Assembly: GCA_017453465.1 (NCBI GenBank)
Contig: JAFTEV010000025.1
Coordinates: 1-64,000 of the forward strand
Direction of reading: 5' to 3'
DNA: 64,000 nucleotides
DNA from: Bacteroidaceae bacterium
Lineage (GTDB): Bacteria > Bacteroidota > Bacteroidia > Bacteroidales > Bacteroidaceae
This document shows, piece by piece, positions 1 to 64,000 of the stretch. Under the pieces are notes generated by a model that was not told where the DNA came from, made no database searches, and saw only the letters and a program-made list of their open reading frames with translations. Made by a program: the position numbers and the translations under genes. The stretch's first letter is position 1; the number at the start of each line of letters is the position of its first letter.

Positions 1-2
1 CA

Positions 3-116
3 GAGCGGATGAATGGAGCTATTCAGGAAATCAGAACCATTGGCAGAGGCTATGCTACGGCCAAGCGCTTTAGGACTGCAATACTGTTCTTCTATGGAGA
101 CTTGGATTTGTACTAA
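3..116 (+). CDS. 3' end of an IS transposase (truncated by window edge)
   Basis: The open frame enters from the left edge and stops with TAA at 114-116. The visible residues include IRTIGRGYATAKRF and end in FFYGDLDLY. This basic, aromatic tail resembles the C-terminus of ISL3-like transposases with the pattern IxxIxRGYxxxxxF...LGxLxxY. Only about 37 residues are visible, so the family is a guess and the catalytic residues cannot be seen. A candidate terminal inverted repeat follows directly, which supports a mobile-element end rather than a host gene. Confidence 0.5.
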   Translation, partial: ERMNGAIQEIRTIGRGYATAKRFRTAILFFYGDLDLY

Positions 117-139
117 CCAACACAAAATCTCGTAGAACC
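117..139. repeat. Candidate right terminal inverted repeat of the left-edge IS
   Basis: The bases after the transposase stop, read on the minus strand, begin GGTTCTACGAGATTTTGTG. A GGTTCT-type start is plausible for an IS end. The left end of the element lies outside the window, so the partner repeat and the target duplication cannot be checked. Confidence 0.35.
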
Positions 140-158
140 ATAATTTGAACACCTCTTT

Positions 159-584
159 TTAGAATGGAAGGTCGTCGGTAGAACCTTCGTCGCCGCCAAA
201 CGGTGCTGCCGGTGCTTCGCTGGCAAACGATGCTGGCTGGGCTGCCGGTGCTGCTGGTGCTGCGACAGCGGGTGCTACACCGGGAGTCTCGGCTACGGGG
301 GCTGCTGCTGTGGGTGGCTCTACCTTCCATGCGCGGATGGAGTTGTACCAGCGTCCCTGATATTCGTGGGCGTCGATGTCGAAAGACACCTTCAGGTCTT
401 GTCCCACCTGAATGTTGAACTGGGTGATTTTGTCTTCGCCGAAGACTTCAAACACCATGCGGCGTGGGAACTGTCCGTTGGGCACTTCGAGCACGTATGA
501 CTGCACTTTCCAGGGGGCACCGGTGCGAGCTGAGGTTCCGCCTCTGGCTTCGAGCACCTGAATGATTTTTCCTTCTAATTCCAT
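159..584 (-). CDS. DUF3127 family protein (single-strand-DNA-binding-like fold)
   Basis: A 141-residue protein. Residues 1-90 (start MELEGKIIQVLEARGGTS; later FEVFGEDKI and YQGRWYNSIRAWKVE) match the small Bacteroidota DUF3127 family, which is predicted to adopt an OB fold like single-strand DNA-binding proteins. The tail is a low-complexity Ala/Pro-rich linker ending in an acidic GSTDDLPF. SSB proteins also end in an acidic DxxLPF-type tip that recruits partners, which is the main reason to suspect an SSB-like role. It is divergent from dnaN and shares overlapping promoters with it. The function is inferred, not shown. Confidence 0.85.
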   Translation of the reverse strand: MELEGKIIQVLEARGGTSARTGAPWKVQSYVLEVPNGQFPRRMVFEVFGEDKITQFNIQVGQDLKVSFDIDAHEYQGRWYNSIRAWKVEPPTAAAPVAETPGVAPAVAAPAAPAAQPASFASEAPAAPFGGDEGSTDDLPF

Positions 585-637
585 AGTTTTGTCTGTTATT
601 TTTGTTATTAACTATTTTGTTTTCTTAAAATCGGCGA

Positions 638-668
638 CAAAATTACGGTTTTTTTTTGTCTCTTCAAA
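638..668 (-). promoter_or_regulatory. Bacteroidota promoter of the DUF3127 gene
   Basis: On the minus strand TTTG (+ strand CAAA at 665-668), 19 bases, then TAATTTTG (CAAAATTA at 638-645). This is an exact match to TTTG-N19-TAnnTTTG. It overlaps the oppositely directed dnaN promoter by 14 bases. Confidence 0.75.
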
Positions 669-685
669 ACTATTCCATACCTTTG
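655..685 (+). promoter_or_regulatory. Bacteroidota promoter of dnaN
   Basis: TTTG at 655-658, 19 bases, then TACCTTTG at 678-685, an exact match to the phylum consensus. The -7 element ends 24 bases before the dnaN ATG at 710, so the leader is very short. This also argues for the ATG at 710 over the upstream TTG at 701. Confidence 0.8.
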
Positions 686-709
686 TGAACAAAATAACTA
701 TTGTGCACA

Positions 710-1834
710 ATGAAATTTAACGTATCGAGTACAGCACTCTGCAACCGTTTGCAGACCATCAGTCGTGTACAGAGCAACAAGAGCTCATTGCCCATTCTCG
801 ACTGCATTCTTTTTGAGCTTTCGGCTGGAAATCTGTCTATGACAGCATCTGACAGCGAGACTACTATTGTAACAAACCTTGAGGTGAACGATGTTGAGGG
901 TGAAGGCCGTTTTGCCATTGAGTCGAAACAGTTGATTAACTCCATTAAGGAAATTTCAGATCAGCCTATCACTTTTAACATAAACCCTGCCACATTTCAG
1001 GTGGAAGTCAATTATCAAAACGGTAAATACAATCTGATGGGGCAGAATGCTGCTGAGTATCCTGTCCCTGCCGACAGTGAAGAGGCTGGTGCGTCGTTGA
1101 CCGTCGGGGCTGACCTCCTGCTCGATGGCATTACTCGTTCTCTGTTTGCTACGGCTGACGATGAACTGCGTCCGCAGATGAACGGCATTTTCTTCGACAT
1201 CCTTCCTGAATACCTCACGTTGGTGGCCAGCGATGGACACAAGCTGGTGCGCGACCGCTTGCTGACGGTGCATGGCGATGAGGCTCGCTCCTTTATTCTG
1301 CCCAAGAAGCCTTCGTTGCTGCTGAAGACGATTCTGCCGAAGGAGGATGGCGATGTGCAGATTGACTTCAACGACCGCAATGCCAAGGTGCAGCTGGCAA
1401 ACTACCGCATCTGCTGCCGACTGATTGAGGGCCGTTACCCTAACTACAATTCGGTCATCCCGACAGACAATCCTTTCCGTGTGACTGTTGACCGCATGGC
1501 TTTCATCAGTGCATTGCGCCGTGTCAGCGTCTTTGCCAGTGCCTCCAGCTCGCTCATCAAGTTGCACATCGAGAACAATACGCTGACCGTCAGTGCGCAG
1601 GACATCGACTTCTCCACTTCTGCCGAAGAGAGCGTGATGTGCGAATATGACGGCAACCCCATGTCGATTGGCTTCAATGGCCCATTCTTGCTGGAAGTGC
1701 TGGGCAGCGTGACCAGTCCCGACGTGGTGCTGGAGCTTGCCGACCCCAGCCGTGCAGGTGTGATTGTGCCAGCAGAGCAAAGCGAGTCGGAAGACCTGAT
1801 CATGTTGCTCATGCCCATGATGCTGCAAGATTAA
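710..1834 (+). CDS. dnaN: DNA polymerase III beta sliding clamp
   Basis: A 374-residue protein, the usual clamp length. It starts MKFNVSSTALCNRLQTISRV and shows the three-domain clamp pattern, including RPQMNGIFFD, VASDGHKL and IEGRYPNYNSVIP in the middle domain. It ends LMPMML-QD; the family's usual ending is the LMPM(R/M)L peptide. The clamp tethers replicative polymerase and other partners to DNA. The ATG at 710 is chosen over the in-frame TTG at 701 because family members start at MKF. There is no dnaA next to it, so this is not the classic dnaA-dnaN origin locus. Confidence 0.97.
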   Translation: MKFNVSSTALCNRLQTISRVQSNKSSLPILDCILFELSAGNLSMTASDSETTIVTNLEVNDVEGEGRFAIESKQLINSIKEISDQPITFNINPATFQVEVNYQNGKYNLMGQNAAEYPVPADSEEAGASLTVGADLLLDGITRSLFATADDELRPQMNGIFFDILPEYLTLVASDGHKLVRDRLLTVHGDEARSFILPKKPSLLLKTILPKEDGDVQIDFNDRNAKVQLANYRICCRLIEGRYPNYNSVIPTDNPFRVTVDRMAFISALRRVSVFASASSSLIKLHIENNTLTVSAQDIDFSTSAEESVMCEYDGNPMSIGFNGPFLLEVLGSVTSPDVVLELADPSRAGVIVPAEQSESEDLIMLLMPMMLQD

Positions 1835-1857
1835 CACATTATATATAATATAGAGGG

Positions 1858-3063
1858 GTGTCGTTAAGAGGAAAGAAAATCGTTCTGGGCATAACGGGCA
1901 GCATTGCCGCCTATAAGTCGTGCCTCGTCATACGTCAGCTCATCAAGAAAGGGGCTGAGGTACAGGTTGTCATTACGCCCGCCGGCAAGGAGTTTATCAC
2001 ACCCATCACGTTGTCGGCCTTGACCAGCAAACATGTCGTTAGTGAATTTTTTTCGCAGCGCGATGGCACGTGGCACAGTCATGTAGATTTGGGTCTGTGG
2101 GCCGATGCCATGCTCATTGCTCCCGCAACGGCCAGCACCATTGGCAAGATGGCGAATGGTGTGGCCGACAATATGCTTATTACCACCTACTTGAGCATGA
2201 AGGCCCCTGTGTTTGTTGCTCCAGCGATGGACCTGGACATGTATGCCCATCCCTCTACGCAGAAGAATCTGGCGACCCTTCAGGCTTATGGCAATCACAT
2301 CATAGAGCCTGGCACAGGCTTCCTGGCCAGCAAGCTGGAGGGGAAGGGCCGGATGGAAGAACCCGAAAACATTGTCCGCTGCCTTGAGCAATTCTTTTCC
2401 TGTCAAGGCGACCTTGCCGGAAAGAAAATCCTGATTACGGCGGGGCCTACCTACGAAAAGATTGACCCAGTCCGCTTCATTGGCAATTATTCCTCTGGCA
2501 AGATGGGCTTTGCGCTGGCAGAAGAATGTGCCAGTCGGGGGGCAGAGGTCGCATTGGTGTGTGGCCCTGTATCTACAGCCATGCAGACAGCCCATCCCCA
2601 TGTGAAGCGCATCGACGTGGAGTGTGCACAGGAGATGTACGATGCCTGCATGGACATCTACCCCCGTATGGATGCAGCCATCCTGTGCGCCGCCGTTGCC
2701 GATTTCACGCCCGAAACTACGGCTACCCAGAAAATCAAGCGCAAGGGCGACGACATGGTGATACGCCTGAAGCCCACCCGCGACATAGCGGCTGCACTGG
2801 GGAAAATCAAGTCCAGCGGCCAGCTGCTTGTGGGCTTTGCCCTCGAAACCAATGATGAGGAAGCCAATGCGCAGAGTAAGTTGCAGAAGAAGAACTTCGA
2901 CTTCATCGTGCTCAATTCCCTCAACGACCAGGGTGCGGGCTTCCGCACCGACACCAACAAAGTGAGCATCATCACGGCCACTGATAAACACAACTACCCG
3001 CTGAAGCCGAAAGCGGAAGTGGCGCAGGACATCATTGATGCACTCGCTGGCCTCATGAAGTGA
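1858..3063 (+). CDS. coaBC: Bifunctional phosphopantothenoylcysteine decarboxylase / phosphopantothenate-cysteine ligase
   Basis: A 401-residue two-domain enzyme of coenzyme A synthesis. The N-terminal flavoprotein decarboxylase half (about 1-185) has GITGSIAAYK, the catalytic-His region HSHVDL near residue 75 and PAMDLDMY near 122. The C-terminal ligase half has ITAGPTYEKIDPVRFIGN for nucleotide binding, then AAVADF and KIKRKGD. It starts at GTG (1858), 23 bases after dnaN, so the two may be co-transcribed. The order coaBC, PorD-like, recN is common in Bacteroidota. Confidence 0.96.
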   Translation: MSLRGKKIVLGITGSIAAYKSCLVIRQLIKKGAEVQVVITPAGKEFITPITLSALTSKHVVSEFFSQRDGTWHSHVDLGLWADAMLIAPATASTIGKMANGVADNMLITTYLSMKAPVFVAPAMDLDMYAHPSTQKNLATLQAYGNHIIEPGTGFLASKLEGKGRMEEPENIVRCLEQFFSCQGDLAGKKILITAGPTYEKIDPVRFIGNYSSGKMGFALAEECASRGAEVALVCGPVSTAMQTAHPHVKRIDVECAQEMYDACMDIYPRMDAAILCAAVADFTPETTATQKIKRKGDDMVIRLKPTRDIAAALGKIKSSGQLLVGFALETNDEEANAQSKLQKKNFDFIVLNSLNDQGAGFRTDTNKVSIITATDKHNYPLKPKAEVAQDIIDALAGLMK

Positions 3064-3112
3064 TGCTGCCTCTGTTTCCACGAAACCTCTCTCTATTCCC
3101 TCTCCACTGCTT

Positions 3113-4012
3113 ATGCGTACCTTATTATTTGCAATACTGGCCTTTTGCCTCTTGCCCTCCAAGGGACTGTCGCAAGAACTGAACTGCACGGTGAAGGTGA
3201 TTCATTCACAGATTCAGGGCACCAGCACCTCTGTGTTTGAGACGCTCGAAACGGCCATCACGGAGTTTATGAACAACCACGCCTGGACCGACCTGCAATA
3301 CCAGAAAGACGAGCGCATCGAGTGCACCATGAACATTACGCTGACGAAGTATGATGCCAGTTCCGACCGTTTTTCGGGCGAAATACTTTTCCAGCTGGCA
3401 CGCCCTGTTTTCAATTCTTCCTACAATACCACCGTGTTCTCCATGAAGGATGCCAGCCTTGAGTTTACCTACAAGGAGTACGACCCGCTGGAGTGGAACG
3501 AAAACAACCTGGACAACAATCTCACGGCTGTACTGGCCTACTATGCCTACCTCTTCATCGGGCTTGACCTCGACACCTTCTCGCCGCTCGGTGGCACCGA
3601 AGTGCTTCACATCGTGGAGAACATCGTGAACAATGCCCAGACCCTTTCGGAACCAGGTTGGGCTGCTTTCAAGGACTCGAAAAATCGCCATGCCATCATC
3701 AACGATTACATGGAAAGCTCGATGGAACCGTTCCGCCAGATGCAGTACAAGTACTACCGTTCTGGACTCGACGAAATGGCCAACAACGCCGACCGTGGCC
3801 GCACAGCCATCACCGAGGCTCTGGAAATGCTGGATGAGGCTCATCACAACAAGCCCATGTCGATGCTTCCGCAGATTTTCACCGACTTTAAGCGCGATGA
3901 AATCGTCAGCATCTACAAGGGGCATGGAACAGAGAAGGAGAAGCAAAGCGTGAAGGAAATCTGTTCCAATATCAATGCCAGTCAAAATACCTATTGGAAT
4001 AAGATAAAATGA
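3113..4012 (+). CDS. DUF4835 family secreted protein (PorD-like)
   Basis: A 299-residue protein with a signal peptide (MRTLLFAILAFCLLPSKGLSQ). The mature part begins ELNCTVKV and carries the family's regularly spaced aromatic and Asn residues (DLQYQKDERIECTMNI, AYYAYLFIGLDLDTFSPLGG). DUF4835 proteins are known in Bacteroidota as PorD, a component linked to type IX secretion and gliding; that role is taken from the family. Its stop overlaps the recN start (ATGA), so translation is probably coupled. Confidence 0.8.
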   Translation: MRTLLFAILAFCLLPSKGLSQELNCTVKVIHSQIQGTSTSVFETLETAITEFMNNHAWTDLQYQKDERIECTMNITLTKYDASSDRFSGEILFQLARPVFNSSYNTTVFSMKDASLEFTYKEYDPLEWNENNLDNNLTAVLAYYAYLFIGLDLDTFSPLGGTEVLHIVENIVNNAQTLSEPGWAAFKDSKNRHAIINDYMESSMEPFRQMQYKYYRSGLDEMANNADRGRTAITEALEMLDEAHHNKPMSMLPQIFTDFKRDEIVSIYKGHGTEKEKQSVKEICSNINASQNTYWNKIK

Positions 4013-5679
4013 TTCAGCACCTACATATAGAGAACTACGCACTCATCGAGCATCTGGACATTGACCTGCACGCAGGTTTTTCGGTTATTACGGGCGAGAC
4101 GGGTGCGGGCAAATCAATCATTCTGGGAGCTATCGGGCTGTTGCTTGGGCAACGTGCCGACTCCAAAAGCATTAAGTTCGGGGCAAACCGATGTGTCGTA
4201 GAAGCCACATTCGACTTGTCCCGTTATCATTTGGCTGACTTCTTTGCCGCACACGAACTGGACTTCGATGGAACCGAATGCATCGTCCGCCGCGAGATTA
4301 CCAGCGCAGGGAAAAGCCGGGCCTTCATCAACGACACGCCTGTGCAGCTTTCGCTGATGAAGACCTTGGGCGAACAGCTGATAGATGTGCACTCGCAGCA
4401 TAAGAACCTACTGCTTTCCCAAGAAAACTTCCAGCTGAATGTGCTGGACATCCTGGTCGGCAATGCCGAACTGCTACAGACCTATCAGGAAGCCTACCGA
4501 CAGTACAATGCGCTGGTGCGCCAATACGACGAGGCAGTGGAGGCTGTTCAGCGCAACCGAGACAACGAAGACTTCCTGCGCTTTCAGCATAGCCAGCTTG
4601 CCGAAGCTGCCCTCACAGCAAACGAACAGACCGAACTGGAGGCTGAACAGACCGAGCTGGAGCACGCCGAAGAAATCAAGCAATCGCTCTATGCAGCCAG
4701 CAACGCCTTGCAGTCGAAGGCCGATGAAATCGACGCACTCCAGTTGCTGAAATCGGGAAAACAGTCGATGGAATCGATTCTGAACGTCTTTTCGGCTGGT
4801 GAAGAATTGGCACAACGGCTCGATGCCTGCTACATCGAACTGAAAGATATTGCCGATGAAATCGACTCCAAATGCGAATCCATCGAGTATAATCCAGAAC
4901 GGCTGAATGAAGTCAACGAGCGTTTGAACCTGATTTATACGCTCGAAAAGAAACACCACGTTGATACCATAGAGGAACTGCTGTCCTTGCAACGCGATAT
5001 GGAGAAGAAGTTGAACTTGGCCGACAATTCAGAAGCTGTGCTCGAACAGCTGGCCAAGCAGCGCGATGCCCAGTACGCTGTGGCCTCTGGTCATGCCCAG
5101 CGGCTCAGCAAGCGGCGCAAGGAAGTGGCCAAAACATTGGAGACACAGATGGTGGAAATGCTGCAACCGCTGGGAATGCCTCACGTGCAGTTCAAGGTGG
5201 AGATAAATGCGGCTCCCGACCTTCTTCCCACAGGGCTTGACAACGTGACCTTCCTCTTCACCGCCAACAAGTCGGCACTTCTGCAGCCCATTGCCAAGGT
5301 AGCATCGGGCGGCGAAATAGCTCGCGTGATGCTCTCGCTCAAAGCACTCATCGCTGGAGCCGTGAAGTTGCCCACCATTATCTTCGATGAAATCGACACA
5401 GGCGTAAGTGGCAGCATCGCCGAAAAGATGGCTCGCATCATGCGCACCATGGGTGAACAGGACCGCCAAGTCATTTCCATCACTCATTTGCCGCAGATTG
5501 CCGCCATGGGCACCTCACATTATAAAGTATATAAGGAAGACAACGAAGACGCGACCCTCTCGCACATCGTGGAACTCACGCCCGACCAGCGCGTGGAGGA
5601 GATTGCACACATGCTGTCGGGCGAAACGCTCACCGAGGCAGCCTTGCAGAATGCGCGCTCGTTGCTCAAAGTACATTGA
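4009..5679 (+). CDS. recN: DNA repair protein RecN (SMC-like ATPase)
   Basis: A 556-residue SMC-type protein acting in double-strand-break repair. The N-terminal Walker A is GETGAGKS near residue 30. Two coiled-coil arms rich in Glu, Gln and Leu span roughly 150-370. The C-terminal half has the ABC signature ASGGEIARVMLSLK and Walker B IIFDEIDTGVSG, followed by SITHLPQIA. Its length is normal for the family. It overlaps the upstream PorD-like gene by 4 bases, and the next gene starts 2 bases after its stop. Confidence 0.96.
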   Translation: MIQHLHIENYALIEHLDIDLHAGFSVITGETGAGKSIILGAIGLLLGQRADSKSIKFGANRCVVEATFDLSRYHLADFFAAHELDFDGTECIVRREITSAGKSRAFINDTPVQLSLMKTLGEQLIDVHSQHKNLLLSQENFQLNVLDILVGNAELLQTYQEAYRQYNALVRQYDEAVEAVQRNRDNEDFLRFQHSQLAEAALTANEQTELEAEQTELEHAEEIKQSLYAASNALQSKADEIDALQLLKSGKQSMESILNVFSAGEELAQRLDACYIELKDIADEIDSKCESIEYNPERLNEVNERLNLIYTLEKKHHVDTIEELLSLQRDMEKKLNLADNSEAVLEQLAKQRDAQYAVASGHAQRLSKRRKEVAKTLETQMVEMLQPLGMPHVQFKVEINAAPDLLPTGLDNVTFLFTANKSALLQPIAKVASGGEIARVMLSLKALIAGAVKLPTIIFDEIDTGVSGSIAEKMARIMRTMGEQDRQVISITHLPQIAAMGTSHYKVYKEDNEDATLSHIVELTPDQRVEEIAHMLSGETLTEAALQNARSLLKVH

Positions 5680-5681
5680 AC

Positions 5682-7250
5682 ATGAAACGCAAGTTTTTTC
5701 TTTTTCTCATACTCCAATTTCTTTTTCTCGTTTCCCACGCTCAGCAGGCTCCCCTCCCTAAGTTTGCCAGTAAGGTGCAGAAGGCCATTGTGCAACTGAC
5801 CACTTTCGACAAGGACGGCAATCAGCTGCACACAGGCACTGCCTTCTATGTGGGAGAGAACGGCGAAGCCCTGGCCGACTACGCCCTGATGAAAGATGCC
5901 TGCAAAGCTACCGTGACCGACCAGAGCGGCAAGACGGCAGAAGTGGATTGCATCAAGGGAGCCGATGACACCTATTCCATGGTGCGTTTTCTGGTGAACA
6001 CCAAGGGCAATGCTGTGCTTACAGTCAGCACAACGGCTGTGGCGCAGGGGGCTGCAGTCTATGCCTTGCCTTTTACGCAGCAGAAGTCCAAGGTCTGTGC
6101 GTCGGGCACGGTGGTGGAGACCTCGCCTGTGAAAGACCAGTACAGCTACTACGCGCTTTCGGCCAATCTGGGCGCGGAGGTCGTTGGTGCACCAGTCTTC
6201 AACGAGAGTGGCGAACTGGTGGGCATCTTGCAGTCAGCCGTGGGCGGCAAAAGCTACGTGATGGACATCCGTTTCCGTGAGGAACTGAAGATTTCGGCCT
6301 TCATGCCCACCTCCACCGTGATGGCCCTCAGTGGCATCAACATCGTCAAAGGACTGCCCGACACCAAGGAGGAAGCCCTGGTCTATACCTACTTCAAGTC
6401 GCAATCGGCCAGCAACGCAGAATACAGCGAACTCATCGACCGCTTCATCCGCACCTATCCCGACAATGCCGAAGGCTATTACCGTCGTGCCACCCTGCGT
6501 GCCGACCTCCGCCAGTATGATGAGGCCGAGGCCGACCTCCGTCAGTATGAGTCGCTCTCAGAGAACAAGGATGCAGCCAGCGTCTATGCCTCCACACTGC
6601 GCGCACAGATTCTCACCGTGCAGGGCAAGGTGGATGATGCGCTGGCTCTTTATGAACGCCTCTGCAACGAAGGCCACCAGTCGCCAGGCATCCTTTATGC
6701 CATGAGCACACTGCACGAAGCCCGTAGCGACAGCCTGTCCGACATCCTCTCTCCGCTCGACACCGCCATTGCCAGCTTCGGCACTCCGCTGCCCCGCGAG
6801 GCGGCCAACTACGTCTTGCGCCGTGGGCAGGTGCTGGCCAACAACGGAAAATATCGTGAAGCCGTGCTCGACTACAACCAATATGCCTATCTGGTCAACA
6901 GCAAAGTGAATGCGCGGTTCTACTACGAGCGTTCCCAGATAGAGGTCAATGCACGCATGTATCAGCAAGCCTACGACGACATCACCTCGGCAGTCTCGGC
7001 GGCTCCCTCCGATGTGGTCTATCGGGTAGAGAAGGCAGCCATCTGTCTTCGTGTCAATCAGGTGGCCGAATGTATCGAAGCCTGTCAAGCCGCCCTTGCG
7101 CTCGACCCCAACCAGCCCGACGCTCACCGCATCTTGGGCTACGCGCAAATTCAGCAAGGCGACAAAGCTGCTGCCCGCCAGAGTCTGCAACGTGCCATCG
7201 ACCTCGGCGACGAGAATGCCAAGACCATCATGGACGCTTACCTGAAGTAG
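5682..7250 (+). CDS. Secreted trypsin-like (probably inactive) and TPR repeat protein
   Basis: A 522-residue protein with a signal peptide ending near SHAQQ. Residues about 25-220 look like an S1C/trypsin-type barrel (TGTAFYVGENGEALADYALM; GAPVFNESGELVGILQS), but the nucleophile motif GNSGGP is replaced by GAPVFN, so proteolysis is doubtful. The C-terminal half is a run of TPR-like helices (AEGYYRRATLRADLRQYDEA, PNQPDAHRILGYAQIQQGD). ATG at 5682 is used; the in-frame TTG at 5676 lies inside the recN stop. It probably works in the periplasm as a scaffold. The specific function is unknown. Confidence 0.75.
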   Translation: MKRKFFLFLILQFLFLVSHAQQAPLPKFASKVQKAIVQLTTFDKDGNQLHTGTAFYVGENGEALADYALMKDACKATVTDQSGKTAEVDCIKGADDTYSMVRFLVNTKGNAVLTVSTTAVAQGAAVYALPFTQQKSKVCASGTVVETSPVKDQYSYYALSANLGAEVVGAPVFNESGELVGILQSAVGGKSYVMDIRFREELKISAFMPTSTVMALSGINIVKGLPDTKEEALVYTYFKSQSASNAEYSELIDRFIRTYPDNAEGYYRRATLRADLRQYDEAEADLRQYESLSENKDAASVYASTLRAQILTVQGKVDDALALYERLCNEGHQSPGILYAMSTLHEARSDSLSDILSPLDTAIASFGTPLPREAANYVLRRGQVLANNGKYREAVLDYNQYAYLVNSKVNARFYYERSQIEVNARMYQQAYDDITSAVSAAPSDVVYRVEKAAICLRVNQVAECIEACQAALALDPNQPDAHRILGYAQIQQGDKAAARQSLQRAIDLGDENAKTIMDAYLK

Positions 7251-7295
7251 CAGCCCCTTATTGCCACAGAAAAAGGCACTTAAAGCATTAAAAAC

Positions 7296-7326
7296 TTTGC
7301 CGCGTCAAGAATAATCCATACCTTTG
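7296..7326 (+). promoter_or_regulatory. Promoter of toxin-antitoxin module 1
   Basis: TTTG at 7296-7299, 19 bases, TACCTTTG at 7319-7326. The spacer contains TCAAGAATAATCCA. The same stretch with one base changed sits in the promoter of the second module at 57392-57424. Confidence 0.75.
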
Positions 7327-7356
7327 CGAGCGAAAACAATTAAAAACGTAACAACA

Positions 7357-7605
7357 ATGACAGCAGTACAATTGCGAGCAGAACTGCTCCAGGAAATCAA
7401 TCCGCTGCTCGACAGCGAGGCAGCGATGAAAAGGCTCATCCAGTACATCAGAAAGCTCACAGCGAAAAAGGAAGACCCCACGCTGATGACAAAAGAAGAC
7501 TTCTTTGCTCGCGTAGATGAAGCCAGGGAACAGATTCGCCGAGGCGAAGGCATCAAAATGCTTCCAGGCGAGTCATTGGATGAATTTCTGAAGAGAGTAG
7601 GCTGA
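7357..7605 (+). CDS. Antitoxin of a YoeB-type toxin-antitoxin pair (module 1)
   Basis: An 82-residue protein starting MTAVQLRAELLQEI. Its closest relative in this window is the antitoxin at 57112-57369; both contain DPTLMTK(E/D)(D/E)FF.RVDEA. This resembles the small antitoxins often found before RelE/YoeB toxins in Bacteroidales. The ATG at 7357 is chosen because an upstream in-frame TTG at 7324 would lie inside the -7 element. Its stop overlaps the toxin start (TGATG). By analogy it neutralises the toxin and represses the promoter. Confidence 0.75.
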   Translation: MTAVQLRAELLQEINPLLDSEAAMKRLIQYIRKLTAKKEDPTLMTKEDFFARVDEAREQIRRGEGIKMLPGESLDEFLKRVG

Positions 7606-7877
7606 TGTACGAGATTATCTATTCACCCAAGGCAAAAGAAGACCTCCTGAAACTTCGACGTGATGAACCTGCTGCATTCAAGAAAGCAGGAAAGTTTATC
7701 GAAGAGCTGAAGCTGCACCCCAAAACGGGCACAGGTCATCCTGAGCAGCTGAAGGGAGACCGAAGTGGTCAATGGAGCCGAACCATTACAAAGAAGCACC
7801 GTATGATTTACGAAATCTTCGAGACCGAAGTGCATGTAGATGTGCTTGCAGCCTACGGCCATTACGACGACAAGTAG
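7605..7877 (+). CDS. YoeB/Txe-family mRNA interferase toxin (module 1)
   Basis: A 90-residue toxin. Family landmarks are YSPKAKEDL, then HPKTGTGHPEQLKGDRSGQWSRTI, KKHRMIYEI and the C-terminal AYGHYDDK. YoeB toxins bind the ribosome and cleave mRNA at the A site; the conserved C-terminal His-Tyr and the Arg of WSR are catalytic in the family. It is translationally coupled to its antitoxin. It converges with the secreted FISUMP gene across a bidirectional-looking hairpin. Confidence 0.88.
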   Translation: MYEIIYSPKAKEDLLKLRRDEPAAFKKAGKFIEELKLHPKTGTGHPEQLKGDRSGQWSRTITKKHRMIYEIFETEVHVDVLAAYGHYDDK

Positions 7878-7894
7878 TCTTTACCACATCATCT

Positions 7895-7938
7895 AAAAAC
7901 AGGACATCCGCCCTTAAAAAAGCGGATGTCCTGTTTTT
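7895..7938. terminator. Convergent hairpin terminator, copy 1
   Basis: A 17-bp inverted repeat (AAAAACAGGACATCCGC at 7895-7911, complement at 7922-7938) with a 10-base loop and T runs on both sides. It lies between the toxin stop and the stop of the convergent FISUMP gene and can serve both. Nearly the same hairpin is found at 56797-56844. Confidence 0.85.
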
Positions 7939-7956
7939 CGTTTAGTGAAGAAGTAG

Positions 7957-9213
7957 CTACTCGCAGACGGCGCGAATACTATATCCGCTGTGGCGAGATC
8001 CGTACCACTGATGGAAGTAGCTCCAAGATGTTTCCAAGAACCATGCATTATTCGGATAAGACTCGTCGTCATCATCGAGCGAACTTGACCAATAGATGCC
8101 GAAGTCACCCACTCTTTCAAGCGGGCTGTCATTAAAAAAGCCAGCAGCAGGCAAGAAAATGGAATTGCCATTCGAGGCTTTCACCACGTAACCATTTACG
8201 CCATTTAGCGTGCTCCAAGTCCAGGTACATTTATTCAGCAATTCCTCAAATTCATCCTTGGTGGGCATACGCCACTTACTGCCCCAGTTTTGGTGGGCAG
8301 CATCGTCGGACTGCTCAAGAACGGTCTTGTTGTCAACAGGGCCTAAATAGGAATTGGTGCAGTATTTCGTTAGGTAAGAGTCATTACCATTGGCCCACTT
8401 GTAGGTACTCCAACTGTAGTCCGTCTTTGCTGTGGTTTCGCCCCAGGCGAAGTAGTCACCGTATTCTTCGGGGGCTGATGCGCCGATGTTCATCGTTGCC
8501 CATTTTACGGAGAGGCCGAGGTCAACGGCTTCGTAGGTTGATGCACTGGTCACGGTCACGGTGCAAGTGGCAGTAGCAGTGCCCACTGTTGCAGTGATGA
8601 CAGCTGTGCCTTCAGCAATGGCTGTGACAAAGCCGCTGGCTACAGTGGCCACGCTCTCGTCGCTGCTGCTCCAGGTCACGGTTCCTGCATCTGTTGGAAC
8701 AACGGTGACTGTTAGACGGCTAATTTCATCGGACTTCATCTCAAGGGAGGTTGCAGACAGCGTAATGCTTACAGGGCGCGAAACGGTATAGACAATGGGG
8801 ACATTGCTACCAGCGGGCAGAATGGCCAGATAGTCGGCTGTTACTTCTGTCACCTTGACCGCATACACGGGTATAGCGTTGGAGTCGTAGAACTGGAGAT
8901 AGCCTTGCAGGGGCAGGAACTTGTAGGTGTAACCTTCCATGTAATCCGTCGTGCCGTCTTCACGGAACGTGATGCTTTCGGTGCTTGACTTGTACCATGT
9001 GCCCACCACATAGCTGTTGTCAACAGAGAAAGGTGCCCCGCCTGTCTGGACGAGTTCAGTCTCACCTGTCAGATAGCCGTCAATCAGCAGGGTCACGTCG
9101 CCTACATCGAGGCTGTTGTTGTGGTTTAGGTCGCCGTTAATCACTTGTGCGCTTATGGCCATAGGCAGCAGGGTGGCTACAAGCAGCAGCAGGGTGTGCT
9201 TAGTTTTGTTCAT
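7957..9213 (-). CDS. Secreted dockerin-like / Big2 / FISUMP-domain protein, copy 1
   Basis: A 418-residue protein. The signal peptide (MNKTKHTLLLLVATLLPMAISA) is followed by a dockerin-type calcium loop (GDLNHNNSLDVGDVTLLIDGYL), a beta domain, a bacterial Ig-like 2 domain (about 145-225; TVTWSSSDESVATV) and a C-terminal FISUMP domain (AVDLGLSVKWATMNIG, YGDYFAWGET, WRMPTKDEFEEL, YWSSS, GYSIRAVCE). FISUMP proteins are exported surface proteins of unclear function. The start is set at 9213 by the signal peptide and the promoter. Copy 2 at 55518-56774 has the same length and very similar DNA. Confidence 0.85.
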   Translation of the reverse strand: MNKTKHTLLLLVATLLPMAISAQVINGDLNHNNSLDVGDVTLLIDGYLTGETELVQTGGAPFSVDNSYVVGTWYKSSTESITFREDGTTDYMEGYTYKFLPLQGYLQFYDSNAIPVYAVKVTEVTADYLAILPAGSNVPIVYTVSRPVSITLSATSLEMKSDEISRLTVTVVPTDAGTVTWSSSDESVATVASGFVTAIAEGTAVITATVGTATATCTVTVTSASTYEAVDLGLSVKWATMNIGASAPEEYGDYFAWGETTAKTDYSWSTYKWANGNDSYLTKYCTNSYLGPVDNKTVLEQSDDAAHQNWGSKWRMPTKDEFEELLNKCTWTWSTLNGVNGYVVKASNGNSIFLPAAGFFNDSPLERVGDFGIYWSSSLDDDDESYPNNAWFLETSWSYFHQWYGSRHSGYSIRAVCE

Positions 9214-9273
9214 TTCTTTGAGCTGTTTTAAATGGTGAATATTCTTGTTACTGATTCTCTTTGATTTTGGTTG

Positions 9274-9305
9274 CAAATATACTGCGTTATAGGTTTTTAC
9301 GCAAA
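9274..9305 (-). promoter_or_regulatory. Promoter of FISUMP copy 1
   Basis: On the minus strand TTTG (CAAA at 9302-9305), 20 bases, TATATTTG (CAAATATA at 9274-9281), a full match to the phylum consensus about 60 bases upstream of the ATG. Confidence 0.7.
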
Positions 9306-9438
9306 TTTTCCGGGCTTTTTTAGCGGGTTGCGTTATAAATTGAACGCGGAGACACAGAGGCACAGAGATAACAATTAGGAATAAGGAACCTTTAGCTCGA
9401 CGAAGTCAATTGATACTCCAATTGTCAAATTGTAAATA

Positions 9439-9709
9439 ATGATTATCCGCAAAAATACCACCAATGTTTTTTCAACACGAATGACACGAAAATTCACGAA
9501 AGCGTTGCGCCATGTGTTCATCTCACGACGCACCTCGACGGTGACGAACCACACGAAACCATCCGGAAGGCTTTGTGAAATTGACTCCGTCGAGCTAAAG
9601 GTTCGTAGCACCGCCCAAGGTGCTGTTCGTGTAATATGCATGGTTCGTGAAGTGTAATTCGTGTTGAAAAAGCAAATAAACTTCGTGCCTGAAAAAGTGT
9701 TGGTGGTAC
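9439..9709. repeat. Left arm of a long imperfect inverted repeat
   Basis: About 270 bases that read, with scattered mismatches, as the reverse complement of 10070-10322. The arm is rich in CACGAA-type words (ACACGAA, TTCACGAAA) and contains GTAGCACCGCCCAAGGTGCT, itself partly palindromic. Relative to the right arm it carries an extra segment of about 18 bases containing GACTCCGTCGAGCTAAAG near 9583-9600. No coding signal is visible in the gene-free stretch from 9214 to 10559. Confidence 0.85.
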
Positions 9710-9839
9710 GACCAGTGGATAATCATATTGAAATCGTCCAATCGTCCAATTGTCCATCTCTGTGTTCAACATTCCAATGATAGAACATACCTTAAAAATG
9801 TATTGATGTTTTTGCAAAAATTGTAGGTTTCCGTTTCTC

Positions 9840-9920
9840 CCGCGTAGGCAATCAGTTGCGCTCGTGTAGGCAATCAAGTCGGCAGCATTGCCTACGTGAG
9901 CGCGACGCATCGCCTACGTC
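9840..9920. repeat. GTAGGCAAT palindromic element, copy A
   Basis: Two GTAGGCAAT words (9844 and 9866) face two complementary words (ATTGCCTAC at 9887; CGCCTACG near 9911), giving an imperfect inverted repeat with about 34-base arms. It lies in the spacer of the long inverted repeat. Copies B and C are at 31833-31908 and 53781-53856. Confidence 0.8.
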
Positions 9921-10069
9921 GTTCAGAAGGGTTGTGCATGAGGATGCGAAAGGTTGCTGATTAACAATGGAATAGTCGTATGCGTTTTTGGGGCGTGTTT
10001 TATGTGGGTTCAGAAGGGGAGAAAAGTGGGTGTCTGGTGCGTAAAAAGAAAAGTTTTGTTAACAGGCAG

Positions 10070-10322
10070 GTACCGCCAACACTTTTTCGACACGAAGTTT
10101 TTTTTGTTTTCAACACGAATAACACGAAACTTCACGAAACATTCATATTACACGAACAGCACCTTGGGCGGTGCTACGAATGACACGAAAGCCTGCCGGA
10201 TGGTTTCGTGTGGTTCGTCACCGTCGAGGTGCTTCGTGAGATGACACATGCCGCAATGCTTTCGTGAAGTTTCGTGTCGTTCGTGTTGAAAAAACATTGG
10301 TGGTATTTTTGCGGATAATCAT
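10070..10322. repeat. Right arm of a long imperfect inverted repeat
   Basis: About 253 bases complementary to the left arm. The outer ends match as ATGATTATCCGC (9439 on) and its complement ending at 10322; the inner ends match as GGTAC boundaries. The arms enclose a 360-base spacer with no clear gene. No transposase or recombinase gene lies inside or beside it. Confidence 0.85.
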
Positions 10323-10504
10323 AATTTTTTCGCTTGTTCCGTATTCAGAACCGATGTTGCGGTAGTTGACGAGGTCTTCAAAAGTCTGCATGGATTGGTT
10401 TTTACGCTATGAGAAATGACTGCAAAAGGGTAGGGAAAAGGGCGAAATGGTAGTTGTTGGCCTAAAAAGTTGGCATTTTTGTTGAAAGAGTCAAAAGAAA
10501 CGTG

Positions 10505-10512
10505 TAATTTTG
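10505..10512 (+). promoter_or_regulatory. Putative -7 element of the glsA-glsB operon
   Basis: TAATTTTG fits TAnnTTTG 47 bases upstream of the glsA ATG. The nearest TTTG (10478-10481) is 23 bases away, slightly long for the consensus, so the -33 part is uncertain. Confidence 0.45.
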
Positions 10513-10559
10513 CACGAATTTTGCTTGTTTGGGCAAAAAAGAGAAAAGAGAGTATCAGC

Positions 10560-11426
10560 ATGACAACGGAAGTGCAGGATTTCAGAGTTGACATTGACCA
10601 AATTATCAAGGACAAGGCTGGCGCAAAGGCGAAGTACATCCCTGGGTTTGTGGTCGGTTGGCTCAAGAAGATATTGCATCAAGATGAAGCGAACCGTTTC
10701 CTCACAGGCCGTGGAAAGGGCAAGGTGGGGAAAGACTTTCTGGACGAATGTGTGAAGTATCTGGAAATGGACATCACGCTGCAAACCAAGATTGACGGCG
10801 TGGTGCAGTCTGGGCTTGACGCACTGCCCGGCAACGAGGGTGGACGCTGGTTCACCATCGTGTCGAACCATCCGCTGGGTGGCCAGGACGGTGTGGCACT
10901 GGGCAGCATCGTCTGCGGCAAGTGGGACTCGAAGATGGTCTATCTGGTAAACGACATCCTGATGAACCTGAAGGGGCTGGCTCCGCTCTGTGTGCCCATC
11001 AACAAGACTGGCAGACAGAGCCGCAATTTCCCCAAGATGGTGGAAGCTGCCTTCCAGAGCGAGCGAAACGTGGTGATGTTTCCCGCAGGACTCTGTTCGC
11101 GCAAGCAGGACGACGGCTCCATTCGCGACCTGCCCTGGAAGAAGACCTTCATCACCAAGAGCGTCGAGACGCACCGCGATGTCATCCCCGTGCACTTCTC
11201 TGGTCAAAACTCTGAGCGTTTCTATCGTATTGCCCGTTTCTGCCAGAAGCACAAGCTGAAGGTCAATCTGGCCATGCTCTTCCTGGTCGATGAAATGTAT
11301 AAGAACGTGGGCAAGAAGTTTACCGTCACCTTTGGCAAACCCATTCCCTGGCAGACGTTTACCGACAAGTCGAAGACGGCAACCGAGTGGGCACAGTGGG
11401 TGCAAGAAAAGGTGTATGAGTTGTAA
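10560..11426 (+). CDS. glsA: Glycine-lipid O-acyltransferase (PlsC-like)
   Basis: A 288-residue acyltransferase. It carries SNHPLGGQDG, the Bacteroidota variant of the PlsC HxxxxD catalytic motif, and a second motif MFPAGLCSRK that places acceptor substrates. It is followed 18 bases later by a GNAT-type partner; the pair matches glsA and glsB of Bacteroides, which make glycine lipids. In that pathway GlsA adds the second, ester-linked fatty acid to N-acyl glycine. Start chosen at ATG 10560, downstream of the -7 element; the open frame extends further up. Role assigned from family and pairing. Confidence 0.85.
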   Translation: MTTEVQDFRVDIDQIIKDKAGAKAKYIPGFVVGWLKKILHQDEANRFLTGRGKGKVGKDFLDECVKYLEMDITLQTKIDGVVQSGLDALPGNEGGRWFTIVSNHPLGGQDGVALGSIVCGKWDSKMVYLVNDILMNLKGLAPLCVPINKTGRQSRNFPKMVEAAFQSERNVVMFPAGLCSRKQDDGSIRDLPWKKTFITKSVETHRDVIPVHFSGQNSERFYRIARFCQKHKLKVNLAMLFLVDEMYKNVGKKFTVTFGKPIPWQTFTDKSKTATEWAQWVQEKVYEL

Positions 11427-11444
11427 GGAAAAATCAAAGAGAAT

Positions 11445-12425
11445 ATGGAAAAACCGATCATAGATCCAATACCTGTGGAGGTACTGAAGTCGGAACTGAC
11501 GGCAGACAAGCAGCTGCGCATGACGAGCCGCAGCAACAACGAGATTTACATTGTCACGTGGCAAGACTCCCCTCATGTCCTCCGCGAAATTGGCCGTCTG
11601 CGTGAGATTGCCTTCCGTGCTGCTGGCGGTGGCACAGGGCTTGACTGCGACCTCGACGAGTTCGACACGATGGAGAATCCCTACAGGCAACTCATTGTGT
11701 GGGACCCCGAAGCCGAGAAAATCATTGGTGGCTATCGTTACATCCAGGGACCCAACATCCAGCTGGATGCCAAGGGACAACCCGTGCTGGCCACCAGCCA
11801 TATGTTCCATTTCTCCGACGAATTCATTCAGCACTACCTCCCCTACACCATTGAGCTGGGGCGTTCTTTTGTCACACTCGAATACCAATCTACCCGTGTA
11901 GGGAGCAAGGCCATCTTTGCCCTCGACAACCTGTGGGACGGTCTGGGAGCCTTGGCTGTCATCATGCCCGACTGCAAATACTACTTCGGCAAGGTGACGA
12001 TGTACCCCTCCTACAACCGCCGTGGTCGCGACATGATTCTCTACTTCCTGCGCAAACATTTTGGCGACAAGCAGGGGCTGGTGCTCCCCGTCAAGCCCCT
12101 CCAGCTGGAGAACGACCCGAAGGAGTTTGAGCAGCTCTTCTGCCACGACGACTTCAAGGAGGACTACAAGGTGCTCAACCACGAAATCCGTGCCCTGGGC
12201 TACAACATCCCGCCGCTGGTCAATGCCTACATGTGTCTGTCGCCCACCATGAAGATGTTCGGCACAGCCATCAACTACGGCTTTGGCGATGTCGAGGAGA
12301 CTGGCATCCTCATTGCTGTCAGTGAAATCTACGACGAAAAGCGCATCCGCTACATCGACAACTTTGCCAAGGAGCACCCCGAATTTGTGAAGATAACCAG
12401 CGGAGCAAATAAGATAATAAGTTAA
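11445..12425 (+). CDS. glsB: Glycine N-acyltransferase of glycine-lipid synthesis (GNAT fold)
   Basis: A 326-residue protein. The N-terminal two thirds fit the ornithine-lipid/OlsB-like GNAT family (LREIAFRAAGGGTGLDCDLDEFDTM, IGGYRYIQG, ELGRSFV). In Bacteroides GlsB joins a 3-hydroxy fatty acid from an acyl carrier protein to glycine, giving the N-acyl glycine that GlsA then esterifies. These lipids help the cell withstand stress and host gut conditions. It forms an operon with glsA. The following spacer carries a heptamer-word hairpin. Confidence 0.88.
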   Translation: MEKPIIDPIPVEVLKSELTADKQLRMTSRSNNEIYIVTWQDSPHVLREIGRLREIAFRAAGGGTGLDCDLDEFDTMENPYRQLIVWDPEAEKIIGGYRYIQGPNIQLDAKGQPVLATSHMFHFSDEFIQHYLPYTIELGRSFVTLEYQSTRVGSKAIFALDNLWDGLGALAVIMPDCKYYFGKVTMYPSYNRRGRDMILYFLRKHFGDKQGLVLPVKPLQLENDPKEFEQLFCHDDFKEDYKVLNHEIRALGYNIPPLVNAYMCLSPTMKMFGTAINYGFGDVEETGILIAVSEIYDEKRIRYIDNFAKEHPEFVKITSGANKIIS

Positions 12426-12427
12426 AG

Positions 12428-12530
12428 ATTAAATCCGAATTACGAAATCCGAAATCCGAAATGCCATTCGGATGGTTCGTATTTCGTATTTCGTAATTCG
12501 TAACTCGTATTTCGTAATTCGTAATTAAAA
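12428..12530. repeat. Heptamer-word inverted array (GAAATCC / TTCGTAA words)
   Basis: The left part reads as 7-bp words (GAATTAC, GAAATCC twice, GAAATGC). The right part reads as 7-bp words TTCGTAT or TTCGTAA, seven in a row. The parts are roughly complementary, so the spacer could form a long imperfect hairpin between glsB and the CoA-transferase ATG at 12533. Confidence 0.75.
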
Positions 12531-12532
12531 TT

Positions 12533-14029
12533 ATGGCTTTTACAAGAATCACAGCTGCTGAAGCTGCAGCACTCATCAAGAACGGAGACAACATCGGTCT
12601 TTCGGGCTTCACACCAGCAGGAACACCCAAGGCGGTGACGGCTGAAATCGCAAAGGTGGCACACGCCGAACACGAAGCTGGCCGTCCCTACCAGATTGGC
12701 ATCTTCACTGGTGCTTCCACCGGACAGTCCTGTGACGGCGTGCTGAGCGACGAACATGCCATTCGCTACCGCGCTCCCTACACCACCAACGCCACCTTCC
12801 GCAAACACGTCAATGCTGGCGAGATTGCCTACAATGACATCCACCTCGGCATGATGGCACAAGACCTTCGCTACGGTTTCCTGGGCGACGTAGATTGGGC
12901 CATCATCGAAGTCTGCGCCATCGAGGACGACGGCAAAGTCTATCTCACTGCCGCAGGTGGCATTTCGCCCACCATCGCACGCCTGGCCAAGAAAGGTGTC
13001 ATTCTGGAACTCAACGCCTTCCATTCACCCAAGAGCATCGGCATCCACGATGTCTATGAACCCCTCGACCCCCCACAGCGCAAGCCCATCATGATAGAGA
13101 AAGTGACCGACCGCATCGGCACTACCTACCTCCAGATTGACCCCAAGAAGATTGTGGGCGTGGTGGAATGCAACATCCCCGACGAAGCTCGCTCCTTCAA
13201 GGACGCAGACCCCATCACCGACAAGATTGGTGAAAACGTGGCCAATTTCCTCCTTGCCGAGCGCAAGCGCGGCATCATCCCTCCAGGCTTCCTGCCCTTC
13301 CAGAGCGGTGTCGGCACCACAGCCAACGCCATCCTCTTCGCCCTGGGCAGCGACCCCGACATGCCAGCCATGGAGGTCTATACCGAAGTGCTCCAGAACG
13401 CCATCGTTGACCTCATGTTCCAGGGCCGTGTGAAATGCGCATCCACCTGCTCCCTCACCGTCACCAACGACAAGCTGCAGAGCATCTACGACAACATCGA
13501 CTTCTTCAAGGACAAGCTCGTGCTGCGTCAGTCCGAAATCTCCAACAACGCCGAAGTCATCCGCCGACTGGGACTCATCGCCATCAACACCGCCATCGAG
13601 GTTGACCTCTACGGCCACGCCAACTCCACCCAGATATGCGGCACCAAGATGATGAACGGCATCGGTGGTAGCGGCGACTTCGAGCGCAACGCCTTCCTCA
13701 GCATCTTCACCTGCTCCTCTGTGGCCAAAGACGGACTCATCTCGTCCATCGTCCCCTTCTGCAGCCACATCGACCACACCGAACACGACGTGAACGTCAT
13801 CGTCACCGAACAAGGAGTAGCCGACCTGCGCGGCAAAAGTCCCATCCAGCGTGCACATGCCATCATCGAGAACTGTGCACACCCCGACTACAAGCAGCTG
13901 CTCTGGGACTACCTCAAGATTTCAAAGACAGGCCAGTCGTGCCACAACCTTGCTGCCACCCACTCCTTCCACGACACATTCCTCAAGGAAGGCGACATGC
14001 ACAAGGTGGATTTAAGCAAGTTTGCATAG
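12533..14029 (+). CDS. Acetyl-CoA hydrolase/transferase family protein, probable succinate CoA transferase
   Basis: A 498-residue enzyme covering the full length of the Cat1/ScpC/AarC family. Landmarks are GDNIGLSGFTPAGTPKAV at the N-terminus, SGVGTTANAILFALG, YTEVLQNAIVDLM (the Glu here is the likely covalent CoA carrier) and VTEQGVADLRGKSPIQRA. In propionate- or succinate-forming Bacteroidales such enzymes move CoA between succinate and acetate or propionate. Donor and acceptor cannot be told from sequence. Directly followed by xth. Confidence 0.9.
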   Translation: MAFTRITAAEAAALIKNGDNIGLSGFTPAGTPKAVTAEIAKVAHAEHEAGRPYQIGIFTGASTGQSCDGVLSDEHAIRYRAPYTTNATFRKHVNAGEIAYNDIHLGMMAQDLRYGFLGDVDWAIIEVCAIEDDGKVYLTAAGGISPTIARLAKKGVILELNAFHSPKSIGIHDVYEPLDPPQRKPIMIEKVTDRIGTTYLQIDPKKIVGVVECNIPDEARSFKDADPITDKIGENVANFLLAERKRGIIPPGFLPFQSGVGTTANAILFALGSDPDMPAMEVYTEVLQNAIVDLMFQGRVKCASTCSLTVTNDKLQSIYDNIDFFKDKLVLRQSEISNNAEVIRRLGLIAINTAIEVDLYGHANSTQICGTKMMNGIGGSGDFERNAFLSIFTCSSVAKDGLISSIVPFCSHIDHTEHDVNVIVTEQGVADLRGKSPIQRAHAIIENCAHPDYKQLLWDYLKISKTGQSCHNLAATHSFHDTFLKEGDMHKVDLSKFA

Positions 14030-14036
14030 TGAAGGC

Positions 14037-14825
14037 ATGAAATTCATATCCTGGAATGTAAATGGACTCCGCGCCGTGCTCGGCAAAGGCTTCAGCGAAA
14101 CCTTCGCCCAGCTTGACGCAGACATCTTCTGCCTGCAAGAAACCAAGCTGCAGGCAGGGCAGCTCGACCTCCAGTTTCCGGGCTATCAGTCCTACTGGAA
14201 CTACGCCGAGAAGAAGGGCTACAGCGGCACAGCCATCTACACCCGCCACCAGCCCCTCGCTGTCAGCTACGGACTGCCCCTGTCGGTCATAGACTCCATG
14301 CCCAACGACGGCTGGCTGGACATGAACACCGAGGGGCGCGTCATCACGCTGGAGTACCCCGACTTCTACGTCCTCACTGTCTATACGCCCAACTCGCAGG
14401 ACGGTCTGCGGCGTTTGGACAATCGCATGACCTGGGACGATGCCTTCCGTCAATATCTTGTACAGTTAGACCGCGTGAAGCCCGTCCTCGTCTGTGGCGA
14501 CATGAACGTGGCTCATCAGGAGATTGACATCAAGAACCCCAAGACCAACCACCACAACGCAGGCTTCACCGACGAAGAACGTCAGAAGTTCACCGACCTC
14601 CTGGCCGCTGGCTTCACCGACACCTTCCGTTACTTCCACCCGCTGGAGACCGACGTTTACTCCTGGTGGTCCTACCGCTTCCATGCCCGTGAACAAAACG
14701 TCGGCTGGCGCATTGACTACTGGCTCTGCTCCAACCGCCTCCAGCCGCAGCTCGTCTGCAGCAAGATTCACACCGACATCTTCGGCAGCGACCACTGCCC
14801 CGTGGAGGTGGAGCTTTCCCTATAA
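14037..14825 (+). CDS. xth: Exodeoxyribonuclease III (AP endonuclease)
   Basis: A 262-residue endonuclease/exonuclease/phosphatase-fold protein. It shows FISWNVNGLRA, DIFCLQETKL (metal Glu), VCGDMNVAH (catalytic Asp/Asn), WRIDYWL and FGSDHCPV (catalytic Asp-His). The enzyme nicks DNA at abasic sites and trims 3' ends in base-excision repair. Start at ATG 14037, 7 bases after the upstream stop, with GAAGG just before it; an upstream in-frame TTG overlaps the previous gene and is not used. Confidence 0.95.
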   Translation: MKFISWNVNGLRAVLGKGFSETFAQLDADIFCLQETKLQAGQLDLQFPGYQSYWNYAEKKGYSGTAIYTRHQPLAVSYGLPLSVIDSMPNDGWLDMNTEGRVITLEYPDFYVLTVYTPNSQDGLRRLDNRMTWDDAFRQYLVQLDRVKPVLVCGDMNVAHQEIDIKNPKTNHHNAGFTDEERQKFTDLLAAGFTDTFRYFHPLETDVYSWWSYRFHAREQNVGWRIDYWLCSNRLQPQLVCSKIHTDIFGSDHCPVEVELSL

Positions 14826-14882
14826 AAAACTATCATCTCTCCCACATTAATAACAACCAACAATTTAAAATCACAAAAAAAC

Positions 14883-16940
14883 ATGAAGAAACAACTACTC
14901 ATGGGTCTTCTGACCCTGCTGCCAACGGCAGCCACCATTGCTGACGCACAGGAAGCAACACCCTACACTGTAGTAAAAGTATCCAACCCCGACCGTGGCG
15001 AGCGCGAAGTCGACGGCCTCATCGCAGGCGGCGACCGCGAAAACAGCTACACATGGCGACTGGCCATGCGCGGCGACGAAATCTACATTGCCACCACCCG
15101 CAACATTGCCAGCGCACTGGTCAACATGTACGCCCCCGCATTTGCCGCAGGCGGACTCTCCGTCGATGCCTTCTGGGACATGATTAACCTCGTCAGCAAC
15201 GGCGACATCCCCCGCAACGACGCCAACGAGGGAGCCAACATCATCTCCTACAACCGCAAGACAGGCGAATTCAAAGTCATCTACACCGCCGAGTCCGCAG
15301 TCTATTTCCGCATGGCCGTCACCTACGGCGACAACGTCTATTTCGGCTCCTACACAGCCCGTCCCGACGTGGGTCAGTACATCCTCCGTCTCGACCCCCA
15401 GGGCAACTTTACCAAGGTATTCCAGACCACAGGCTCCGTTTCCCTCCGCGCCAACTGCGTCTATGACGACCACCTCTTCTTTGCTGGAGCAGACGCACGC
15501 GAAGAAGTAGCCGAAGGCCAGCCCGTGCCCACCAAGATGGCCATCCTGCGCAAGAGCAACGAAGACGACACCCAGTGGGACCGCGTGGCCGACTACAAAG
15601 ACTTCGGCGTAATCCCCTACGACGGCATCATGAGCAGCTGGGCAGGCGCACCTTTCTGGGAACTGGCCAGCCACAACGGCTACATCTACGCCACAGCACC
15701 CAGCACCCCAGGTTTCGTCATCTTCCGTGGCCGTCCAGCACAAGACGGCGAGGAAGCCAATGAATACGGCTGGCACTGGGAAGAAGTAGCCGGACTCAAC
15801 AACGGCATCAACAATCCCGGCCTCAGCGACATCGTGGGTGGCGAACCCGGCACCATGCGCTCCCTCATCGGCTCAGTCTATGAATACAAAGGCCAGCTCT
15901 TCGCCTACAACTTCGACCACTCCTTCGGCGGCGAAGCCCAAGCCTTTGCCGGCATCATCCAGCAGCTCACAGGGGCCGACGTGAAAGCCTCCGACTACCT
16001 CTACTACATGTACAACTCCCTCCAGAACCCGCAGAAAATCTGGCGGCTCAACGACGAGACAGGCAAATTTGAAGAATGCAAAAACTTCACCAAGTACATG
16101 GAGAACACCACCAACGAATACATCTGGCGCATGGGCGAATACGACGACCAGCTCTACATCGCCACCATGGACGCAGGCATCTTCTACGGCTACCTCACCC
16201 AGCTCACCAACGGCAACTTCCTCCTGATGACACCCGAAGAGCGCGTCACCAAGATTCAGTACCTCGACAAAGTCATCAAGAGCCTCCTCGCCACCGCATC
16301 ATCCAAGATTGACCCCGCCGCCATCCTCGCCGAAAAGCTCGGCCAAATCAAGTCATTCCTCCAGGGCTTCCTCGACAAAGAGACCGTCAGCCCCGAAGCC
16401 CTGCAAGAACTGCAGAGCAGCGAAGCCATCGCCGGAGAAATCGAGACAGCAGCCGACGACCCAGCCATCTCTGAATCCGACCCAGAACTTGGCAGCAAGC
16501 TCCGCCAGTTTGTAGCCGACCTGCGCAGCAAGATTGACATGAAGGGCATCGTCATGTACAACTACATCAACAACATCGTTGTCAGCAGCGATTGGGGCTT
16601 CGACCTCTTCCGCACCTCTGATGCAGAAAACTTCGAGGTCATCACCCGCACAGGCTTCAACGACAAATACAACTACGGTTGCCCATCCTTCCTCGCCACC
16701 GAAGAAGGCCTCTACATCGGCACCTGCAACCCCTTCTACGGCGGCCAGCTCTACCTGCTCACCAACCAGAAGGACCAGCCCGGCGACGACGACGCTACAG
16801 CCATCAATCAGCTGCCAGCCCAGGCTCAGCCCGCAGGAGCCTACTACACCCTCAGCGGTCAGCGCATCAACGGCCAGCCCACAGCCCCCGGCATCTATAT
16901 CCAGAACGGGCGCAAGGTGCTGAAAGGATTCACACGTTAA
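14883..16940 (+). CDS. Large secreted propeller-like protein with a C-terminal sorting-type tail
   Basis: A 685-residue protein with a signal peptide (MKKQLLMGLLTLLPTAATIADA). The body is a series of beta-rich repeats (GDEIYIATTRN, GDNVYFGSYTARPD, DDHLFFAG, NGYIYATAPS, DDQLYIATMDAG) consistent with a beta-propeller. A helical insert lies near 460-550. The C-terminus (YYTLSGQRINGQP, APGIYIQNGRKVLKGF) resembles the short tail common on exported Prevotella and Bacteroides proteins and may be a type IX-style signal. Ligand and function are unknown. Confidence 0.7.
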   Translation: MKKQLLMGLLTLLPTAATIADAQEATPYTVVKVSNPDRGEREVDGLIAGGDRENSYTWRLAMRGDEIYIATTRNIASALVNMYAPAFAAGGLSVDAFWDMINLVSNGDIPRNDANEGANIISYNRKTGEFKVIYTAESAVYFRMAVTYGDNVYFGSYTARPDVGQYILRLDPQGNFTKVFQTTGSVSLRANCVYDDHLFFAGADAREEVAEGQPVPTKMAILRKSNEDDTQWDRVADYKDFGVIPYDGIMSSWAGAPFWELASHNGYIYATAPSTPGFVIFRGRPAQDGEEANEYGWHWEEVAGLNNGINNPGLSDIVGGEPGTMRSLIGSVYEYKGQLFAYNFDHSFGGEAQAFAGIIQQLTGADVKASDYLYYMYNSLQNPQKIWRLNDETGKFEECKNFTKYMENTTNEYIWRMGEYDDQLYIATMDAGIFYGYLTQLTNGNFLLMTPEERVTKIQYLDKVIKSLLATASSKIDPAAILAEKLGQIKSFLQGFLDKETVSPEALQELQSSEAIAGEIETAADDPAISESDPELGSKLRQFVADLRSKIDMKGIVMYNYINNIVVSSDWGFDLFRTSDAENFEVITRTGFNDKYNYGCPSFLATEEGLYIGTCNPFYGGQLYLLTNQKDQPGDDDATAINQLPAQAQPAGAYYTLSGQRINGQPTAPGIYIQNGRKVLKGFTR

Positions 16941-17008
16941 TCGTTGGGTAAAGACACCCTCCGTCCATTTTAACTTTTAGCTTTTAACTTTTCGGGGGGT
17001 ACAACTCC

Positions 17009-17050
17009 GCCACAGCCTACTCTTGCAGCAGGCTGTGGCTTTTCTTTTTC
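17009..17050 (+). terminator. Rho-independent terminator of the 14883 gene
   Basis: Stem GCCACAGCCT / AGGCTGTGGC (10 bp, perfect) at 17009-17039 followed by TTTTCTTTTT. Confidence 0.85.
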
Positions 17051-17132
17051 CCCCTGCATTTCAGTGCCATGCCGCCACCGCTTCACACAGAACTTTCCCC
17101 CTCTTCGCACTAAAACGGTTACCATAAGCTTA

Positions 17133-17186
17133 GAAAGTTGACGCAACGGCGTTGTTTGTAAAAACAACGCCGTTGCGTCAACTTTC
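17133..17186. repeat. Perfect 25-bp palindrome with a 4-base loop
   Basis: Arms at 17133-17157 and 17162-17186 are exactly complementary, separated by GTAA. The arm contains GACGCAACGGCGTTGTTT. It sits between the terminator of the 14883 gene and the stop of the convergent transporter gene. There is no T run after it, so it is not a typical terminator. The surrounding 16941-17284 spacer holds no gene. Confidence 0.9.
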
Positions 17187-17284
17187 CTTGCGGACACGGA
17201 CGATTTTAGTGTGAAGTGTCAGCAATTTTTGTGCGAAGTGTCGATGATTTTTCACTTTTCACTAAAACCTCTGCCCGATTGGTC

Positions 17285-19081
17285 TTAGTGCACCGGTGTT
17301 AGCGGATAGACGAGGTTGACGATGAGGATGTTGGCGGCCAGGATGATGAGGTTCATCGGGAGGCCGATACGCATGAAGTCGCTGAAGCGGTAGCCGCCGG
17401 GGGCATAGACGAGCATGTGGGTGGGCGAACCGATGGGGGTGGCAAAGCTGCTGCTGACGCTCACCATGAGGGCGATGAGGAAGGGGTAGGGTTCGTAGCC
17501 CATCTTTTCGGCGGCTTCGAGCATGATGGGGCAGAACATGGCTCCGGCGGCTGTATTGGAGATGAATTCGGTGATGAAGGTGCCTACGAAGCAGATGGCT
17601 GTCATTACGACGATGGGGTTGGTGCCGCACGCATCGAGGATGCTGAAGGCCATCCGCTCGGCTATGCCTGTCTTCTGGATGGCCAGTCCCAGCACGACGG
17701 AGCCGGCAAAGACCATGAGGATGTCCCAGTTGATGGAGCGCATGGCCTGGTCGGGTGTGCAGCAGCGGAAGAGGAGCATGGCGGCGGCAGCGAGGAAGGC
17801 GCACTGCAGCAGGGGCAGTATGCCGAGGGCTGAGAGCACTACCATGGCGAGCATGATGGCTGTGGAGATGAGGGTGCCGTAGCCGATGTTGGGGACTTCG
17901 TCGGAGTCGAAGAACTGGAGGTTGCGGGCCATGGTGTCGGTGTCTGGCTTGAATTGTCTTGAGCATAGCAGCAGCAGGGTGTCGCCGGCCTTCAGGACGA
18001 CTTGCCGGGGTGCTTCGCTGATTCGCTTGCCCATGCGGGAGACGGCTGCCAGCATTACGTTGTTGTCTTTCTCGAATGTGCTGCCGCCGATGGTTTTCCC
18101 TATCAGGTTGCTGCCGAAGGTGACGTATGCTGTGCGCAGACGGGTGTAGTTGTCCAGTTCGTCGATGGAGTATATGTGGTGGTCGGCGCTCACCAGCTTG
18201 TGGTCTATGGCCATTTCGATGAGTTCGTCTATGGGGCCTGCATATAGCAGGTGGTCGCCACCCATGAGGGGTTCTTCGGCACAGAGGGGGAGGGGCTTCT
18301 GGTCGTAGTGGCTCATCTTGAGCAGGGTGCCGCTCTTGACGTTGTAGAGGCCGGCTTCGGCCAGCGTCATGCCGATGTAGGGGTTGTCGGAGGGGACTTG
18401 CAGTTCCAGGGTGTATTCGCTCATGGTGTCAAATGCGCTTTCGGGTGCCTTGCGGTTGGGCAACAGGCGGCGCATGGCGATGATGGAGAGTACGCCGACG
18501 AAGAGGCAAAACAGGCCGGGGATGGCGGTGGCCAGTATGTTCATCGCTTTGCCGGTGTAGTCGGCATAGAGGCCGGAGATAATCAGGTTGGGAGGTGTGC
18601 CTATCAGTGTGCACACGCCGCCCATGCCCGAGGCGTAGCTCAGGGGAATGAGGAGTTTGGAGGGGGGGACACCCAGTTTCTTCGACCACATCTTTACGAT
18701 GCCCACGAAGAGGCTTACCACCGTGGTGTTGCTGAGGAACGAGCTGAGTGCGGCCACGGGCAGCATCAGCCGGACGACGGCTTTCGAGTAGCTGTCGGGT
18801 TGGCCTAAGAGGTATTTCACGACGCACTGCAGCACGCCGGTGTAGGTCAGGCCGGCCACTACCACGAACAGCACGCCAATGACTACTACTGACGTGGCAC
18901 TGAAGCCGGAGAAGGCTTCTTTGGCATCGAGCACTCCCGTCACGAACAGGGTGGCTATTGCTCCTAAAAACACGAGGTCGGCTCTCAGTTTTGTCAGCAG
19001 CAGGGTGGTGAACATTGCGAGCACCGTCAGGATGGTAATCCATGCGTGGAGATTGAATCCCCAGAGTTCAAAAGAGTCCAT
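17285..19081 (-). CDS. SLC13/DASS-type transporter with two RCK-C (TrkA-C) domains
   Basis: A 598-residue membrane protein. Two half-transporters, each with the family's SNT motif (FLSNTTVVSLF near 115; ISNTAAGAMF near 510), flank a soluble centre of about 170 residues carrying two TrkA-C-like domains (IGMTLAEAGLYNVKSGTLL; LIGKTIGGSTFEKDNNVMLAAV). Relatives move dicarboxylates, sulfate or other anions with sodium. The substrate is not readable. It is the last minus-strand gene after the signalling operon but is separated by a 177-base spacer, so it may have its own promoter. Confidence 0.88.
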   Translation of the reverse strand: MDSFELWGFNLHAWITILTVLAMFTTLLLTKLRADLVFLGAIATLFVTGVLDAKEAFSGFSATSVVVIGVLFVVVAGLTYTGVLQCVVKYLLGQPDSYSKAVVRLMLPVAALSSFLSNTTVVSLFVGIVKMWSKKLGVPPSKLLIPLSYASGMGGVCTLIGTPPNLIISGLYADYTGKAMNILATAIPGLFCLFVGVLSIIAMRRLLPNRKAPESAFDTMSEYTLELQVPSDNPYIGMTLAEAGLYNVKSGTLLKMSHYDQKPLPLCAEEPLMGGDHLLYAGPIDELIEMAIDHKLVSADHHIYSIDELDNYTRLRTAYVTFGSNLIGKTIGGSTFEKDNNVMLAAVSRMGKRISEAPRQVVLKAGDTLLLLCSRQFKPDTDTMARNLQFFDSDEVPNIGYGTLISTAIMLAMVVLSALGILPLLQCAFLAAAAMLLFRCCTPDQAMRSINWDILMVFAGSVVLGLAIQKTGIAERMAFSILDACGTNPIVVMTAICFVGTFITEFISNTAAGAMFCPIMLEAAEKMGYEPYPFLIALMVSVSSSFATPIGSPTHMLVYAPGGYRFSDFMRIGLPMNLIILAANILIVNLVYPLTPVH

Positions 19082-19085
19082 GTTT

Positions 19086-19257
19086 TTTAAGTTAAAAGTT
19101 AAAAGTGAAAAATCTAAGTTACTGAAGTAAGTGAAAAGTGAAGAGTCTGATTAAGTTAAAAATGAATAATCTGAATATCAGTTTAGCCAATATTAGGTTG
19201 CGTTTAGCCTCAGTAACTTAGATTTTTCACTATTCACTATTTACTATTCACTTACTT
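19086..19257. repeat. Heptamer-word inverted array (GTTAAAA / TTTTCAC words)
   Basis: GTTAAAA, GTTAAAA, GTGAAAA words start the spacer. AGTGAAAAATCTAAGTTACTGA near 19106 pairs with CAGTAACTTAGATTTTTCACT near 19210, a long near-perfect inverted repeat. The array fills the space between the transporter start and the NRPS-like stop. Confidence 0.75.
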
Positions 19258-21813
19258 TCATTTGCAGTGTGCGTGTACGTAGTCAGAAATGACTCGGAGG
19301 CATTCGGGGCTGTGCATACAGGTGTAGTGGCTTCCCTCCAGGGTGATGATGTCGGCCTGGGGGTAGTCGGCTCGCCAGAGCTGTGGGGTGATTTGGTGGC
19401 GGTGGCGGTAGAGGTCCATCTTCCACTGGGGGATGGTGAGCTGCTCTTCGGGGGTCCAGGCTTGCTGTTCGTCGAAGTAGCGGCAGAGGAAGGAGGCTAC
19501 GGGGCCGTTGTAGATTTTTTCGTCGGGGAAGGTGGAGATGAGGGAGAGGTCGAGCTGGAGGCGCAGCTGGTTTTGCTGCTGGGTGAATACGGGCCAGCGC
19601 AGGGCGATGTAGTGGTCGGGGTCTTTGTCGCGGCGCACTTCGCCGTCGATGATGATGACGTAGGGTTTCTGCCCAGGGGCTTGGTCGTTGTGGAGGTCGT
19701 GGGCGAGGGGCAGGGCTTGTTCGCCGCCGAGACAGTAGCCCATGTAGGCTACGACGCGGTATTGCTGGAGGATGGGGGTGACGATGAGCCGGTAGAGCTG
19801 GAGGAGCTGGGGGGTGGTGGTGTCGGACTGCTGGAAGCAGAAGATGTTGTGGAAGCCCTCGATGACGAAGATGTTGTAGGTGTCGGTGAACTGGCGGCAG
19901 AGTTCTTCGTTGTAGGCGAAGTGGGGGTAGCCGCAGATGTAGATGATGACGGGTCGGTCGGGGTGCTCGGTGGGGTCGTTGTACCAGAAGGAGATGCGGT
20001 AGAGGTGTTGGTCGCAGATTTTGCGGATGGTGCGGTAGCGGTAGATTTCATCGACGGTGCAGGTGAATCCGCTGGAGTCGAGGTCGGCTGGTATCTGCAT
20101 GACCTGAAGGGAAGTGAGGCCCACGTCGTCGATGAGGTCGAGGTCGATGTTGATGCTGGGGAGGCCGACGATGCGGGCTACTTCGTTCATGAGGATTTGC
20201 TGGATGTTGCTGAGGGGCTGACCTGCCTGGGCGGTGGTGGCTATCCATGCTTTGTTCCTGAGGGTGGCTTTGTCTATCTTTCCGTTGATGTTGAGCTGGA
20301 AGGCTGTGACGTAGTTCCAGAAGACGGGCATCATGTAGGGGGGCAGATATTCTCCGGCGTATGTGCGGATGTCGCTGAGGTCGGGGTTACCGTCGGTGGT
20401 GCTGACGTAGGTGACGAGCTGTTGCTGTCCGGCTGGCTGTTCGATGCGGGTGAAGGCTCGGCGCACGCGGGGGTGGCTTTCGATGCGGGCGGTGATTTCT
20501 TCGAGTTCGATGCGGTAGCCGCGCAGCTTGACTTGCGAGTCGCGGCGGCCTATGTAGTCGTAGGTGCCGTCGGGGTTGAGGAGGACGATGTCGCCTGTGC
20601 GGTAGAGACGGATTGGAGAATTAGGAATGAGGAATGAGGAATGAGGATTTGATACTGAAAAGGCGGCACGGTAACCATTCCTCATTCCTAATTCCTCATT
20701 CCTCATTTTTGATTCTTCATTCCTCATTCCTAATTCCTCATTCCTAATTCCTATGAATTGTGTTTTGTTGAGTTCGGGGCGGTTCCAGTAGCCGTTGCAG
20801 AGCTGGTTGCCGCCCAGCAGGAGTTCTCCCTGCTGGCCGGGGCTGACGGGCTGGAGGTTTTCGTCGACGACGTAGCCGAAGACTCCGGGGACGGGTGCTC
20901 CGATGCAACGCCAATGGGCTTCGTCGGGGATGACGTAGGTGGTGGCGTAGAAGGATTCGGTGGGGCCGTAGCCGTTGACGAAGCGGAAGGGGTAGTGGCC
21001 TACGATTTTGCTGACGAGGCTGTGGGGGATGGCTTCTCCGCCGGCTGAGAGTGTCTGCATGGCGGGGAAGTTGTAGTCGGGGAACATGGCGAGCAGGGAG
21101 GGGGGCAGGTAGCAGAAGGTGATGGCTTCGTGCTGGAGGAGGTGGTAGAGCCGCCGTGCGTCTTGCTTGTCGTCGGTCTGGGCGATGACGCAGGTGCAGC
21201 CGGCATAGAGGGTGACGAAGATTTCCATGACGGAGACGTCGAAGCTGATGCTGGCAAACTGGAGCACGGTGGAGCTGGGGGTGACGTGGATGTCGTCGGG
21301 CTGCATGGCTCGCTGCATATAATTATAGATGGTAAGGTAGGTTTGCGATACGCCTTTGGGTTTGCCTGTTGTGCCCGATGTGTAGATGAGGTAGGCTTCG
21401 GAGAGGGTTTTGTGGAGGCACGGCAGCTGGCTCTGGGGTGTGGTCTCGATGAGTGTGGGCAGGTTGCCGGTGTTGATGAGGAAGTCCAGCTGCGAGTCGC
21501 CGAGGATGAAGTTGAGCCTTTCGGGTGGGGTGGCGATGTCGATGGGCACGTAGGAGCAGCCCAGCTTGACGCAAGCGAGGATGCAGGCGATGAAGTGGGC
21601 GTTGCGTGGCAGCAGTATGCCGATGCGGACGGGGCGTTCTCTGGTGATGGCTTCGGCGGGGAGTTGCTGGGTGATGGCAGTGGCGATGCTGGTTGCCATC
21701 TGGTCCATTTCTGCATAGGTGGTGTCTTGTCCGTTGATGCGGTAGGCTGCCTTGTGGGGTGTGTTGGCTATGTTTGCGTGTATCTGCTGTGAGAGTAGTT
21801 GGTAAGGGGACAT
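19258..21813 (-). CDS. Stand-alone NRPS-like protein: adenylation - carrier - thioesterase
   Basis: An 851-residue single module with no condensation domain. The adenylation domain has LIYTSGTTGKPKGV, FDVSVMEIF (Asp kept at the amino-group-binding position), GYGPTES, YRTGD and GRRDSQVKLRGYRIE. The carrier domain has DDVGLTSLQ near 566, whose Ser would bear phosphopantetheine. The thioesterase has GYCLGG near 693, with Cys where Ser is usual, and EGSHYTCMH near 828. Residues about 353-399 are an insertion made of heptamer repeats, just before RLYRTGD. ATG at 21813 is preferred over TTG at 21825. It follows the TonB-receptor gene by 37 bases. Product unknown. Confidence 0.82.
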   Translation of the reverse strand: MSPYQLLSQQIHANIANTPHKAAYRINGQDTTYAEMDQMATSIATAITQQLPAEAITRERPVRIGILLPRNAHFIACILACVKLGCSYVPIDIATPPERLNFILGDSQLDFLINTGNLPTLIETTPQSQLPCLHKTLSEAYLIYTSGTTGKPKGVSQTYLTIYNYMQRAMQPDDIHVTPSSTVLQFASISFDVSVMEIFVTLYAGCTCVIAQTDDKQDARRLYHLLQHEAITFCYLPPSLLAMFPDYNFPAMQTLSAGGEAIPHSLVSKIVGHYPFRFVNGYGPTESFYATTYVIPDEAHWRCIGAPVPGVFGYVVDENLQPVSPGQQGELLLGGNQLCNGYWNRPELNKTQFIGIRNEELGMRNEESKMRNEELGMRNGYRAAFSVSNPHSSFLIPNSPIRLYRTGDIVLLNPDGTYDYIGRRDSQVKLRGYRIELEEITARIESHPRVRRAFTRIEQPAGQQQLVTYVSTTDGNPDLSDIRTYAGEYLPPYMMPVFWNYVTAFQLNINGKIDKATLRNKAWIATTAQAGQPLSNIQQILMNEVARIVGLPSINIDLDLIDDVGLTSLQVMQIPADLDSSGFTCTVDEIYRYRTIRKICDQHLYRISFWYNDPTEHPDRPVIIYICGYPHFAYNEELCRQFTDTYNIFVIEGFHNIFCFQQSDTTTPQLLQLYRLIVTPILQQYRVVAYMGYCLGGEQALPLAHDLHNDQAPGQKPYVIIIDGEVRRDKDPDHYIALRWPVFTQQQNQLRLQLDLSLISTFPDEKIYNGPVASFLCRYFDEQQAWTPEEQLTIPQWKMDLYRHRHQITPQLWRADYPQADIITLEGSHYTCMHSPECLRVISDYVHAHCK
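20616..20754. repeat. Heptamer repeats inside the adenylation-domain coding region
   Basis: On the + strand 20616-20647 is GAATTAG, GAATGAG, GAATGAG, GAATGAG. From 20677 to 20754 there are about eleven 7-bp words, mostly ATTCCTC or ATTCCTA. The two arrays are complementary in sense and enclose about 30 bases. They encode the peptide RNEELGM repeated with variants. The same words form intergenic arrays at 39828-39900 and 49541-49600. Confidence 0.9.
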
Positions 21814-21850
21814 GGGATTTGACAATTGTGAATTGTTAATTTGTGATTTA

Positions 21851-24229
21851 TTAGAATTTATATGCCACGCTTCCAGTGAACCAGAATCCTTGCTGCATCA
21901 TGGGGGCAACGCTGCTTCCGCCTTGCACGTAGTGGTGGTTCAGGATGTTGTGGAAGTCCATGGCGAGGTCGAGTTTGCGGTAGCGGTAGTGTACACCTGC
22001 GTCGAAGATGGCGCGGGCTGGCACGGTAAGTTCTTCTTGGGTGCCTATCAGTGAGTAGAAGGCGGAGGACTGTTGGGTGGTGGCATTCATCTTGGCGTAT
22101 AGGTTGAGGCCCCGGAGGATGTCGTAGGAAAGGATGCAGTTGGCCTGGAGGGGCGGGATGTTGAGTATTCTTTTGTTGTCTGCATTGTCGTAGTATTCGG
22201 ATTTGAGTACGCACTGTGCCGTGCAGTTGACTTCTGCTGTCAGTCGTTTGTGTTTATATCGGGCTACGAGTTCGATGCCTCCGCTTGTTATTTTTCCGTT
22301 GTTGTAGGCTATGTTTCCGTCGTATGTGATGAAGTCGGTACCTTTGTTGCAGAAGAGGTTGAAGTCGAGCAACATTTTTTTAATCAGCTTGTTGTCACTG
22401 AGGAAGGAGAGCTGGATGGAGTTAAGGATTTCGGGCTGGAGTCCTTCCCAGCCCACTTCTACGTCGTGTGTGTTGCTGCGGTAGAAGTAGGGTGCATCGA
22501 CGAAGGAGCGGGCGTAGCTTAGCTTGACCTGAAAGCGAGGGGCGTTCCAGACGAGTGCGAGACGTGGGGAGAGTTGGTTTAGCTTCATGCCGAGGCGACG
22601 GCGTTTGAAGTCGTAGCGCAAGCCAGCGTTGACGGAGAGCCACTTGGCGAAGGAGTGTTTCACTTGCAGGAAGACGTTTGCGCTTTGTTCTTCTCCCGTC
22701 TGAAGTTGCTTTTCGTCGTGGTAGGTTTTGATGATTTCGTAGTAGTTCACGCCTTCAAAGTAGGAGGCGTTGTTCAGCCGGAAGTGGTTGTACTCTCCGC
22801 CCAGCAGGATGTTGCCGTGCTGGGTTCCAGCAAAATGGTATTCGTAGCTCCCCAGTGCTTTGATGCCGAGGGTGTATTCATCCCAGTTTACGCACTGGAA
22901 TCCTCCTACGTCCATCCTGACTCCAGGAGCATCGTGGTAGGGGTAGATGGTTGTGAAATTATTCAGGTCGGGGATGGTGTCGCCTACGACTTGAAGGCGT
23001 TGTTGCGACTGGCTGTCGAAAAAGGCTGTGGCCCTCCATGAGAATCTGCCGTGCTTGTCGCCCCAACCCAGTTCAAAGTGTTGCGAGGTGACGGCGTTGC
23101 CTGGCGCATTGCCGTTCCACTTGAGGTATTGTTTATATGAATAAGGTGTGAATCCGCTGCTGAGAGCCAGTGCAGAGACAGGCTTGGCAAAACGTCGGTT
23201 GTAGAGAATGCTGAAGGTGTTGTAGTGCAGGTTGACTCCGATGTCGTAGGTAGGCTTTCGGTTGTAGCCACCTATAATCATGTTGCCCGAACAGGGCAGG
23301 ATGGAGTAGGGTTGGGCTTCTTCAGTGCCTTCAATGTAGCGTTTTTCGCCACTTGCGTTGTAGAGGCTTCCCCAGACAAGGATGTCCAGCCCCATGTAGC
23401 GTTTGCCGAAGAGAACGTCACCCTTCAGCTGACCGTAGTTGCCCGCTGTGGCTTTGATTTTGAAGCCATCCACATCAGAGCCTTCCTTCGTGATGATGTT
23501 GACCACCCCCGTCAGGGCTACACCGCCGTAGATAGAGGAGGCTGGGCCACGGAGGACTTCGATTTGCTTGATTTTCTCCAGACTCATGCTGTAGTCTGGG
23601 GTGGCGGCATTGGTAGAATAGCTGTTGAGCCGATGGCCGTTGAGCATGATGAGAATTTTCTCCTGATTCGAGGAATAGATGCCACGCATGGCGACGTTCA
23701 TCTCTTCGTTGCTGGCAATGTCGGTCATGCCTGGCACATAGGTGATGAGCAGTTCCTTCAGGGTACGGGTTCCTGTGCTGCGAATCATTTCTTCGGTGAT
23801 GAGGGTGATGGGCACAGGGGCTTCCTCAATGGACTCGGCTTGCTGTGAGGCTGTGGTGATGGTGGCCGACTTTCCTGTTTTGATCTTTTCCACGAGGTCA
23901 ACAAATCGGGGCGGTTCGTTGTATGCCTTGTAGTAGGGGTCGGCTGTGAGCAGTTTGCTGACGTAGTTTTTTGCTTCCTCTGGGCAGTCCATGTTGAGCT
24001 GGCTGAGAGCCAGTATGCGGTAAGCATTGATTTTGAGTTCACCCCTCATGTTGTCGGCATGGGGACGGAGCAGGGAGTCCGCCTTCTCAAACTGTCCGTA
24101 TTCGTATGCTTCCATGGCTTTGGCCAGTACCATTTCGTCTTGATGCTTTGTGAAGGCCGTTTGTGCCCGGAGTGTGGCGGAAAGCAGCAGGAGCCAGAAG
24201 AAAAGGAATATGTGTCTGCAGATGTTCAT
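21851..24229 (-). CDS. TonB-dependent outer-membrane receptor with an N-terminal TPR-like region
   Basis: A 792-residue protein. After the signal peptide (ending LRAQ) residues about 25-110 are helical and TPR-like (AMEAYEYGQFEKADSLLRP, YRILALSQLNMD) instead of the usual carboxypeptidase-like domain. The plug spans about 130-250 (TGTRTLKELLITYVPGMTDI, AMRGIYSSNQEKILIMLNG, VLRGPASSIYGGVALTGVVNIIT). The rest is a beta-barrel ending in the C-terminal aromatic GSVAYKF. Its start overlaps the kinase stop by 4 bases, tying it to the signalling genes. The ligand is unknown. Confidence 0.9.
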   Translation of the reverse strand: MNICRHIFLFFWLLLLSATLRAQTAFTKHQDEMVLAKAMEAYEYGQFEKADSLLRPHADNMRGELKINAYRILALSQLNMDCPEEAKNYVSKLLTADPYYKAYNEPPRFVDLVEKIKTGKSATITTASQQAESIEEAPVPITLITEEMIRSTGTRTLKELLITYVPGMTDIASNEEMNVAMRGIYSSNQEKILIMLNGHRLNSYSTNAATPDYSMSLEKIKQIEVLRGPASSIYGGVALTGVVNIITKEGSDVDGFKIKATAGNYGQLKGDVLFGKRYMGLDILVWGSLYNASGEKRYIEGTEEAQPYSILPCSGNMIIGGYNRKPTYDIGVNLHYNTFSILYNRRFAKPVSALALSSGFTPYSYKQYLKWNGNAPGNAVTSQHFELGWGDKHGRFSWRATAFFDSQSQQRLQVVGDTIPDLNNFTTIYPYHDAPGVRMDVGGFQCVNWDEYTLGIKALGSYEYHFAGTQHGNILLGGEYNHFRLNNASYFEGVNYYEIIKTYHDEKQLQTGEEQSANVFLQVKHSFAKWLSVNAGLRYDFKRRRLGMKLNQLSPRLALVWNAPRFQVKLSYARSFVDAPYFYRSNTHDVEVGWEGLQPEILNSIQLSFLSDNKLIKKMLLDFNLFCNKGTDFITYDGNIAYNNGKITSGGIELVARYKHKRLTAEVNCTAQCVLKSEYYDNADNKRILNIPPLQANCILSYDILRGLNLYAKMNATTQQSSAFYSLIGTQEELTVPARAIFDAGVHYRYRKLDLAMDFHNILNHHYVQGGSSVAPMMQQGFWFTGSVAYKF

Positions 24230-25077
24230 TTTACAGTCTTTACGGGGATGATGAACGTGAAAGTCGTGCCGACATTAGGCTCCGATGCCATGAGGAGTTG
24301 TCCTTGGTGCTGTCGGGTGACGATGTCGCGAGTGATGCTCATGCCCAGCCCAGTGCCCTGTCCTATGGGTTTTGTGGTGAAGAAGTTCTCAAATATCTTT
24401 TGCTGAATCTCTTGGCTCATGCCCATGCCGTTGTCGGTGATGGTGATGTGGAGGTGGGTGCCGCCTTCCAGTGCCACCTTTATGCTGATGGTGGGTGTGT
24501 ACTCCGCCCCTTCTTTTGCGGCTCGCTCTTTGACGGTGTAGCAAGCGTTGTTCATGACGTTGAGCACAGCGCGGCTGAGGTCTTGGGGTACGACCATGAG
24601 GAGGGGCATTCCTTCCTGAATATCTTCATGGATGCTGATGTTGAATGTCTTGTCGCCAGCACGCATGGCGTGGTAGCTGAGCCACACATATTCGTGGACA
24701 AGTTTGCCTACATCTGTGGGCAGCTTTTCTCCAGCCTTCCCCCTGCTGTGGAGCAGGATGCCACGGATGATGCTGATGGCACGCTCTCCGTGTTCCTGTA
24801 TCTTCTCCATGTTTTCCTTCAAGTCGGCGGCAATGTCTTCAAGGTCGGCACGGTCGTCCTGGTCCAGCTGTTCAGCGCAGTCGTCGATGAGCTGCACGAG
24901 GTCGTCGGTCAGTTTGGCCGACATCTTGCTGAAGTTGATGACAAAGTTGAGCGGGTTTTGTATTTCATGGGCAATGCCAGCACTGAGCATTCCCAGCGAT
25001 GCCATCTTTTCCTGCCTGTGGAGTTGTTCTTGCAGGTTGGCTATTTGTTCACGAAGGGTGTTTTCGGTGGTTTCCAT
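24226..25077 (-). CDS. Soluble sensor histidine kinase with intact H-box
   Basis: A 283-residue cytoplasmic kinase with no membrane segment. A short coiled coil (about 5-25) leads into the dimerisation helix with the phospho-acceptor motif GIAHEIQNPLNF (His 37). The ATP-binding domain has the N-box NVMNNACYTV, G1 DNGMGM, F-box FENFFTTKP and G2 GTGLGMSI. Start at ATG 25077, 10 bases after the upstream stop. It is related to the upstream sensor, which lacks the His, so the two could act as a mixed pair. Confidence 0.9.
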   Translation of the reverse strand: METTENTLREQIANLQEQLHRQEKMASLGMLSAGIAHEIQNPLNFVINFSKMSAKLTDDLVQLIDDCAEQLDQDDRADLEDIAADLKENMEKIQEHGERAISIIRGILLHSRGKAGEKLPTDVGKLVHEYVWLSYHAMRAGDKTFNISIHEDIQEGMPLLMVVPQDLSRAVLNVMNNACYTVKERAAKEGAEYTPTISIKVALEGGTHLHITITDNGMGMSQEIQQKIFENFFTTKPIGQGTGLGMSITRDIVTRQHQGQLLMASEPNVGTTFTFIIPVKTVK

Positions 25078-25087
25078 GATGTGTGGG

Positions 25088-27640
25088 TCAGAGGGTAATG
25101 GTGAATTGTGTGTATTGGTCTTTCTCAGACTCGACGGTAATGTTGCCGCCAAAGTCTTGTATGATTTGCTGACTGAGGTAGAGTCCTACGCCAGCGGCTT
25201 CAGCCGTAGTCTTGGTGGTGAAGAAGGGGTCGAAGATTTTGTCGATGATGGTGTCTTCGATGCCTATGCCGTTATCGTAGATGGTGATGTTTGTGGCGTT
25301 TTCTCCCTGCGAGATAGTAACTCGTATCACGGGGCCAGAGGCGTTGGTTTGTTTTTCTGCCTTTTTTTGGATGGCATAGACGCTGTTGGCTAGCATGGAC
25401 ATGATGGTGCGGCTGAGTAATTCCGCATTGGTTGTGACCATGATGGACTGCTGCGGCTTGTCCCACTCCACTTGGATGTTCAGCTTCTCGATGTCCTCCT
25501 TATAATAATTGTGGAGCATCTGGATGTTTTGTTGGCACAGTTGCACGAGGTCGATGTCCTCCACCTTGTCGCTCCGTTCACGCAGCATCTCCTCCATGGC
25601 CTTCAGGATGCGGGTGGTGGAAAGGCCGTGCTGTTCAATCTTCTCCAGGTTGGTCTTCATCATGTCAATCACATCCATGCAGTCATCATAGATGTCGGCA
25701 GTCATCTTCTCTTCATCGTCTTCCAGGTTCTCCTTCAGGTCCTTGGCCAGACCGACGGTAAGGTGGGAGAAGTTGTTAATGTAGTTCATCGGGTTCAGGA
25801 TGCGGTCAATGAGTCCCTTGGTCAGCTTGCCCACCGTAGCCTCCCGCTCCTTGCGCACCAGTCGCTTCTGAGCCAGTCGAAGTTCCATGGTACGCTCGTC
25901 CACCACTGCTTCCAGCTGCTGTTGGCGGAGCTTCAGCTGTCGGGTGCGGTACCTGAAGATGGTGACGGTGAGTACCCCCAGCAGGATGACGTACAGCAGC
26001 AGGGCATACCAGCGCAGATAGATGGGGTAACGCACAAAGAAGAACCGCTCGCCCGTCTCGGCAATTTGTCCGTAAGGGTCCCTGCAGCGCACCGTCAGCT
26101 GGTACGTACCGTAAGCCAGGTTGCGGAAGTCAATGTCGGGGTCGTCATCCCAGGCCGACCATGCGCCATGGACGTGCAGTCGGTAGCTATACTGGGTAGT
26201 ACCGATGGGGTCGTGCTTATCGGTGGCCACCGTGATGCTGAGGTTTTGGCCGTCGAGGGAGAACGAGCGGAGGTAGATTTGTGGCGGAATGGGCTTTTGC
26301 TTTTCACTCTGCTTCAGGTTGATGCGCACAAGGCCAAAGTTGCCACCAATCCATGCAATGCCTTTGTCAATGAGCATGGCCTGTATGTTGTAGTGGGCAA
26401 AAGGCTCAAACCAGAGGGCAAAGTCACGCTTCAGCCCCTCGGTATTCACCCCCTCGCCATTGTCACGGCTCCGCCAGTGGCGACCTGTGTCGTCGATGTA
26501 TTCAAACAGCAGAGAGAGATGCCCCTCTTTTTGTCGGCTGAAGTGTTGTGCACCGGGTGACAAATAGTAACATTCACCGCCCAGGTTGATGGCCCACACG
26601 CCGCCACGTTTGTCGCGGTGCATCAACACCGTGTTGCTGATGTCGTCCACCTTCTGCTCCGAGCCATCATAACCACGTCGGTAGATTCCGTCAAGTTCGC
26701 CGCTGAGAAACGTGTCGTCGTTTTCCACCAAGATGGAGAGTGAAGTATTGCTCGACAAGCGGTGGGCAGCGTGGCCGTAGGTAAACACGCCGTCGCTGGT
26801 GGCGGCAATGGCATTATGCCGTTCAGTCTCGGCCAACTGCCAGCAAGCCTGCTGAACTTCTTCTACTTTTATGAACCGTCCGTTCTCCAGCAGAAACAGC
26901 CCCTTCAGGGTTCCCACGAAGAGCCTGCCCTGCGCCATCGTCATGCAAGTGACTTGTCCGTCCAGCCCCTCATGCTCGCCGAAGCGGGAATAGATTTCCG
27001 ATACCGAGATGCGGAACAGCCCGTTGTCCGTAGCTCCCCACACAGAACCCTTGCCGTCGTAAGCCAGTTCGGTGATGCTGTTGGAGCAGAGGCCGTTTTG
27101 CTCATTGATTTCCCACACCTTCCGTCCCTGTGCATCGATGGCAATCACGCCAGCAGTGGCCGTGGCCAGCAGGGTGCGGTTTTTGCTGATGGGTAGTCGG
27201 CTATATACTTCTATGCCGTTCCAACGGTCGATGCTGTCACGCGATTCATAGAAACGCTCGTGGATGAAGCCTGTTGCGTCCTTGTCGCTTTGGCTATAGA
27301 CCACGTGGATGCTGTCTCCGTCAACAGATTCCACATACCCCTTCACGTTTATGCCGCTGAAGCAGATGCGGCCATCCTTGTCGCGGTCGAGGTCGGTCAC
27401 ACGCGAAATGCCAGGGGTGTGAACAATGTGCCACTCCACATTGTCATAGACAAGGAGTCCTTCAAAGTTGGCCACGAAGGTGTGTCCCGTTTCATCACAC
27501 AGAATGTCGAAGTTGCGGTTGTGGGCATTATATTGTTGTGCCGTGAAGTTTTCGAAGAATGGCACACCCATCATTCCCTGTGCCATGCCGGGGATGACGG
27601 ACAGGAGCGTGAACAATATGATAAGAATCTGCCTTTTCAT
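25088..27640 (-). CDS. Periplasmic propeller sensor (Reg_prop, Y_Y_Y) with a degenerate kinase core
   Basis: An 850-residue one-pass sensor. After the signal peptide comes a periplasmic beta-propeller (about 25-430) and a Y_Y_Y-type domain (YSYRLHVHGAWSAWDDD to YGTYQLTVRCRDPYG), then a TM helix (YALLLYVILLGVLTVTIF), coiled coil and kinase core. The H-box reads GLIDRILNPMNY: the His-Glu of the family is Asp-Arg at about residue 612. The ATP-binding motifs remain (LANSVYAI, DNGIGIED, FDPFFTTK, GVGLYLS). Unlike hybrid sensors of polysaccharide loci it has no receiver or AraC domain. Confidence 0.88.
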   Translation of the reverse strand: MKRQILIILFTLLSVIPGMAQGMMGVPFFENFTAQQYNAHNRNFDILCDETGHTFVANFEGLLVYDNVEWHIVHTPGISRVTDLDRDKDGRICFSGINVKGYVESVDGDSIHVVYSQSDKDATGFIHERFYESRDSIDRWNGIEVYSRLPISKNRTLLATATAGVIAIDAQGRKVWEINEQNGLCSNSITELAYDGKGSVWGATDNGLFRISVSEIYSRFGEHEGLDGQVTCMTMAQGRLFVGTLKGLFLLENGRFIKVEEVQQACWQLAETERHNAIAATSDGVFTYGHAAHRLSSNTSLSILVENDDTFLSGELDGIYRRGYDGSEQKVDDISNTVLMHRDKRGGVWAINLGGECYYLSPGAQHFSRQKEGHLSLLFEYIDDTGRHWRSRDNGEGVNTEGLKRDFALWFEPFAHYNIQAMLIDKGIAWIGGNFGLVRINLKQSEKQKPIPPQIYLRSFSLDGQNLSITVATDKHDPIGTTQYSYRLHVHGAWSAWDDDPDIDFRNLAYGTYQLTVRCRDPYGQIAETGERFFFVRYPIYLRWYALLLYVILLGVLTVTIFRYRTRQLKLRQQQLEAVVDERTMELRLAQKRLVRKEREATVGKLTKGLIDRILNPMNYINNFSHLTVGLAKDLKENLEDDEEKMTADIYDDCMDVIDMMKTNLEKIEQHGLSTTRILKAMEEMLRERSDKVEDIDLVQLCQQNIQMLHNYYKEDIEKLNIQVEWDKPQQSIMVTTNAELLSRTIMSMLANSVYAIQKKAEKQTNASGPVIRVTISQGENATNITIYDNGIGIEDTIIDKIFDPFFTTKTTAEAAGVGLYLSQQIIQDFGGNITVESEKDQYTQFTITL

Positions 27641-27650
27641 CTGTGTGTGT

Positions 27651-29324
27651 CTATTCTTTGAATTGAACGTAGGGGATAGAAGCCCCCATGAAGCGCGACC
27701 ACTCTACATCCGTGAAATTTCGCTTCAACTTGTTGTGTACTTGCTGAGCCATGTTGTCCACCGAAACATTTTGGCGGACAACCTCCCCCGTGGCAGTGCC
27801 AATCCATACGCATCCCGTCCGTGGGTCGCCCAGCGTAGAAAGCGTCCAGCTGCGATAAATGTATTCCACGGGCGAAAGCCATTCGCCGGGGACACGGTTC
27901 TGCGGTTGAGCGGTTGTACGTTTTTGCGTTTTTGCGGTTTCCATTTCCTGCCAGAAGTTCAGCCCTGTGTTGAAAAGCAGGTTGTCGAGTTTCCAGATGT
28001 AGATGGCCTTGTCGTAAGCTCCCGAAACCATGATTGGCCCCACGGTAGTGATGCTGATGGGCTTGGCTTTGTGGGCCTCAAGTATCTCCACTTGTCGGTT
28101 ATATTTGTTCACCAGCTGGACGGGACCTTCTTTCAGCCCCAGAAACAAACACTGCAGGTCGGGTGCATAGTGGGCAGCCGTTACCACCCGCTTCACGAGG
28201 GGAGTCTTTTCTGTCAGTTTCCCCGTGCCGTCCATTTCTGCGTATGAGCCATCGGCAAAGAAGAGGCACAGCGTGTGCTCACGTTTGCAGATAGCAGAAA
28301 GTGTCTTCTGCAAACGGACAGGGGCAGAGACCGCACCACTGGAAAACGTGTACCAGCAGAGCGACTGTCGAGCAGCCAACAAGAGTGTGTTGCTGTCCGT
28401 GCGAATCATCTTGAAGAAGTTGTCTGGGGGCAGTGTCACGGCTCGTTGCATCTGGGCATTGTAGTTCACCACACAGAGGGTTCCTTCTTTAGAGAGCGCA
28501 TAGACAGCTTGCTTGCCTGCCCAAACGTCGCGAAAGTCATACGTATTGTCGTGCAACAGCGGTGTCTTTCCGCCCGCCGACCAGCAGATTTCCAGTTCGC
28601 CGTAGTTGGAGGCTGCCACACAGCCGTCCTTCCCTTTCTGGCCAGCTTCTGGTGGTACGATGCTCAGGGCATTCACCGCTCCACGCCTCTCCATGAAATA
28701 CGATTTGCTGGCCGCAGTAGCCATGCTGAGAGCCCTGAACGTTTCTGTATAATAAGTGTTCCCCTTATATTTGTCGAGAAAATACCAGCTGGCGTATGCC
28801 AAGAGGTCTGCCAAGATGGTGTCGCCCGTTTCGCGTTGGTTTCTGGAGGTCAGTCCCAGTGTCTTGGCTTGTGTGCGATAAGTCAGCGTGTCGGCAATGG
28901 TCTTCGACAGCGTGGCTCTGTCTCGCTCTTCCACAGCAATTTTCTGTTGCTCCTCGGCGTAGGCACGTTGTGTCTTGGCTTCCTCCAGGGCTTTCACGGC
29001 TTTCCCCTCCGCTTCGTGGGCTGAGCGAGATTCCTGTTCGGCGCGGTCGCGCATCTGGATGGCCAGTCGGGACGACTCTTCAGCCTTGTCGCGCTGACGG
29101 TCGGAAATCTCCTTTTGCTGATAGGCAATTTCTTCCATCTGCTGGCTCACACGCTTTACAACGGCGGCTTCCCGCTCGCCAGCCTTCAGGGCCTCCACCT
29201 CGGCCTTCATTGCCGTGAGTGCAGATTCCGACTGCCCCTTGCCCACAAAGTAGGCAATGGTTGCAGCCAGTGCAAGGCAGGTCAGGCCAACCAGCGACAA
29301 GAAGTATAAGCGTTGTTTGTTCAC
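27651..29324 (-). CDS. Membrane-anchored coiled-coil / WD40-like propeller protein
   Basis: A 557-residue protein. One N-terminal TM helix (about 6-26) is followed by a long charged coiled coil (about 35-150; QRDKAEESSRLAIQMRDRAEQ). Residues about 190-540 are beta-propeller-like blades (VWAGKQAVYALSKEGTLCVV, VSGAYDKAIYIWKLD, CVWIGTATGEV). The tail (VHNKLKRNFTDVEWSRFMG) resembles the end of WD40 proteins in bacterial signalling clusters. Residues about 460-477 come from octamer DNA repeats (TAQPQNR). Its start overlaps the upstream phosphatase by 4 bases. Confidence 0.75.
   Translation of the reverse strand: MNKQRLYFLSLVGLTCLALAATIAYFVGKGQSESALTAMKAEVEALKAGEREAAVVKRVSQQMEEIAYQQKEISDRQRDKAEESSRLAIQMRDRAEQESRSAHEAEGKAVKALEEAKTQRAYAEEQQKIAVEERDRATLSKTIADTLTYRTQAKTLGLTSRNQRETGDTILADLLAYASWYFLDKYKGNTYYTETFRALSMATAASKSYFMERRGAVNALSIVPPEAGQKGKDGCVAASNYGELEICWSAGGKTPLLHDNTYDFRDVWAGKQAVYALSKEGTLCVVNYNAQMQRAVTLPPDNFFKMIRTDSNTLLLAARQSLCWYTFSSGAVSAPVRLQKTLSAICKREHTLCLFFADGSYAEMDGTGKLTEKTPLVKRVVTAAHYAPDLQCLFLGLKEGPVQLVNKYNRQVEILEAHKAKPISITTVGPIMVSGAYDKAIYIWKLDNLLFNTGLNFWQEMETAKTQKRTTAQPQNRVPGEWLSPVEYIYRSWTLSTLGDPRTGCVWIGTATGEVVRQNVSVDNMAQQVHNKLKRNFTDVEWSRFMGASIPYVQFKE
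27900..27940. repeat. Octamer repeats inside the propeller-protein coding region
   Basis: Five imperfect 8-bp words on the + strand: TGCGGTTG, AGCGGTTG, TACGTTTT, TGCGTTTT, TGCGGTTT. They encode KTQKRTTAQPQNR. Related octamers occur in the coding regions at 39014-39051 and 42502-42541. Confidence 0.75.
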
Positions 29325-30484
29325 TTTCGTCTGATGACCAGTTGCGTAATGTCGTCACTCTGCGGGGCTTCACCCGCATAGTCTTTCACTTGCTGGTTGA
29401 TGGCTTCCACAATGTGCTGGCTGTCGGCTCCCTTTAGTTCAGCCAAGGCTTCCTCCAGCCGTGCCTCGCCAAACAGCTCCTTGCCAGTGTTTTCGGCTTC
29501 GGTCACGCCGTCAGTAAACATTACCAGGGTGTCGCCCTGCTCCAGCTGCATTCGGTTTCGCTTGTAGGGAATGCCATCGAAGGCACCCAGCACAAGGTTG
29601 ATGTCCCCCGTCACAGCCTCCACGCTGCCATTGGCGTGCAAGATGTAGGGAGCATTGTGTCCTGCGTTGGTGAAATCTATTTCGCCCGTTCTGGTGTTAT
29701 AGACACCATAGAACACGGTGACGAACATCGAATCCACGCTCTCGCCACACAAGATGTCGTTCACTGTCTGCATACACTCGTTGGAGGGCAGACCGCGAAC
29801 GCCAGTGGCTTTAATCAATGTGCGGCTCACGGCCATGAAGATGGCTGCCGGCACCCCCTTGCCCGACACGTCGGCAATGGTGAAGCCAAACCGCTCGTCA
29901 TCGATGCGGAAGAAGTCGTAGAAGTCGCCGCCCACGTCCTTGGCTGCAATCATGGAGGCAAAGATGTCAACCGTGTCGGCCTGTGGCATCTTCAACGAGA
30001 AGCTGCGAGGCAGAATGGCGTGCTGAATTTCGCGTGCCACACTGAGGTCGGCCTGAATGTCGTGCAGCTCCTTGCTGTCCTTCTGTGCAGCCCGCACAAA
30101 TTCAATCTGCTCGATGGCTTTCTCGATGGTGATTTGCAGGTCGTCCAGGTCAATGGGCTTCGTGGCAAAGTCGAAGGCTCCGTTGTTCATGGCATGGCGT
30201 ATGTTGTCCATGTCGCCGTATGCGCTGACCATGATGCACTTCAGGGCAGGGTTGCGCATTTCGTTAATCTTCGTGAGGAGTGTCAGTCCGTCCATTTCGG
30301 GCATATTGATGTCCGAGAGGATGATGCTGATATCGGGATGCTTCAGCAAGGTCTGCAGGGCTTCCAACCCATTGTGGGCAAAGAAGAACTCATATTCTCC
30401 TTTGCGGATTTTTCTACGGAAATACTGTGTGAGCAAGACCTCCAAATCGGTCTCGTCGTCAACACTGAGAATTTTAACAGCCAT
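29321..30484 (-). CDS. Response regulator with SpoIIE-type PP2C phosphatase output
   Basis: A 387-residue protein. The receiver domain (about 1-125) has SVDDE acidic residues, the phospho-acceptor Asp in ILSDINMPEMDG, and the KP pair in FATKPIDL. A short coiled coil with the phosphatase switch region (SVAREIQHAILPR) follows. The PP2C/SpoIIE domain has AAKDVGGDFYDFF, DVSGKGVPAAIFMA, NAGHNAPY and FTDGVTEAEN, so the metal ligands look intact. Such proteins remove phosphate from anti-sigma-antagonist-type targets in response to a kinase. It is first in the operon, presumably receiving phosphate from the His kinase at 24226-25077. Confidence 0.92.
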   Translation of the reverse strand: MAVKILSVDDETDLEVLLTQYFRRKIRKGEYEFFFAHNGLEALQTLLKHPDISIILSDINMPEMDGLTLLTKINEMRNPALKCIMVSAYGDMDNIRHAMNNGAFDFATKPIDLDDLQITIEKAIEQIEFVRAAQKDSKELHDIQADLSVAREIQHAILPRSFSLKMPQADTVDIFASMIAAKDVGGDFYDFFRIDDERFGFTIADVSGKGVPAAIFMAVSRTLIKATGVRGLPSNECMQTVNDILCGESVDSMFVTVFYGVYNTRTGEIDFTNAGHNAPYILHANGSVEAVTGDINLVLGAFDGIPYKRNRMQLEQGDTLVMFTDGVTEAENTGKELFGEARLEEALAELKGADSQHIVEAINQQVKDYAGEAPQSDDITQLVIRRK

Positions 30485-30488
30485 AATG

Positions 30489-30616
30489 ATTCGGTTTATG
30501 GTTTAGAGTTTAGGGTTTATGGTTTTAGAGTTTAAAGTTTAAAGCCAGAAGACTTTACTGTAACTTCTCTAAACTCTAAACGCTCAACTCCAATCTCTCT
30601 AAACTCTAATCTCTCA
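30489..30616. repeat. Heptamer-word inverted array (GTTTAGA / TAAACTC words)
   Basis: The left arm reads GTTTATG, GTTTAGA, GTTTAGG, GTTTATG, then GTTTAAA words. The right arm reads TAAACTC, TAAACGC, TCAACTC, TAAACTC, TAATCTC. The arms are complementary in kind, with a centre containing CAGAAGACTTTACTGTAACTTCT. It lies just upstream of the signalling operon's first gene. Confidence 0.75.
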
Positions 30617-30718
30617 TCAATATATGAATTTTGCCGCAAAGATAATGATTATCTGTGTTTTTTTCTAAACTTTTTGCAAAAAATAGTGATTTACAAGTCT
30701 TCTAATTGTAAATTTTTG

Positions 30719-30726
30719 TACATTTG
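30719..30726 (+). promoter_or_regulatory. Putative -7 element of ddh
   Basis: TACATTTG matches TAnnTTTG 34 bases before the ATG. No TTTG lies at the usual 19-base distance, so only the -7 half is supported. Confidence 0.5.
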
Positions 30727-30760
30727 CAGCCGTTTTTCCAATTCATAAACACAAAAAACT

Positions 30761-31660
30761 ATGACAAAGATTAAAGTCGCCATTGTTGGATATGGCAACA
30801 TTGGCAAGTATGCACTCGAAGCTATTCAGGCTTCACCCGACATGGAATGTGTGGGCGTAGTACGCCGAAACGGAGCACTCGACAAGCCGGCAGAACTGGC
30901 CGGCATTCCTGTAGTGGGGAACATCAGTGAACTCTCTGGCGTTCAGGTGGCCATTCTTGCAACCCCCACACGCAAGGTGGAAGAATATGCCAAGCAGTGC
31001 CTCGCGCTGGGCATCAACACAGTCGATTCCTTCGACATTCACACTCAGATTGTAGATTTGCGCCGCTCGCTCGATGCTGAAGCCAAGAAGCACGGCTGCG
31101 TCAGTGTCATTTCGGCAGGTTGGGACCCAGGCAGCGACTCCATCGTGCGCACACTGATGGAGAGCCTTGCTCCGAAGGGCATCAGTTACACCAACTTTGG
31201 CCCAGGCCGCTCCATGGGACACTCCGTGGCTGTGCGTGCCATCCCCGGTGTGCGCGATGCGCTCTCCATGACCATCCCTGTAGGCACGGGCATCCATCGC
31301 CGCATGGTTTATGTGGAGCTGGAGGACGGTGTTGATTTCAAAACCGTTGAGGCTGCTATCAAGGCAGATCCTTATTTTGTCAACGACGAAACTCATGTGC
31401 AACAAGTACCGTGCGTGGATAGCTTGAACGACGTGGGTCACGGCGTGAACCTCGTCCGCAAGGGTGTCAGTGGCAAGACCCATAACCAGCATTTCGAGTT
31501 CAACATGAGCATCAACAACCCAGCCCTTACAGCCCAGGTGCTCGTCAATGTAGCTCGTGCCGCCCTCAAGCAGCAACCTGGTGCTTACACCATGATTGAA
31601 ATTCCCGTCATCGACATGCTTCCTGGTGACAAAGAAGAGCTGATTCGCCACCTTGTATAA
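30761..31660 (+). CDS. ddh: meso-Diaminopimelate D-dehydrogenase
   Basis: A 299-residue NADP-dependent enzyme. It has the Rossmann motif VAIVGYGNIGKYALEA, then TVDSFDIH, SAGWDPGSDSIVR and FGPGRSMGHSVAVRA typical of Ddh. It makes meso-diaminopimelate in one step from tetrahydrodipicolinate, feeding lysine and peptidoglycan synthesis. It stands alone with its own -7 element and a terminator at 31755-31789. asd, which acts earlier in the same pathway, is at 54144. Confidence 0.95.
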   Translation: MTKIKVAIVGYGNIGKYALEAIQASPDMECVGVVRRNGALDKPAELAGIPVVGNISELSGVQVAILATPTRKVEEYAKQCLALGINTVDSFDIHTQIVDLRRSLDAEAKKHGCVSVISAGWDPGSDSIVRTLMESLAPKGISYTNFGPGRSMGHSVAVRAIPGVRDALSMTIPVGTGIHRRMVYVELEDGVDFKTVEAAIKADPYFVNDETHVQQVPCVDSLNDVGHGVNLVRKGVSGKTHNQHFEFNMSINNPALTAQVLVNVARAALKQQPGAYTMIEIPVIDMLPGDKEELIRHLV

Positions 31661-31754
31661 GGTTCGCCACTCCAGACGAGGCGAATTTTGAGCAAGAATC
31701 TATCAACTTGTGTCTTGATAATCTGTTGTTCAACAAATGGTTGAACGTTCAGTA

Positions 31755-31789
31755 AAAAAGAGCAACTGCTGCAAAGCGGTTGCTTTTTT
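31755..31789 (+). terminator. Rho-independent terminator after ddh
   Basis: Stem AGCAACTGCT / AGCGGTTGCT (10 bp including one G-T pair) with a GCAA loop, flanked by an A run and followed by TTTTTT. It lies about 100 bases downstream of the ddh stop. Confidence 0.85.
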
Positions 31790-31832
31790 ATTGCCCAAAT
31801 CTCTGTTCTGCGTATGCTATTTATTCAGCTCA

Positions 31833-31908
31833 CATAGGCAATGCGTCGCTCTCGCGTAGGCAATTAGGAGGGATTGATTGCCTACGCGAGAGCGACGCAT
31901 TGCCTATG
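31833..31908. repeat. GTAGGCAAT palindromic element, copy B (perfect 32-bp arms)
   Basis: Arms 31833-31864 and 31877-31908 are exact complements over 32 bp with a 12-base loop. The arm contains CATAGGCAATGCGTC and CGTAGGCAAT. Its perfection suggests a recent or selected copy. The rest of 31790-32143 shows no gene. Confidence 0.92.
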
Positions 31909-32143
31909 CGAGAGCGACAAAATGTATATGTCAGACCCGCAAAATCTCATTTTCTGCTCAAGGAATTTGTGATTCCGCGATGTGCCGAAGATGGTGCTAC
32001 GCTCGTTGCAATGCTGTGCTGTAGCTGTTGCAAATTTGTGCTATGACATTGAGACCGTGCAAAAAAGGCTGTAAAAAAGGTTAATTTGCGGGCTTGCGCT
32101 TGTTGTTTCGTTCTTTTTTTCGTTATTTTGCCACCAATTAGCA

Positions 32144-32509
32144 ATGACAGAGGATAATATGAAAACCAAAAACGACATCAATTTAGCTGTTTATCTTTTT
32201 AAGGATAAGCGTGCAAATTGTTATGTGGCTTATTGCCCTTCGCTCAACTTGTGCGGCTATGACCATACTCAACGGGCGGCTCAGAAGGATTTTCTGTATG
32301 TGCTTGATGAATATCTGAATGAGCAAACGGAGAATGGCACGTTGGTGGAAGATTTGATTCAGCACGGATGGACGATAACAGAGAATGAAGTGATTGCACC
32401 GACCTTTCATGCAATGTATAGAGCGAAAGGAAGCCAGTTAAGAGATATTTTGACAGACGAGAGTGTGGATTATAGAAGGTATAATGTCCCTTGTCCTATA
32501 ATTTTATGA
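32144..32509 (+). CDS. hicB: HicB-like antitoxin
   Basis: A 121-residue protein with the HicB partial RNase-H-like fold pattern: NLAVYLFKDKRANCYVAYCPSLNLCGYDHTQRAAQKDFLYVLDEYL. HicB binds and blocks HicA and usually represses the operon. The gene precedes hicA, the reverse of the common hicA-hicB order. Start is ATG 32144; ATG 32159 is an alternative. TAnnTTTG-like elements upstream are only near matches. Confidence 0.8.
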   Translation: MTEDNMKTKNDINLAVYLFKDKRANCYVAYCPSLNLCGYDHTQRAAQKDFLYVLDEYLNEQTENGTLVEDLIQHGWTITENEVIAPTFHAMYRAKGSQLRDILTDESVDYRRYNVPCPIIL

Positions 32510-32745
32510 ACACGTTCAGTTTGTCAAATGTTTCTCTTCCCAAGTTTCGTCGCTTTCTGTTTGAAGTAGGATGCACACGTGTCAGCGTGAAGGGAGGACA
32601 TGAAAAATGGAAACTTGCAGGTTGTTCACGTTCTATTATTATACAGACTCACATAGACCCTGTACCAGAACGTGTTGTTCGCTCGGCACTGGTTGATATG
32701 GGGCTGACACGTCAAGACTTCATCAGTATAATGCGCAAAATATAA
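32506..32745 (+). CDS. hicA: HicA-like mRNA interferase toxin
   Basis: A 79-residue protein with the double-strand-RNA-binding-like HicA pattern: LPKFRRFLFEVGCTRVSVKGGHEKWKLAG, where the His of GGHEKW is the expected catalytic residue, and a C-terminal PERVVRSALVDMGLTRQDF helix. ATG at 32506 overlaps the hicB stop (ATGA), so the pair is translationally coupled. It should cleave mRNA when HicB is lost. Confidence 0.82.
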   Translation: MNTFSLSNVSLPKFRRFLFEVGCTRVSVKGGHEKWKLAGCSRSIIIQTHIDPVPERVVRSALVDMGLTRQDFISIMRKI

Positions 32746-32800
32746 ATGGAGTTTTCTTTCTGTAGGGAAGATAATTAGAAACAAAAGGTATATAGTTAAA

Positions 32801-33904
32801 TTGGAAACAATAAGAAGTTCTGAACGATATGAATTGAGCGAGGCTTTCATGCGGGTGGCTGAGCGGGTGGACTATGAGGCTCGCCCGAAGTCGGCGGCTG
32901 AACTCGTCAATTTTCTGGTGTCGCAGTTGCACCAGAACGAGTTGTGCTCAAAGCGACTGAAGGTTTATGACCTCTCGGCTGACTACATCAACGGAGTGGT
33001 GGATTTCGGCGGCGCACAGTTCATGGTGCAGATATGTGAAGCCCTGAAGGAGGCTGCCATCAGCAGCATTGCCGAAGACATTGCCTTGCATTCGCAGGTG
33101 AGGGTGGTGCTGATAGCAGGTCCCTCGTCGAGCGGCAAGACAACGTTCTGCAAGAAGCTGGGCTATGCCTTGCAGCAGCAGGGGTTGCATCCCGAAAGCC
33201 TCTCGCTGGATGACTACTATGGTGACAGCGTGAATGCGCCGTTGGACGAGAGCGGAAAGCCAGACTGGGAGTCCATCCATGCGCTGAACCTGCCGCTGTT
33301 GCAGGAACACATCGCTACGCTGACCAATGGAGGCGAGGTGACGGTGCCCCGCTATGACTTCACTACGGGACGCAGCTGTGCGGGCAGTCGGCGTTTGCAG
33401 CTGCAGGCTGACAACGTGTTGCTGATGGAGGGCATCCATGCTTTGAATCCGATGTTGCTGAACGGTGTCTCGATTCCGCCCGAATGTTTTTACCGAGTGT
33501 ATATCTCTGCATTGACCACTCGTCCACAGGCAGATGGAGGCGTTTTGCCGACGACCGACAACCGCTTGCTTCGCAGAATGGTGCGTGACTCGAAGTTTCG
33601 GAGTGCCACGGCACAGCAGACCATTGAGCGATGGCCAGCCGTGCGGAGTGGGGAAGAGAAGTGGATATTGCCCTACCAGCCACAAGCCGACGTGAATTTC
33701 AATTCGGCCTATCAGTATGAATACTGCTTGTTGCGTGAACACGCTTTGCCCCTGCTGGAGGCCGTGAAGCAAGATGACCCCGCATACGGGGAGGCTGTCA
33801 GGTTGATGCGTCTGTTGCACAAGTTCCATCCTGTGCCAGTGCGCCACCTACCCCCCTATTCGCTGTTGCGTGAATTTCTGGGTGGAAGTGCTTACGAATA
33901 TTAA
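32801..33904 (+). CDS. Nucleoside kinase (uridine kinase-like), short form
   Basis: A P-loop kinase of 367 residues from the TTG at 32801, or 351 from the ATG at 32849; the start is uncertain. Walker A is GPSSSGKTTF; then LSLDDYYGDS, VPRYDFTTGR, LMEGIHALNP and RRMVRDSKFR follow, ending REFLGGSAYEY. The Bacteroides relatives I know are about 550 residues with an N-terminal threonyl-tRNA-synthetase-like part; that part is missing and hicB-hicA sit directly upstream. The kinase core looks complete, so activity is likely. The substrate is inferred. Confidence 0.8.
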   Translation: METIRSSERYELSEAFMRVAERVDYEARPKSAAELVNFLVSQLHQNELCSKRLKVYDLSADYINGVVDFGGAQFMVQICEALKEAAISSIAEDIALHSQVRVVLIAGPSSSGKTTFCKKLGYALQQQGLHPESLSLDDYYGDSVNAPLDESGKPDWESIHALNLPLLQEHIATLTNGGEVTVPRYDFTTGRSCAGSRRLQLQADNVLLMEGIHALNPMLLNGVSIPPECFYRVYISALTTRPQADGGVLPTTDNRLLRRMVRDSKFRSATAQQTIERWPAVRSGEEKWILPYQPQADVNFNSAYQYEYCLLREHALPLLEAVKQDDPAYGEAVRLMRLLHKFHPVPVRHLPPYSLLREFLGGSAYEY

Positions 33905-33924
33905 AGGACAATACATAATTAGGA

Positions 33925-34141
33925 ATTAATTGAAAATTGAAAATTGAAAATTGAAGATTGAAGATTGAAAATTGAAAATGGTAGTTAAGTAGTTAAGGAG
34001 TTATCGCTTCGCTCGTCCTTCGGACAGAAGTTAAGCCATTACTGACGTTCTGTATTGGCTTAACTCCTTAACTCCTTTAACTCCTTAACTTCTACAAAAA
34101 AATTGTCAAATTGTAAATTGTCCAATTGTCAAATTGTAAAA
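33925..34141. repeat. Composite word array (TGAAAAT heptamers, TTAACTCC octamers, AATTGT words)
   Basis: Three blocks lie in a row: TGAAAAT/TGAAGAT heptamers (33929-33977), a hairpin of AGTTAAG words facing TTAACTCC words (33981-34092), and AATTGTCA/AATTGTAA words (34100-34141). They fill the whole spacer before dut. Confidence 0.8.
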
Positions 34142-34148
34142 TAAAAGT

Positions 34149-34583
34149 ATGGAAATAAAGATAATCAACAAATCGCACCATCCTCTGCCACAGTATGCCA
34201 CACCGTTGTCGGCAGGGATGGACTTGCGTGCCAACCTGACGGAGCCTGTCACGTTGCAGCCCATGCAGCGCACGCTGGTTCCTACGGGTCTTTTCATGGC
34301 TCTGCCTGCTGGCTACGAAGCCCAGGTGCGCCCACGTTCTGGTCTGGCCGTCAAGCATGGCATTACGGTGCTGAATGCGCCTGGCACGATTGATGCCGAC
34401 TATCGGGGTGAGGTCTGTGTGATTCTGGTGAATCTCTCAGCCGAGCCTTTTGTCATTAACGATGGTGAACGCATTGCCCAGATGGTCATTGCCCGGCATG
34501 AGCAGCCACAGCTTGTCGAAGTGGATGTGCTGGACGAAACCGAGCGTGGCAGTGGTGGATTTGGACATAGCGGAAGGTTATGA
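34149..34583 (+). CDS. dut: dUTP diphosphatase
   Basis: A 144-residue trimeric dUTPase. All five motifs are visible: [41 protein letters not shown] and the C-terminal [11 protein letters not shown]. It hydrolyses dUTP to dUMP, limiting uracil in DNA. Its stop overlaps the next gene (ATGA). Confidence 0.97.
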
Positions 34584-35614
34584 AGTCGTTAGCTTATAAG
34601 TTTACATGGCTTCTGCTGTTGTGGCAGCTGGCTGCGCTGACGGCTGTAGCTCAACCCTCAGCCAGCAGCAATACAAAGGTTGACTTTCTCTATCTGGAGG
34701 CGCAACGCCTGATGCTTTCCCGCAATCTGGATGCTGCATACGAATTGCTACGCTATTGCAAGGAGCTGAATCCCAACCATCCCGCTGTGCTCTACTCCTT
34801 GTCGCTGTTCAATCTGTCGCTGCAACACGATTCTGTGGCTACGGCAGATATGACCAGGGCGGTAGAGCTGGTGCCCGACAACTACTGGTATCAGGACTTG
34901 CTGGTGAAGGCGCACTTTGCTGGCCATCGTCCCGAAGCGGGCATCAAGGCGTTGGAACGTATCAACAGCCGATGGAGCGACAAGACGGAGCCGCTCTATA
35001 TGCTGATAGACGCATACGCCTCGCAGAACATGGCCGACAGTCTGCTCAGTGCGCTGGAGCGACTGGAGGTGAAGGAGGGTAAGTCGGACCAGATTACGCT
35101 GGAGAAGGTGCAGGTCTTTGTGCAGCGGGGCGAAGTGAAGCCCATGCTGGACGAACTGCTGGAACTGCTGAAAGCGAATCCGAAGACCGACCTGCCTGCC
35201 AGCCTTTTGCCTCGGCTGTTGAGCAAGAAGGAAGATGCCTTCACCCTGCTGGGCGACATGTATCACGAAATAGGCAACGACGAGCGGGCTTTCCAGTACT
35301 ACGACTCCTGCCTGGTCTATAATCCAGAGAGTGCCATGGTGCTCAACAACTATGCCTACTACCTCGCCCTCTGGCAGCGTGACCTGGACACGGCAGAACG
35401 AATGTCGAGACGCAGCAACGAACTGGACCCCAACAACCCTACCTATCTCGACACGCTGGCTTGGGTGCTCTTTCAGCAAGGGCGTTATGCCGAAGCCAAG
35501 GAGGTGATGGACCGGGCTGTGTCGCTGATGAAACCCGAAGACCTCGATGATGCATCGGACGTGAAAGACCACATCCAGCAAATCAACGAAAAAGTAAATG
35601 CGCCTCTCCCATGA
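34580..35614 (+). CDS. Secreted TPR repeat protein
   Basis: A 344-residue protein with a signal peptide (ending TAVAQ) and TPR helices through most of its length ([82 protein letters not shown]). It overlaps dut by 4 bases and the antiporter by 4 bases. In Bacteroides a TPR gene after dut is typically followed by DUF4292 and M23-peptidase genes; here those two are at 50785-52836. Function unknown; possibly an outer-membrane assembly scaffold. Confidence 0.82.
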
Positions 35615-37731
35615 CGATAACCGACCCCACATGGACGTTCTTTACGGTCCTCTGCATTATTCTCTTTGCGCCCATTGTCTTTAGCCGACTGCACATCCCC
35701 AACCTGGTGGGCATGATATTGGCGGGTGTCGTTGTTGGGAAACACTGTACGGGGTTGTTGCAGCAGGATGTGTCGTTTGAACTCTTCGGCAAAGTCGGCA
35801 TCTACTTCATTATGTTTCTGGCAGGGCTTGAGATGGACATGCAGAACCTGAAGCAGAACCGCTACAGTGGTGTGCTCTTCGGACTGATTACCACGCTGCT
35901 GCCCTTCCTCTTTGGCTTCTTCTCAGGCTACAGCCTGCTGCAATACAGTGTGCCAGCCTCCCTGCTGCTGGCTTGCATCTTTGCCAGCCACACGCTGGTC
36001 AGCTATACCATTGTGGGACGCTACGGCATGACCCACGATGTGTCTGTCACGGTCTCTGTTCTCGCCACCGTCTTTGCCCTGCTTTCCGCCCTGCTCTTCC
36101 TGGCTGCGATGGCTGGTGTGCTGGAGGGGTCGGGCGATGCTGGGTTCTGGGCACTGTTTGTGGGAAAGATTATCCTCTACATTGGCTTCATGTTCCTGCT
36201 GCTGCCGCATGGAGTGCGCTACTTCTTCAAGCGAGTGACCGAACCCATCATGCAGTTCACGTTCACGCTGGCCGTCGTCTTCCTCTCTGCAGCCATCGCC
36301 AAGGAATTCTGTGGGCTGGAAGCCATCTTCGGTGCCTTCCTTTCGGGCTTGGTGCTCAACCGTTTCATCCCAGCCACTTCCCCCCTGATGAGCAGGCTGG
36401 AGTTTATGGCTGGTGCACTCTTCATCCCCTACTTCCTCATTGGCGTAGGCATGATGATCAATGTGAAGCCACTCTTCCAGAGCACCCATGCCATCACCGT
36501 GGTCATCATCATGGTTGTGGCCAGCACTCTCTCCAAGTTGCTGGCAGCCATCATCACTCGACGGCTACTCCGCTACAACGCCGCCCAGGGGCTAATGATG
36601 TTCGGACTGACCGAAGCCCATGCCGCTGGTGCACTGGCCATGGTGATTGTGGGCACTCAGCTACAGGTGGAGCCAGGTGTTCCGCTTATGAATGGTGACA
36701 TCCTCGATGGTGTTGTGCTCACCATCCTTATCTCCTGCATCATCAGTGGCATCGTCACCGACCAGGCTGCCAAAGCACTGAAGCTGCTGAAGGATACCAC
36801 TGCTGCCACCCGCCGCGACTCTACACCGCAGGATGACGAGAAAATCCTCATTCCCGTCAACAACCCCGCTACGGTCGGCACCATCCTGCGCACGGCCATC
36901 ATGATGCGCAATCCGAAGCTGAATCGCGGACTTATCTGCATGAATATCATTAGCGACTCTGACTTGAACCAGCTGACTCGTCAGCACGCCGAGGATTGTC
37001 TGGGGGCAGCTGCAAAGTTGGCCGCCGCCGCCGATGTACCCCTCCAGACACAGACCCGCCTCGCCGTCAATTTCGCTACCGCCACCATCCACGCCATGAA
37101 CGAAAACGATGCCAGCGAAATCCTCATTGGGCTTCACCGCAAGCGTCACCCCTCTGACTCTTTCTTTGGCAGCTATGCCCAAAGCCTTATCGACAACATG
37201 CAGCGTCAGCTCTCCATCGTCCACCTGAGCATCCCTGCCAATACCATCCGCAAAATCATCGTGGCGGTTCCGCCTAAAGCACAATATGAACGCGGCTACT
37301 ATCGCTGGATTAACCGTGTAGCTCGCATAGCAGAAGACCTTACTTGCACCATGGAATTCTACACGACCGACGACACAGCCCGCACGCTGATTCCTTATAT
37401 GCAGCAACGCCACCCCAGCGTAGCCGCTACCTACGAAGCCTTCGACCTCTGGGCCGACCTGCCAGCTCTTCGTCACGAAGTCCACCCCGACCATCTACTT
37501 GTCGTTGTCACGGCACGTCCGGGCAGTATCTCATGGAACAAGAGCATGGCTGGGATTCCTCGCCAACTGGAGAAGCATTTTGCCTCTACCTCACTGCTCA
37601 TCATCTACCCCGACCAGCAAGAATCTGCACCTGGCAGCTACCTTGCCAATGGCCCTACACCCCATCCCTCTGCTTCAGCCGACAATCCCATCACTCGCTG
37701 GCTTTCTCGCTGGATAACGGAGAGTGTGTGA
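35611..37731 (+). CDS. CPA2-type cation:proton antiporter with C-terminal USP-like domain
   Basis: A 706-residue protein. The first 400 residues form about 12 membrane segments of the Kef/NapA type (PNLVGMILAGVVVGKH, FLAGLEMDMQNLKQ, AIFGAFLSGLVLN, FGLTEAHAAGALAMVIVG). Residues about 420-680 are soluble and resemble a universal-stress-protein pair (ILIPVNNPATVGTILRTAI, KIIVAVPPKAQYERGY). It likely exchanges Na+ or K+ for protons. It is coupled to the TPR gene by an ATGA overlap. Confidence 0.9.
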   Translation: MTITDPTWTFFTVLCIILFAPIVFSRLHIPNLVGMILAGVVVGKHCTGLLQQDVSFELFGKVGIYFIMFLAGLEMDMQNLKQNRYSGVLFGLITTLLPFLFGFFSGYSLLQYSVPASLLLACIFASHTLVSYTIVGRYGMTHDVSVTVSVLATVFALLSALLFLAAMAGVLEGSGDAGFWALFVGKIILYIGFMFLLLPHGVRYFFKRVTEPIMQFTFTLAVVFLSAAIAKEFCGLEAIFGAFLSGLVLNRFIPATSPLMSRLEFMAGALFIPYFLIGVGMMINVKPLFQSTHAITVVIIMVVASTLSKLLAAIITRRLLRYNAAQGLMMFGLTEAHAAGALAMVIVGTQLQVEPGVPLMNGDILDGVVLTILISCIISGIVTDQAAKALKLLKDTTAATRRDSTPQDDEKILIPVNNPATVGTILRTAIMMRNPKLNRGLICMNIISDSDLNQLTRQHAEDCLGAAAKLAAAADVPLQTQTRLAVNFATATIHAMNENDASEILIGLHRKRHPSDSFFGSYAQSLIDNMQRQLSIVHLSIPANTIRKIIVAVPPKAQYERGYYRWINRVARIAEDLTCTMEFYTTDDTARTLIPYMQQRHPSVAATYEAFDLWADLPALRHEVHPDHLLVVVTARPGSISWNKSMAGIPRQLEKHFASTSLLIIYPDQQESAPGSYLANGPTPHPSASADNPITRWLSRWITESV

Positions 37732-37734
37732 TAG

Positions 37735-37843
37735 GTTTAATTACGAAACACGAAATCCGAATTACGAAATGGCTTAACTCCTCTAACTCCTTAACTACCT
37801 TCCAAATTGTCAAATTGTAAATTGCCCAATTGTCCAATTTCCC
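37735..37843. repeat. Word array before lolD (CGAAATC, TTAACTCC, AATTGT words)
   Basis: Short degenerate words in three blocks, of the same kinds as in the arrays at 12428 and 33925. The lolD ATG follows immediately. Confidence 0.65.
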
Positions 37844-38551
37844 ATGCTCACCCTTCACAACATTACCAAAAACTTCGGCGCACTCCAAGTGCTCAAAGGC
37901 ATAGACCTCCACATTGCCCCCAGCGAGATTGTCAGCATCGTGGGACCCTCCGGTGCAGGAAAAACCACCCTGCTGCAAATCATGGGCACCCTCGACACAC
38001 CCACCACGGGCACGGTGTTCATCAACGGCACAGACACTACCCACCTCAGTCCACGTCAGCTGGCCACTTTCCGTAATACCAACCTCGGATTCGTCTTTCA
38101 GTTCCACCAGCTGCTTCCTGAATTTACCGCCCTCGAAAACATTATGATACCAGGGCTTATCAGCATGGAAGGAAAGGGCAGTCCACATAGATCTACACGC
38201 CAGCTTCGTGAACGAGCCCTCCAGTTGTTGCAGAACCTCCAACTTGCCGACCGAGCCAGCCACAAGCCCAACCAGCTGTCTGGTGGAGAGAAGCAGCGCA
38301 TTGCCGTAGCGCGTGCCCTCATCAACAACCCCGCCGTCATTCTGGCCGATGAGCCATCTGGTTCGCTCGACACCCAGAACCGCACCGAACTTCACCAACT
38401 CTTCTTCGACCTGCGTCAGCAATACGGCCACACCTTCGTGATTGTCACCCACGACGAGACACTTTCCCATCAGGCCGACCGCACGATTCATCTTGTTGAC
38501 GGACAGATTCAAGCCGACCCGACCATTCTTGAGGATGTGATGGAGGAATAA
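37844..38551 (+). CDS. ABC transporter ATPase, LolD/MacB type
   Basis: A 235-residue ATPase. Walker [12 protein letters not shown]-loop [16 protein letters not shown], signature [15 protein letters not shown], Walker [13 protein letters not shown] and the switch His in VTHDE are all intact. The sequence fits the LolD family, which powers lipoprotein release from the inner membrane, or the MacB/FtsE-like group. No permease lies next to it, so the partner is elsewhere. Confidence 0.88.
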
Positions 38552-38555
38552 TAAA

Positions 38556-38598
38556 GACGATGCACTCCGCGAGAAGTTTTCCTGTGGAGTGCATCGTC
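38556..38598 (+). terminator. Stem-loop after lolD
   Basis: A perfect 13-bp stem GACGATGCACTCC / GGAGTGCATCGTC with a 17-base loop, 5 bases after the lolD stop. No T run follows directly, so it may protect the transcript end instead of terminating it. Confidence 0.6.
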
Positions 38599-38769
38599 TG
38601 CTTTGAGAGATTTTTGGACCTTTTTTGTGTAGGCATTGTCCCCTTCGCAGGGGGTGTGCCTCTCTTGGTCTTGTTGTTTTGAATCAGTAGCTTCACAGCC
38701 GCTGGGTTCAATGGATTGATTTTAGGTTTAGTTAAAGCAATATATTGTTTTGTGTAAAAGTAAAAGTTT

Positions 38770-39270
38770 CTACTGTGTAGATTCGTTCATGGGTTGCACA
38801 AGCAGACTGTCGGTCAGCGGCTTGGCCTCAGCCTGACTGATGTCTTTGGTGCGGATGGCATTCTGGATGTTTGCCTGCCTGATGTAGGGGTCGATGGCTT
38901 CGTTTTTTTCAGCCTCTTGGTCACGCAGTGCATGGTCGGTGGCACTGCCTATAGTGAGTATGATGGCAACAACAGCTGCTGCACGGAAGAAGGGGGCGAG
39001 GGTTGTGCGGTTATACGGTTTTGCGGTTTTGCAGTTTTGCGGTTTTGCGGTTGCCTCTTCCTGGATGCGTGCAAGCATCTTCTGGTCAAAGTCTTCGCCG
39101 AGGGCTTCTTCCTTGGCAAGTGTTTCGTATTGGAAGAGTTCGGCGTATGGCATCAAATGGCCTGGTACATCTTCTCCAGCAAAGAAAGTGCGGAGAATCT
39201 GCTCTTCGTGCAGCGTGGTTTGGCATTCGAAGTAGCGTTCTATGAGTTGTTCGATGTACTGGTAGTTCAT
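38770..39270 (-). CDS. Probable anti-sigma factor (single-pass membrane protein)
   Basis: A 166-residue protein. The N-terminal cytoplasmic part (YIEQLIERYFECQTTLHEEQILRTFFAG) is followed by a TM helix (about 96-112, AAAVVAIILTIGSA) and a short outer tail. It starts 35 bases after the ECF sigma gene, the usual place for its anti-sigma factor. Residues about 74-87 (AKPQNCKTAKPYNR) come from octamer DNA repeats between the sigma-binding part and the membrane helix. The assignment rests on position and topology. Confidence 0.6.
   Translation of the reverse strand: MNYQYIEQLIERYFECQTTLHEEQILRTFFAGEDVPGHLMPYAELFQYETLAKEEALGEDFDQKMLARIQEEATAKPQNCKTAKPYNRTTLAPFFRAAAVVAIILTIGSATDHALRDQEAEKNEAIDPYIRQANIQNAIRTKDISQAEAKPLTDSLLVQPMNESTQ
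39014..39051. repeat. Octamer repeats inside the anti-sigma coding region
   Basis: About four and a half 8-bp words of the type GCGGTTTT, one changed to GCAGTTTT. Unit length 8 is not a multiple of 3, so loss or gain of a unit would shift the frame before the membrane helix. Confidence 0.8.
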
Positions 39271-39305
39271 GTAAAAAGTGCTGTTTTTCTGATGTGCCTC
39301 TGATG

Positions 39306-39803
39306 TTATGACGGTTCAGCGGCTGAAAAGTTACAGTTTTTCTTCAAAAAATTTCGTCCTCTGTAGATGTTTATCTTCACGTCGGCTTCGCTGGTTTCCA
39401 TGATGGAGGCGATTTCCTTGTATGTTTTCCCCTCGATGTCACGCAGTTGCAGGGCGGTGCGCTGTTTCTCTGGCAGCTGTCCCATGAGGGTGTAGATGTG
39501 GTTGATTTTTTCTGCCTGTATCAGGCTTTCGGTGACAGAAGGGACTTGTTGGTCGTGGAGCGTTTCGTCCAAGGAAACGACTTTTGCGTGAGCTAGTTGC
39601 TTGCGGTCAAGTGCAAGGTTGCGTGCTGCAGTGATGGCAAAAGCTTCAAGGTCATGGATGGCGGAGAGGGTGTCGCGGCGTTCCCAGAGTTTTAGGAGCG
39701 TATCCTGCACAATGTCTTCCGCATCTTCACGGTTGAGTGTGATGCGATGGGCTGTGCGGAAGAGCACGTTCTTTAGTGGAAGTATGTCGCGGGCGAAATC
39801 CAA
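39306..39803 (-). CDS. ECF-type sigma-70 factor
   Basis: A 165-residue sigma factor. Region 2 has ITLNREDAEDIVQDTLLKLWERRDTL. Region 4 has LPEKQRTALQLRDIEGKTYKEIASIMETSEADVKINIYRGRNFLKK. It would direct RNA polymerase to a small regulon under control of the adjacent membrane protein. The only start is TTG at 39803, because an in-frame stop lies at 39813-39815 inside a repeat array. The N-terminus begins MDFARDILPLKNVLFR, close to the family start, so little or nothing is missing. Confidence 0.9.
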   Translation of the reverse strand: MDFARDILPLKNVLFRTAHRITLNREDAEDIVQDTLLKLWERRDTLSAIHDLEAFAITAARNLALDRKQLAHAKVVSLDETLHDQQVPSVTESLIQAEKINHIYTLMGQLPEKQRTALQLRDIEGKTYKEIASIMETSEADVKINIYRGRNFLKKNCNFSAAEPS

Positions 39804-39889
39804 TTGTAAATGTCAAATTGTTAATTTGGAATGAGGAATTAGGAATGAGGAATTGATACTCAAATTGTGAATTGTCGAATTGTGAATTA
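39804..39889. repeat. Composite heptamer array (GGAATGA and TGAATTG words)
   Basis: GGAATGA/GGAATTA words, the linker GATACTCAAATTG, then TGAATTG-type words. The same order (read on the opposite strand) occurs at 49541-49600. It separates the ECF gene from argB. Confidence 0.75.
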
Positions 39890-40690
39890 TTAATTGTGAA
39901 TTGTAGTACCTTCTGTGCCATCAATAGCATCGGCACGGGTGATGATGACACGTTTCACTCCAGCGTGGATAGCTTGGAGTGCGTTTTCTATTTTGGGAAT
40001 CATGCCGCCGCTGATAGTACCATCGGCAGAATATTGGGCAAAGAGCTGTTCATTGATGAGCGGGATGACGCTGCTTTCGTCATCAGGATTGCGGAGCACG
40101 CCCTTATGTTCAAAACAGTAAATGAGGGTCACGTCGAAGAAAGGAGCAAGAGCCATGGCAGAGGTGGCGGCAATGGTATCGGCGTTGGTGTTGAGCAGGT
40201 TGCCAGCCCCATCGTGGGTAAGTGGAGCCATGACGGGTGTGATGCCTTGCTGGATAAGGGTGGCGAGCATTTGTCCGTTTGCCCTATCTACATCGCCTAC
40301 GAAGCCGAAGTCAACAGTGGCTGTGGTTCCATCGTCGAGCAGGACTTTCCGAGGGACCCGACGGTGAGAACGAATCGCATCCATGTCGGCACCTGTTAGT
40401 CCCAGTGCATTGATGCCACAGGCTTGCAGACGGGCAACAATAGTCTTGTTGACCAGCCCGCCATAGACCATGGTGACGATACGGAGCATATCAGCATCCG
40501 TCACTCGGCGTCCGCCAATCATGGTGGTTGGGAGGCCAAGTTCAGCGGCCAACTTAGTAGCAGAACGTCCGCCGCCGTGGACGAGCATTTTATAGCTAGG
40601 AATGGCAGAAAAGTCTTTGAGTAGCTGGCTGAGAGTGGTTTCGTCTTCAACGATTTTACCACCTACTTTGATGATGGTGAGTGTCTGCAT
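39890..40690 (-). CDS. argB: Acetylglutamate kinase
   Basis: A 266-residue amino-acid kinase. It starts MQTLTIIKVGGKIV and has LVHGGGRSATKLAAELGL, GGRRVTDADML, GLTGADMDAI and TISGGMIPKIENALQAIHAGVKRVIIT, all typical of ArgB. It phosphorylates N-acetylglutamate in arginine synthesis. The start at 40690 is fixed by homology; the reading frame continues far upstream into the peptidase gene but that part is not ArgB. It is 10 bases after the DPP IV stop. Confidence 0.94.
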   Translation of the reverse strand: MQTLTIIKVGGKIVEDETTLSQLLKDFSAIPSYKMLVHGGGRSATKLAAELGLPTTMIGGRRVTDADMLRIVTMVYGGLVNKTIVARLQACGINALGLTGADMDAIRSHRRVPRKVLLDDGTTATVDFGFVGDVDRANGQMLATLIQQGITPVMAPLTHDGAGNLLNTNADTIAATSAMALAPFFDVTLIYCFEHKGVLRNPDDESSVIPLINEQLFAQYSADGTISGGMIPKIENALQAIHAGVKRVIITRADAIDGTEGTTIHN

Positions 40691-40700
40691 GAGTGTGTGT

Positions 40701-42707
40701 TTATAGGTGTTCTTCAAAATAGCGTGTGATGACGTTGTAGAGGTGGATGCGGTCTTTGCCGAACATGTTGTGGCCGTCGCCAGGGTAGGTGAAGAGGTCG
40801 GGATAGGTGCCAGCATCAATGCACGCACGGATAAAGCTGAGTGTGTGTTGTGGCACACAGACAGGGTCGTTGAGTCCGTAGATGAGCATGAGGCGACCTT
40901 GGAGGTTGGCGGCTTTGGGCAGCAGGGATGTGATGCGGTAGCCGTCGGGGTTTGTCTGCGGGGTGTCCATGTAGCGTTCTCCATACATGACCTCGTAGAA
41001 GCTCCAGTCGATGACGGGGCCTCCTGCTACACCTACTTTGTAGGGTGAGGTACCAGTGAAGAGGCCGTCGGTGAGTGGGTCTTTCTGCTGGGTGACGAAG
41101 CTGGTCATTAGGGCTGTGGTCATGTGTCCGCCAAAAGACCATCCGTGAATGCCCATGCGGTCTGCATCCACGTAGGGCAGGGATTTCAGGAAGGCCACAC
41201 CGCACAGTTGGTCGCGCATTTCTTCGATACCGAGTTTGCGGAATGTGGCTTGCTCAAAGGCTGTGCCACGGTGTTCGGAGCCTCGGTTATCGAGTGTGAA
41301 CATGATGTATCCGCGCTGTGCCATGTAGGTGTCCCAGCCACGGGCGTCGTAGTTGTAGCGTGCATCAATCATGTGGGCATGGGGGCCTCCATAGACGTAG
41401 GTGATGGTGGGGTATTTATTCTTGGGGTCGAAGTTGATGGGGAGAATCAGCCTGTAGTAGAGGTCGGTCACGCCGTCAGCAGCCTTGATGGTGCCCACGC
41501 GAACTTCGGGAATGGCGTATCCTCCTTCCACCCATTTGTCTTTGGCGGTGAAGAGGTTGCGTGCTTTGCCTGTGGCTGTGTTGATAAGGTCAATGGAGCG
41601 TGGGCAGGTGGGAGTGGAATAGCTGTCGATGAGGAATTTTCCCGATTCGGAAAGTTGGGCATTTGCGTGCCATCCATCGGTGTTGCCCAGCGGGATGTGT
41701 TTGCCCGAAGTGGTGCTGACGCTGTAGAGCGATTGGTTCAGCGGATGGGATTCGTTGGAGGTGTAGATAATGGATTTTGTGGATTTTGCAAAGCCGATGA
41801 CAGAGAGTACTTCAAAGGAACCCTGTGTGATTTGCCTAACCTGCTGTGCTGGACCTTCTTTTTCTAATTGGTAGAGGTAGATGTGGTTGTAGCCGTCTTT
41901 TCTGGATTGGTAGATGAACTGCGAGGCATTCCAAGGCAGAAATTGGATGGGATGCAGAGGTTCTACGTACTTGTCGTTATGTTCCGTAAAGAGTGTGCGG
42001 ATGTGTTGTCCTGTCGTTGCATCGTACTCCTGAAGTGACAAGTCAGTCACGTCGCGGTTGAGTTCTATGACGTAGATGCGGCGTGAGTCTGGATTCCATC
42101 CGATATTGGTAAAGTAGCGGTCGGTGGGGTCTCCTGTTTGGAGATAGATGGTTTTCTGTTTTTGCGGGTCGTAGATGCCGATGGTGACGAGATGTGATGT
42201 TTCTCCTGCCATAGGGTAGGGGTCTGGCTCCAGGGTGGCCATACGGCTGTCGAGTTGCTCTTTGGCTGGATAGCACTGGGTGGCAACTTTTGGCGTGATG
42301 TTGACCCCTGGATAGTGGGTCACCATGGACTGGTCCATGCGGTAGAATGCCAGTAGGTTGTTGTTGGGGCTCCAGAAGAGTCCCTGGGTGCATCCGTATT
42401 CATCGCGGTGTACGGCTTGGCCATATAGGATGTCTGCTGAGCCATCTGTGGTAACTTGTTGGCCGTTGACAAAGAGGTTGTAGTCTTTTATTTCGGTTTT
42501 ACGGTTGTTCGGTTGTTCGGTTGTTCGGTTGTTCGGTTGTTCGACGACTTTGTCGCCTTCGAAGCTGAAGTGACGATTATCGGGGAGCAGGCTGGAGTAG
42601 GTGCTTCCGCCAGGGATGAGGTCATCGAGTGTGAAGAGCTTGTTTTGAGCCATTGCCGAGAGTGTGGTTATGAATGCTGTGAGGATGGCGATGAGACGGA
42701 GTTTCAT
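40701..42707 (-). CDS. S9 family prolyl oligopeptidase (DPP IV type)
   Basis: A 668-residue exported peptidase with a signal peptide (ending SAMAQ). A beta-propeller spans about 35-400 and an alpha/beta-hydrolase domain the rest, with the catalytic Ser in GWSFGGH (about 526), Asp in YGLNDPVC (about 611) and His in GDGHNMFG (about 645). It probably removes Xaa-Pro dipeptides in the periplasm. Residues about 56-69 (EQPNNRTTEQPNNR) are encoded by five perfect 8-bp repeats. Its start overlaps the folK stop. Confidence 0.92.
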   Translation of the reverse strand: MKLRLIAILTAFITTLSAMAQNKLFTLDDLIPGGSTYSSLLPDNRHFSFEGDKVVEQPNNRTTEQPNNRKTEIKDYNLFVNGQQVTTDGSADILYGQAVHRDEYGCTQGLFWSPNNNLLAFYRMDQSMVTHYPGVNITPKVATQCYPAKEQLDSRMATLEPDPYPMAGETSHLVTIGIYDPQKQKTIYLQTGDPTDRYFTNIGWNPDSRRIYVIELNRDVTDLSLQEYDATTGQHIRTLFTEHNDKYVEPLHPIQFLPWNASQFIYQSRKDGYNHIYLYQLEKEGPAQQVRQITQGSFEVLSVIGFAKSTKSIIYTSNESHPLNQSLYSVSTTSGKHIPLGNTDGWHANAQLSESGKFLIDSYSTPTCPRSIDLINTATGKARNLFTAKDKWVEGGYAIPEVRVGTIKAADGVTDLYYRLILPINFDPKNKYPTITYVYGGPHAHMIDARYNYDARGWDTYMAQRGYIMFTLDNRGSEHRGTAFEQATFRKLGIEEMRDQLCGVAFLKSLPYVDADRMGIHGWSFGGHMTTALMTSFVTQQKDPLTDGLFTGTSPYKVGVAGGPVIDWSFYEVMYGERYMDTPQTNPDGYRITSLLPKAANLQGRLMLIYGLNDPVCVPQHTLSFIRACIDAGTYPDLFTYPGDGHNMFGKDRIHLYNVITRYFEEHL
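42502..42541. repeat. Five perfect 8-bp repeats in the DPP IV coding region
   Basis: CGGTTGTT is repeated five times exactly. In the gene this lies about 170 bases after the start codon. Gain or loss of one unit would shift the frame and cut the protein short, the pattern of a contingency locus. Confidence 0.93.
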
Positions 42708-43177
42708 AAAATTTCTTTTAGCGGGTTAAGTACAAAGTCACGTTCATGCATGTGTGGATGTGGAATGCAGAGCGTAGGGGTGGAAATTTGAATGCTGCCG
42801 CCCCAATCTTTGAGGTCGAATTGGGGCGTGGCAGTGAGTTTGTCTTTATAGTAAAGAAGAATGTCGATGTCGATGATGCGGTCTTCGTATGGTGGTTGCT
42901 CTCCAGCAGGGGCGGTTGGGGTTTTCTTGGTGCGTCCCAGTTGCCGCTCGATGGACTGGAGTTTGCGGAGCAGGGCGTGGGGCGACAGGTGGGTTTCGAC
43001 ACTGATTACTGCATTGAGAAACTTGTTGGGGGAACTGAATCCCCAGGGTTCGGTCTCAATGAGGGATGACTGTGCCTGAAGCGGCCCCACTTGTTGGGAG
43101 ATGAGCCGAATGGCATCCTGTATGTTCTTTTTCCTGTTGCCGAGGTTTGTGCCCAGGGAGAGTATGGTCAAGTGCAT
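42704..43177 (-). CDS. folK: 6-hydroxymethyl-7,8-dihydropterin pyrophosphokinase
   Basis: A 157-residue HPPK. LSLGTNLGNRKKNI, ETEPWGF, FLNAVISVET and EDRIIDIDILLY match the family, the last carrying the magnesium-binding Asp pair. It makes the activated pterin for folate synthesis. It follows queA by 4 bases and overlaps the DPP IV start. Confidence 0.95.
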   Translation of the reverse strand: MHLTILSLGTNLGNRKKNIQDAIRLISQQVGPLQAQSSLIETEPWGFSSPNKFLNAVISVETHLSPHALLRKLQSIERQLGRTKKTPTAPAGEQPPYEDRIIDIDILLYYKDKLTATPQFDLKDWGGSIQISTPTLCIPHPHMHERDFVLNPLKEIL

Positions 43178-43181
43178 GGAC

Positions 43182-44267
43182 TTAATCTATGATGAGCATG
43201 GCGTCGCCGTATGTGCCAAACAGGTAGTCGTTCTTGATGGCTTCGTTGTAGGCATTCATGATGGTTTCGTAGCCGCCGAAGGCTGTTACCAGCATGAGCA
43301 TGGTTGAGAGGGGCATCTGGAAGTTGACGAGGAATGCGTTGCATACCTGAAATTCATAGGGTGGGAAGATGAATTTATTTGTCCATCCAGAAAAGTCTTT
43401 CAGTATGCCGCCAGGACCTACAGCTGTCTCTGTGGCACGGAGCGTGGTGGTACCTACAGCGCACACTTTGTGGCCTCCTTCTTTGGCTCGGTTGACGATT
43501 TCGCAGGCTTCGGCTCCGATAATCATCTGTTCGCTGTCGGTCTTGTGCTTCGTCAGGTCTTCCACGTCGATACTTCGGAAGTTGCCCAGCCCGCAGTGCA
43601 TGGTGATGAAAGCCTGTTCGATGCCTTTGATTTCCATGCGTTTCATCAGCTGCTTGCTAAAGTGTAGTCCAGAGGCAGGAGCTGTGACGGCTCCTTCGTG
43701 CTTGGCATAGATGGTCTGGAAGTTTTCGATGTCATCTTTTTCTGCTGGCCGCTGGGAGCGGATGTCATCGGGCAGTGGTGCTTCGCCCAGAGCGTAGAGG
43801 GCTTCTTTGAATTCATCGTGAGGGCCGTCATAGAGGAATCGGAGTGTGCGACCTCTGCTGGTGGTGTTGTCGATGACTTCGGCCACCATGGACTCGTCTT
43901 CGCCAAAGTAGAGCTTGTTGCCAATGCGGATTTTACGTGCGGGGTCAACCAGCACATCCCAGAGGCGCAGTTCCTCGTTGAGTTCGCGAAGCAGGAACAC
44001 TTCGATGCGTGCCCCTGTCTTTTCCTTGTTGCCGTAAAGACGTGCGGGGAACACCTTGGTGTCGTTGAAGATGAAGGCGTCTCCTTCGTCAAAGTATTCC
44101 AGAATGTCTTTGAATGTGCGGTGCTCAATCTCGCCATTCGATCGGTGTACAACCATCAACTTACATTCGTCACGATTGTAGATGCGTTCTCCGTCGAAGT
44201 CCTTGTAGGGAGGGTAGAGTGCTATTTTTTCTTCGGGAAGTTTGAATTTGAATTGTGAGAGTTTCAT
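43182..44267 (-). CDS. queA: S-adenosylmethionine:tRNA ribosyltransferase-isomerase
   Basis: A 361-residue enzyme of queuosine synthesis. Landmarks are [54 protein letters not shown] and [12 protein letters not shown]. It adds the epoxycyclopentane group to the tRNA wobble base. It lies in the conserved block with truB and uppP upstream and folK downstream. Confidence 0.96.
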
Positions 44268-44312
44268 TGGCTCTTTCTTTATAATATAGATAATGTGTGT
44301 TACGGAAAAATC

Positions 44313-45092
44313 TTATTTGTCTGTAGGCAAGTTGGCATCAAGCCATTCGCCAAACTGCTCTATGTCAAGGCAGTCTTGGAGCGTGTAGTCACCGATGCGG
44401 GTGCGAACTAAGCCTGTTAGATAGGCTCCTGAACCCAGTGCCTGGCCGATGTCGCGTGCCAAGGCTCTGATGTAGGTCCCTTTTGAGCACACGACTCTAA
44501 CAACGATTTGCAGGTAAGGCTCAAGCAGGTTTTCGTGTTGATACTTAATACGCTCTTTCTGATCTGCCGTTTCGGGGGCTGTAGATGGAGTGGCCCATCC
44601 GTAGTGTAGGAGTTCCATCTGGTCAATCACCAACGTCTTGGGTTTCAGTTCCACTTCGGTGCCGGTTCGAGCATATTTGAACGCACGTTTGCCATCTACT
44701 TTTACGGCTGAATAAGTGGGCGGAATCTGGTGGATTTCTCCGATGAAATGGGTCAGTGCCTCTTCTACGAGCTCTCTGGTGATGTGTTCAGTGGGAAACT
44801 GCACGTCTTCTGCAGTCTCCATGTCAAACGAGGGTGTAGTTGCGCCCAGCTTGATGGTGGCTACATACTCTTTTGTCCCAGCCTGTAGTTGGTCTATTTG
44901 CTTCGTGGCTTTGCCTGTGCAAATCAGCAGCACGCCTGTTGCCAGGGGGTCGAGCGTACCAGCATGACCCACTTTCAGTTTTCTGATGCCCAGTCGTCGT
45001 GATAATTCGCTGCGCACCTTCGACACAAGGTTGAACGAAGTCCAGCGATAGGGTTTGTTAAATGCAAGTATAATGCCGAGTTCTGGATTCAT
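44313..45092 (-). CDS. truB: tRNA pseudouridine-55 synthase
   Basis: A 259-residue protein. It has KVGHAGTLDPLATGVLLICTG with the catalytic Asp in TLDPLA, QIPPTYSAVKVDGKRAF and KGTYIRALARDIG. It converts U55 of the T-loop in tRNAs. The start at 45092 (MNPELGIILAFNKPY) fits the family and leaves 13 bases to uppP; the longer frame to 45131 would overlap uppP. Confidence 0.95.
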   Translation of the reverse strand: MNPELGIILAFNKPYRWTSFNLVSKVRSELSRRLGIRKLKVGHAGTLDPLATGVLLICTGKATKQIDQLQAGTKEYVATIKLGATTPSFDMETAEDVQFPTEHITRELVEEALTHFIGEIHQIPPTYSAVKVDGKRAFKYARTGTEVELKPKTLVIDQMELLHYGWATPSTAPETADQKERIKYQHENLLEPYLQIVVRVVCSKGTYIRALARDIGQALGSGAYLTGLVRTRIGDYTLQDCLDIEQFGEWLDANLPTDK

Positions 45093-45105
45093 GCAGGCCT
45101 CCCCT

Positions 45106-45930
45106 TTAGATGAACTGAGAGACAATGGCAATCATGCCCACGATAGCACAGTAAATGGCAAAATAGATGAGTTTGCACTGCTTCACAATGCTAATCATCC
45201 ATTTACATGCAAAGCATCCGCTAATGAATGCGGCGATGAATCCCAGCACAAGTGCCGAGGTAGGGATGGCTGCTTCTGCGCCGTGTTCGGCAAGGTATTC
45301 TGCACTGGGGGCAACAATGTGCTTGAAGTCGAGCAGTGCTTCACCCAGGATGGGCGGGATGACCATCAGGAAGGAAAACTGGGCCAGACTTTGTTTCTTG
45401 TTTCCCAGCAGAAGTCCTGTGGCAATGGTTGAACCGCTGCGCGAAAGTCCAGGCAACACGGCCACGGCTTGTGCTATACCAATAATGAAGGCATGGAGCG
45501 GAGAAATGTTTTCACGCTCTTGAGGTTTGTAGAAGTGTGTAAGGGCAAGCAGACAGGCCGTGACGAGCAGGCAGACACCCACTACGATGAGGCTGCCTTC
45601 AAAGATGGCATCTACATAGTCCTTGAAGAACAAGCCGACAATGCCGATGGGAATCATCGATACAAGGATGTTGATGGCATAGCGTTGTTCGTCGTTCAAT
45701 TGTCCGTTCCAACGAAAGATTCCTTTCAGAATCCAGAAAATCTCTTTCCAGAGGATGACCAGGGTGGCACATACAGTGGCCACATGTACCACAATGTCGA
45801 AGGTGAGACTGCCAAATTCCTCAGTGCCCAGCAGGTGGTGACCAATTTGGAGGTGTCCGCTGCTGCTCACAGGCAGGTACTCTGTAAGTCCTTGGACAAT
45901 GCCAAGAATGATGGCTTGAATATCGTTCAT
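45106..45930 (-). CDS. uppP: Undecaprenyl-diphosphatase
   Basis: A 274-residue membrane protein. The two family motifs are present: [14 protein letters not shown] at the N-terminus and [18 protein letters not shown] in the middle. It recycles the lipid carrier for peptidoglycan and O-antigen and gives bacitracin tolerance. It sits between DUF3098 and truB in the order usual for Bacteroidales. Confidence 0.96.
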
Positions 45931-45949
45931 GTTTAAGTTTTCAGTTATG

Positions 45950-46036
45950 TTTTAATGGTTTATAGTTTATGGTTTAGAGTTTATAGACGTTGCAGTAAAG
46001 TCTTTCAACGATAAACTTCTCAACGATAAACGTTTC
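45950..46036. repeat. Heptamer-word inverted array (GTTTATA / CGATAAA words)
   Basis: GTTTATA, GTTTATG, GTTTAGA, GTTTATA on one side and CAACGATAAAC words on the other, with a centre containing GACGTTGCAGTAAAGTC. It fills the uppP to DUF3098 spacer. Confidence 0.7.
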
Positions 46037-46255
46037 TCAACGCTTCGATGGCCAGAGGATAGCCGCAATGACAAAGATGAAGCCAAAGAGACTTACCATT
46101 GGGGCAACCTTGATGCGTGTGTCGTTGAAGATTTCTGGGTTGAAAGCCTCTTCTGTCGTGCCGCTGCCAGACATCAGGATAAAGCCGGCAACGATGATGA
46201 CCAGACCAACCACCAGAAGAATGTAGTTGATTTTCGAGAAAGCAAAATTGTTCAT
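46037..46255 (-). CDS. DUF3098 small membrane protein
   Basis: A 72-residue protein with two TM helices (YILLVVGLVIIVAGFILM and VSLFGFIFVIAAILW) joined by a polar loop (EEAFNPEIFNDTRIKVAPM). It matches the DUF3098 family found between ftsX and uppP in Bacteroidota. The function is unknown; the position suggests a link to cell division or envelope growth. Confidence 0.9.
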   Translation of the reverse strand: MNNFAFSKINYILLVVGLVIIVAGFILMSGSGTTEEAFNPEIFNDTRIKVAPMVSLFGFIFVIAAILWPSKR

Positions 46256-46270
46256 GATGTTATAAGGTGT

Positions 46271-47137
46271 TTAAATATGATACAGTTTGTTGGTTGACAT
46301 CTTCAGGTATTTCTGCAAGGAAACCAGCGTACACAGTGTGGTGATAATGAGGCCAAAAATCAGTACCGATGAGCCTACAATGAAGATGATTTGCGGATTC
46401 ACTATCAGGTTGATGTCTGGTTCATACTTCTGTAGCCAAAGGAATCCTGCATACAGCAAGCCGTCGGCAATGATACCGCTGATGATGCCCAGCGTGGCAC
46501 CGTTGGCCAGAAAAGGCCGACGGATGAAGCTCCACTTGGCACCCACCAGTTTCATGGTGTTGATGATGAAGCGTTTCGAGAAGATGGCCAGTCTGACCGT
46601 GTTGTTAATCAGCGCAAACGAAATGTAGGTGAACAGGGCTGCGATAATCAGCAGAATGACGCTCAGCTTTTGGATGTTGCGATTGACCGACTCAATGAGG
46701 TCACGTTGATAAATGACATCTACTACGGCTGTGTTCATCTTTATCTTTTTCACAATCTGGTCTATGCCCTGCGTCGTAGCGTAGTCAGCCTTGATGTTAA
46801 TCTCAAAAGCGGCTGTGAAGGGGTTGTAGCCCAGAAACTCCGTGGGGTCGGTGCCCATCGACTGGGTGGCCTCCTTCAGGGCGTTTTCCTTTGATATGTA
46901 TTTGATGGACTTCACGTAGGGGGCTTTCGCAAAGTCTCGTTTCAGCACCGTCATTTCGTCGCTCGACAAGTCATCGGAAATCAATACACTGACGTTGATG
47001 TTCTCGCGTACATAGTCGGACAGCTGTTGGGCTGTCAACACAAAAAACACAATGGTGCCCAGCAACACCAGTACCAGTGTCGTACTGATGGCTGGCGTGA
47101 TGAAATGGGTGGAAAATATGGAAGAATGTTTCTTCAT
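46271..47137 (-). CDS. ftsX: Cell-division permease-like protein FtsX
   Basis: A 288-residue protein with four TM helices and a large periplasmic loop between the first two (NINVSVLISDDLSSDEM to VVDVIYQRDLIESVNRNIQKL). FtsX works with the ATPase FtsE to control peptidoglycan hydrolases at the septum, often through an EnvC-like activator; one such protein is at 50785-52191. Its ATG overlaps the miaB stop by one base. Confidence 0.93.
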   Translation of the reverse strand: MKKHSSIFSTHFITPAISTTLVLVLLGTIVFFVLTAQQLSDYVRENINVSVLISDDLSSDEMTVLKRDFAKAPYVKSIKYISKENALKEATQSMGTDPTEFLGYNPFTAAFEINIKADYATTQGIDQIVKKIKMNTAVVDVIYQRDLIESVNRNIQKLSVILLIIAALFTYISFALINNTVRLAIFSKRFIINTMKLVGAKWSFIRRPFLANGATLGIISGIIADGLLYAGFLWLQKYEPDINLIVNPQIIFIVGSSVLIFGLIITTLCTLVSLQKYLKMSTNKLYHI

Positions 47138-48465
47138 TATTTTGTGGTTGATGTTTCTTGGAACACTTCTTCTCCCTTCAGGGTTGCAGAAGACGAATCG
47201 AGGATTTTAACACGAACAAAATCTCCAATGTGGTGATTGCCACGGTCGAAAACGACCACCTTGTTCTGTCCTGTTCTGCCAAAGAGTTGGCTCTTCGAGC
47301 GTTTGCTCACTCCCTCGACAAGGATTTCAAAGGTCTTGCCAATGTCCCTGCGGTAGCTCTCGGCAGAAAGTTCGTTTTGCAGGGCAATCATCTCGTTGAG
47401 CCGACGGAGCTTCACTTCCTCCGGCACATCATCGGGCAAATGCTTCGAGGCGTAGGTGCCAGGCCGCTCTGAATATTTAAACATGAAGGCACTGTCATAT
47501 CCGCATTCTCGCATCAGTGAAAGCGACAACTGGTGGTCTTCTTCGGTTTCGGAGTGATAGCCCACGAAGATGTCTGTCGTCAGGCCGCAGTCTGGCAAAA
47601 TGCGCCGAATGGCAGCCACTCTGTCCAGATACCATTCGCGTGTATATTTGCGGTTCATCAGTTTCAAGATGCGGTTGCTGCCCGACTGCACAGGCAGGTG
47701 GATGTGTCGGCAAATGTTGGGGTGACGGGCAATCACCTCCAGCGTCTCGTCACTCATGTCTTTGGGATGCGAGGTGGTGAAACGGATGCGCATTTGTGGC
47801 ACGGTTTCGGCAATGAGCGACAGCAGTCCTGGAAATCCAACCGCTCCACACTGGTAGCTGTTGACATTCTGTCCCAGCAGGGTCACTTCCTTGAATCCTT
47901 TCTCCTTCAGGTCGTTCACTTCGTTGATGATGCTGTCCACCTCTCTGGAACGCTCACGTCCTCGTGTGTAGGGCACAATGCAGTAGTGGCAAAAGTTGTT
48001 GCAACCACGCATGATGCTGACAAATCCGCTCACACGGCTGCCACAGATGCGTTCCGGAATGACATCGCGATAGGTTTCAGTGGTCGAGAGTTCAATGTTG
48101 ATGGCTTTCTCGCCAAGTTCCGCACTGGCAAAGAGTTCGGGGAGCGACAAGTAGGCATCGGGGCCAGCCACAACATCCACGTGGTGATGGTCTATCAGCT
48201 CATTCTTCACACGCTCTGCCATGCAGCCTACCACTCCGATGATGAGTTTGCGACCTCTGCGCTGGAGGGCATGGAGTGCTTCAAGCCTGCCCCAAATCTT
48301 GTTTTCTGCATTTTCCCGCACAGAACAAGTGTTGAGCAAGACTGCATCGGCTTCATCCAGCGTGTCACAAGCCTCATAGCCCGCCATTTTCATGACCGAC
48401 GCTATCACCTCGCTGTCAGCAACGTTCATCTGGCAACCATAGGTTTCAATAAAAAGTTTCTTCAT
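47137..48465 (-). CDS. miaB: tRNA-2-methylthio-N6-dimethylallyladenosine synthase
   Basis: A 442-residue radical-SAM methylthiotransferase. The UPF0004 domain has ETYGCQMNVADSE, NTCSVRENAE and GCMAER. The radical-SAM cluster is in RGCNNFCHYCIVP. A TRAM domain lies at the C-terminus. It modifies A37 in tRNAs that read UNN codons. First in the block down to folK, with a -7 element at 48518-48525. Confidence 0.96.
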   Translation of the reverse strand: MKKLFIETYGCQMNVADSEVIASVMKMAGYEACDTLDEADAVLLNTCSVRENAENKIWGRLEALHALQRRGRKLIIGVVGCMAERVKNELIDHHHVDVVAGPDAYLSLPELFASAELGEKAINIELSTTETYRDVIPERICGSRVSGFVSIMRGCNNFCHYCIVPYTRGRERSREVDSIINEVNDLKEKGFKEVTLLGQNVNSYQCGAVGFPGLLSLIAETVPQMRIRFTTSHPKDMSDETLEVIARHPNICRHIHLPVQSGSNRILKLMNRKYTREWYLDRVAAIRRILPDCGLTTDIFVGYHSETEEDHQLSLSLMRECGYDSAFMFKYSERPGTYASKHLPDDVPEEVKLRRLNEMIALQNELSAESYRRDIGKTFEILVEGVSKRSKSQLFGRTGQNKVVVFDRGNHHIGDFVRVKILDSSSATLKGEEVFQETSTTK

Positions 48466-48517
48466 GAATGAACCTCTTGTTCGTCGTTTTTGTCCAAAAC
48501 TCTACAAAATAGTGTGC

Positions 48518-48525
48518 AAAGTTAC
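48518..48525 (-). promoter_or_regulatory. Putative -7 element of the miaB operon
   Basis: CAAAGTTA, i.e. TAACTTTG on the minus strand, about 50 bases before the miaB ATG. No matching -33 TTTG is visible. It is divergent from the element at 48559-48566. Confidence 0.5.
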
Positions 48526-48558
48526 GGATTTTTCTTTTATAATAAGTAACTTTTACGT

Positions 48559-48566
48559 AACTTTGC
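48559..48566 (+). promoter_or_regulatory. Putative -7 element of the 48594 membrane-protein gene
   Basis: TAACTTTG 27 bases before the ATG; a TTTT lies where TTTG is expected (48536-48539, spacing 19). Confidence 0.55.
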
Positions 48567-48593
48567 GCCCCAAATTAGGCTTTTTTACAAAAT

Positions 48594-49538
48594 ATGTTTC
48601 AAAAGAGAGTAGCCAGCAGTCCATTCACACTGCCTGTGGTCGGTGCAATAGCCGTAGTGATGTGGTTGTTGTTGCGTCGGGAAGATGTCGGCTGGCAGGA
48701 GTTGTTTCTTGGTTTGGCTACATCCACTGTGGCTGTCTATATGTTGGCGGAATTGAACAACCGCCATGTTTTGCTCCGAATCAGTTCGCGGCTCATCAGC
48801 AGTCTGCTGGCTGTCATGCTGGCCGCAGTTGTTCAGCTGCACCATTTTCAGGTAGGCCATGTTGTTTTGCTCTTTTCCCTGGCTTCTTTTTTCCCCTTCT
48901 TTTTTCTCTATCAGTGGCCCAGTCCTGTGCTCACGCTGATAGCTTATTTGCTCCTCTCCCTTGGTTCGTTTGTCTTTCCGCCAATACTTTTCCTTCTGCC
49001 TGCTTATTGGGGAGGCCAAATCTATATGCGAGGCATGTCGTCTCGTTGTTTCGTTGCATCTCTGTTGGGGCTGCTGATGCCCTATTGGTTCCTTGCTGGC
49101 GTGCAGTTCTTTTTGGGGAACTATGATGCAGCCCTGTTATCGTTGAGTCTGCAAGAAATAGCCGGTTCGGGCGGCCTTTTCGCCGACTTCCACATCTTTT
49201 CAGGCTATGAAACGCTGACGTGGGTTCGTTGCGTTCAGTTCGGCTATATTCTGCTGCTTCTTGTCGTTGGAATCGTCGATTTCCAGATGCAGGGCTATCT
49301 CGACAAAACACGTACACGAGTCATTTATCATGTGTTGGAGATTCATTCTGTTGTCGTGATGTTTTTTCTGCTATTTCGAGCACAATATTTCTACCAGTTC
49401 TTGCCTCTGCTCATGGTGGATGCAGCTATTCTGGGTGGTCATTTCTTAGCTTTGACCTACAACAAGTTTTCTCGCATCTTCTGCATCTTTTTCTTGTTGG
49501 CAAGCCTGGGCGTGCTCATTGTTTCGTTTCATGCATAA
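48594..49538 (+). CDS. Multi-pass membrane protein of unknown function
   Basis: A 314-residue, strongly hydrophobic protein with roughly eight to nine TM helices and few charged residues. I do not recognise the family; it resembles uncharacterised Bacteroidales inner-membrane proteins often found near miaB. It has its own -7 element. The next gene, a YqaA-like protein, follows after a heptamer array. Confidence 0.65.
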   Translation: MFQKRVASSPFTLPVVGAIAVVMWLLLRREDVGWQELFLGLATSTVAVYMLAELNNRHVLLRISSRLISSLLAVMLAAVVQLHHFQVGHVVLLFSLASFFPFFFLYQWPSPVLTLIAYLLLSLGSFVFPPILFLLPAYWGGQIYMRGMSSRCFVASLLGLLMPYWFLAGVQFFLGNYDAALLSLSLQEIAGSGGLFADFHIFSGYETLTWVRCVQFGYILLLLVVGIVDFQMQGYLDKTRTRVIYHVLEIHSVVVMFFLLFRAQYFYQFLPLLMVDAAILGGHFLALTYNKFSRIFCIFFLLASLGVLIVSFHA

Positions 49539-49540
49539 TT

Positions 49541-49600
49541 CACAATTCACAATTTGAGTATCCATTCCTAATTCCTCATTCCTAATTCCTCATTCCTCAT
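49541..49600. repeat. Composite heptamer array (CAATTCA and ATTCCTC words)
   Basis: CACAATT words, the linker CAATTTGAGTATC, then ATTCCTA/ATTCCTC heptamers up to the next ATG. Read on the minus strand this matches the array at 39804-39889 in content and order. Confidence 0.8.
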
Positions 49601-49603
49601 CGC

Positions 49604-50059
49604 ATGGAATCACTCAATGACTTCTTCATACATTATGGCTACTTCGGCATGGGGCTGGCATCCTTCCTTGCAGGCACTTTTGTGCCCTTCAGTTCCGAAG
49701 CCGTGATGGGAGCTTTGCTTGCCACCACCAGCATGAACCCCGTCCTCACCGTCCTCAGTGGCACGATTGGCAATGTGATGGGCAGTATGTTCAACTACTA
49801 CCTGGGGCGTATCGGCAACATCCACCAGATTACCCGCTGGATGCACATCAAGGAGAGCAAGCTGACTGCCACGAAGGAGTATGTAGAGAAGCGCGGCTCC
49901 TGGATAGCCTTCTTCTCCTTCCTGCCCGCATTCGGCACAGCCATCTCCATTGCCTTGGGCATATTAAGAGCCAACGTGTTGGGGGTATTCCTCTACACGT
50001 TGGCTGGCAAACTTTTGCGCTACATCATGGTAGCCTATTCGGTGATGGCGTTGAAGTAG
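49604..50059 (+). CDS. YqaA/DedA-related membrane protein (VTT domain)
   Basis: A 151-residue protein with about four hydrophobic segments. GYFGMGLASFLAGTFVPFSSEAVMGAL, GNVMGSMFNYYLGRIG and SFLPAFGTAISIALG fit the short YqaA branch of the DedA family, whose members help keep membrane potential and may move lipids. Function is inferred from family. Confidence 0.8.
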   Translation: MESLNDFFIHYGYFGMGLASFLAGTFVPFSSEAVMGALLATTSMNPVLTVLSGTIGNVMGSMFNYYLGRIGNIHQITRWMHIKESKLTATKEYVEKRGSWIAFFSFLPAFGTAISIALGILRANVLGVFLYTLAGKLLRYIMVAYSVMALK

Positions 50060-50062
50060 TGG

Positions 50063-50761
50063 CTAATCTTCGGCAATCAGCTGAAGACCATCGGGCAGGA
50101 TTTCGATGCACCTTTGCTTGTAGAGTCCACCGACGGCTTGCTTGAAGATTTTCTTGCTCACACCAAACTCCTTGTAAATCTCTTCCGCTGGCGAATGGTC
50201 GTGGTAGGGGCAGAACCCCTCGTGCTGTTGCAGCCAGTCGAGCAGACGTGGGGCAAAGTCGTCAATCAGGATGGTTCGGTCGCCCGGTTGCTGCTGGTAT
50301 CTTCTGTCGTGCCGTGCGGCATGGGGCGGATTCTCCTCGGCGGCTCTCGTCAGTCGGTCCACACGCGAGGTGCACACAATTCTGTAGGTGAGGTCGTCGA
50401 TGTAGCAATACACCAGGTAGCGTTGCCCAATCTGCATGGGCACTTTTTGTTCCTTGAAGGGGCAGAAGAGGTCCTTCATCAGTCCCCAGTCAAGGAATGC
50501 ACCATATTCGTTTTTCCATTTACATTCCAGGTAGGCAAACTGCCCCACCTCTATCAGTGGGTGCTGTGTCGTGGCGGTCAGGCGTTCTTCGTGGTCAAGG
50601 TAGAGGAACACATCCACGGTGTCGCCCACCTTTGCGCCCTTTGGCAGGTAGCGTTTGGGCAGGAGGATGTCACCGATTTCTCCGCCGTCGAGGTATGCCC
50701 CGTGTGGCAGTATGCGGGCAACTTTGAGCAAGTTGCGTTTGCCGAGTTGTAGCTTATTCAT
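50063..50761 (-). CDS. CvfB-like S1 RNA-binding protein, short form
   Basis: A 232-residue protein. The N-terminal S1-type domains (KVARILPHGAYLDGGEIGDILLPKRYLP; YLECKWKNEYGAFLDWGLMKDLFCP) and the C-terminal winged helix (PAEEIYKEFGVSKKIFKQAVGGLYK) match CvfB. Relatives are about 280 residues; here the last S1 domain is replaced by a short Arg/Gln-rich linker (ENPPHAARHDRRYQQQ). This may be a lineage deletion. CvfB-type proteins influence RNA turnover and virulence genes in other bacteria. Confidence 0.82.
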   Translation of the reverse strand: MNKLQLGKRNLLKVARILPHGAYLDGGEIGDILLPKRYLPKGAKVGDTVDVFLYLDHEERLTATTQHPLIEVGQFAYLECKWKNEYGAFLDWGLMKDLFCPFKEQKVPMQIGQRYLVYCYIDDLTYRIVCTSRVDRLTRAAEENPPHAARHDRRYQQQPGDRTILIDDFAPRLLDWLQQHEGFCPYHDHSPAEEIYKEFGVSKKIFKQAVGGLYKQRCIEILPDGLQLIAED

Positions 50762-50784
50762 AAATCCAAATTTCAGTTACTATG

Positions 50785-52191
50785 TTATCTCACCCAGGCT
50801 TCGGGGTTCAGTCGTTCACTCTCCCTGCGCAGTTGGAAGTGCAGGATGTAGCGTCCGTCTGCATCTGAGCCAATGCTGCCCAGGGTGTCCCTGGTCTTCA
50901 CGGTCTGTCCCTTGCGCACCGCTACACTGCGCAGTCCCGAATAGACACTGATGTAGCTGCCGTGGCGGAGCATGACGATGTAGATGCCGCCATACTGGAA
51001 GATGCTGCTCACTTCGCCGTCGAAGATGGCACGAGCCGATGCTCCAGGCTGGGTGCGGATGTCGATTCCCTTGTTGTTCAGCGTGATGCCGCGCAGTCCC
51101 TGTGGATTGTAGTTGCCATAGTGACCCACGATGCTGTAGCTGCCCGTGACGGGCATGGGCAACCGGCCCCTGTTGGCCGAGAAGCTGGACGACAGCTTGC
51201 TGTCAACCGCTGTACTGGGCGACACGAAGGCCACGGGTTTCGGTGTGTTGCCTCGCTGTGCCTTGCCCGACTTCCTGCTCTTCGTCTTGGCTGTCTTCTT
51301 GCTGTTCTGCTGCTGAGCCGCCTTGCGCTTGGCCTCGGCTTCTGCCGCCGCCTTGCGCCGTGCCTCTTCTGCCTTTCGGCGGGCTTCGGCTTCAGCCCTG
51401 CGTCGGCGTTCAGCCTCTATCTCTTCCTGGATGAGCTTGTCTATCTGGTCGCTCAGGGCTTGCTCGCGTTTCTGGTAGTCAGCTATTTGCTGCTGCACGT
51501 TGGCCAGGTTGCGGTTCAGGAAGTCGGCCTTGGTCTGGCACGACGATTTCATGCCCTGCAGCGTCTTCTTCTTGTGCTCCATCGAGTTGAGGTTCACCTG
51601 CATGGTGGCCCTTGCGTCGAGCAGCTGGTTGTGTGTCTGGGTCACTTCGGTCTGTTTCTCCTTGATGAGTTGGCCTTGTGCGCGTTGGTAAGTAATGTAC
51701 TCGCGCATGTAGCGCATACGGCGGATGATTTGCGAAAAATTGTCAGCCGAGAAGACGAAGGTGAGCCGCTGCTGAATGGTCTTGGCCTTTCGCTGCTGTT
51801 GCAGCGCACGTGCGTAGCGTGCCTTCCGCAGTTCCAGCTGTTTCTCCAGCAGCTTCAGCTGCGACTCCAGCGTGTCGATGCGGGTTTGCAGCACGGTAAT
51901 CTGTCCAGACAGGCTGTCGATGGACTTCCCCTGTCGGCTAATCTGGTGGTCGAGAATGAGCAGACTGTCCAGGTTGGCACGGATGTTCTTGCCCAGCTGC
52001 TGAGCCTTCTGCTGTTGCAGCTTGCGCTGCCGTTCCGCCTCAGCCTTCTGCTGCTGCAGCTCTTTCTTCTTGTCCACCTTCACGGGCTTGGCCTTCTGCG
52101 TGGTCTTGGCGCGCCTCTTGGCTTTTTGGGCATTTAGGGGCAGAGCCAGCAGCAGGCAGAGCAGTAGGTATGTGTATTTCTTCCAGAACAT
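50785..52191 (-). CDS. EnvC-like murein hydrolase activator (coiled coil plus degenerate M23 domain)
   Basis: A 468-residue exported protein. After the signal peptide (ending PLNAQ) come basic coiled coils (about 30-290) and a C-terminal LytM/M23 fold (about 340-468). The zinc ligands of active M23 enzymes are lost: NNKGIDI lacks the first His, SVYSGL replaces the YAHL motif and ILHF replaces HLHF. This is the EnvC pattern, where the domain activates amidases. It fits with ftsX at 46271. It is 9 bases after the DUF4292 gene. Confidence 0.88.
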   Translation of the reverse strand: MFWKKYTYLLLCLLLALPLNAQKAKRRAKTTQKAKPVKVDKKKELQQQKAEAERQRKLQQQKAQQLGKNIRANLDSLLILDHQISRQGKSIDSLSGQITVLQTRIDTLESQLKLLEKQLELRKARYARALQQQRKAKTIQQRLTFVFSADNFSQIIRRMRYMREYITYQRAQGQLIKEKQTEVTQTHNQLLDARATMQVNLNSMEHKKKTLQGMKSSCQTKADFLNRNLANVQQQIADYQKREQALSDQIDKLIQEEIEAERRRRAEAEARRKAEEARRKAAAEAEAKRKAAQQQNSKKTAKTKSRKSGKAQRGNTPKPVAFVSPSTAVDSKLSSSFSANRGRLPMPVTGSYSIVGHYGNYNPQGLRGITLNNKGIDIRTQPGASARAIFDGEVSSIFQYGGIYIVMLRHGSYISVYSGLRSVAVRKGQTVKTRDTLGSIGSDADGRYILHFQLRRESERLNPEAWVR

Positions 52192-52200
52192 TCAGCGTGT

Positions 52201-52836
52201 TTAGTTGTTGAGGAGTTGTCGCAGCAGCACTTCGGGAGCCACCTGCTGATACTTGTCCGAGGGGATGGTGTGAGCATCCCACTTTCTGTTATTATTCTTA
52301 CCAGAGAGGCGCAGGTTCAGGTTCACCGTCTTGCTGCCCGTGGGGATGGTGAATTGCAGTTCGTCCGTGTCGGTGCGCAGAGCCTGTTGCCAGAAGTGGT
52401 ACTCTATGGTGTTGTAGCTGAGGTTCTGGTGCGCCATGGCGTTGAGGTCATCGTAGGTCATAATGACATACCGCTTGTTGTAGCGGTCGATGAGCAACGT
52501 GGCCGTGGGCGAAATCTCCATGCGGGCCACCTCGGTAATGGCGAGGATGGGGTCGAGCAGCGAAATCTGGATGACCTCGCCCAGCCGCATCCGCAACGTG
52601 CCCGATGTGCTGATGTCCTGTCCGTCCACCTTGACCGTGGCGCGTATCTTGGCCGTGAAGTTCGAGTCTGTGGTCAGCGTGGCAGCCGACGGCGTTTCGC
52701 TGCTTGGCGGCAGGGTTGTGACGGGCTGCGTCACCTCGCCGGGGTCATTGCTGACGTGCTTGCTGCTGCGGCACGAAGCAAACAGTGCCGCCATGCCGAT
52801 AGCCATGATAAGTAGCTGTAGTGTACGTATTTTCAT
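52201..52836 (-). CDS. DUF4292 lipoprotein
   Basis: A 211-residue protein with a lipoprotein signal (IGMAALFASC). The mature part has the DUF4292 pattern (NFTAKIRATVKVDGQDISTSGTLRMRLGEVIQISLLDPILAITEVARMEISPTATLLIDRYNKRYV), a LolA/LolB-like fold. In Bacteroidales it precedes the M23/EnvC-like gene, as here. The start at 52836 follows the lipobox and lies downstream of the -7 element. Confidence 0.9.
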   Translation of the reverse strand: MKIRTLQLLIMAIGMAALFASCRSSKHVSNDPGEVTQPVTTLPPSSETPSAATLTTDSNFTAKIRATVKVDGQDISTSGTLRMRLGEVIQISLLDPILAITEVARMEISPTATLLIDRYNKRYVIMTYDDLNAMAHQNLSYNTIEYHFWQQALRTDTDELQFTIPTGSKTVNLNLRLSGKNNNRKWDAHTIPSDKYQQVAPEVLLRQLLNN

Positions 52837-52858
52837 TTCGTCTCGTGAAAATTTTTTG

Positions 52859-52866
52859 CAAAGGTA
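52859..52866 (-). promoter_or_regulatory. -7 element of the DUF4292-EnvC operon
   Basis: CAAAGGTA, i.e. TACCTTTG on the minus strand, 22 bases before the ATG. The -33 part is only a near match (CAAT at 52889-52892). Confidence 0.6.
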
Positions 52867-52941
52867 CAAATAAATTATTGATATGTTACAATAAATGCTT
52901 CAGAATCGCACAACAACAACTCACAAGTTCCCTAAAAGCTA

Positions 52942-53185
52942 TTATTTTGTAAATCTAATCTGTAAGTTCAATTTAATATAAACATTGTTGTCTTCGCCCC
53001 GATATAAGGAACCAAAGTGATAACGACTACGGCTGGCACGTTCAAAGCGAGTGTTATAATAAAGGTAGTCTTCTACGTCATTACGATTGTAGAAGTGATA
53101 GCAAAACGATTTCGCCGTCTTTTCTGACAACAAGATAGCCCCCGTTTGCATCATAACGCCCTTTCCACTCTATTGCAGGTGTCAT
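52942..53185 (-). pseudogene. Remnant of a restriction endonuclease (HpaII-like C-terminus), frameshifted
   Basis: Two frames join into one protein-like string. From 53185 one frame reads MTPAIEWKGRYDANGGYL and on to KDGEIV, stopping at 53081. The second continues with CYHFYNRNDVEDYLYYNTRF and ends KLNLQIRFTK at 52942. Removing one T from the GTTTTG run near 53103 would give KDGEIVCYHFYNRN in one frame. From memory this resembles the C-terminus of HpaII-family restriction enzymes. About 80 residues remain of a protein expected to be about 350. It follows the XRE gene. Confidence 0.6.
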
Positions 53186-53197
53186 GCCGAGATTGTT

Positions 53198-53464
53198 CTA
53201 ACAGACACGGACTAGCGACTCTCCGAAAAATGAAGAGAGTGTCGACAGAGTGCGGATTGTGAAGTTGTGCTGGCCGCTGAGCCACTTAGTCACCTCGCTG
53301 GGCCGCTTGCCAAGGGCTTGAGCAAACTCCAACTTCGTTAAGCCACGCTGCAACATCAGTTCGTTGATACGATTGGATATGGCAAACTCCAAATCCACTT
53401 CTTGTTGGATGTCGGCAGGCACCGCCGCCAACATCTGTTTGAATGGGGTCTTCATCGTCTTCAT
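53198..53464 (-). CDS. XRE-type helix-turn-helix regulator
   Basis: An 88-residue protein. The HTH region (INELMLQRGLTKLEFAQALGKRPSEVTKWLSGQHNFTIRTLSTLSSFFG) is typical of XRE/Cro proteins such as restriction-modification controllers and HigA antitoxins. It is preceded by a TATATTTG -7 element at 53568-53575 and followed by the endonuclease remnant. It may be the surviving regulator of a lost restriction-modification system. Confidence 0.82.
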   Translation of the reverse strand: MKTMKTPFKQMLAAVPADIQQEVDLEFAISNRINELMLQRGLTKLEFAQALGKRPSEVTKWLSGQHNFTIRTLSTLSSFFGESLVRVC

Positions 53465-53567
53465 AGGTCAAACGTTTTGAGTGGACGGTAGGCAATGCAA
53501 CAACGCGGTCGCTCATTTTTCCCTCGGGTCTGAAAAAGCGTTCCAAGGCTCCCGTTTTAATTCGCTG

Positions 53568-53575
53568 CAAATATA
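53568..53575 (-). promoter_or_regulatory. -7 element of the XRE gene
   Basis: CAAATATA, i.e. TATATTTG on the minus strand, about 105 bases before the XRE ATG. No TTTG at the usual spacing. Confidence 0.5.
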
Positions 53576-53780
53576 CAACAGTTGTTTCACTTTTAAGTGT
53601 AACGGTAACGGAAATTTGTACTATGCCCCTCATTTTTAACAATAGGGAGGGATTAACGGACTTGAATTGTTGATTATTGGCCGTGAAATGGCTTTCTGCA
53701 TGATAAATTTGTGGCAGTCTGCCCCTCCCTGCCACTCTTTAAAGAAAAATAGTAAAAGCGTGGCCTTTGTGTCTGGCTCG

Positions 53781-53856
53781 CGTAGGCAATGGAGTGCGCT
53801 CGCGTAGGCAACAAAACCCAAAAGATTGCCTACGTGAGCGCGACGAATTGCCTACG
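53781..53856. repeat. GTAGGCAAT palindromic element, copy C
   Basis: CGTAGGCAAT (53781), CGTAGGCAA (53803), loop CAAAACCCAAAAGA, TTGCCTACG (from 53826) and ATTGCCTACG (53847-53856). Arms are imperfect. It lies between the XRE gene and asd. The 53465-54143 stretch holds no convincing gene besides this element and the asd promoter. Confidence 0.85.
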
Positions 53857-53946
53857 TGGTAGAGACACATTGCTTGTGGCACGGAAAACCCAAGGTCGCT
53901 TGAAGGCTGTTTTTGGGGCACTTACGCAGATTTTGTTTGCTGTTTC

Positions 53947-53977
53947 TTTGACGGCTTGTTTTTTCTTCGTAACTTTG
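53947..53977 (+). promoter_or_regulatory. Promoter of asd
   Basis: TTTG at 53947-53950, 19 bases, TAACTTTG at 53970-53977: an exact consensus match. The leader to the ATG is about 165 bases and contains an inverted repeat (CTCCCCCTTATGGGAGG and CTCCTCCCCATAGCGGGAG, 54042-54097) that could regulate expression. Confidence 0.75.
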
Positions 53978-54143
53978 CCCGCGAAAAAGGCGGAATCATG
54001 GGCCTTTTTGTGAAAGAAACTTAATGGGAGTGTGAACAACTCTCCCCCTTATGGGAGGAAACGCCATCTGGCAGGCTCCTCCCCATAGCGGGAGCTTTCA
54101 ATAGAAAAAATAAAAGTAAAATAGTCAAATAGTCAAATTAACT

Positions 54144-55154
54144 ATGAAAGTAGCAATTGTAGGCGCAAGTGGCGCCGTAGGTCAGGAATTTCTGCGTGTG
54201 CTCGATGAGCGTAACTTCCCCATGGACGAGCTGGTGCTCTTTGGCTCCACTCGCAGTGCTGGCCGTAAGTATCAGTTTAGAGGTAAAGAGTATGAAGTGC
54301 AGTTGCTCAGGCATGGCGACGACTTCAAGGATGTGGACATCGCCTTCACCAGTGCTGGAGCGGGCACCAGCAAGGAGTTTGCCGAGGACATCACCAAGTT
54401 TGGTGCTGTGATGATTGACAACTCCAGTGCGTTCCGCATGGACGACGACGTGCCACTGGTTGTGCCGGAGTGCAACGCCGCCGACGCGCTCAACCGTCCG
54501 CGTGGCATCATTGCCAACCCCAACTGCACCACCATTATGATGGTCGTGGTGCTTCAGCCCCTTGAGAAGCTCAGCCACATTGAGCGCATCCACGTGGCCA
54601 GCTACCAGAGCGCGAGCGGCGCAGGTGCGGCAGCCATGGCCGAACTGCAGCAGCAGTACAAGGAGCTGGTGGAGGGCAAGGAGCCAACCGTCAACAAGTT
54701 TGCCTATCAGCTGGCCTACAACGTCATCCCGCAGATTGACGTGTTCCAGGACAATGGCTACACGAAGGAAGAAATGAAGATGTTCAACGAGACGCGCAAA
54801 ATTATGCACACCGATGCCAAGTGCTCGGCCATGTGCGTGCGCATCTCCAGCCTCCGTGCCCACAGCGAAGCCGTCTGGATAGAGACCGAAAAGCCTATCT
54901 CTGTGGAGGATGCACAGGCCGCCATTGCAGCCGCTCCGGGTGTCACCCTCATCGACGACCCAGCCCACCAGCAGTACCCCATGCCCCTCTTCACAGCTGG
55001 CAAGGACGATGTCTATGTGGGCCGTGTGCGCAAAGACCTCGCCAACGAAAACGGCCTCACCTTCTGGCTCAGCGGCGACCAAATCAAGAAGGGCGCAGCC
55101 CTCAACGCGGTCCAGATTGCCGAGTATCTGATTAAGGTTGGCAACGTAAAGTAA
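54144..55154 (+). CDS. asd: Aspartate-semialdehyde dehydrogenase
   Basis: A 336-residue enzyme. The Rossmann motif is [11 protein letters not shown], the catalytic Cys is in [11 protein letters not shown], and [13 protein letters not shown] and the His region [14 protein letters not shown] follow. It reduces aspartyl phosphate for lysine, diaminopimelate, threonine and methionine synthesis. It has its own promoter and long leader. ddh at 30761 acts later in the same route. Confidence 0.96.
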
Positions 55155-55233
55155 ATAAGCGTAACAAGATTATTCACCACAAAAACTCTTTTTACCAAGA
55201 ACCAGACAGTACAGAAACGACAAACAGGGATGC

Positions 55234-55251
55234 AGCCGCACGGGTGCGGCT
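55234..55251 (+). other. Small GC-rich stem-loop after asd
   Basis: AGCCGCA, loop CGGG, TGCGGCT: a 7-bp perfect stem about 80 bases after the asd stop. No T run follows. Confidence 0.4.
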
Positions 55252-55310
55252 CGCCCGCAAGGAGAACACTAAAACTATTTATTAACCTTTAAAAAGGTCT
55301 GTGTTCCCAT

Positions 55311-55500
55311 TTTGTACTTATTGATTTAGAGCTTTCTGCTCTTGTTCCTTTTCTGTTGAATACCGCCAAAATATTCCCAAAGGACAAGTTGCTTGAAAGT
55401 TCACGTCTTGGGCGTGGACTATGGGCATTTGTTTGGGAAAAGGTCACTTGGCGGTAACCTAACAGAAGACGAGTGCTAATGGTTACACGCCTTTTTTGTA
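55311..55500 (+). ncRNA. Structured RNA candidate, rod-like (possibly 6S RNA)
   Basis: Nested helices are readable: TTCTGTT 55351-55357 with AACAGAA 55461-55467; TACCGCCAA 55361-55369 with TTGGCGGTA 55448-55456; TTCCCAAA 55374-55381 with TTTGGGAA 55432-55439; apical AGTTCACG 55398-55405 with CGTGGACT 55413-55420. A local GAGC/GCTC hairpin (55329-55341) competes on the 5' side. A T run follows at 55492-55497, which sets the strand. A long rod with internal loops and a competing 5' hairpin is the architecture of 6S RNA. No promoter was found, and the exact ends are uncertain. Confidence 0.45.
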
Positions 55501-55517
55501 CCAAAACAAATCAAAAA

Positions 55518-56774
55518 ATGAACAAGATTAAACACAGCCTGCTGCTTCTTGCAGCAACCCTGCTGCCCACAGCGGCCAGCGCACAAGTGATTAACGGTGA
55601 CCTGAACCACAACAACAGCCTCGATGTGGGCGATGTGACCTTAGTGATTGACGGCTACCTGACAGGCGAGACAGAACTCATCCAGACAGGCGGAGCACCT
55701 TTCTCGGTTGACAACAGCTATGTGGTGGGCACATGGTACACGGAGGCCAGCGAGAGTATCACTTTCAATGCCGATGGCACGACTGATTTCGCAAATGGTG
55801 GAACCTATGAGTTCCTGCCTACACAAGGCTACATCCTCTTCTACAACGCTTCGGGCGTTCCCACATACGCCATGCGGGTACTGAAAGCCACTTCCGACTG
55901 TCTGGTTGTTCTGCCCACGGGCAGCAATGTCCCAGTGCGCTATACAAGCACCCAGCCAATCAGCATCACCCTTTCTCAAACATCTGTTGAAATGAATCCC
56001 GATGAATTTGTCCGTTTAACTGCTAAAGTTGAACCCTCCAGTGCAGGAACCGTGATTTGGAGCAGCAGCGACGAGAGCGTGGCTACCGTGGTCAGCGGCT
56101 TTGTCACAGCCGTTGCTGAAGGCACAGCTGTCATTACTGCAACAGTGGCAGGAAGAACAGCTGCTTGCACTGTGACCGTTGTTCCAACCCATGAAGCCGT
56201 TGACCTCGGCCTCTCCGTGAAGTGGGCAACGATGAACATCGGTGCATCTGCTCCTGAAGAATACGGCGACTACTTTGCTTGGGGCGAGACAGAACCAAAG
56301 ACGGACTACAGCTGGAGTACCTACAAGTGGTGCAATGGCTCAGAATACACCCAGACCAAATACTGTACTCGCTCCTCCTATGGTACTGTTGACAACAAAA
56401 CCGTCCTTGACCTCTCTGACGACGCCGCCAATGCCAACTGGGGCGGCTCATGGCGTATGCCGACGGAGTCCGAGATGGATGAACTTCGCCACAATTGCAC
56501 ATGGATCAGGAAAAAGCAAGATGGCACGTTTATTGGTTACAAGGTTACCTCAGACATTACGGGCAATTCCATTTTCTTGCCCGCTGCTGGGAGTCTCACT
56601 GAGACGGGAGATTTGTACGCTCCTGGCGTACAGGGCCACTATTGGTCAAGTTCGCTCTCCACCAAGTATTCAGACGGTGGAGCGGTTTTAACCTCATTCA
56701 GTGAATCATCCTCTCCAAACAATGGCTGGGACAATCGTCGCAACGGACACAGTGTTCGCGCTGTCTGCCCGTAG
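55518..56774 (+). CDS. Secreted dockerin-like / Big2 / FISUMP-domain protein, copy 2
   Basis: A 418-residue protein, the same length and domain order as copy 1: signal peptide (MNKIKHSLLLLAATLLPTAASA), dockerin-type loop (NGDLNHNNSLDVGDV), Big2 domain (VIWSSSDESVATVVSG) and FISUMP domain (SVKWATMNIGASAPEEYGDY, YWSSS, GHSVRAVCP). The DNA of the first 250 bases is nearly identical to copy 1; the C-terminal variable parts differ more. It converges with a YoeB-type pair exactly as copy 1 does. Start at ATG 55518. Confidence 0.85.
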   Translation: MNKIKHSLLLLAATLLPTAASAQVINGDLNHNNSLDVGDVTLVIDGYLTGETELIQTGGAPFSVDNSYVVGTWYTEASESITFNADGTTDFANGGTYEFLPTQGYILFYNASGVPTYAMRVLKATSDCLVVLPTGSNVPVRYTSTQPISITLSQTSVEMNPDEFVRLTAKVEPSSAGTVIWSSSDESVATVVSGFVTAVAEGTAVITATVAGRTAACTVTVVPTHEAVDLGLSVKWATMNIGASAPEEYGDYFAWGETEPKTDYSWSTYKWCNGSEYTQTKYCTRSSYGTVDNKTVLDLSDDAANANWGGSWRMPTESEMDELRHNCTWIRKKQDGTFIGYKVTSDITGNSIFLPAAGSLTETGDLYAPGVQGHYWSSSLSTKYSDGGAVLTSFSESSSPNNGWDNRRNGHSVRAVCP

Positions 56775-56796
56775 TCTTTCTTATTTATAAAAATAG

Positions 56797-56844
56797 AAAA
56801 CAGGACATCCGCTGTCAAGAAAGCAAAGCGGATGTCCTGTTTTT
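56797..56844. terminator. Convergent hairpin terminator, copy 2
   Basis: AAAACAGGACATCCGC (56797-56812) pairs with GCGGATGTCCTGTTTT (from 56828), then T run. The stem is the same as in copy 1 at 7895-7938; only the loop differs. Confidence 0.85.
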
Positions 56845-56861
56845 CGATGATGGTAATAAAA

Positions 56862-57119
56862 CTACTTGTCGTCGTAGTGGCCGTAGGCAGTAAGAACAAG
56901 GACAATGACTTCTGTGTCTCGAATTTCGTAAACCAGGCGGTGCTTCTTAGTGATGCGCCGACTCCACTGGCCAATGCGGTCGCCAGACAACGGTTCTGGC
57001 TTTCCCGTATCTGTGCGTGGGTGTTCCCGTTTTTGTGCTTTCTGGAAGGCTTTGGGTTCATGCTTGGCCAGTGCTGCTAAGTCGTGTATGGCCTCTTCCT
57101 TGAAGTCTATCTCATACAT
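56862..57119 (-). CDS. YoeB/Txe-family toxin (module 2), with an internal deletion
   Basis: An 85-residue protein. It retains GKPEPLSGDRIGQWSRRI, KKHRLVYEI and the C-terminal AYGHYDDK, so the catalytic residues look intact. Compared with the module 1 toxin, about five residues are missing in the second helix (KAQKREHPRT against KAGKFIEELKLHPKT). The loss is in frame and may weaken binding or activity. Start ATG 57119 matches the MYE start of module 1; ATG 57122 is possible. Confidence 0.82.
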   Translation of the reverse strand: MYEIDFKEEAIHDLAALAKHEPKAFQKAQKREHPRTDTGKPEPLSGDRIGQWSRRITKKHRLVYEIRDTEVIVLVLTAYGHYDDK

Positions 57120-57369
57120 CATGACCAAGCCTTCTTAGAAATGTCGTCAGGTCCTCTTCGGGTTGTATTCTGTAGGTCGGACCCTTCTTTGCTTCGTCAA
57201 CACGTTGGAAGAACTCATCCTTTGTCATCAGCGTGGGGTCGTGCGTGGTCTCCTTCACCAGTTTGTGGAGATACTTTGCTGCACGGCGCATGAGTCCTTC
57301 GTCTTCGGCGATAACACTCATGTCGTGCCAAATTTGTGTGTTGATGGTGTTCAGTTGTGCGGCTGTCAT
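57112..57369 (-). CDS. Antitoxin of YoeB-type pair (module 2)
   Basis: An 85-residue protein starting MTAAQLNTINTQIWHDMS. It shares DPTLMTKDEFFQRVDEAKKG and the ending FLRRLG with module 1 but is otherwise quite different. The start at 57369 is set by similarity and lies 23 bases downstream of the -7 element. It overlaps the toxin start. Confidence 0.75.
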   Translation of the reverse strand: MTAAQLNTINTQIWHDMSVIAEDEGLMRRAAKYLHKLVKETTHDPTLMTKDEFFQRVDEAKKGPTYRIQPEEDLTTFLRRLGHDV

Positions 57370-57391
57370 AGTATTCACATATTTTTGCGGG

Positions 57392-57424
57392 CAAAGGTAT
57401 GAATTATTCTTGATATGTGGCAAA
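57392..57424 (-). promoter_or_regulatory. Promoter of toxin-antitoxin module 2
   Basis: On the minus strand TTTG (CAAA 57421-57424), 21 bases, TACCTTTG (CAAAGGTA 57392-57399). The spacer contains TCAAGAATAATTCA, nearly the same as in module 1. The region from here to 57639 has no gene; it is rich in ACTGC and CCGTTGC words. Confidence 0.7.
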
Positions 57425-57639
57425 GTTTTATGAATCTTTTTCTTAACAAATGTTTTATGGCCCGTACTGCATTGCCGTTGCTGGCGCATAGTATCGTTGT
57501 TGCCGCCGCACTGTAGTCCTGCAGCAGTGACAAAGCACTGCCGCTGCGGTGGGAGAACTTTGCCACTGTGCTCCCACTGCATTGCTAAAAAAGTGGGAAA
57601 AGTTTGCGCAAATGCCGAGAAAGCTGTATATCAATCAAG

Positions 57640-57804
57640 ATGAACAAACTGAAACGTTTTGTGTTGCTTATGGCAACAACTGTGTTGACCACCGTGGCCA
57701 ATGCACAGATTCTCAATGGTGACTTGAATCACAATGGTGTCATTGATGTGGGCGAAGTGTCCGTCCCGTCTCTCCATAATGACTTTAGCAAAGTGAAAAA
57801 TTAA
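57640..57804 (+). pseudogene. Truncated third FISUMP-type gene (signal peptide and half a dockerin loop)
   Basis: A 54-residue frame. The signal peptide (MNKLKRFVLLMATTVLTTVANA) and QILNGDLNHNGVIDVGEV match the starts of copies 1 and 2, then the sequence leaves the family and stops. The last residues are encoded by the word array that follows, so the gene seems to have been deleted into repeat DNA. Confidence 0.8.
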
Positions 57805-57955
57805 AAGTTAAAAGTAAAATGAGTAGTTAAGTAGTTAAGCCGTTACAGAGTTTATGTATTGGCTTTACTTCTTAACTCCTTAACTTCTTAACTCCAGAAC
57901 TCCCGCATGGCATTTAAACTTTTAACTTTTAACTGAGAAATTCCCCAATTGCCCA
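57795..57955. repeat. Word array after the truncated FISUMP start
   Basis: AAAAGTT words, AGTTAAG words facing TTAACTCC words across a centre with GTTACAGAGTTTATG, then TTTTAACTTTTAACT words. The block resembles the one at 33981-34092. No gene lies here. Confidence 0.75.
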
Positions 57956-57963
57956 ATGATGCA

Positions 57964-58641
57964 TTATCTCCACCCTGTGTCCTTGTCTATTTTGTAGCGA
58001 TAGACTTTGACCAGCTTTGCATCGAAGATGAGCGTGGAGTAGGCGGGAATGTTGCCCGAACTGTTGGTCGTAGTTCCGTAGCCTAAGGGGTAGGGAATGA
58101 CTATATGGACAGCGTCGCCTTCGACCATGTCTTGCAGGGCGGTGCAGAAGCCGGCCACGTTTTGGCTCAGTGCAAAGATGGTGGGCACGGCTGTGGCAGT
58201 GTTGACGGTGCTGGTCGTGTAGCTCTGGCCAAAGACGTAGCCTTCGGGATAGCTGACCGAGGGAATGAGCCGCCCACGGTAATGCACGCGCACACTGTCG
58301 GTAAAGACAGGCTTCAGGGTGCCTGTGCCGCTCTCCAGCTTCTTCGTATAGACGTAGATGTTGTTGTCGTATGGGTTTGCCTCCGCGTATGCCTGCTGGT
58401 AGTAGTAGGCCAGGGTGCGTGTCCAGCCGTCTGTGCCCTGGCGGGCCAGCGTAGCGATGGAGTCAACGTAGTGCTGGTTGCGCTCCTGCCAATTGTCATA
58501 TTCGCCCTCGGCCTTGCTTTCCTTGCAGGAGACACAGAGCACGCAGGGAAGACAAAGTGCACAGAGGGAGGTGTGAAAAGTGGAAAGTGGAAAGTGAACC
58601 TTTAGCTCGACGAAGTCAAAAGTGAAAAATTTAAGTTTCAT
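57964..58641 (-). CDS. FKBP-type peptidyl-prolyl isomerase lipoprotein
   Basis: A 225-residue protein. A lipobox (CVLCVSC) ends an unusually long N-terminus. The FKBP domain covers about 100-215 (DSVRVHYRGRLIPS, VFGQSY, LQDMVEGDAVHIVIPYPLGYG, IPAYSTLIFDAKLVKV). It would help fold exported proteins. Residues about 7-16 (TFDFVELKVH) are encoded by a repeated DNA segment that also occurs near 9391, so the real start may be further downstream. Confidence 0.85.
   Translation of the reverse strand: MKLKFFTFDFVELKVHFPLSTFHTSLCALCLPCVLCVSCKESKAEGEYDNWQERNQHYVDSIATLARQGTDGWTRTLAYYYQQAYAEANPYDNNIYVYTKKLESGTGTLKPVFTDSVRVHYRGRLIPSVSYPEGYVFGQSYTTSTVNTATAVPTIFALSQNVAGFCTALQDMVEGDAVHIVIPYPLGYGTTTNSSGNIPAYSTLIFDAKLVKVYRYKIDKDTGWR
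58600..58617. repeat. TTTAGCTCGACGAAGTC repeat
   Basis: The stretch reading CTTTAGCTCGACGAAGTC also occurs at about 9392-9409, and a near copy in the opposite sense (GACTCCGTCGAGCTAAAG) at about 9583-9600. All three sit next to degenerate word arrays. Confidence 0.75.
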
Positions 58642-58671
58642 AATTTTGCGGTTTGAGGAAATACGAATTAA

Positions 58672-60225
58672 CTATTTCAAGTTCCTCAACAGGCTGGTAA
58701 TGCTGACTTGGTCCTCAATGATGCCGCGCAGGTCGCAGATGTTGACGCGCTTCTGTTCCATTGTGTCGCGGTAGCGCAGGGTGACGGTGTTGTCCTCCAG
58801 CGTCTGGTTGTCCACAGTGACGCAGAACGGAGTGCCGATGGCATCCTGACGGCGGTAACGCTTGCCAATCTGGTCTTTCTCTTCGTACTTGCAGTTGAAG
58901 TGGAACTTCAGGTCGTCGATGATTTCGCGTGCCTTTTCTGGCAGGCCGTCCTTCTTGGTGAGCGGGAAGACAGCCAGCTTCACGGGAGCAAGGGCTGCTG
59001 GCAGACGCAGCACAACGCGGGTGTCGCCGCCCTCCAGCTTCTCCTCGCAGTAGCTGTGGCAAATGACGGAGAGGAACATACGGTCAACGCCGATGGATGT
59101 TTCAATGACGTATGGCGTGTAAGACTGGTTCTCTTCGGGGTCGAAATACTCAATCTTCTTGCCCGAATATTTGGCGTGCTGCGAGAGGTCGAAGTTCGTG
59201 CGGCTGTGGATTCCTTCTACTTCCTTGAAGCCGAATGGCATCTTGAACTCCACGTCGGTAGCGGCGTTGGCGTAGTGAGCCAGCTTGTCGTGGTCGTGGA
59301 AGCGGTAGTTCTCGGCTCCGAAGCCCAGTGCCTGGTGCCATGCCATGCGGCGCTTCTTCCATTCCTCAAACCACTGCAACTCCGTGCCTGGCTTTACGAA
59401 GAACTGCATCTCCATCTGCTCAAACTCACGCATACGGAAGATGAACTGACGGGCCACAATCTCGTTGCGGAAAGCCTTGCCAATCTGCGCAATGCCGAAA
59501 GGCAGCTTCATGCGCCCTGTCTTCTGCACGTTCAGGTAGTTCACGAAGATGCCCTGAGCGGTCTCTGGGCGCAGGTAGATGGTGCTGGCTCCCTCGGCAG
59601 CTGCACCCATCTCGGTCTTGAACATCAGGTTGAACTGGCGCACGTCCGTCCAGTTTCTTGTTCCGCTGATGGGGCAGACGATTTCCTCGTCCAGAATGAT
59701 TTGCTTCAAGCCCTCCAGGTCAATGCCGCCTGGGGCATTCATCACGTCCTGATAACGCTGGTGCAAGGCATCGCGCTTCTGCTGATTCTCCAGCACGTGC
59801 TGCGACGTGGCACGATACTGAGCCTCGTCGAAGCTGTCGCCAAAACGCTTGCGAGCCTTGGCCACCTCCTTCTCTATCTTTTCATCGTACTTTGCAATCT
59901 GGTCTTCGATGAGCACGTCAGCACGGTAACGCTTCTTCGAGTCGCGGTTGTCGATGAGTGGGTCATTGAACGCATCCACGTGTCCGCTGGCCTTCCAGAT
60001 GGTCGGGTGCATGAAGATGGCCGAGTCGATGCCCACGATGTTCTCGTGCAGCAGCACCATGTATTGCCACCAATACTGCTTGATGTTGTTCTTCAACTCC
60101 ACGCCGTTCTGACCATAGTCATACACAGCGCCCAGTCCGTCGTAAATCTCCGATGAGGGGAATACAAAACCGTACTCCTTGCAGTGGCTAACCACTTTCT
60201 TGAAAATGTCTTCTTGTTGTGCCAT
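58672..60225 (-). CDS. glyS: Glycyl-tRNA synthetase (class II, alpha2 type)
   Basis: A 517-residue enzyme. It starts MAQQEDIFKKVVSHCKEYGF and has class II motifs (YLRPETAQGIFVNY, GIAQIGKAFRNEI, FRMREFEQMEMQFF) and a C-terminal anticodon-binding domain (LPAALAPVKLAVFPL). The start at 60225 follows homology and lies downstream of the -7 element at 60255-60262; the longer frame would include repeat DNA. Confidence 0.96.
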   Translation of the reverse strand: MAQQEDIFKKVVSHCKEYGFVFPSSEIYDGLGAVYDYGQNGVELKNNIKQYWWQYMVLLHENIVGIDSAIFMHPTIWKASGHVDAFNDPLIDNRDSKKRYRADVLIEDQIAKYDEKIEKEVAKARKRFGDSFDEAQYRATSQHVLENQQKRDALHQRYQDVMNAPGGIDLEGLKQIILDEEIVCPISGTRNWTDVRQFNLMFKTEMGAAAEGASTIYLRPETAQGIFVNYLNVQKTGRMKLPFGIAQIGKAFRNEIVARQFIFRMREFEQMEMQFFVKPGTELQWFEEWKKRRMAWHQALGFGAENYRFHDHDKLAHYANAATDVEFKMPFGFKEVEGIHSRTNFDLSQHAKYSGKKIEYFDPEENQSYTPYVIETSIGVDRMFLSVICHSYCEEKLEGGDTRVVLRLPAALAPVKLAVFPLTKKDGLPEKAREIIDDLKFHFNCKYEEKDQIGKRYRRQDAIGTPFCVTVDNQTLEDNTVTLRYRDTMEQKRVNICDLRGIIEDQVSITSLLRNLK

Positions 60226-60254
60226 TATGTTAATACATTTACCTTTATAGCCCG

Positions 60255-60262
60255 CAAAGGTA
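60255..60262 (-). promoter_or_regulatory. -7 element of glyS
   Basis: CAAAGGTA, i.e. TACCTTTG on the minus strand, 29 bases before the ATG, with a near-match CAAT at 60281. Confidence 0.6.
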
Positions 60263-60360
60263 CGAAAATTTACAATTGAACAATTTACAATTGGGCAATT
60301 TTTTTTGAAAAAGGAGACGAGAACCCCCTTTCTCGCCTCCAAATGTGTGAAAAGCCTCTG

Positions 60361-61200
60361 CTATTTTACATAGACACTGGCCATTCGGTTCAGTACAGGT
60401 ACGCCGTCAGTCGTGCGTTCCCAAATCTCGTAATCCGTGTGGAAGCCCTCATGGATTTCGATGGCAACGCGGTCGCCAGTAAGCCACGTGATGCGATAGG
60501 TGGTCGGGCCGATGCTTATCGACTTCTTGCTGTTATAGGTAATGCTGTGCACACTGCCTCCGCTGGCTGTGGTGTTGATGAAGTGGGTAGGTGTGAGGAT
60601 GTGGTAGCCACGGAAGGCGGGATTCCGCCGAGCATCCTCCTCGTGGATGCGTTGCAATTCGACCTTCACGTTGCGCATTTCGTCCATCATGCCAACGGCT
60701 TGCCATGTGCCGATGAAGGGGTTCTTCTTGTCACTCTCGCCCTGCGACATGAGTGCATCGAAGATGATTTTTCCAGCCTCAGAGTATTTTCCAGCTTCGT
60801 AGAACTCTGTGCACCAGCCGTTACGGGGGAAATAGAGGTGTCCAGGAGTGGTACTCCACCACTTCAGCGTGAACCGCTGCTGGTTGCTGTCATAGATGCG
60901 TGTAGCTGTGGAGTCCTCTCTGTCGGGAGCCTCGCCCGTATAATTGAAGATGTGGGAGTCGTTCTTCTGGAGTGAAAAGCGGTTGCCGTTCACCACCAGC
61001 ATCAGCGTCACGCTGTCCGTGCAAATCTTGTACTGGTCGAATGGCTCCTTGATGGTTGTATCATACTTGTCCAGAATGCCCATGAGCTTATACACGCCAC
61101 GCGGATTCTCTTTCATTTCGGGGCGGATGCCCTCTTCTTGCGCTCTGCATACGGCAGGCAACATGAGGCAGACGGCTGCCAGCAGGGAATGAATCTTCAT
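60361..61200 (-). CDS. Secreted DUF4488-like protein
   Basis: A 279-residue protein with a signal peptide (MKIHSLLAAVCLMLPAVCRA). Two lipocalin-like repeats are suggested: NPRGVYKLMGIL...YKICTDSVTLMLV and NPFIGTWQAVGMM...YHILTPTHFINT, each ending in a short conserved block. This fits DUF4488-type proteins of Bacteroidales. Ligand and role are unknown. Confidence 0.6.
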   Translation of the reverse strand: MKIHSLLAAVCLMLPAVCRAQEEGIRPEMKENPRGVYKLMGILDKYDTTIKEPFDQYKICTDSVTLMLVVNGNRFSLQKNDSHIFNYTGEAPDREDSTATRIYDSNQQRFTLKWWSTTPGHLYFPRNGWCTEFYEAGKYSEAGKIIFDALMSQGESDKKNPFIGTWQAVGMMDEMRNVKVELQRIHEEDARRNPAFRGYHILTPTHFINTTASGGSVHSITYNSKKSISIGPTTYRITWLTGDRVAIEIHEGFHTDYEIWERTTDGVPVLNRMASVYVK

Positions 61201-61204
61201 AATT

Positions 61205-61335
61205 TTATAATTTTACAATTTGGGAGGAAGTTAAAAGGAGATAGAAGGAGATAAAGGGAGACAGAAGACGATACTGAATTTTTGTAACGTCCTTTATCTC
61301 CTTCTATCTTCTTCTAACTCCTTCTATCTACCATT
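61205..61335. repeat. Purine-rich word hairpin (GGAGATA / TATCTCC words)
   Basis: AAGGAGATAGAAGGAGATAA on one side and CTTTATCTCCTTCTATCTTC on the other, with about 30 bases between. It lies between two minus-strand genes. Confidence 0.8.
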
Positions 61336-61344
61336 TCTATCTTC

Positions 61345-62772
61345 TTAGTAAAAGCCAACTTCTGTGTTCGGGAAACGTTTGCGGATGTTCTTTTTCTCTT
61401 TCTTTGTGAGTTTGCCGCCAATGTAGAACTTGTCGATGGCCATTGCGTCCATCCACTCAGGCAGTACCACCTCGTCGGTAAATTGGATTTGCAGGCTCTT
61501 GATGTGTCCGAGCTTCGACAAGATTTCAGGCACTTCCTTGACTTGGGGGAGATAAATGCCTCCGTTCCACTTGTCTTGCTGCCTGAGCCTTTCCAGCGAT
61601 TCCGCTTCTTCGTTGGCGATGCGAACCATCCAGCCAATCTTCGGCATCAAGGCCCCAGGGGTTTCACTGTCCTCCTCAATGCCAACAAAACCTGCCAGTA
61701 GCTCCATGGACGTTTCGCTTACGACGTTTCCCTGCACAGGGTCTATCACGTTGTACTTGAAGCCGACGCGCACACGCTCCGCCTCCATGCTCTTGGTCTT
61801 GGCTATCTTGTCCAGCGTGTGTCCGTCCTTGTCGGGAAACAGCTTCAGCAACCAGCCGTCCAGCTCTGTTGGCTCCGTAGAACTGCAGCCACCGCCCTTC
61901 AGTTCTTCCACACGGTCTTTCTTCACAATACATTGCCAGAAGTTCCGCTGTGGCCTTCCCTCAGCAGCATGGATAAATTCCGTGAGAATGGGTTCCATGT
62001 CTGCCACCCACCCTTGCAGCCCAAACCTTGCCAGCCGTTGGGTCTTGGTGAGCACTTCTTGCCAGTCCTTGGGTGTGCCTTTCAGCGTAATGCTGGGGAT
62101 GCCGCAAGCAATCCTTATCACTCTGTAATTGAAATACGACTTCACGCTCTCCATCAGTGTGATTTCCGAGGCAATGCGTTCCGTGACTCCTGTTGTCGTG
62201 AAGTTCGCCGTGATGGTTTGTGCGATGTCGTTTTTGGTGTGCTTGGCAATTTGTGTGCCGAAGCCATCCAGCAGCTTTGGCCAATCGGCCTCTCCCGACA
62301 GCAAGTCTTTCTCCGATTCCACGACCAGGTCCATCTTCCCCTCATGGCTCACCAACAGGTCGCGCACGTCTTCGGCGTGGGCATTTATGTAGCGTGCAAA
62401 GCCCTGGCTGATGAGCAGCCACACCATGTCGGGCGAAATGCAGACAGCCCGATGGTCAGCGTATGCCTGAACGATGCACTGATAAAACACATCCTTTCCG
62501 CAGTTTATCAGACTATCCTGGCCAAAGCTTGTTGCCACAATCTGGTATAGTTCCTTGCCAATTTGTTCATCGTTCAGGATGAATTTAGCAATCTGGTCGC
62601 CACCGTATTTGCGCAGTTCTTTTTTAGGTGCAGGCAGATTCTCATCTACCACAAACGTAATGCTGCTTTCTGTCTGGCTGATGATGGGTGCTGTCTCTTG
62701 AGCCTCCACCGTAGCACTGAGCACACAGAGTAGGCAGAGGCCACAGAGGGTGTGAAGCGAGTTCTTTTTCAT
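61345..62772 (-). CDS. Secreted DUF4419 domain protein
   Basis: A 475-residue protein with a signal peptide (ending TVEAQ). The DUF4419 pattern is clear: ISPDMVWLLISQGFARYINAHAEDVRDLLVSHEGK, GVTERIASEITLMESVKSYFNYRV, IPSITLKGTPKDWQEVL. Relatives occur in bacteria and fungi with no known function. The last 100 residues include a leucine-rich-like stretch (VPEILSKLGHIKSLQIQF). Confidence 0.85.
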   Translation of the reverse strand: MKKNSLHTLCGLCLLCVLSATVEAQETAPIISQTESSITFVVDENLPAPKKELRKYGGDQIAKFILNDEQIGKELYQIVATSFGQDSLINCGKDVFYQCIVQAYADHRAVCISPDMVWLLISQGFARYINAHAEDVRDLLVSHEGKMDLVVESEKDLLSGEADWPKLLDGFGTQIAKHTKNDIAQTITANFTTTGVTERIASEITLMESVKSYFNYRVIRIACGIPSITLKGTPKDWQEVLTKTQRLARFGLQGWVADMEPILTEFIHAAEGRPQRNFWQCIVKKDRVEELKGGGCSSTEPTELDGWLLKLFPDKDGHTLDKIAKTKSMEAERVRVGFKYNVIDPVQGNVVSETSMELLAGFVGIEEDSETPGALMPKIGWMVRIANEEAESLERLRQQDKWNGGIYLPQVKEVPEILSKLGHIKSLQIQFTDEVVLPEWMDAMAIDKFYIGGKLTKKEKKNIRKRFPNTEVGFY

Positions 62773-62812
62773 TGTGTAAGTCTTTTTGAGTGTTCAACAA
62801 TTTTTTGTGCTG

Positions 62813-62844
62813 CAAAGGTAGTGCCCTTTGCCTCAAGCAACAAA
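62813..62844 (-). promoter_or_regulatory. Promoter of the DUF4419 gene
   Basis: On the minus strand TTTG (CAAA 62841-62844), 20 bases, TACCTTTG (CAAAGGTA 62813-62820). Confidence 0.7.
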
Positions 62845-62933
62845 AAAATCCCCTTCACAAATCATTCACATTTGCTTTCAGCGGTTCACAAATTATTCAC
62901 AAGAATCGTTTAAGAGGAAGAAAACCAAAATGT

Positions 62934-64000
62934 TTATAGTGAAAGAATGTATTTGTCCCAATCTTTGGCTGTGCCCTGTCCGCCAAACACTTTTTGTTGC
63001 ATTCGCAGTCGGCTTTGCGAGATAGTACTGGTGGCAGTCGCCATCAGTTTGGCCATGTTCGAGGGCGAAACTTCCAGCTTGATGAGCATACAGATACGGT
63101 ACTCCGTCTCCGAAAGGCTGTAGAGCGAATAGAGGCTGTCTCTGAAGGTGGGGAACGACTCCTGCAGTCTGCTCTCTATCAGTTTCCAGTCGTCCGCTTT
63201 CAGTATCTTATTATTAATAATGTGTGTCTTCAGCAGCTGACTGATTTCGCTGTCGTAGAACTGGCGTTTCGTATGGACAGGGGCAGGTGAGGCTTTCGTC
63301 TTTTTTCGGAAATAGAACAGCCACACTACAAGAGCAATGGCGACCAAGAGACACGCGGGCCAGACCATCAGCTTCCTAAGTCTGTTCTCTGCTTGCAGGT
63401 GGCTATATTTCTTGCGGAGCATCTGGTTCTTCACCTGCTCATTCACGTTCTTGATTTTCATTCGCAGCTCTCCCTGCGCCGCGCTGTCGGTCTGCAACTG
63501 TGCCGCCATCATCGTGATGGTCTTGATGTCCTCCTCGCTGTATCTCATGCCCAGCGTGTCGCCCTCCAGCTTGCAGAAATAGTGAGCCAGCTGCTGCATA
63601 CTGACAGCCTCGTCGAACAGGCCGTTGCGCAGATACACATACCCCATCTGTGCATAGATGCGGCTGCGGAGGCGGTTCGTCACGTGCACACTGTCCTCCA
63701 GCAACGCCTTCTGGAAATACAGCAACGCCCGCTCCCCGTTCTGCGTGTCCGAATAGACACGCCCCATGTAGTAATAAGCCTCGGCCAGATGTCCGCTGCG
63801 GTTGTCCTGTTCAAAATAGGTAGCCGCACTGCTGATGATGGAGTCCGACGTGTGCTTCACCCAAGCCTTATCGTCAGCCTTCACCCTCAGCAACTGATAG
63901 TAAGCCCAATTCTCACCGCCCACCTTCGGCACAGGCATATCACGAAGCAACACCCTCGCACTGTCGGCATCAACCTCCGTCAGGCTGTCAATCCCGACCA
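62934..64000 (-). CDS. TPR/HTH transcriptional regulator, 5' end beyond the window
   Basis: The frame is open to the right edge, so the N-terminus is missing. The visible part has TPR-like helices (AEAYYYMGRVYSDTQNGERALLYFQKALL), one TM helix (MVWPACLLVAIALVVWLFYF) and a C-terminal LuxR-like HTH region (LSETEYRICMLIKLEVSPSNMAKLMATATSTISQSRLRM). This is the common Bacteroidota membrane-bound regulator layout, in which a periplasmic TPR sensor is linked to a cytoplasmic DNA-binding tail. Confidence 0.85.
   Translation of the reverse strand, partial: VGIDSLTEVDADSARVLLRDMPVPKVGGENWAYYQLLRVKADDKAWVKHTSDSIISSAATYFEQDNRSGHLAEAYYYMGRVYSDTQNGERALLYFQKALLEDSVHVTNRLRSRIYAQMGYVYLRNGLFDEAVSMQQLAHYFCKLEGDTLGMRYSEEDIKTITMMAAQLQTDSAAQGELRMKIKNVNEQVKNQMLRKKYSHLQAENRLRKLMVWPACLLVAIALVVWLFYFRKKTKASPAPVHTKRQFYDSEISQLLKTHIINNKILKADDWKLIESRLQESFPTFRDSLYSLYSLSETEYRICMLIKLEVSPSNMAKLMATATSTISQSRLRMQQKVFGGQGTAKDWDKYILSL

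Follow-up and report, generated by a model that had tools for sequence, protein, structure and literature searches.

Six minus-strand genes in a 64,000-nucleotide stretch of a Bacteroidaceae genome (contig JAFTEV010000025.1; hereafter the window) raise the question of why a run of signalling genes should end in a TonB receptor and a small NRPS. The original prediction was that they form an operon that may detect or import a ligand from outside and produce or release a small compound derived from amino acids. To our knowledge, little is understood of private signalling between cells of Bacteroidales, which are dominant in animal guts.

Organization of the operon

All six ORFs are present in the ORF list of the window, and their coordinates bear out the predicted short overlaps and gaps (Table 1). 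The ORF listed for the histidine kinase (HK) opens at TTG 25152; the likely ATG, near 25077, follows a 10-base gap. The receptor and NRPS genes are separated by 25 or 37 bases, depending on whether the NRPS starts at 21825 or 21813. Using a scan model that excludes Bacteroidales promoters, we found no sigma-70-like match in these 25-37 bases; over the whole region, the same model gave 7 such matches versus 6.7 in shuffles. None of the six genes encodes an exporter, and the CitMHS-type transporter after the operon occurs, among the loci compared, in the window only.

Table 1. Features of the operon in the window
Feature	Position	Strand	Remarks
RR-SpoIIE, response regulator (RR) fused to SpoIIE-type (PP2C-like) phosphatase	29321..30484	-	First gene, proposed output stage; PF00072, PF07228
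Membrane WD40 protein, coiled-coil and WD40; proposed periplasmic scaffold	27651..29324	-	4-base overlap with RR-SpoIIE; hydrophobic N-terminus, WD40 profile, kept position
Propeller and Y_Y_Y membrane sensor, pseudo-histidine-kinase	25088..27640	-	10-base gap to WD40 gene; PF02518, PF07495
Soluble HK (HisKA and HATPase)	24226..25152, likely start ~25077	-	PF00512, PF02518
TonB receptor; helical extension at the N-terminus, weakly TPR-like	21851..24229	-	4-base overlap with HK; plug 134-242, barrel 344-751
Receptor N-terminal domain, to codon ~110-140, staying with kinase core	23810..24229	-	Edge placed by homology to G729/G592 switch, approximate
Exchangeable cassette (receptor plug and barrel, NRPS), type I allele	19258..23809	-	Covariation, trees, DNA comparisons; left edge approximate
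Single-module NRPS: adenylation, carrier, Cys-type thioesterase-like domain	19258..21825 (or 21813)	-	PF00501, PF00550, TIGR01733; type I pocket
7-bp tandem-repeat array inside NRPS	20618..20753	-	In frame; adds ~33 residues

Domains and catalytic residues

Pfam confirmed the labels given to three of the signalling proteins: receiver and SpoIIE domains in the first, HATPase and Y_Y_Y in the propeller sensor, HisKA and HATPase in the HK. As expected of a two-component system, the receiver Asp is kept in 47 of 47 copies of RR-SpoIIE and the phospho-His in 42 of 42 copies of the HK, window included. The phosphatase has the metal-binding acids expected in partner switching, with the four SpoIIE acidic positions kept in 46-47 of 47 copies. 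The propeller sensor had been predicted to lack the phospho-His, and indeed Asp replaces it in all 44 copies (window included); the N, G1 and G2 box residues are kept in the same 44, and the DRILNP motif is also found in G147 and G282. In the second protein, predicted to be a membrane propeller protein, a profile built from 8 copies confirmed WD40 repeats, and in 44 of 45 copies the first 45 residues include a hydrophobic stretch. We propose that it is a membrane-anchored scaffold that would face the periplasm.

The receptor had been called a TPR-TonB protein. Pfam supported the TonB part, giving plug and barrel families only, with no STN domain and no TPR in the N-terminal domain; a profile of that domain produced only weak matches, the first to a designed protein (E 0.0035) and the next to the TPR protein PilF (E 0.008). 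The nearest named models of the receptor are heme and siderophore receptors, far below the cut-off. Among ten proteins scanned (six of the operon and four neighbours), there was no FecR-type anti-sigma or ECF sigma factor.

For the last protein, predicted to be an adenylation-carrier-thioesterase enzyme, the first two domains were established by matches to PF00501 (AMP-binding), PF00550 (PP-binding) and TIGR01733 above cut-off, and the core motifs are present. The Pfam scan of the window protein detected no thioesterase; in G592, the homologous domain at the C-terminus of the NRPS scores above cut-off for PF00975 (E 5e-7). This domain has a GxCxGG motif and conserved Cys, Asp and His positions, and its profile matches one polyketide synthase chain at E 4e-4. 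The ~33 residues encoded by the 7-bp array are absent from the 22 other NRPSs aligned.

Conservation of the gene order

Of 47 Bacteroidales loci, 38 carry the complete run of genes for RR-SpoIIE, WD40 protein, pseudokinase, HK and TonB receptor in the order found in the window, and the run also occurs in other genera. Contig ends truncate 7 of the remaining loci, the receptor gene of L067 is divergently oriented and L073 has no receptor gene. An NRPS gene directly follows the receptor gene in 23 of the 38 complete loci and is lacking there in 15. The arrangement is far beyond chance; chance adjacency, which rarity of such neighbourhoods in other genomes would have indicated, is ruled out by the kept order. 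A fixed six-gene operon is also ruled out, since 15 of the 38 loci have no NRPS and NRPS architecture varies. A five-gene signalling core joined to an exchangeable ligand/receptor cassette describes the unit better, and the core can apparently work without a self-made ligand, because those 15 loci have a receptor but no NRPS. The original reading of an outer ligand and a small product is supported, as far as sequence goes, by the recurrence of the five-gene run and by the lack of a promoter match, under the scan model used, between the last two genes.

The order-level RR search gave 40 matches in 39 genomes, the window's own included, and 20 stretches were read. G438, G462, G496, G660, G712, G721, G726, G728, G538, G619 and G529 were set aside as duplicates of named loci solely because their contigs are of equal length, and seven genomes of the first synteny check match named loci by the same criterion; G663, with its RR cut by a contig end, was left out.

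Covariation of the receptor body with the NRPS

Across 26 loci (L053 included, L081 with its cut NRPS excluded), pairwise identities of barrel and NRPS were correlated at r=0.96, and those of receptor N-terminal domain and pseudokinase at r=0.95. The partial correlation of barrel and NRPS given the pseudokinase was 0.95 (0/2000 permutations). In the first set of 22 loci, the correlation with the NRPS was 0.94 for the receptor versus 0.22-0.51 for the four upstream genes. Type IV cassettes alone (12 loci) gave 0.77 for barrel and NRPS given the core (0/2000); within this type, neither the receptor N-terminal domain nor the plug showed a link to the NRPS beyond the core. The split of the N-terminal domain from the cassette is imperfect: its partial correlation with the NRPS was 0.44 (0/2000) in the 22 loci and 0.20 (61/2000) in the 26. 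L053 was excluded from the 22-locus correlations, trees, AU tests and type IV test, and G1205, whose NRPS runs beyond the stretch analysed, entered no correlation.

Among close pairs, which are not independent of one another, the barrel fell at least 25 points below the core in 20 of 62 pairs with NRPS in both loci versus 0 of 6 pairs (a small sample) with NRPS in neither; G499, without a receptor beside the RR, was excluded from this comparison. Fast barrel evolution in general was rejected, as most same-type pairs have barrel identity near core identity; there are exceptions, among them L058/L081 (94 versus 74, with the pseudokinase as core), which has a lower NRPS identity too (0.66).

The core tree placed L042 with L043 and L049 with L056 as sisters (support 100) and rejected type I as a clade (AU p 8e-50). 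In the plug, barrel and NRPS trees, types I and III are clades, and L042+L043 was rejected by plug (p 0.0045), barrel (p 5e-42) and NRPS (p 1e-6), whereas the receptor N-terminal segment did not reject a type I clade (AU p 0.18); the clades were named after the first trees, and these p-values are descriptive. Four-taxon site counts were 218:8:9 for the stretch from RR to HK but switched to 2:121:2 in receptor columns 161-774 and 4:223:3 in the NRPS. Receptor and NRPS are of the same type in all 22 typed loci. A single history for all genes was rejected, cassette type requiring 6 changes on the core tree versus a minimum of 3. Within type IV, the receptor and NRPS trees disagree in detail, grouping L083 and L081 differently, so finer reassortment is possible.

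The cassettes differ in NRPS architecture (A-T-TE, C-A-T-TE or A-T-C-A-T-TE). At the ten positions that we take to form the adenylation pocket, the type I enzyme of the window reads DVMYSGGYAK. By these assumed positions, types I and II are one residue apart and types III and IV vary inside; alleles therefore need not mean different amino acids.

Cassette exchange seen in DNA

The G729/G592 and G1205 comparisons came after the hypothesis was framed. G729 and G592 are 98.1% identical over 15.3 kb, from before the RR gene into the receptor gene; they diverge from receptor codons ~110-140, show essentially no relationship across barrel and NRPS, and become similar again at the start of the next gene. 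G1205 carries a third allele. L066 and L054 are 83% identical as far as receptor codon ~270 and share no similarity across barrel and NRPS; identity returns, at 79%, with the final base of the L066 NRPS. In G655, the NRPS gene precedes the receptor gene and still lies within the segment differing from G795, in a pair whose pseudokinases are only 50% identical. Raw identity windows had suggested that the plug stays with the core, but the AU tests, together with the comparison of G729 and G592, corrected this view. Assembly chimeras are unlikely, as the same contig again shows similarity beyond the exchanged segment in L066/L054, L042/G014, G729/G592 and G655/G795; in L046/L052 similarity does not return and the downstream genes differ, and in L049/L056 the 307 remaining bases are too few for a judgement. 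As judged from these sequences, receptor plug and barrel are exchanged together with the NRPS, and the N-terminal domain remains, for the most part, linked to the kinase genes. Since receptor body and NRPS are exchanged together, the NRPS product is likely the ligand of the receptor.

Linkage to a partner switch

An RsbW-like gene lies within three genes of the RR gene in 9 of the 20 order-level loci. STAS and RsbW genes flank the operon in L041, L046 and L082 and lie within the clusters of G729, G592 and G1205. In the window's own genome (G000), a single clear RsbW-like gene lies between two STAS genes, unlinked to the operon; one PPTase-family gene is also present.

Proposed pathway and alternatives

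We favour, with moderate confidence, a pathway in which a ligand/receptor cassette feeds a two-component system that acts on a partner switch. The sequences provide the gene set, the catalytic residues, the kept order, the co-exchange of plug, barrel and NRPS, the association of the N-terminal domain with the core and the STAS/RsbW linkage in some relatives; the ligand, the direction of signalling and the output we infer. The NRPS would activate an amino acid, hold it on its carrier and release a small product via the Cys thioesterase-like domain, other cassettes using an added condensation domain or two modules. The product would leave the cell and bind the barrel and plug of the adjoining receptor. 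Occupancy would be relayed to the receptor's periplasmic N-terminal domain and, through it, to the WD40 protein of the inner membrane and to the propeller pseudokinase. The latter, having ATP-binding boxes without the phospho-His, may work with the soluble HK by heterodimer formation or allosteric control. The HK would phosphorylate the receiver of RR-SpoIIE, and the phosphatase would dephosphorylate a STAS protein, which would titrate an RsbW-like kinase off its target. Different alleles would mean different ligands, and mutual responses would be confined to cells whose cassettes are identical or closely similar.

The lack of an exporter gene, the unlinked partner switch in the window's genome, the NRPS-free receptors in 15 of 38 loci and the nearest receptor models, of siderophore and heme type though far below cut-off, count against this reading, as does a one-residue product, which would be an unusual TonB ligand. 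A metallophore or siderophore system, in which the receptor imports a metal-carrying NRPS product, the kinases regulate expression and signalling is a by-product of uptake, on the pattern of pyoverdine-FpvA, would account for the receptor's HMM similarities to heme and siderophore receptors, and synthetase-receptor covariation is the rule for pyoverdine (PMC11734721). We regard it as unlikely: those model scores lie far under cut-off, the window NRPS has one module, the six genes include no chelating-group enzyme, binding protein, ABC importer or reductase, and the other conserved genes encode signalling proteins or the WD40 protein. The NRPS might instead modify or consume a compound imported by the receptor, for nutrition or detoxification, both following one external substrate. 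The same covariation would be expected, and receptors without NRPS in 15 of 38 loci agree with it, but the varied NRPS architectures fit synthesis of different products better, and we consider this quite improbable.

Phages and bacteriocins commonly use TonB receptors, and the barrel could diversify as such a target and drag the NRPS along by position. The high divergence of barrels between types and the discordant type IV trees fit this explanation; against it, receptor and NRPS types match in every typed locus, the covariation of barrel and NRPS extends to type IV taken by itself, and the exchange ends at the NRPS end (L066/L054) or the next gene's start (G729/G592). Moreover, no barrel replacement was seen in the 6 close NRPS-free pairs (a small sample), and the G655 NRPS, though placed before the receptor, still falls in the segment that differs from G795 (pseudokinases 50% identical). 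We think this more improbable still. An ordinary regulatory operon standing beside a functionally unlinked NRPS would explain the 15 loci without NRPS but hardly the kept order, the covariation, the AU tests, the two allele swaps and the third allele of G1205, and is scarcely credible.

Beyond the pathway that we favour, we give about even chances to a new class of self-recognition in Bacteroidota: an NRPS-made private signal would be read by a cognate TonB receptor whose binding body swaps with the synthetase, its periplasmic signalling domain staying wired to the pseudokinase/HK pair and the SpoIIE partner switch, so that cassettes would define communication groups changed by one recombination event. 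If so, gut bacteria would have a new way to tell their own kind from others, an outer-membrane route would be added to quorum-type signalling, a function would be found for a group of gut NRPSs with one or two modules, and a two-component system would be tied to a partner switch in Bacteroidales. Natural allele swaps such as G729 versus G592 would make molecule, receptor and response directly testable. The modular break between N-terminal domain and plug suggests how new ligand inputs join one pathway.

Comparison with known systems

What is new here is how the last two genes, receptor and NRPS, evolve. No system of this kind appeared among the open-access papers listed on SpoIIE/TonB/propeller or SpoIIE/TonB/NRPS sets, Bacteroidetes partner switching, rumen NRPSs with TonB receptors, or outer-membrane quorum receptors.

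Such exchange is a hallmark of private signals, as in ComQXP and pyoverdine-FpvA. In ComP only the sensing part is known to vary, and Agr runs parallel. PMC4408185 describes the comQXP genes as highly polymorphic and as defining communication groups in Bacillus. As in ComQXPA and Agr, barrel, plug and NRPS vary together here while the kinases and RR follow the species. As in a pherotype, synthetase and putative ligand-binding part covary and are exchanged as a block, and the putative signalling part of the receptor follows the host with the kinases and RR (N-terminal domain-pseudokinase r=0.95; residual partial correlation with the NRPS 0.20-0.44). Unlike the ribosomal modified peptide of ComQXPA, the signal would be NRPS-made; the TonB receptor belongs to the outer membrane and is a protein distinct from the kinase, and a SpoIIE phosphatase would provide the output.

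Small NRPSs are involved in valdiazen/Pvf signalling. The gene clusters make a small quorum signal in Proteobacteria (PMC5878181, PMC10194917), and the openings of the abstracts name no outer-membrane receptor cassette.

NRPS and TonB receptor coevolve in pyoverdine systems (PMC11734721), and plug regions discriminate groups of pyoverdine receptors (PMC11444679). The present locus resembles pyoverdine-FpvA in this covariation and in the N-terminal extension of the receptor. Unlike FecA and FpvA, the receptor here lacks an STN domain, and the ten proteins scanned include neither FecR nor an ECF sigma factor; unlike the FpvA system, the locus would signal via a pseudokinase/HK pair and RR-SpoIIE, and the NRPSs seen have one or two adenylation domains. 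With RsbU/RsbV/RsbW it shares a SpoIIE phosphatase, a STAS protein and an RsbW-like kinase, close together in some relatives; unlike in that system, the phosphatase carries a receiver and adjoins an HK pair.

Gene content and conservation of the operon

The original prediction described six closely spaced minus-strand genes, and all six were found at the expected positions, separated by -4 to 37 bases. Profiles of Pfam and NCBIfam agreed with the proposed families: receiver plus SpoIIE (RR), propeller/Y_Y_Y plus ATPase, HisKA plus HATPase (HK), plug plus barrel (TonB receptor) and AMP-binding plus PP-binding (NRPS); the TPR label of the receptor and the thioesterase (TE) label of the NRPS received weak profile support. 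The second gene encodes a WD40 protein with a membrane anchor and a coiled coil. As predicted, a propeller sensor without the phospho-His lies beside an intact His kinase: the propeller protein keeps its ATP-binding boxes with Asp at the phospho-His site in 44/44 copies, and the phospho-His is present in 42/42 neighbouring HKs. The two therefore form a pseudokinase-kinase pair. The DRILNP motif of the propeller protein also occurs in genomes of other families (G147 and G282), so the pairing is old. The receptor is presumably coupled to the kinase, and the WD40 protein is proposed to be a periplasmic scaffold.

Searching named Bacteroidales records with a WD40-protein profile gave 46 loci (47 with the window), many of them labelled as ruminant foregut or horse faeces. 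The gene order indeed recurs: 38 of the 47 loci carry RR, WD40, pseudokinase, HK and receptor as an uninterrupted series. Seven others are truncated at contig ends, L073 is without a receptor, and in L067 the receptor is divergent; the sequence of the latter groups with NRPS-linked receptors despite a distant core (RR to HK). The NRPS gene immediately follows the receptor in 23 of the 38 full runs and is absent from 15. In the genus of the window, the WD40 gene was present in 15/45 genomes (3/14 among the better ones), and RR was present in 29/399 genomes drawn from the family (8/30 genera) and 39/393 drawn from the order. L145, from another family (G849), encodes consecutively RsbW, one further gene, RR, WD40, pseudokinase, HK and receptor, with no NRPS match in the genes shown. 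Our searches, confined to one open-access library, found no description of a comparable system.

Positions of the operon and of associated features
Feature	Locus	Position	Remark
Six-gene operon	window	19258-30484	minus strand
CitMHS/TrkA-C type transporter	window	17285-19081	
CitMHS/TrkA-C type transporter	L093	6994-8757	
CitMHS/TrkA-C type transporter	L135	17647-19461	
CitMHS/TrkA-C type transporter	L136	418-2184	
7-bp tandem-repeat array	window	20618-20753	in frame, within NRPS adenylation domain
22-bp repeat unit, ATTGCCTACG-type	window	31877-31930; 53825-53873	
Receptor	L067	1-1809	divergent to rest of operon, truncated at contig end
Second TonB receptor	L043	from 20159	after NRPS
Second TonB receptor	L044	from 20071	after NRPS
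Long ORF	L046	6329-8503	724 aa, precedes STAS and RR
Long ORF	L082	1910-4270	786 aa, precedes STAS and RR

The receptor plug and barrel are exchanged together with the NRPS

In the first 22 loci, pairwise identities of the receptor and the NRPS correlated at 0.94, and those of the four upstream genes and the NRPS at 0.22 to 0.51. The receptor tree and the NRPS tree gave the same four types (I-IV; the window is type I) for 22/22 loci, with conflicts in detail inside type IV, e.g., at L083 and L081. Mapping the types onto the core tree takes 6 changes where 3 would be the minimum; L042/L043 and L049/L056, sister pairs with full support from the core data, each combine two different types. Because group names were assigned once the first trees had been seen, the p-values are descriptive: in AU tests the core data rejected a type I clade (p 8e-50) and a type III clade (p 7e-8). 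With plug, barrel and NRPS, types I and III were clades and L042+L043 was rejected (p 0.0045, 5e-42 and 1e-6, respectively); L049+L056 was rejected by the plug (p 0.028) and the NRPS (p 2e-39). The N-terminal receptor segment kept both sister pairs with indecisive support (90 and 95) and rejected the type III clade (p 0.0003) but not the type I clade (p 0.18).

Informative sites among L042, L043, L049 and L056 were counted as core grouping : cassette grouping : third grouping, the cassette being plug, barrel and NRPS. The ratio was 218:8:9 from RR to HK, 9:4:2 in receptor columns 1-160, 2:121:2 in columns 161-774 and 4:223:3 in the NRPS. DNA comparison of L066 with L054 gave 83% identity until receptor codon ~270, no match across the barrel and NRPS, and 79% identity starting at the final base of the L066 NRPS; the same-type control pairs L051/L062 and L046/L066 showed no such gap. 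Within type IV alone (12 loci), the barrel covaried with the NRPS given the core (0.77, 0/2000), and the N-terminal domain and plug did not. Over the 22 loci, the N-terminal domain gave a partial correlation of 0.44 with the NRPS (0/2000), which speaks against a perfect split.

The second receptors of L043 and L044 belong to the clade of receptors from NRPS-free operons, as if an older receptor had been kept next to an acquired cassette.

Loci found after the hypothesis was formed

Ten further loci were available as checks: G592 was obtained via an NRPS search, and nine more non-duplicate loci came from a later RR search of the family that was not aimed at cassettes. In four of the ten (G729, G592, G655 and G795) an NRPS gene lies beside the receptor. 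G729, assembled in about 4 contigs and so possibly from an isolate, is 98.1% identical to G592 across 15.3 kb. In 30-base steps along the receptor, the two agree at 96-100% up to codon ~110, at 83-100% up to ~140 and at 46-83% beyond; the sole DNA match in barrel and NRPS is 175 bases at 67%, and similarity returns (86%) with the start codon of the gene that follows. Their NRPSs are A-T-TE and C-A-T-TE, respectively. G1205, of the same genus, has a third cassette, and its 81% identity extends across 14.5 kb, until receptor codon ~240; the operon RR was present in 3/61 genomes of this genus. G655 and G795 share both flanks and differ in the cassette, gene order included, but this is weaker evidence because their pseudokinases are only 50% identical. 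The NRPS of G655 has two modules, as does that in the same slot of L053.

With 26 loci, the N-terminal domain tracked the pseudokinase (0.95) and the barrel tracked the NRPS (0.96). Partial correlations with the NRPS given the pseudokinase were 0.95 for the barrel and 0.71 for the plug (0/2000 permutations each); the N-terminal domain gave 0.20 (61/2000).

NRPS pocket and release domain

Types were compared at what we take to be the pocket positions of the adenylation domain. At these presumed positions, the residues are identical in 4/4 type I copies, which lie on distant cores; type II is one residue off type I, and types III and IV are more divergent and internally variable. Several alleles, not necessarily all, should therefore use different amino acids. 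The nucleophile motif of the release domain has Cys in 21/21 complete one-module copies and in 3/4 of the later loci, with Ser in G655. Cys thioesterases are less common; ObiF has one (PMC6668435). The genome of the window has one PPTase-family match, a 195-residue ORF.

The 7-bp array in the window NRPS was missing from the 22 other NRPSs aligned with it; similar repeats occur elsewhere in the genome. A one-unit change would shift the frame, so the array could be an on/off switch, although its copies are imperfect. The window also has a 22-bp repeat unit at two places.

A partner switch as the probable output

The output of the operon is probably a partner switch. G147 has the order STAS, RsbW-like kinase, pseudokinase, HK and RR-SpoIIE; L041 has STAS before RR and RsbW after the receptor, and L046 and L082 have both RsbW and STAS before RR. 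An RsbW-like gene lies at most 3 genes from RR in 9 of the 20 order-level loci read. The genome of the window has one RsbW-like match above the Pfam cut-off, on another contig with a STAS gene on either side, and a second, weaker match below it. The RsbW-like kinase would act on a putative target.

The long ORFs of L046 and L082 match the RR-SpoIIE query and end C-terminally in an RsbW-like segment, which suggests a phosphatase-kinase fusion. In L132 and L144 (the loci of G729 and G592), STAS/RsbW genes are interspersed with a GlcNAc 2-epimerase family match and another gene with no signalling match. Transporters of the CitMHS/TrkA-C type recur, adjoining the operon or RsbW/STAS genes, the copies of the window and of contig C79 being 47% identical; possibly the transporter is an output of the switch.

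Discussion

Block exchange of a synthetase with the ligand-binding portion of a receptor usually means that one makes what the other binds. We favour the reading that the NRPS product is the ligand of the adjoining receptor, read out via HK and RR-SpoIIE. The same covariation of receptor and NRPS would be expected if the product were a metallophore that the receptor imports with its metal. This is rather unlikely, as the six operon genes, receptor aside, include no uptake or chelation gene, and heme/siderophore receptor models score far below cut-off on the window receptor. Import by the receptor of a substrate for the NRPS is less likely still, being a poorer fit with the variable number of NRPS modules. 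Diversifying selection on the barrel alone seems the least probable of these alternatives: it predicts barrel-only swaps, whereas receptor and NRPS type agree in 22/22 loci, and among close pairs, which are non-independent, the barrel is replaced in 0/6 NRPS-free vs 20/62 NRPS-bearing pairs (with a laxer core threshold, 0/10 and 36/112, and 2/2 mixed pairs).

The portion of the receptor that stays behind is the domain expected to face the kinase proteins; plug and barrel are what is exchanged. In pyoverdine/FpvA, receptor groups are told apart by plug regions (PMC11444679). ComQXPA (PMC4408185) and pyoverdine-FpvA (PMC11734721) are comparable cases of a synthetase with its receptor.
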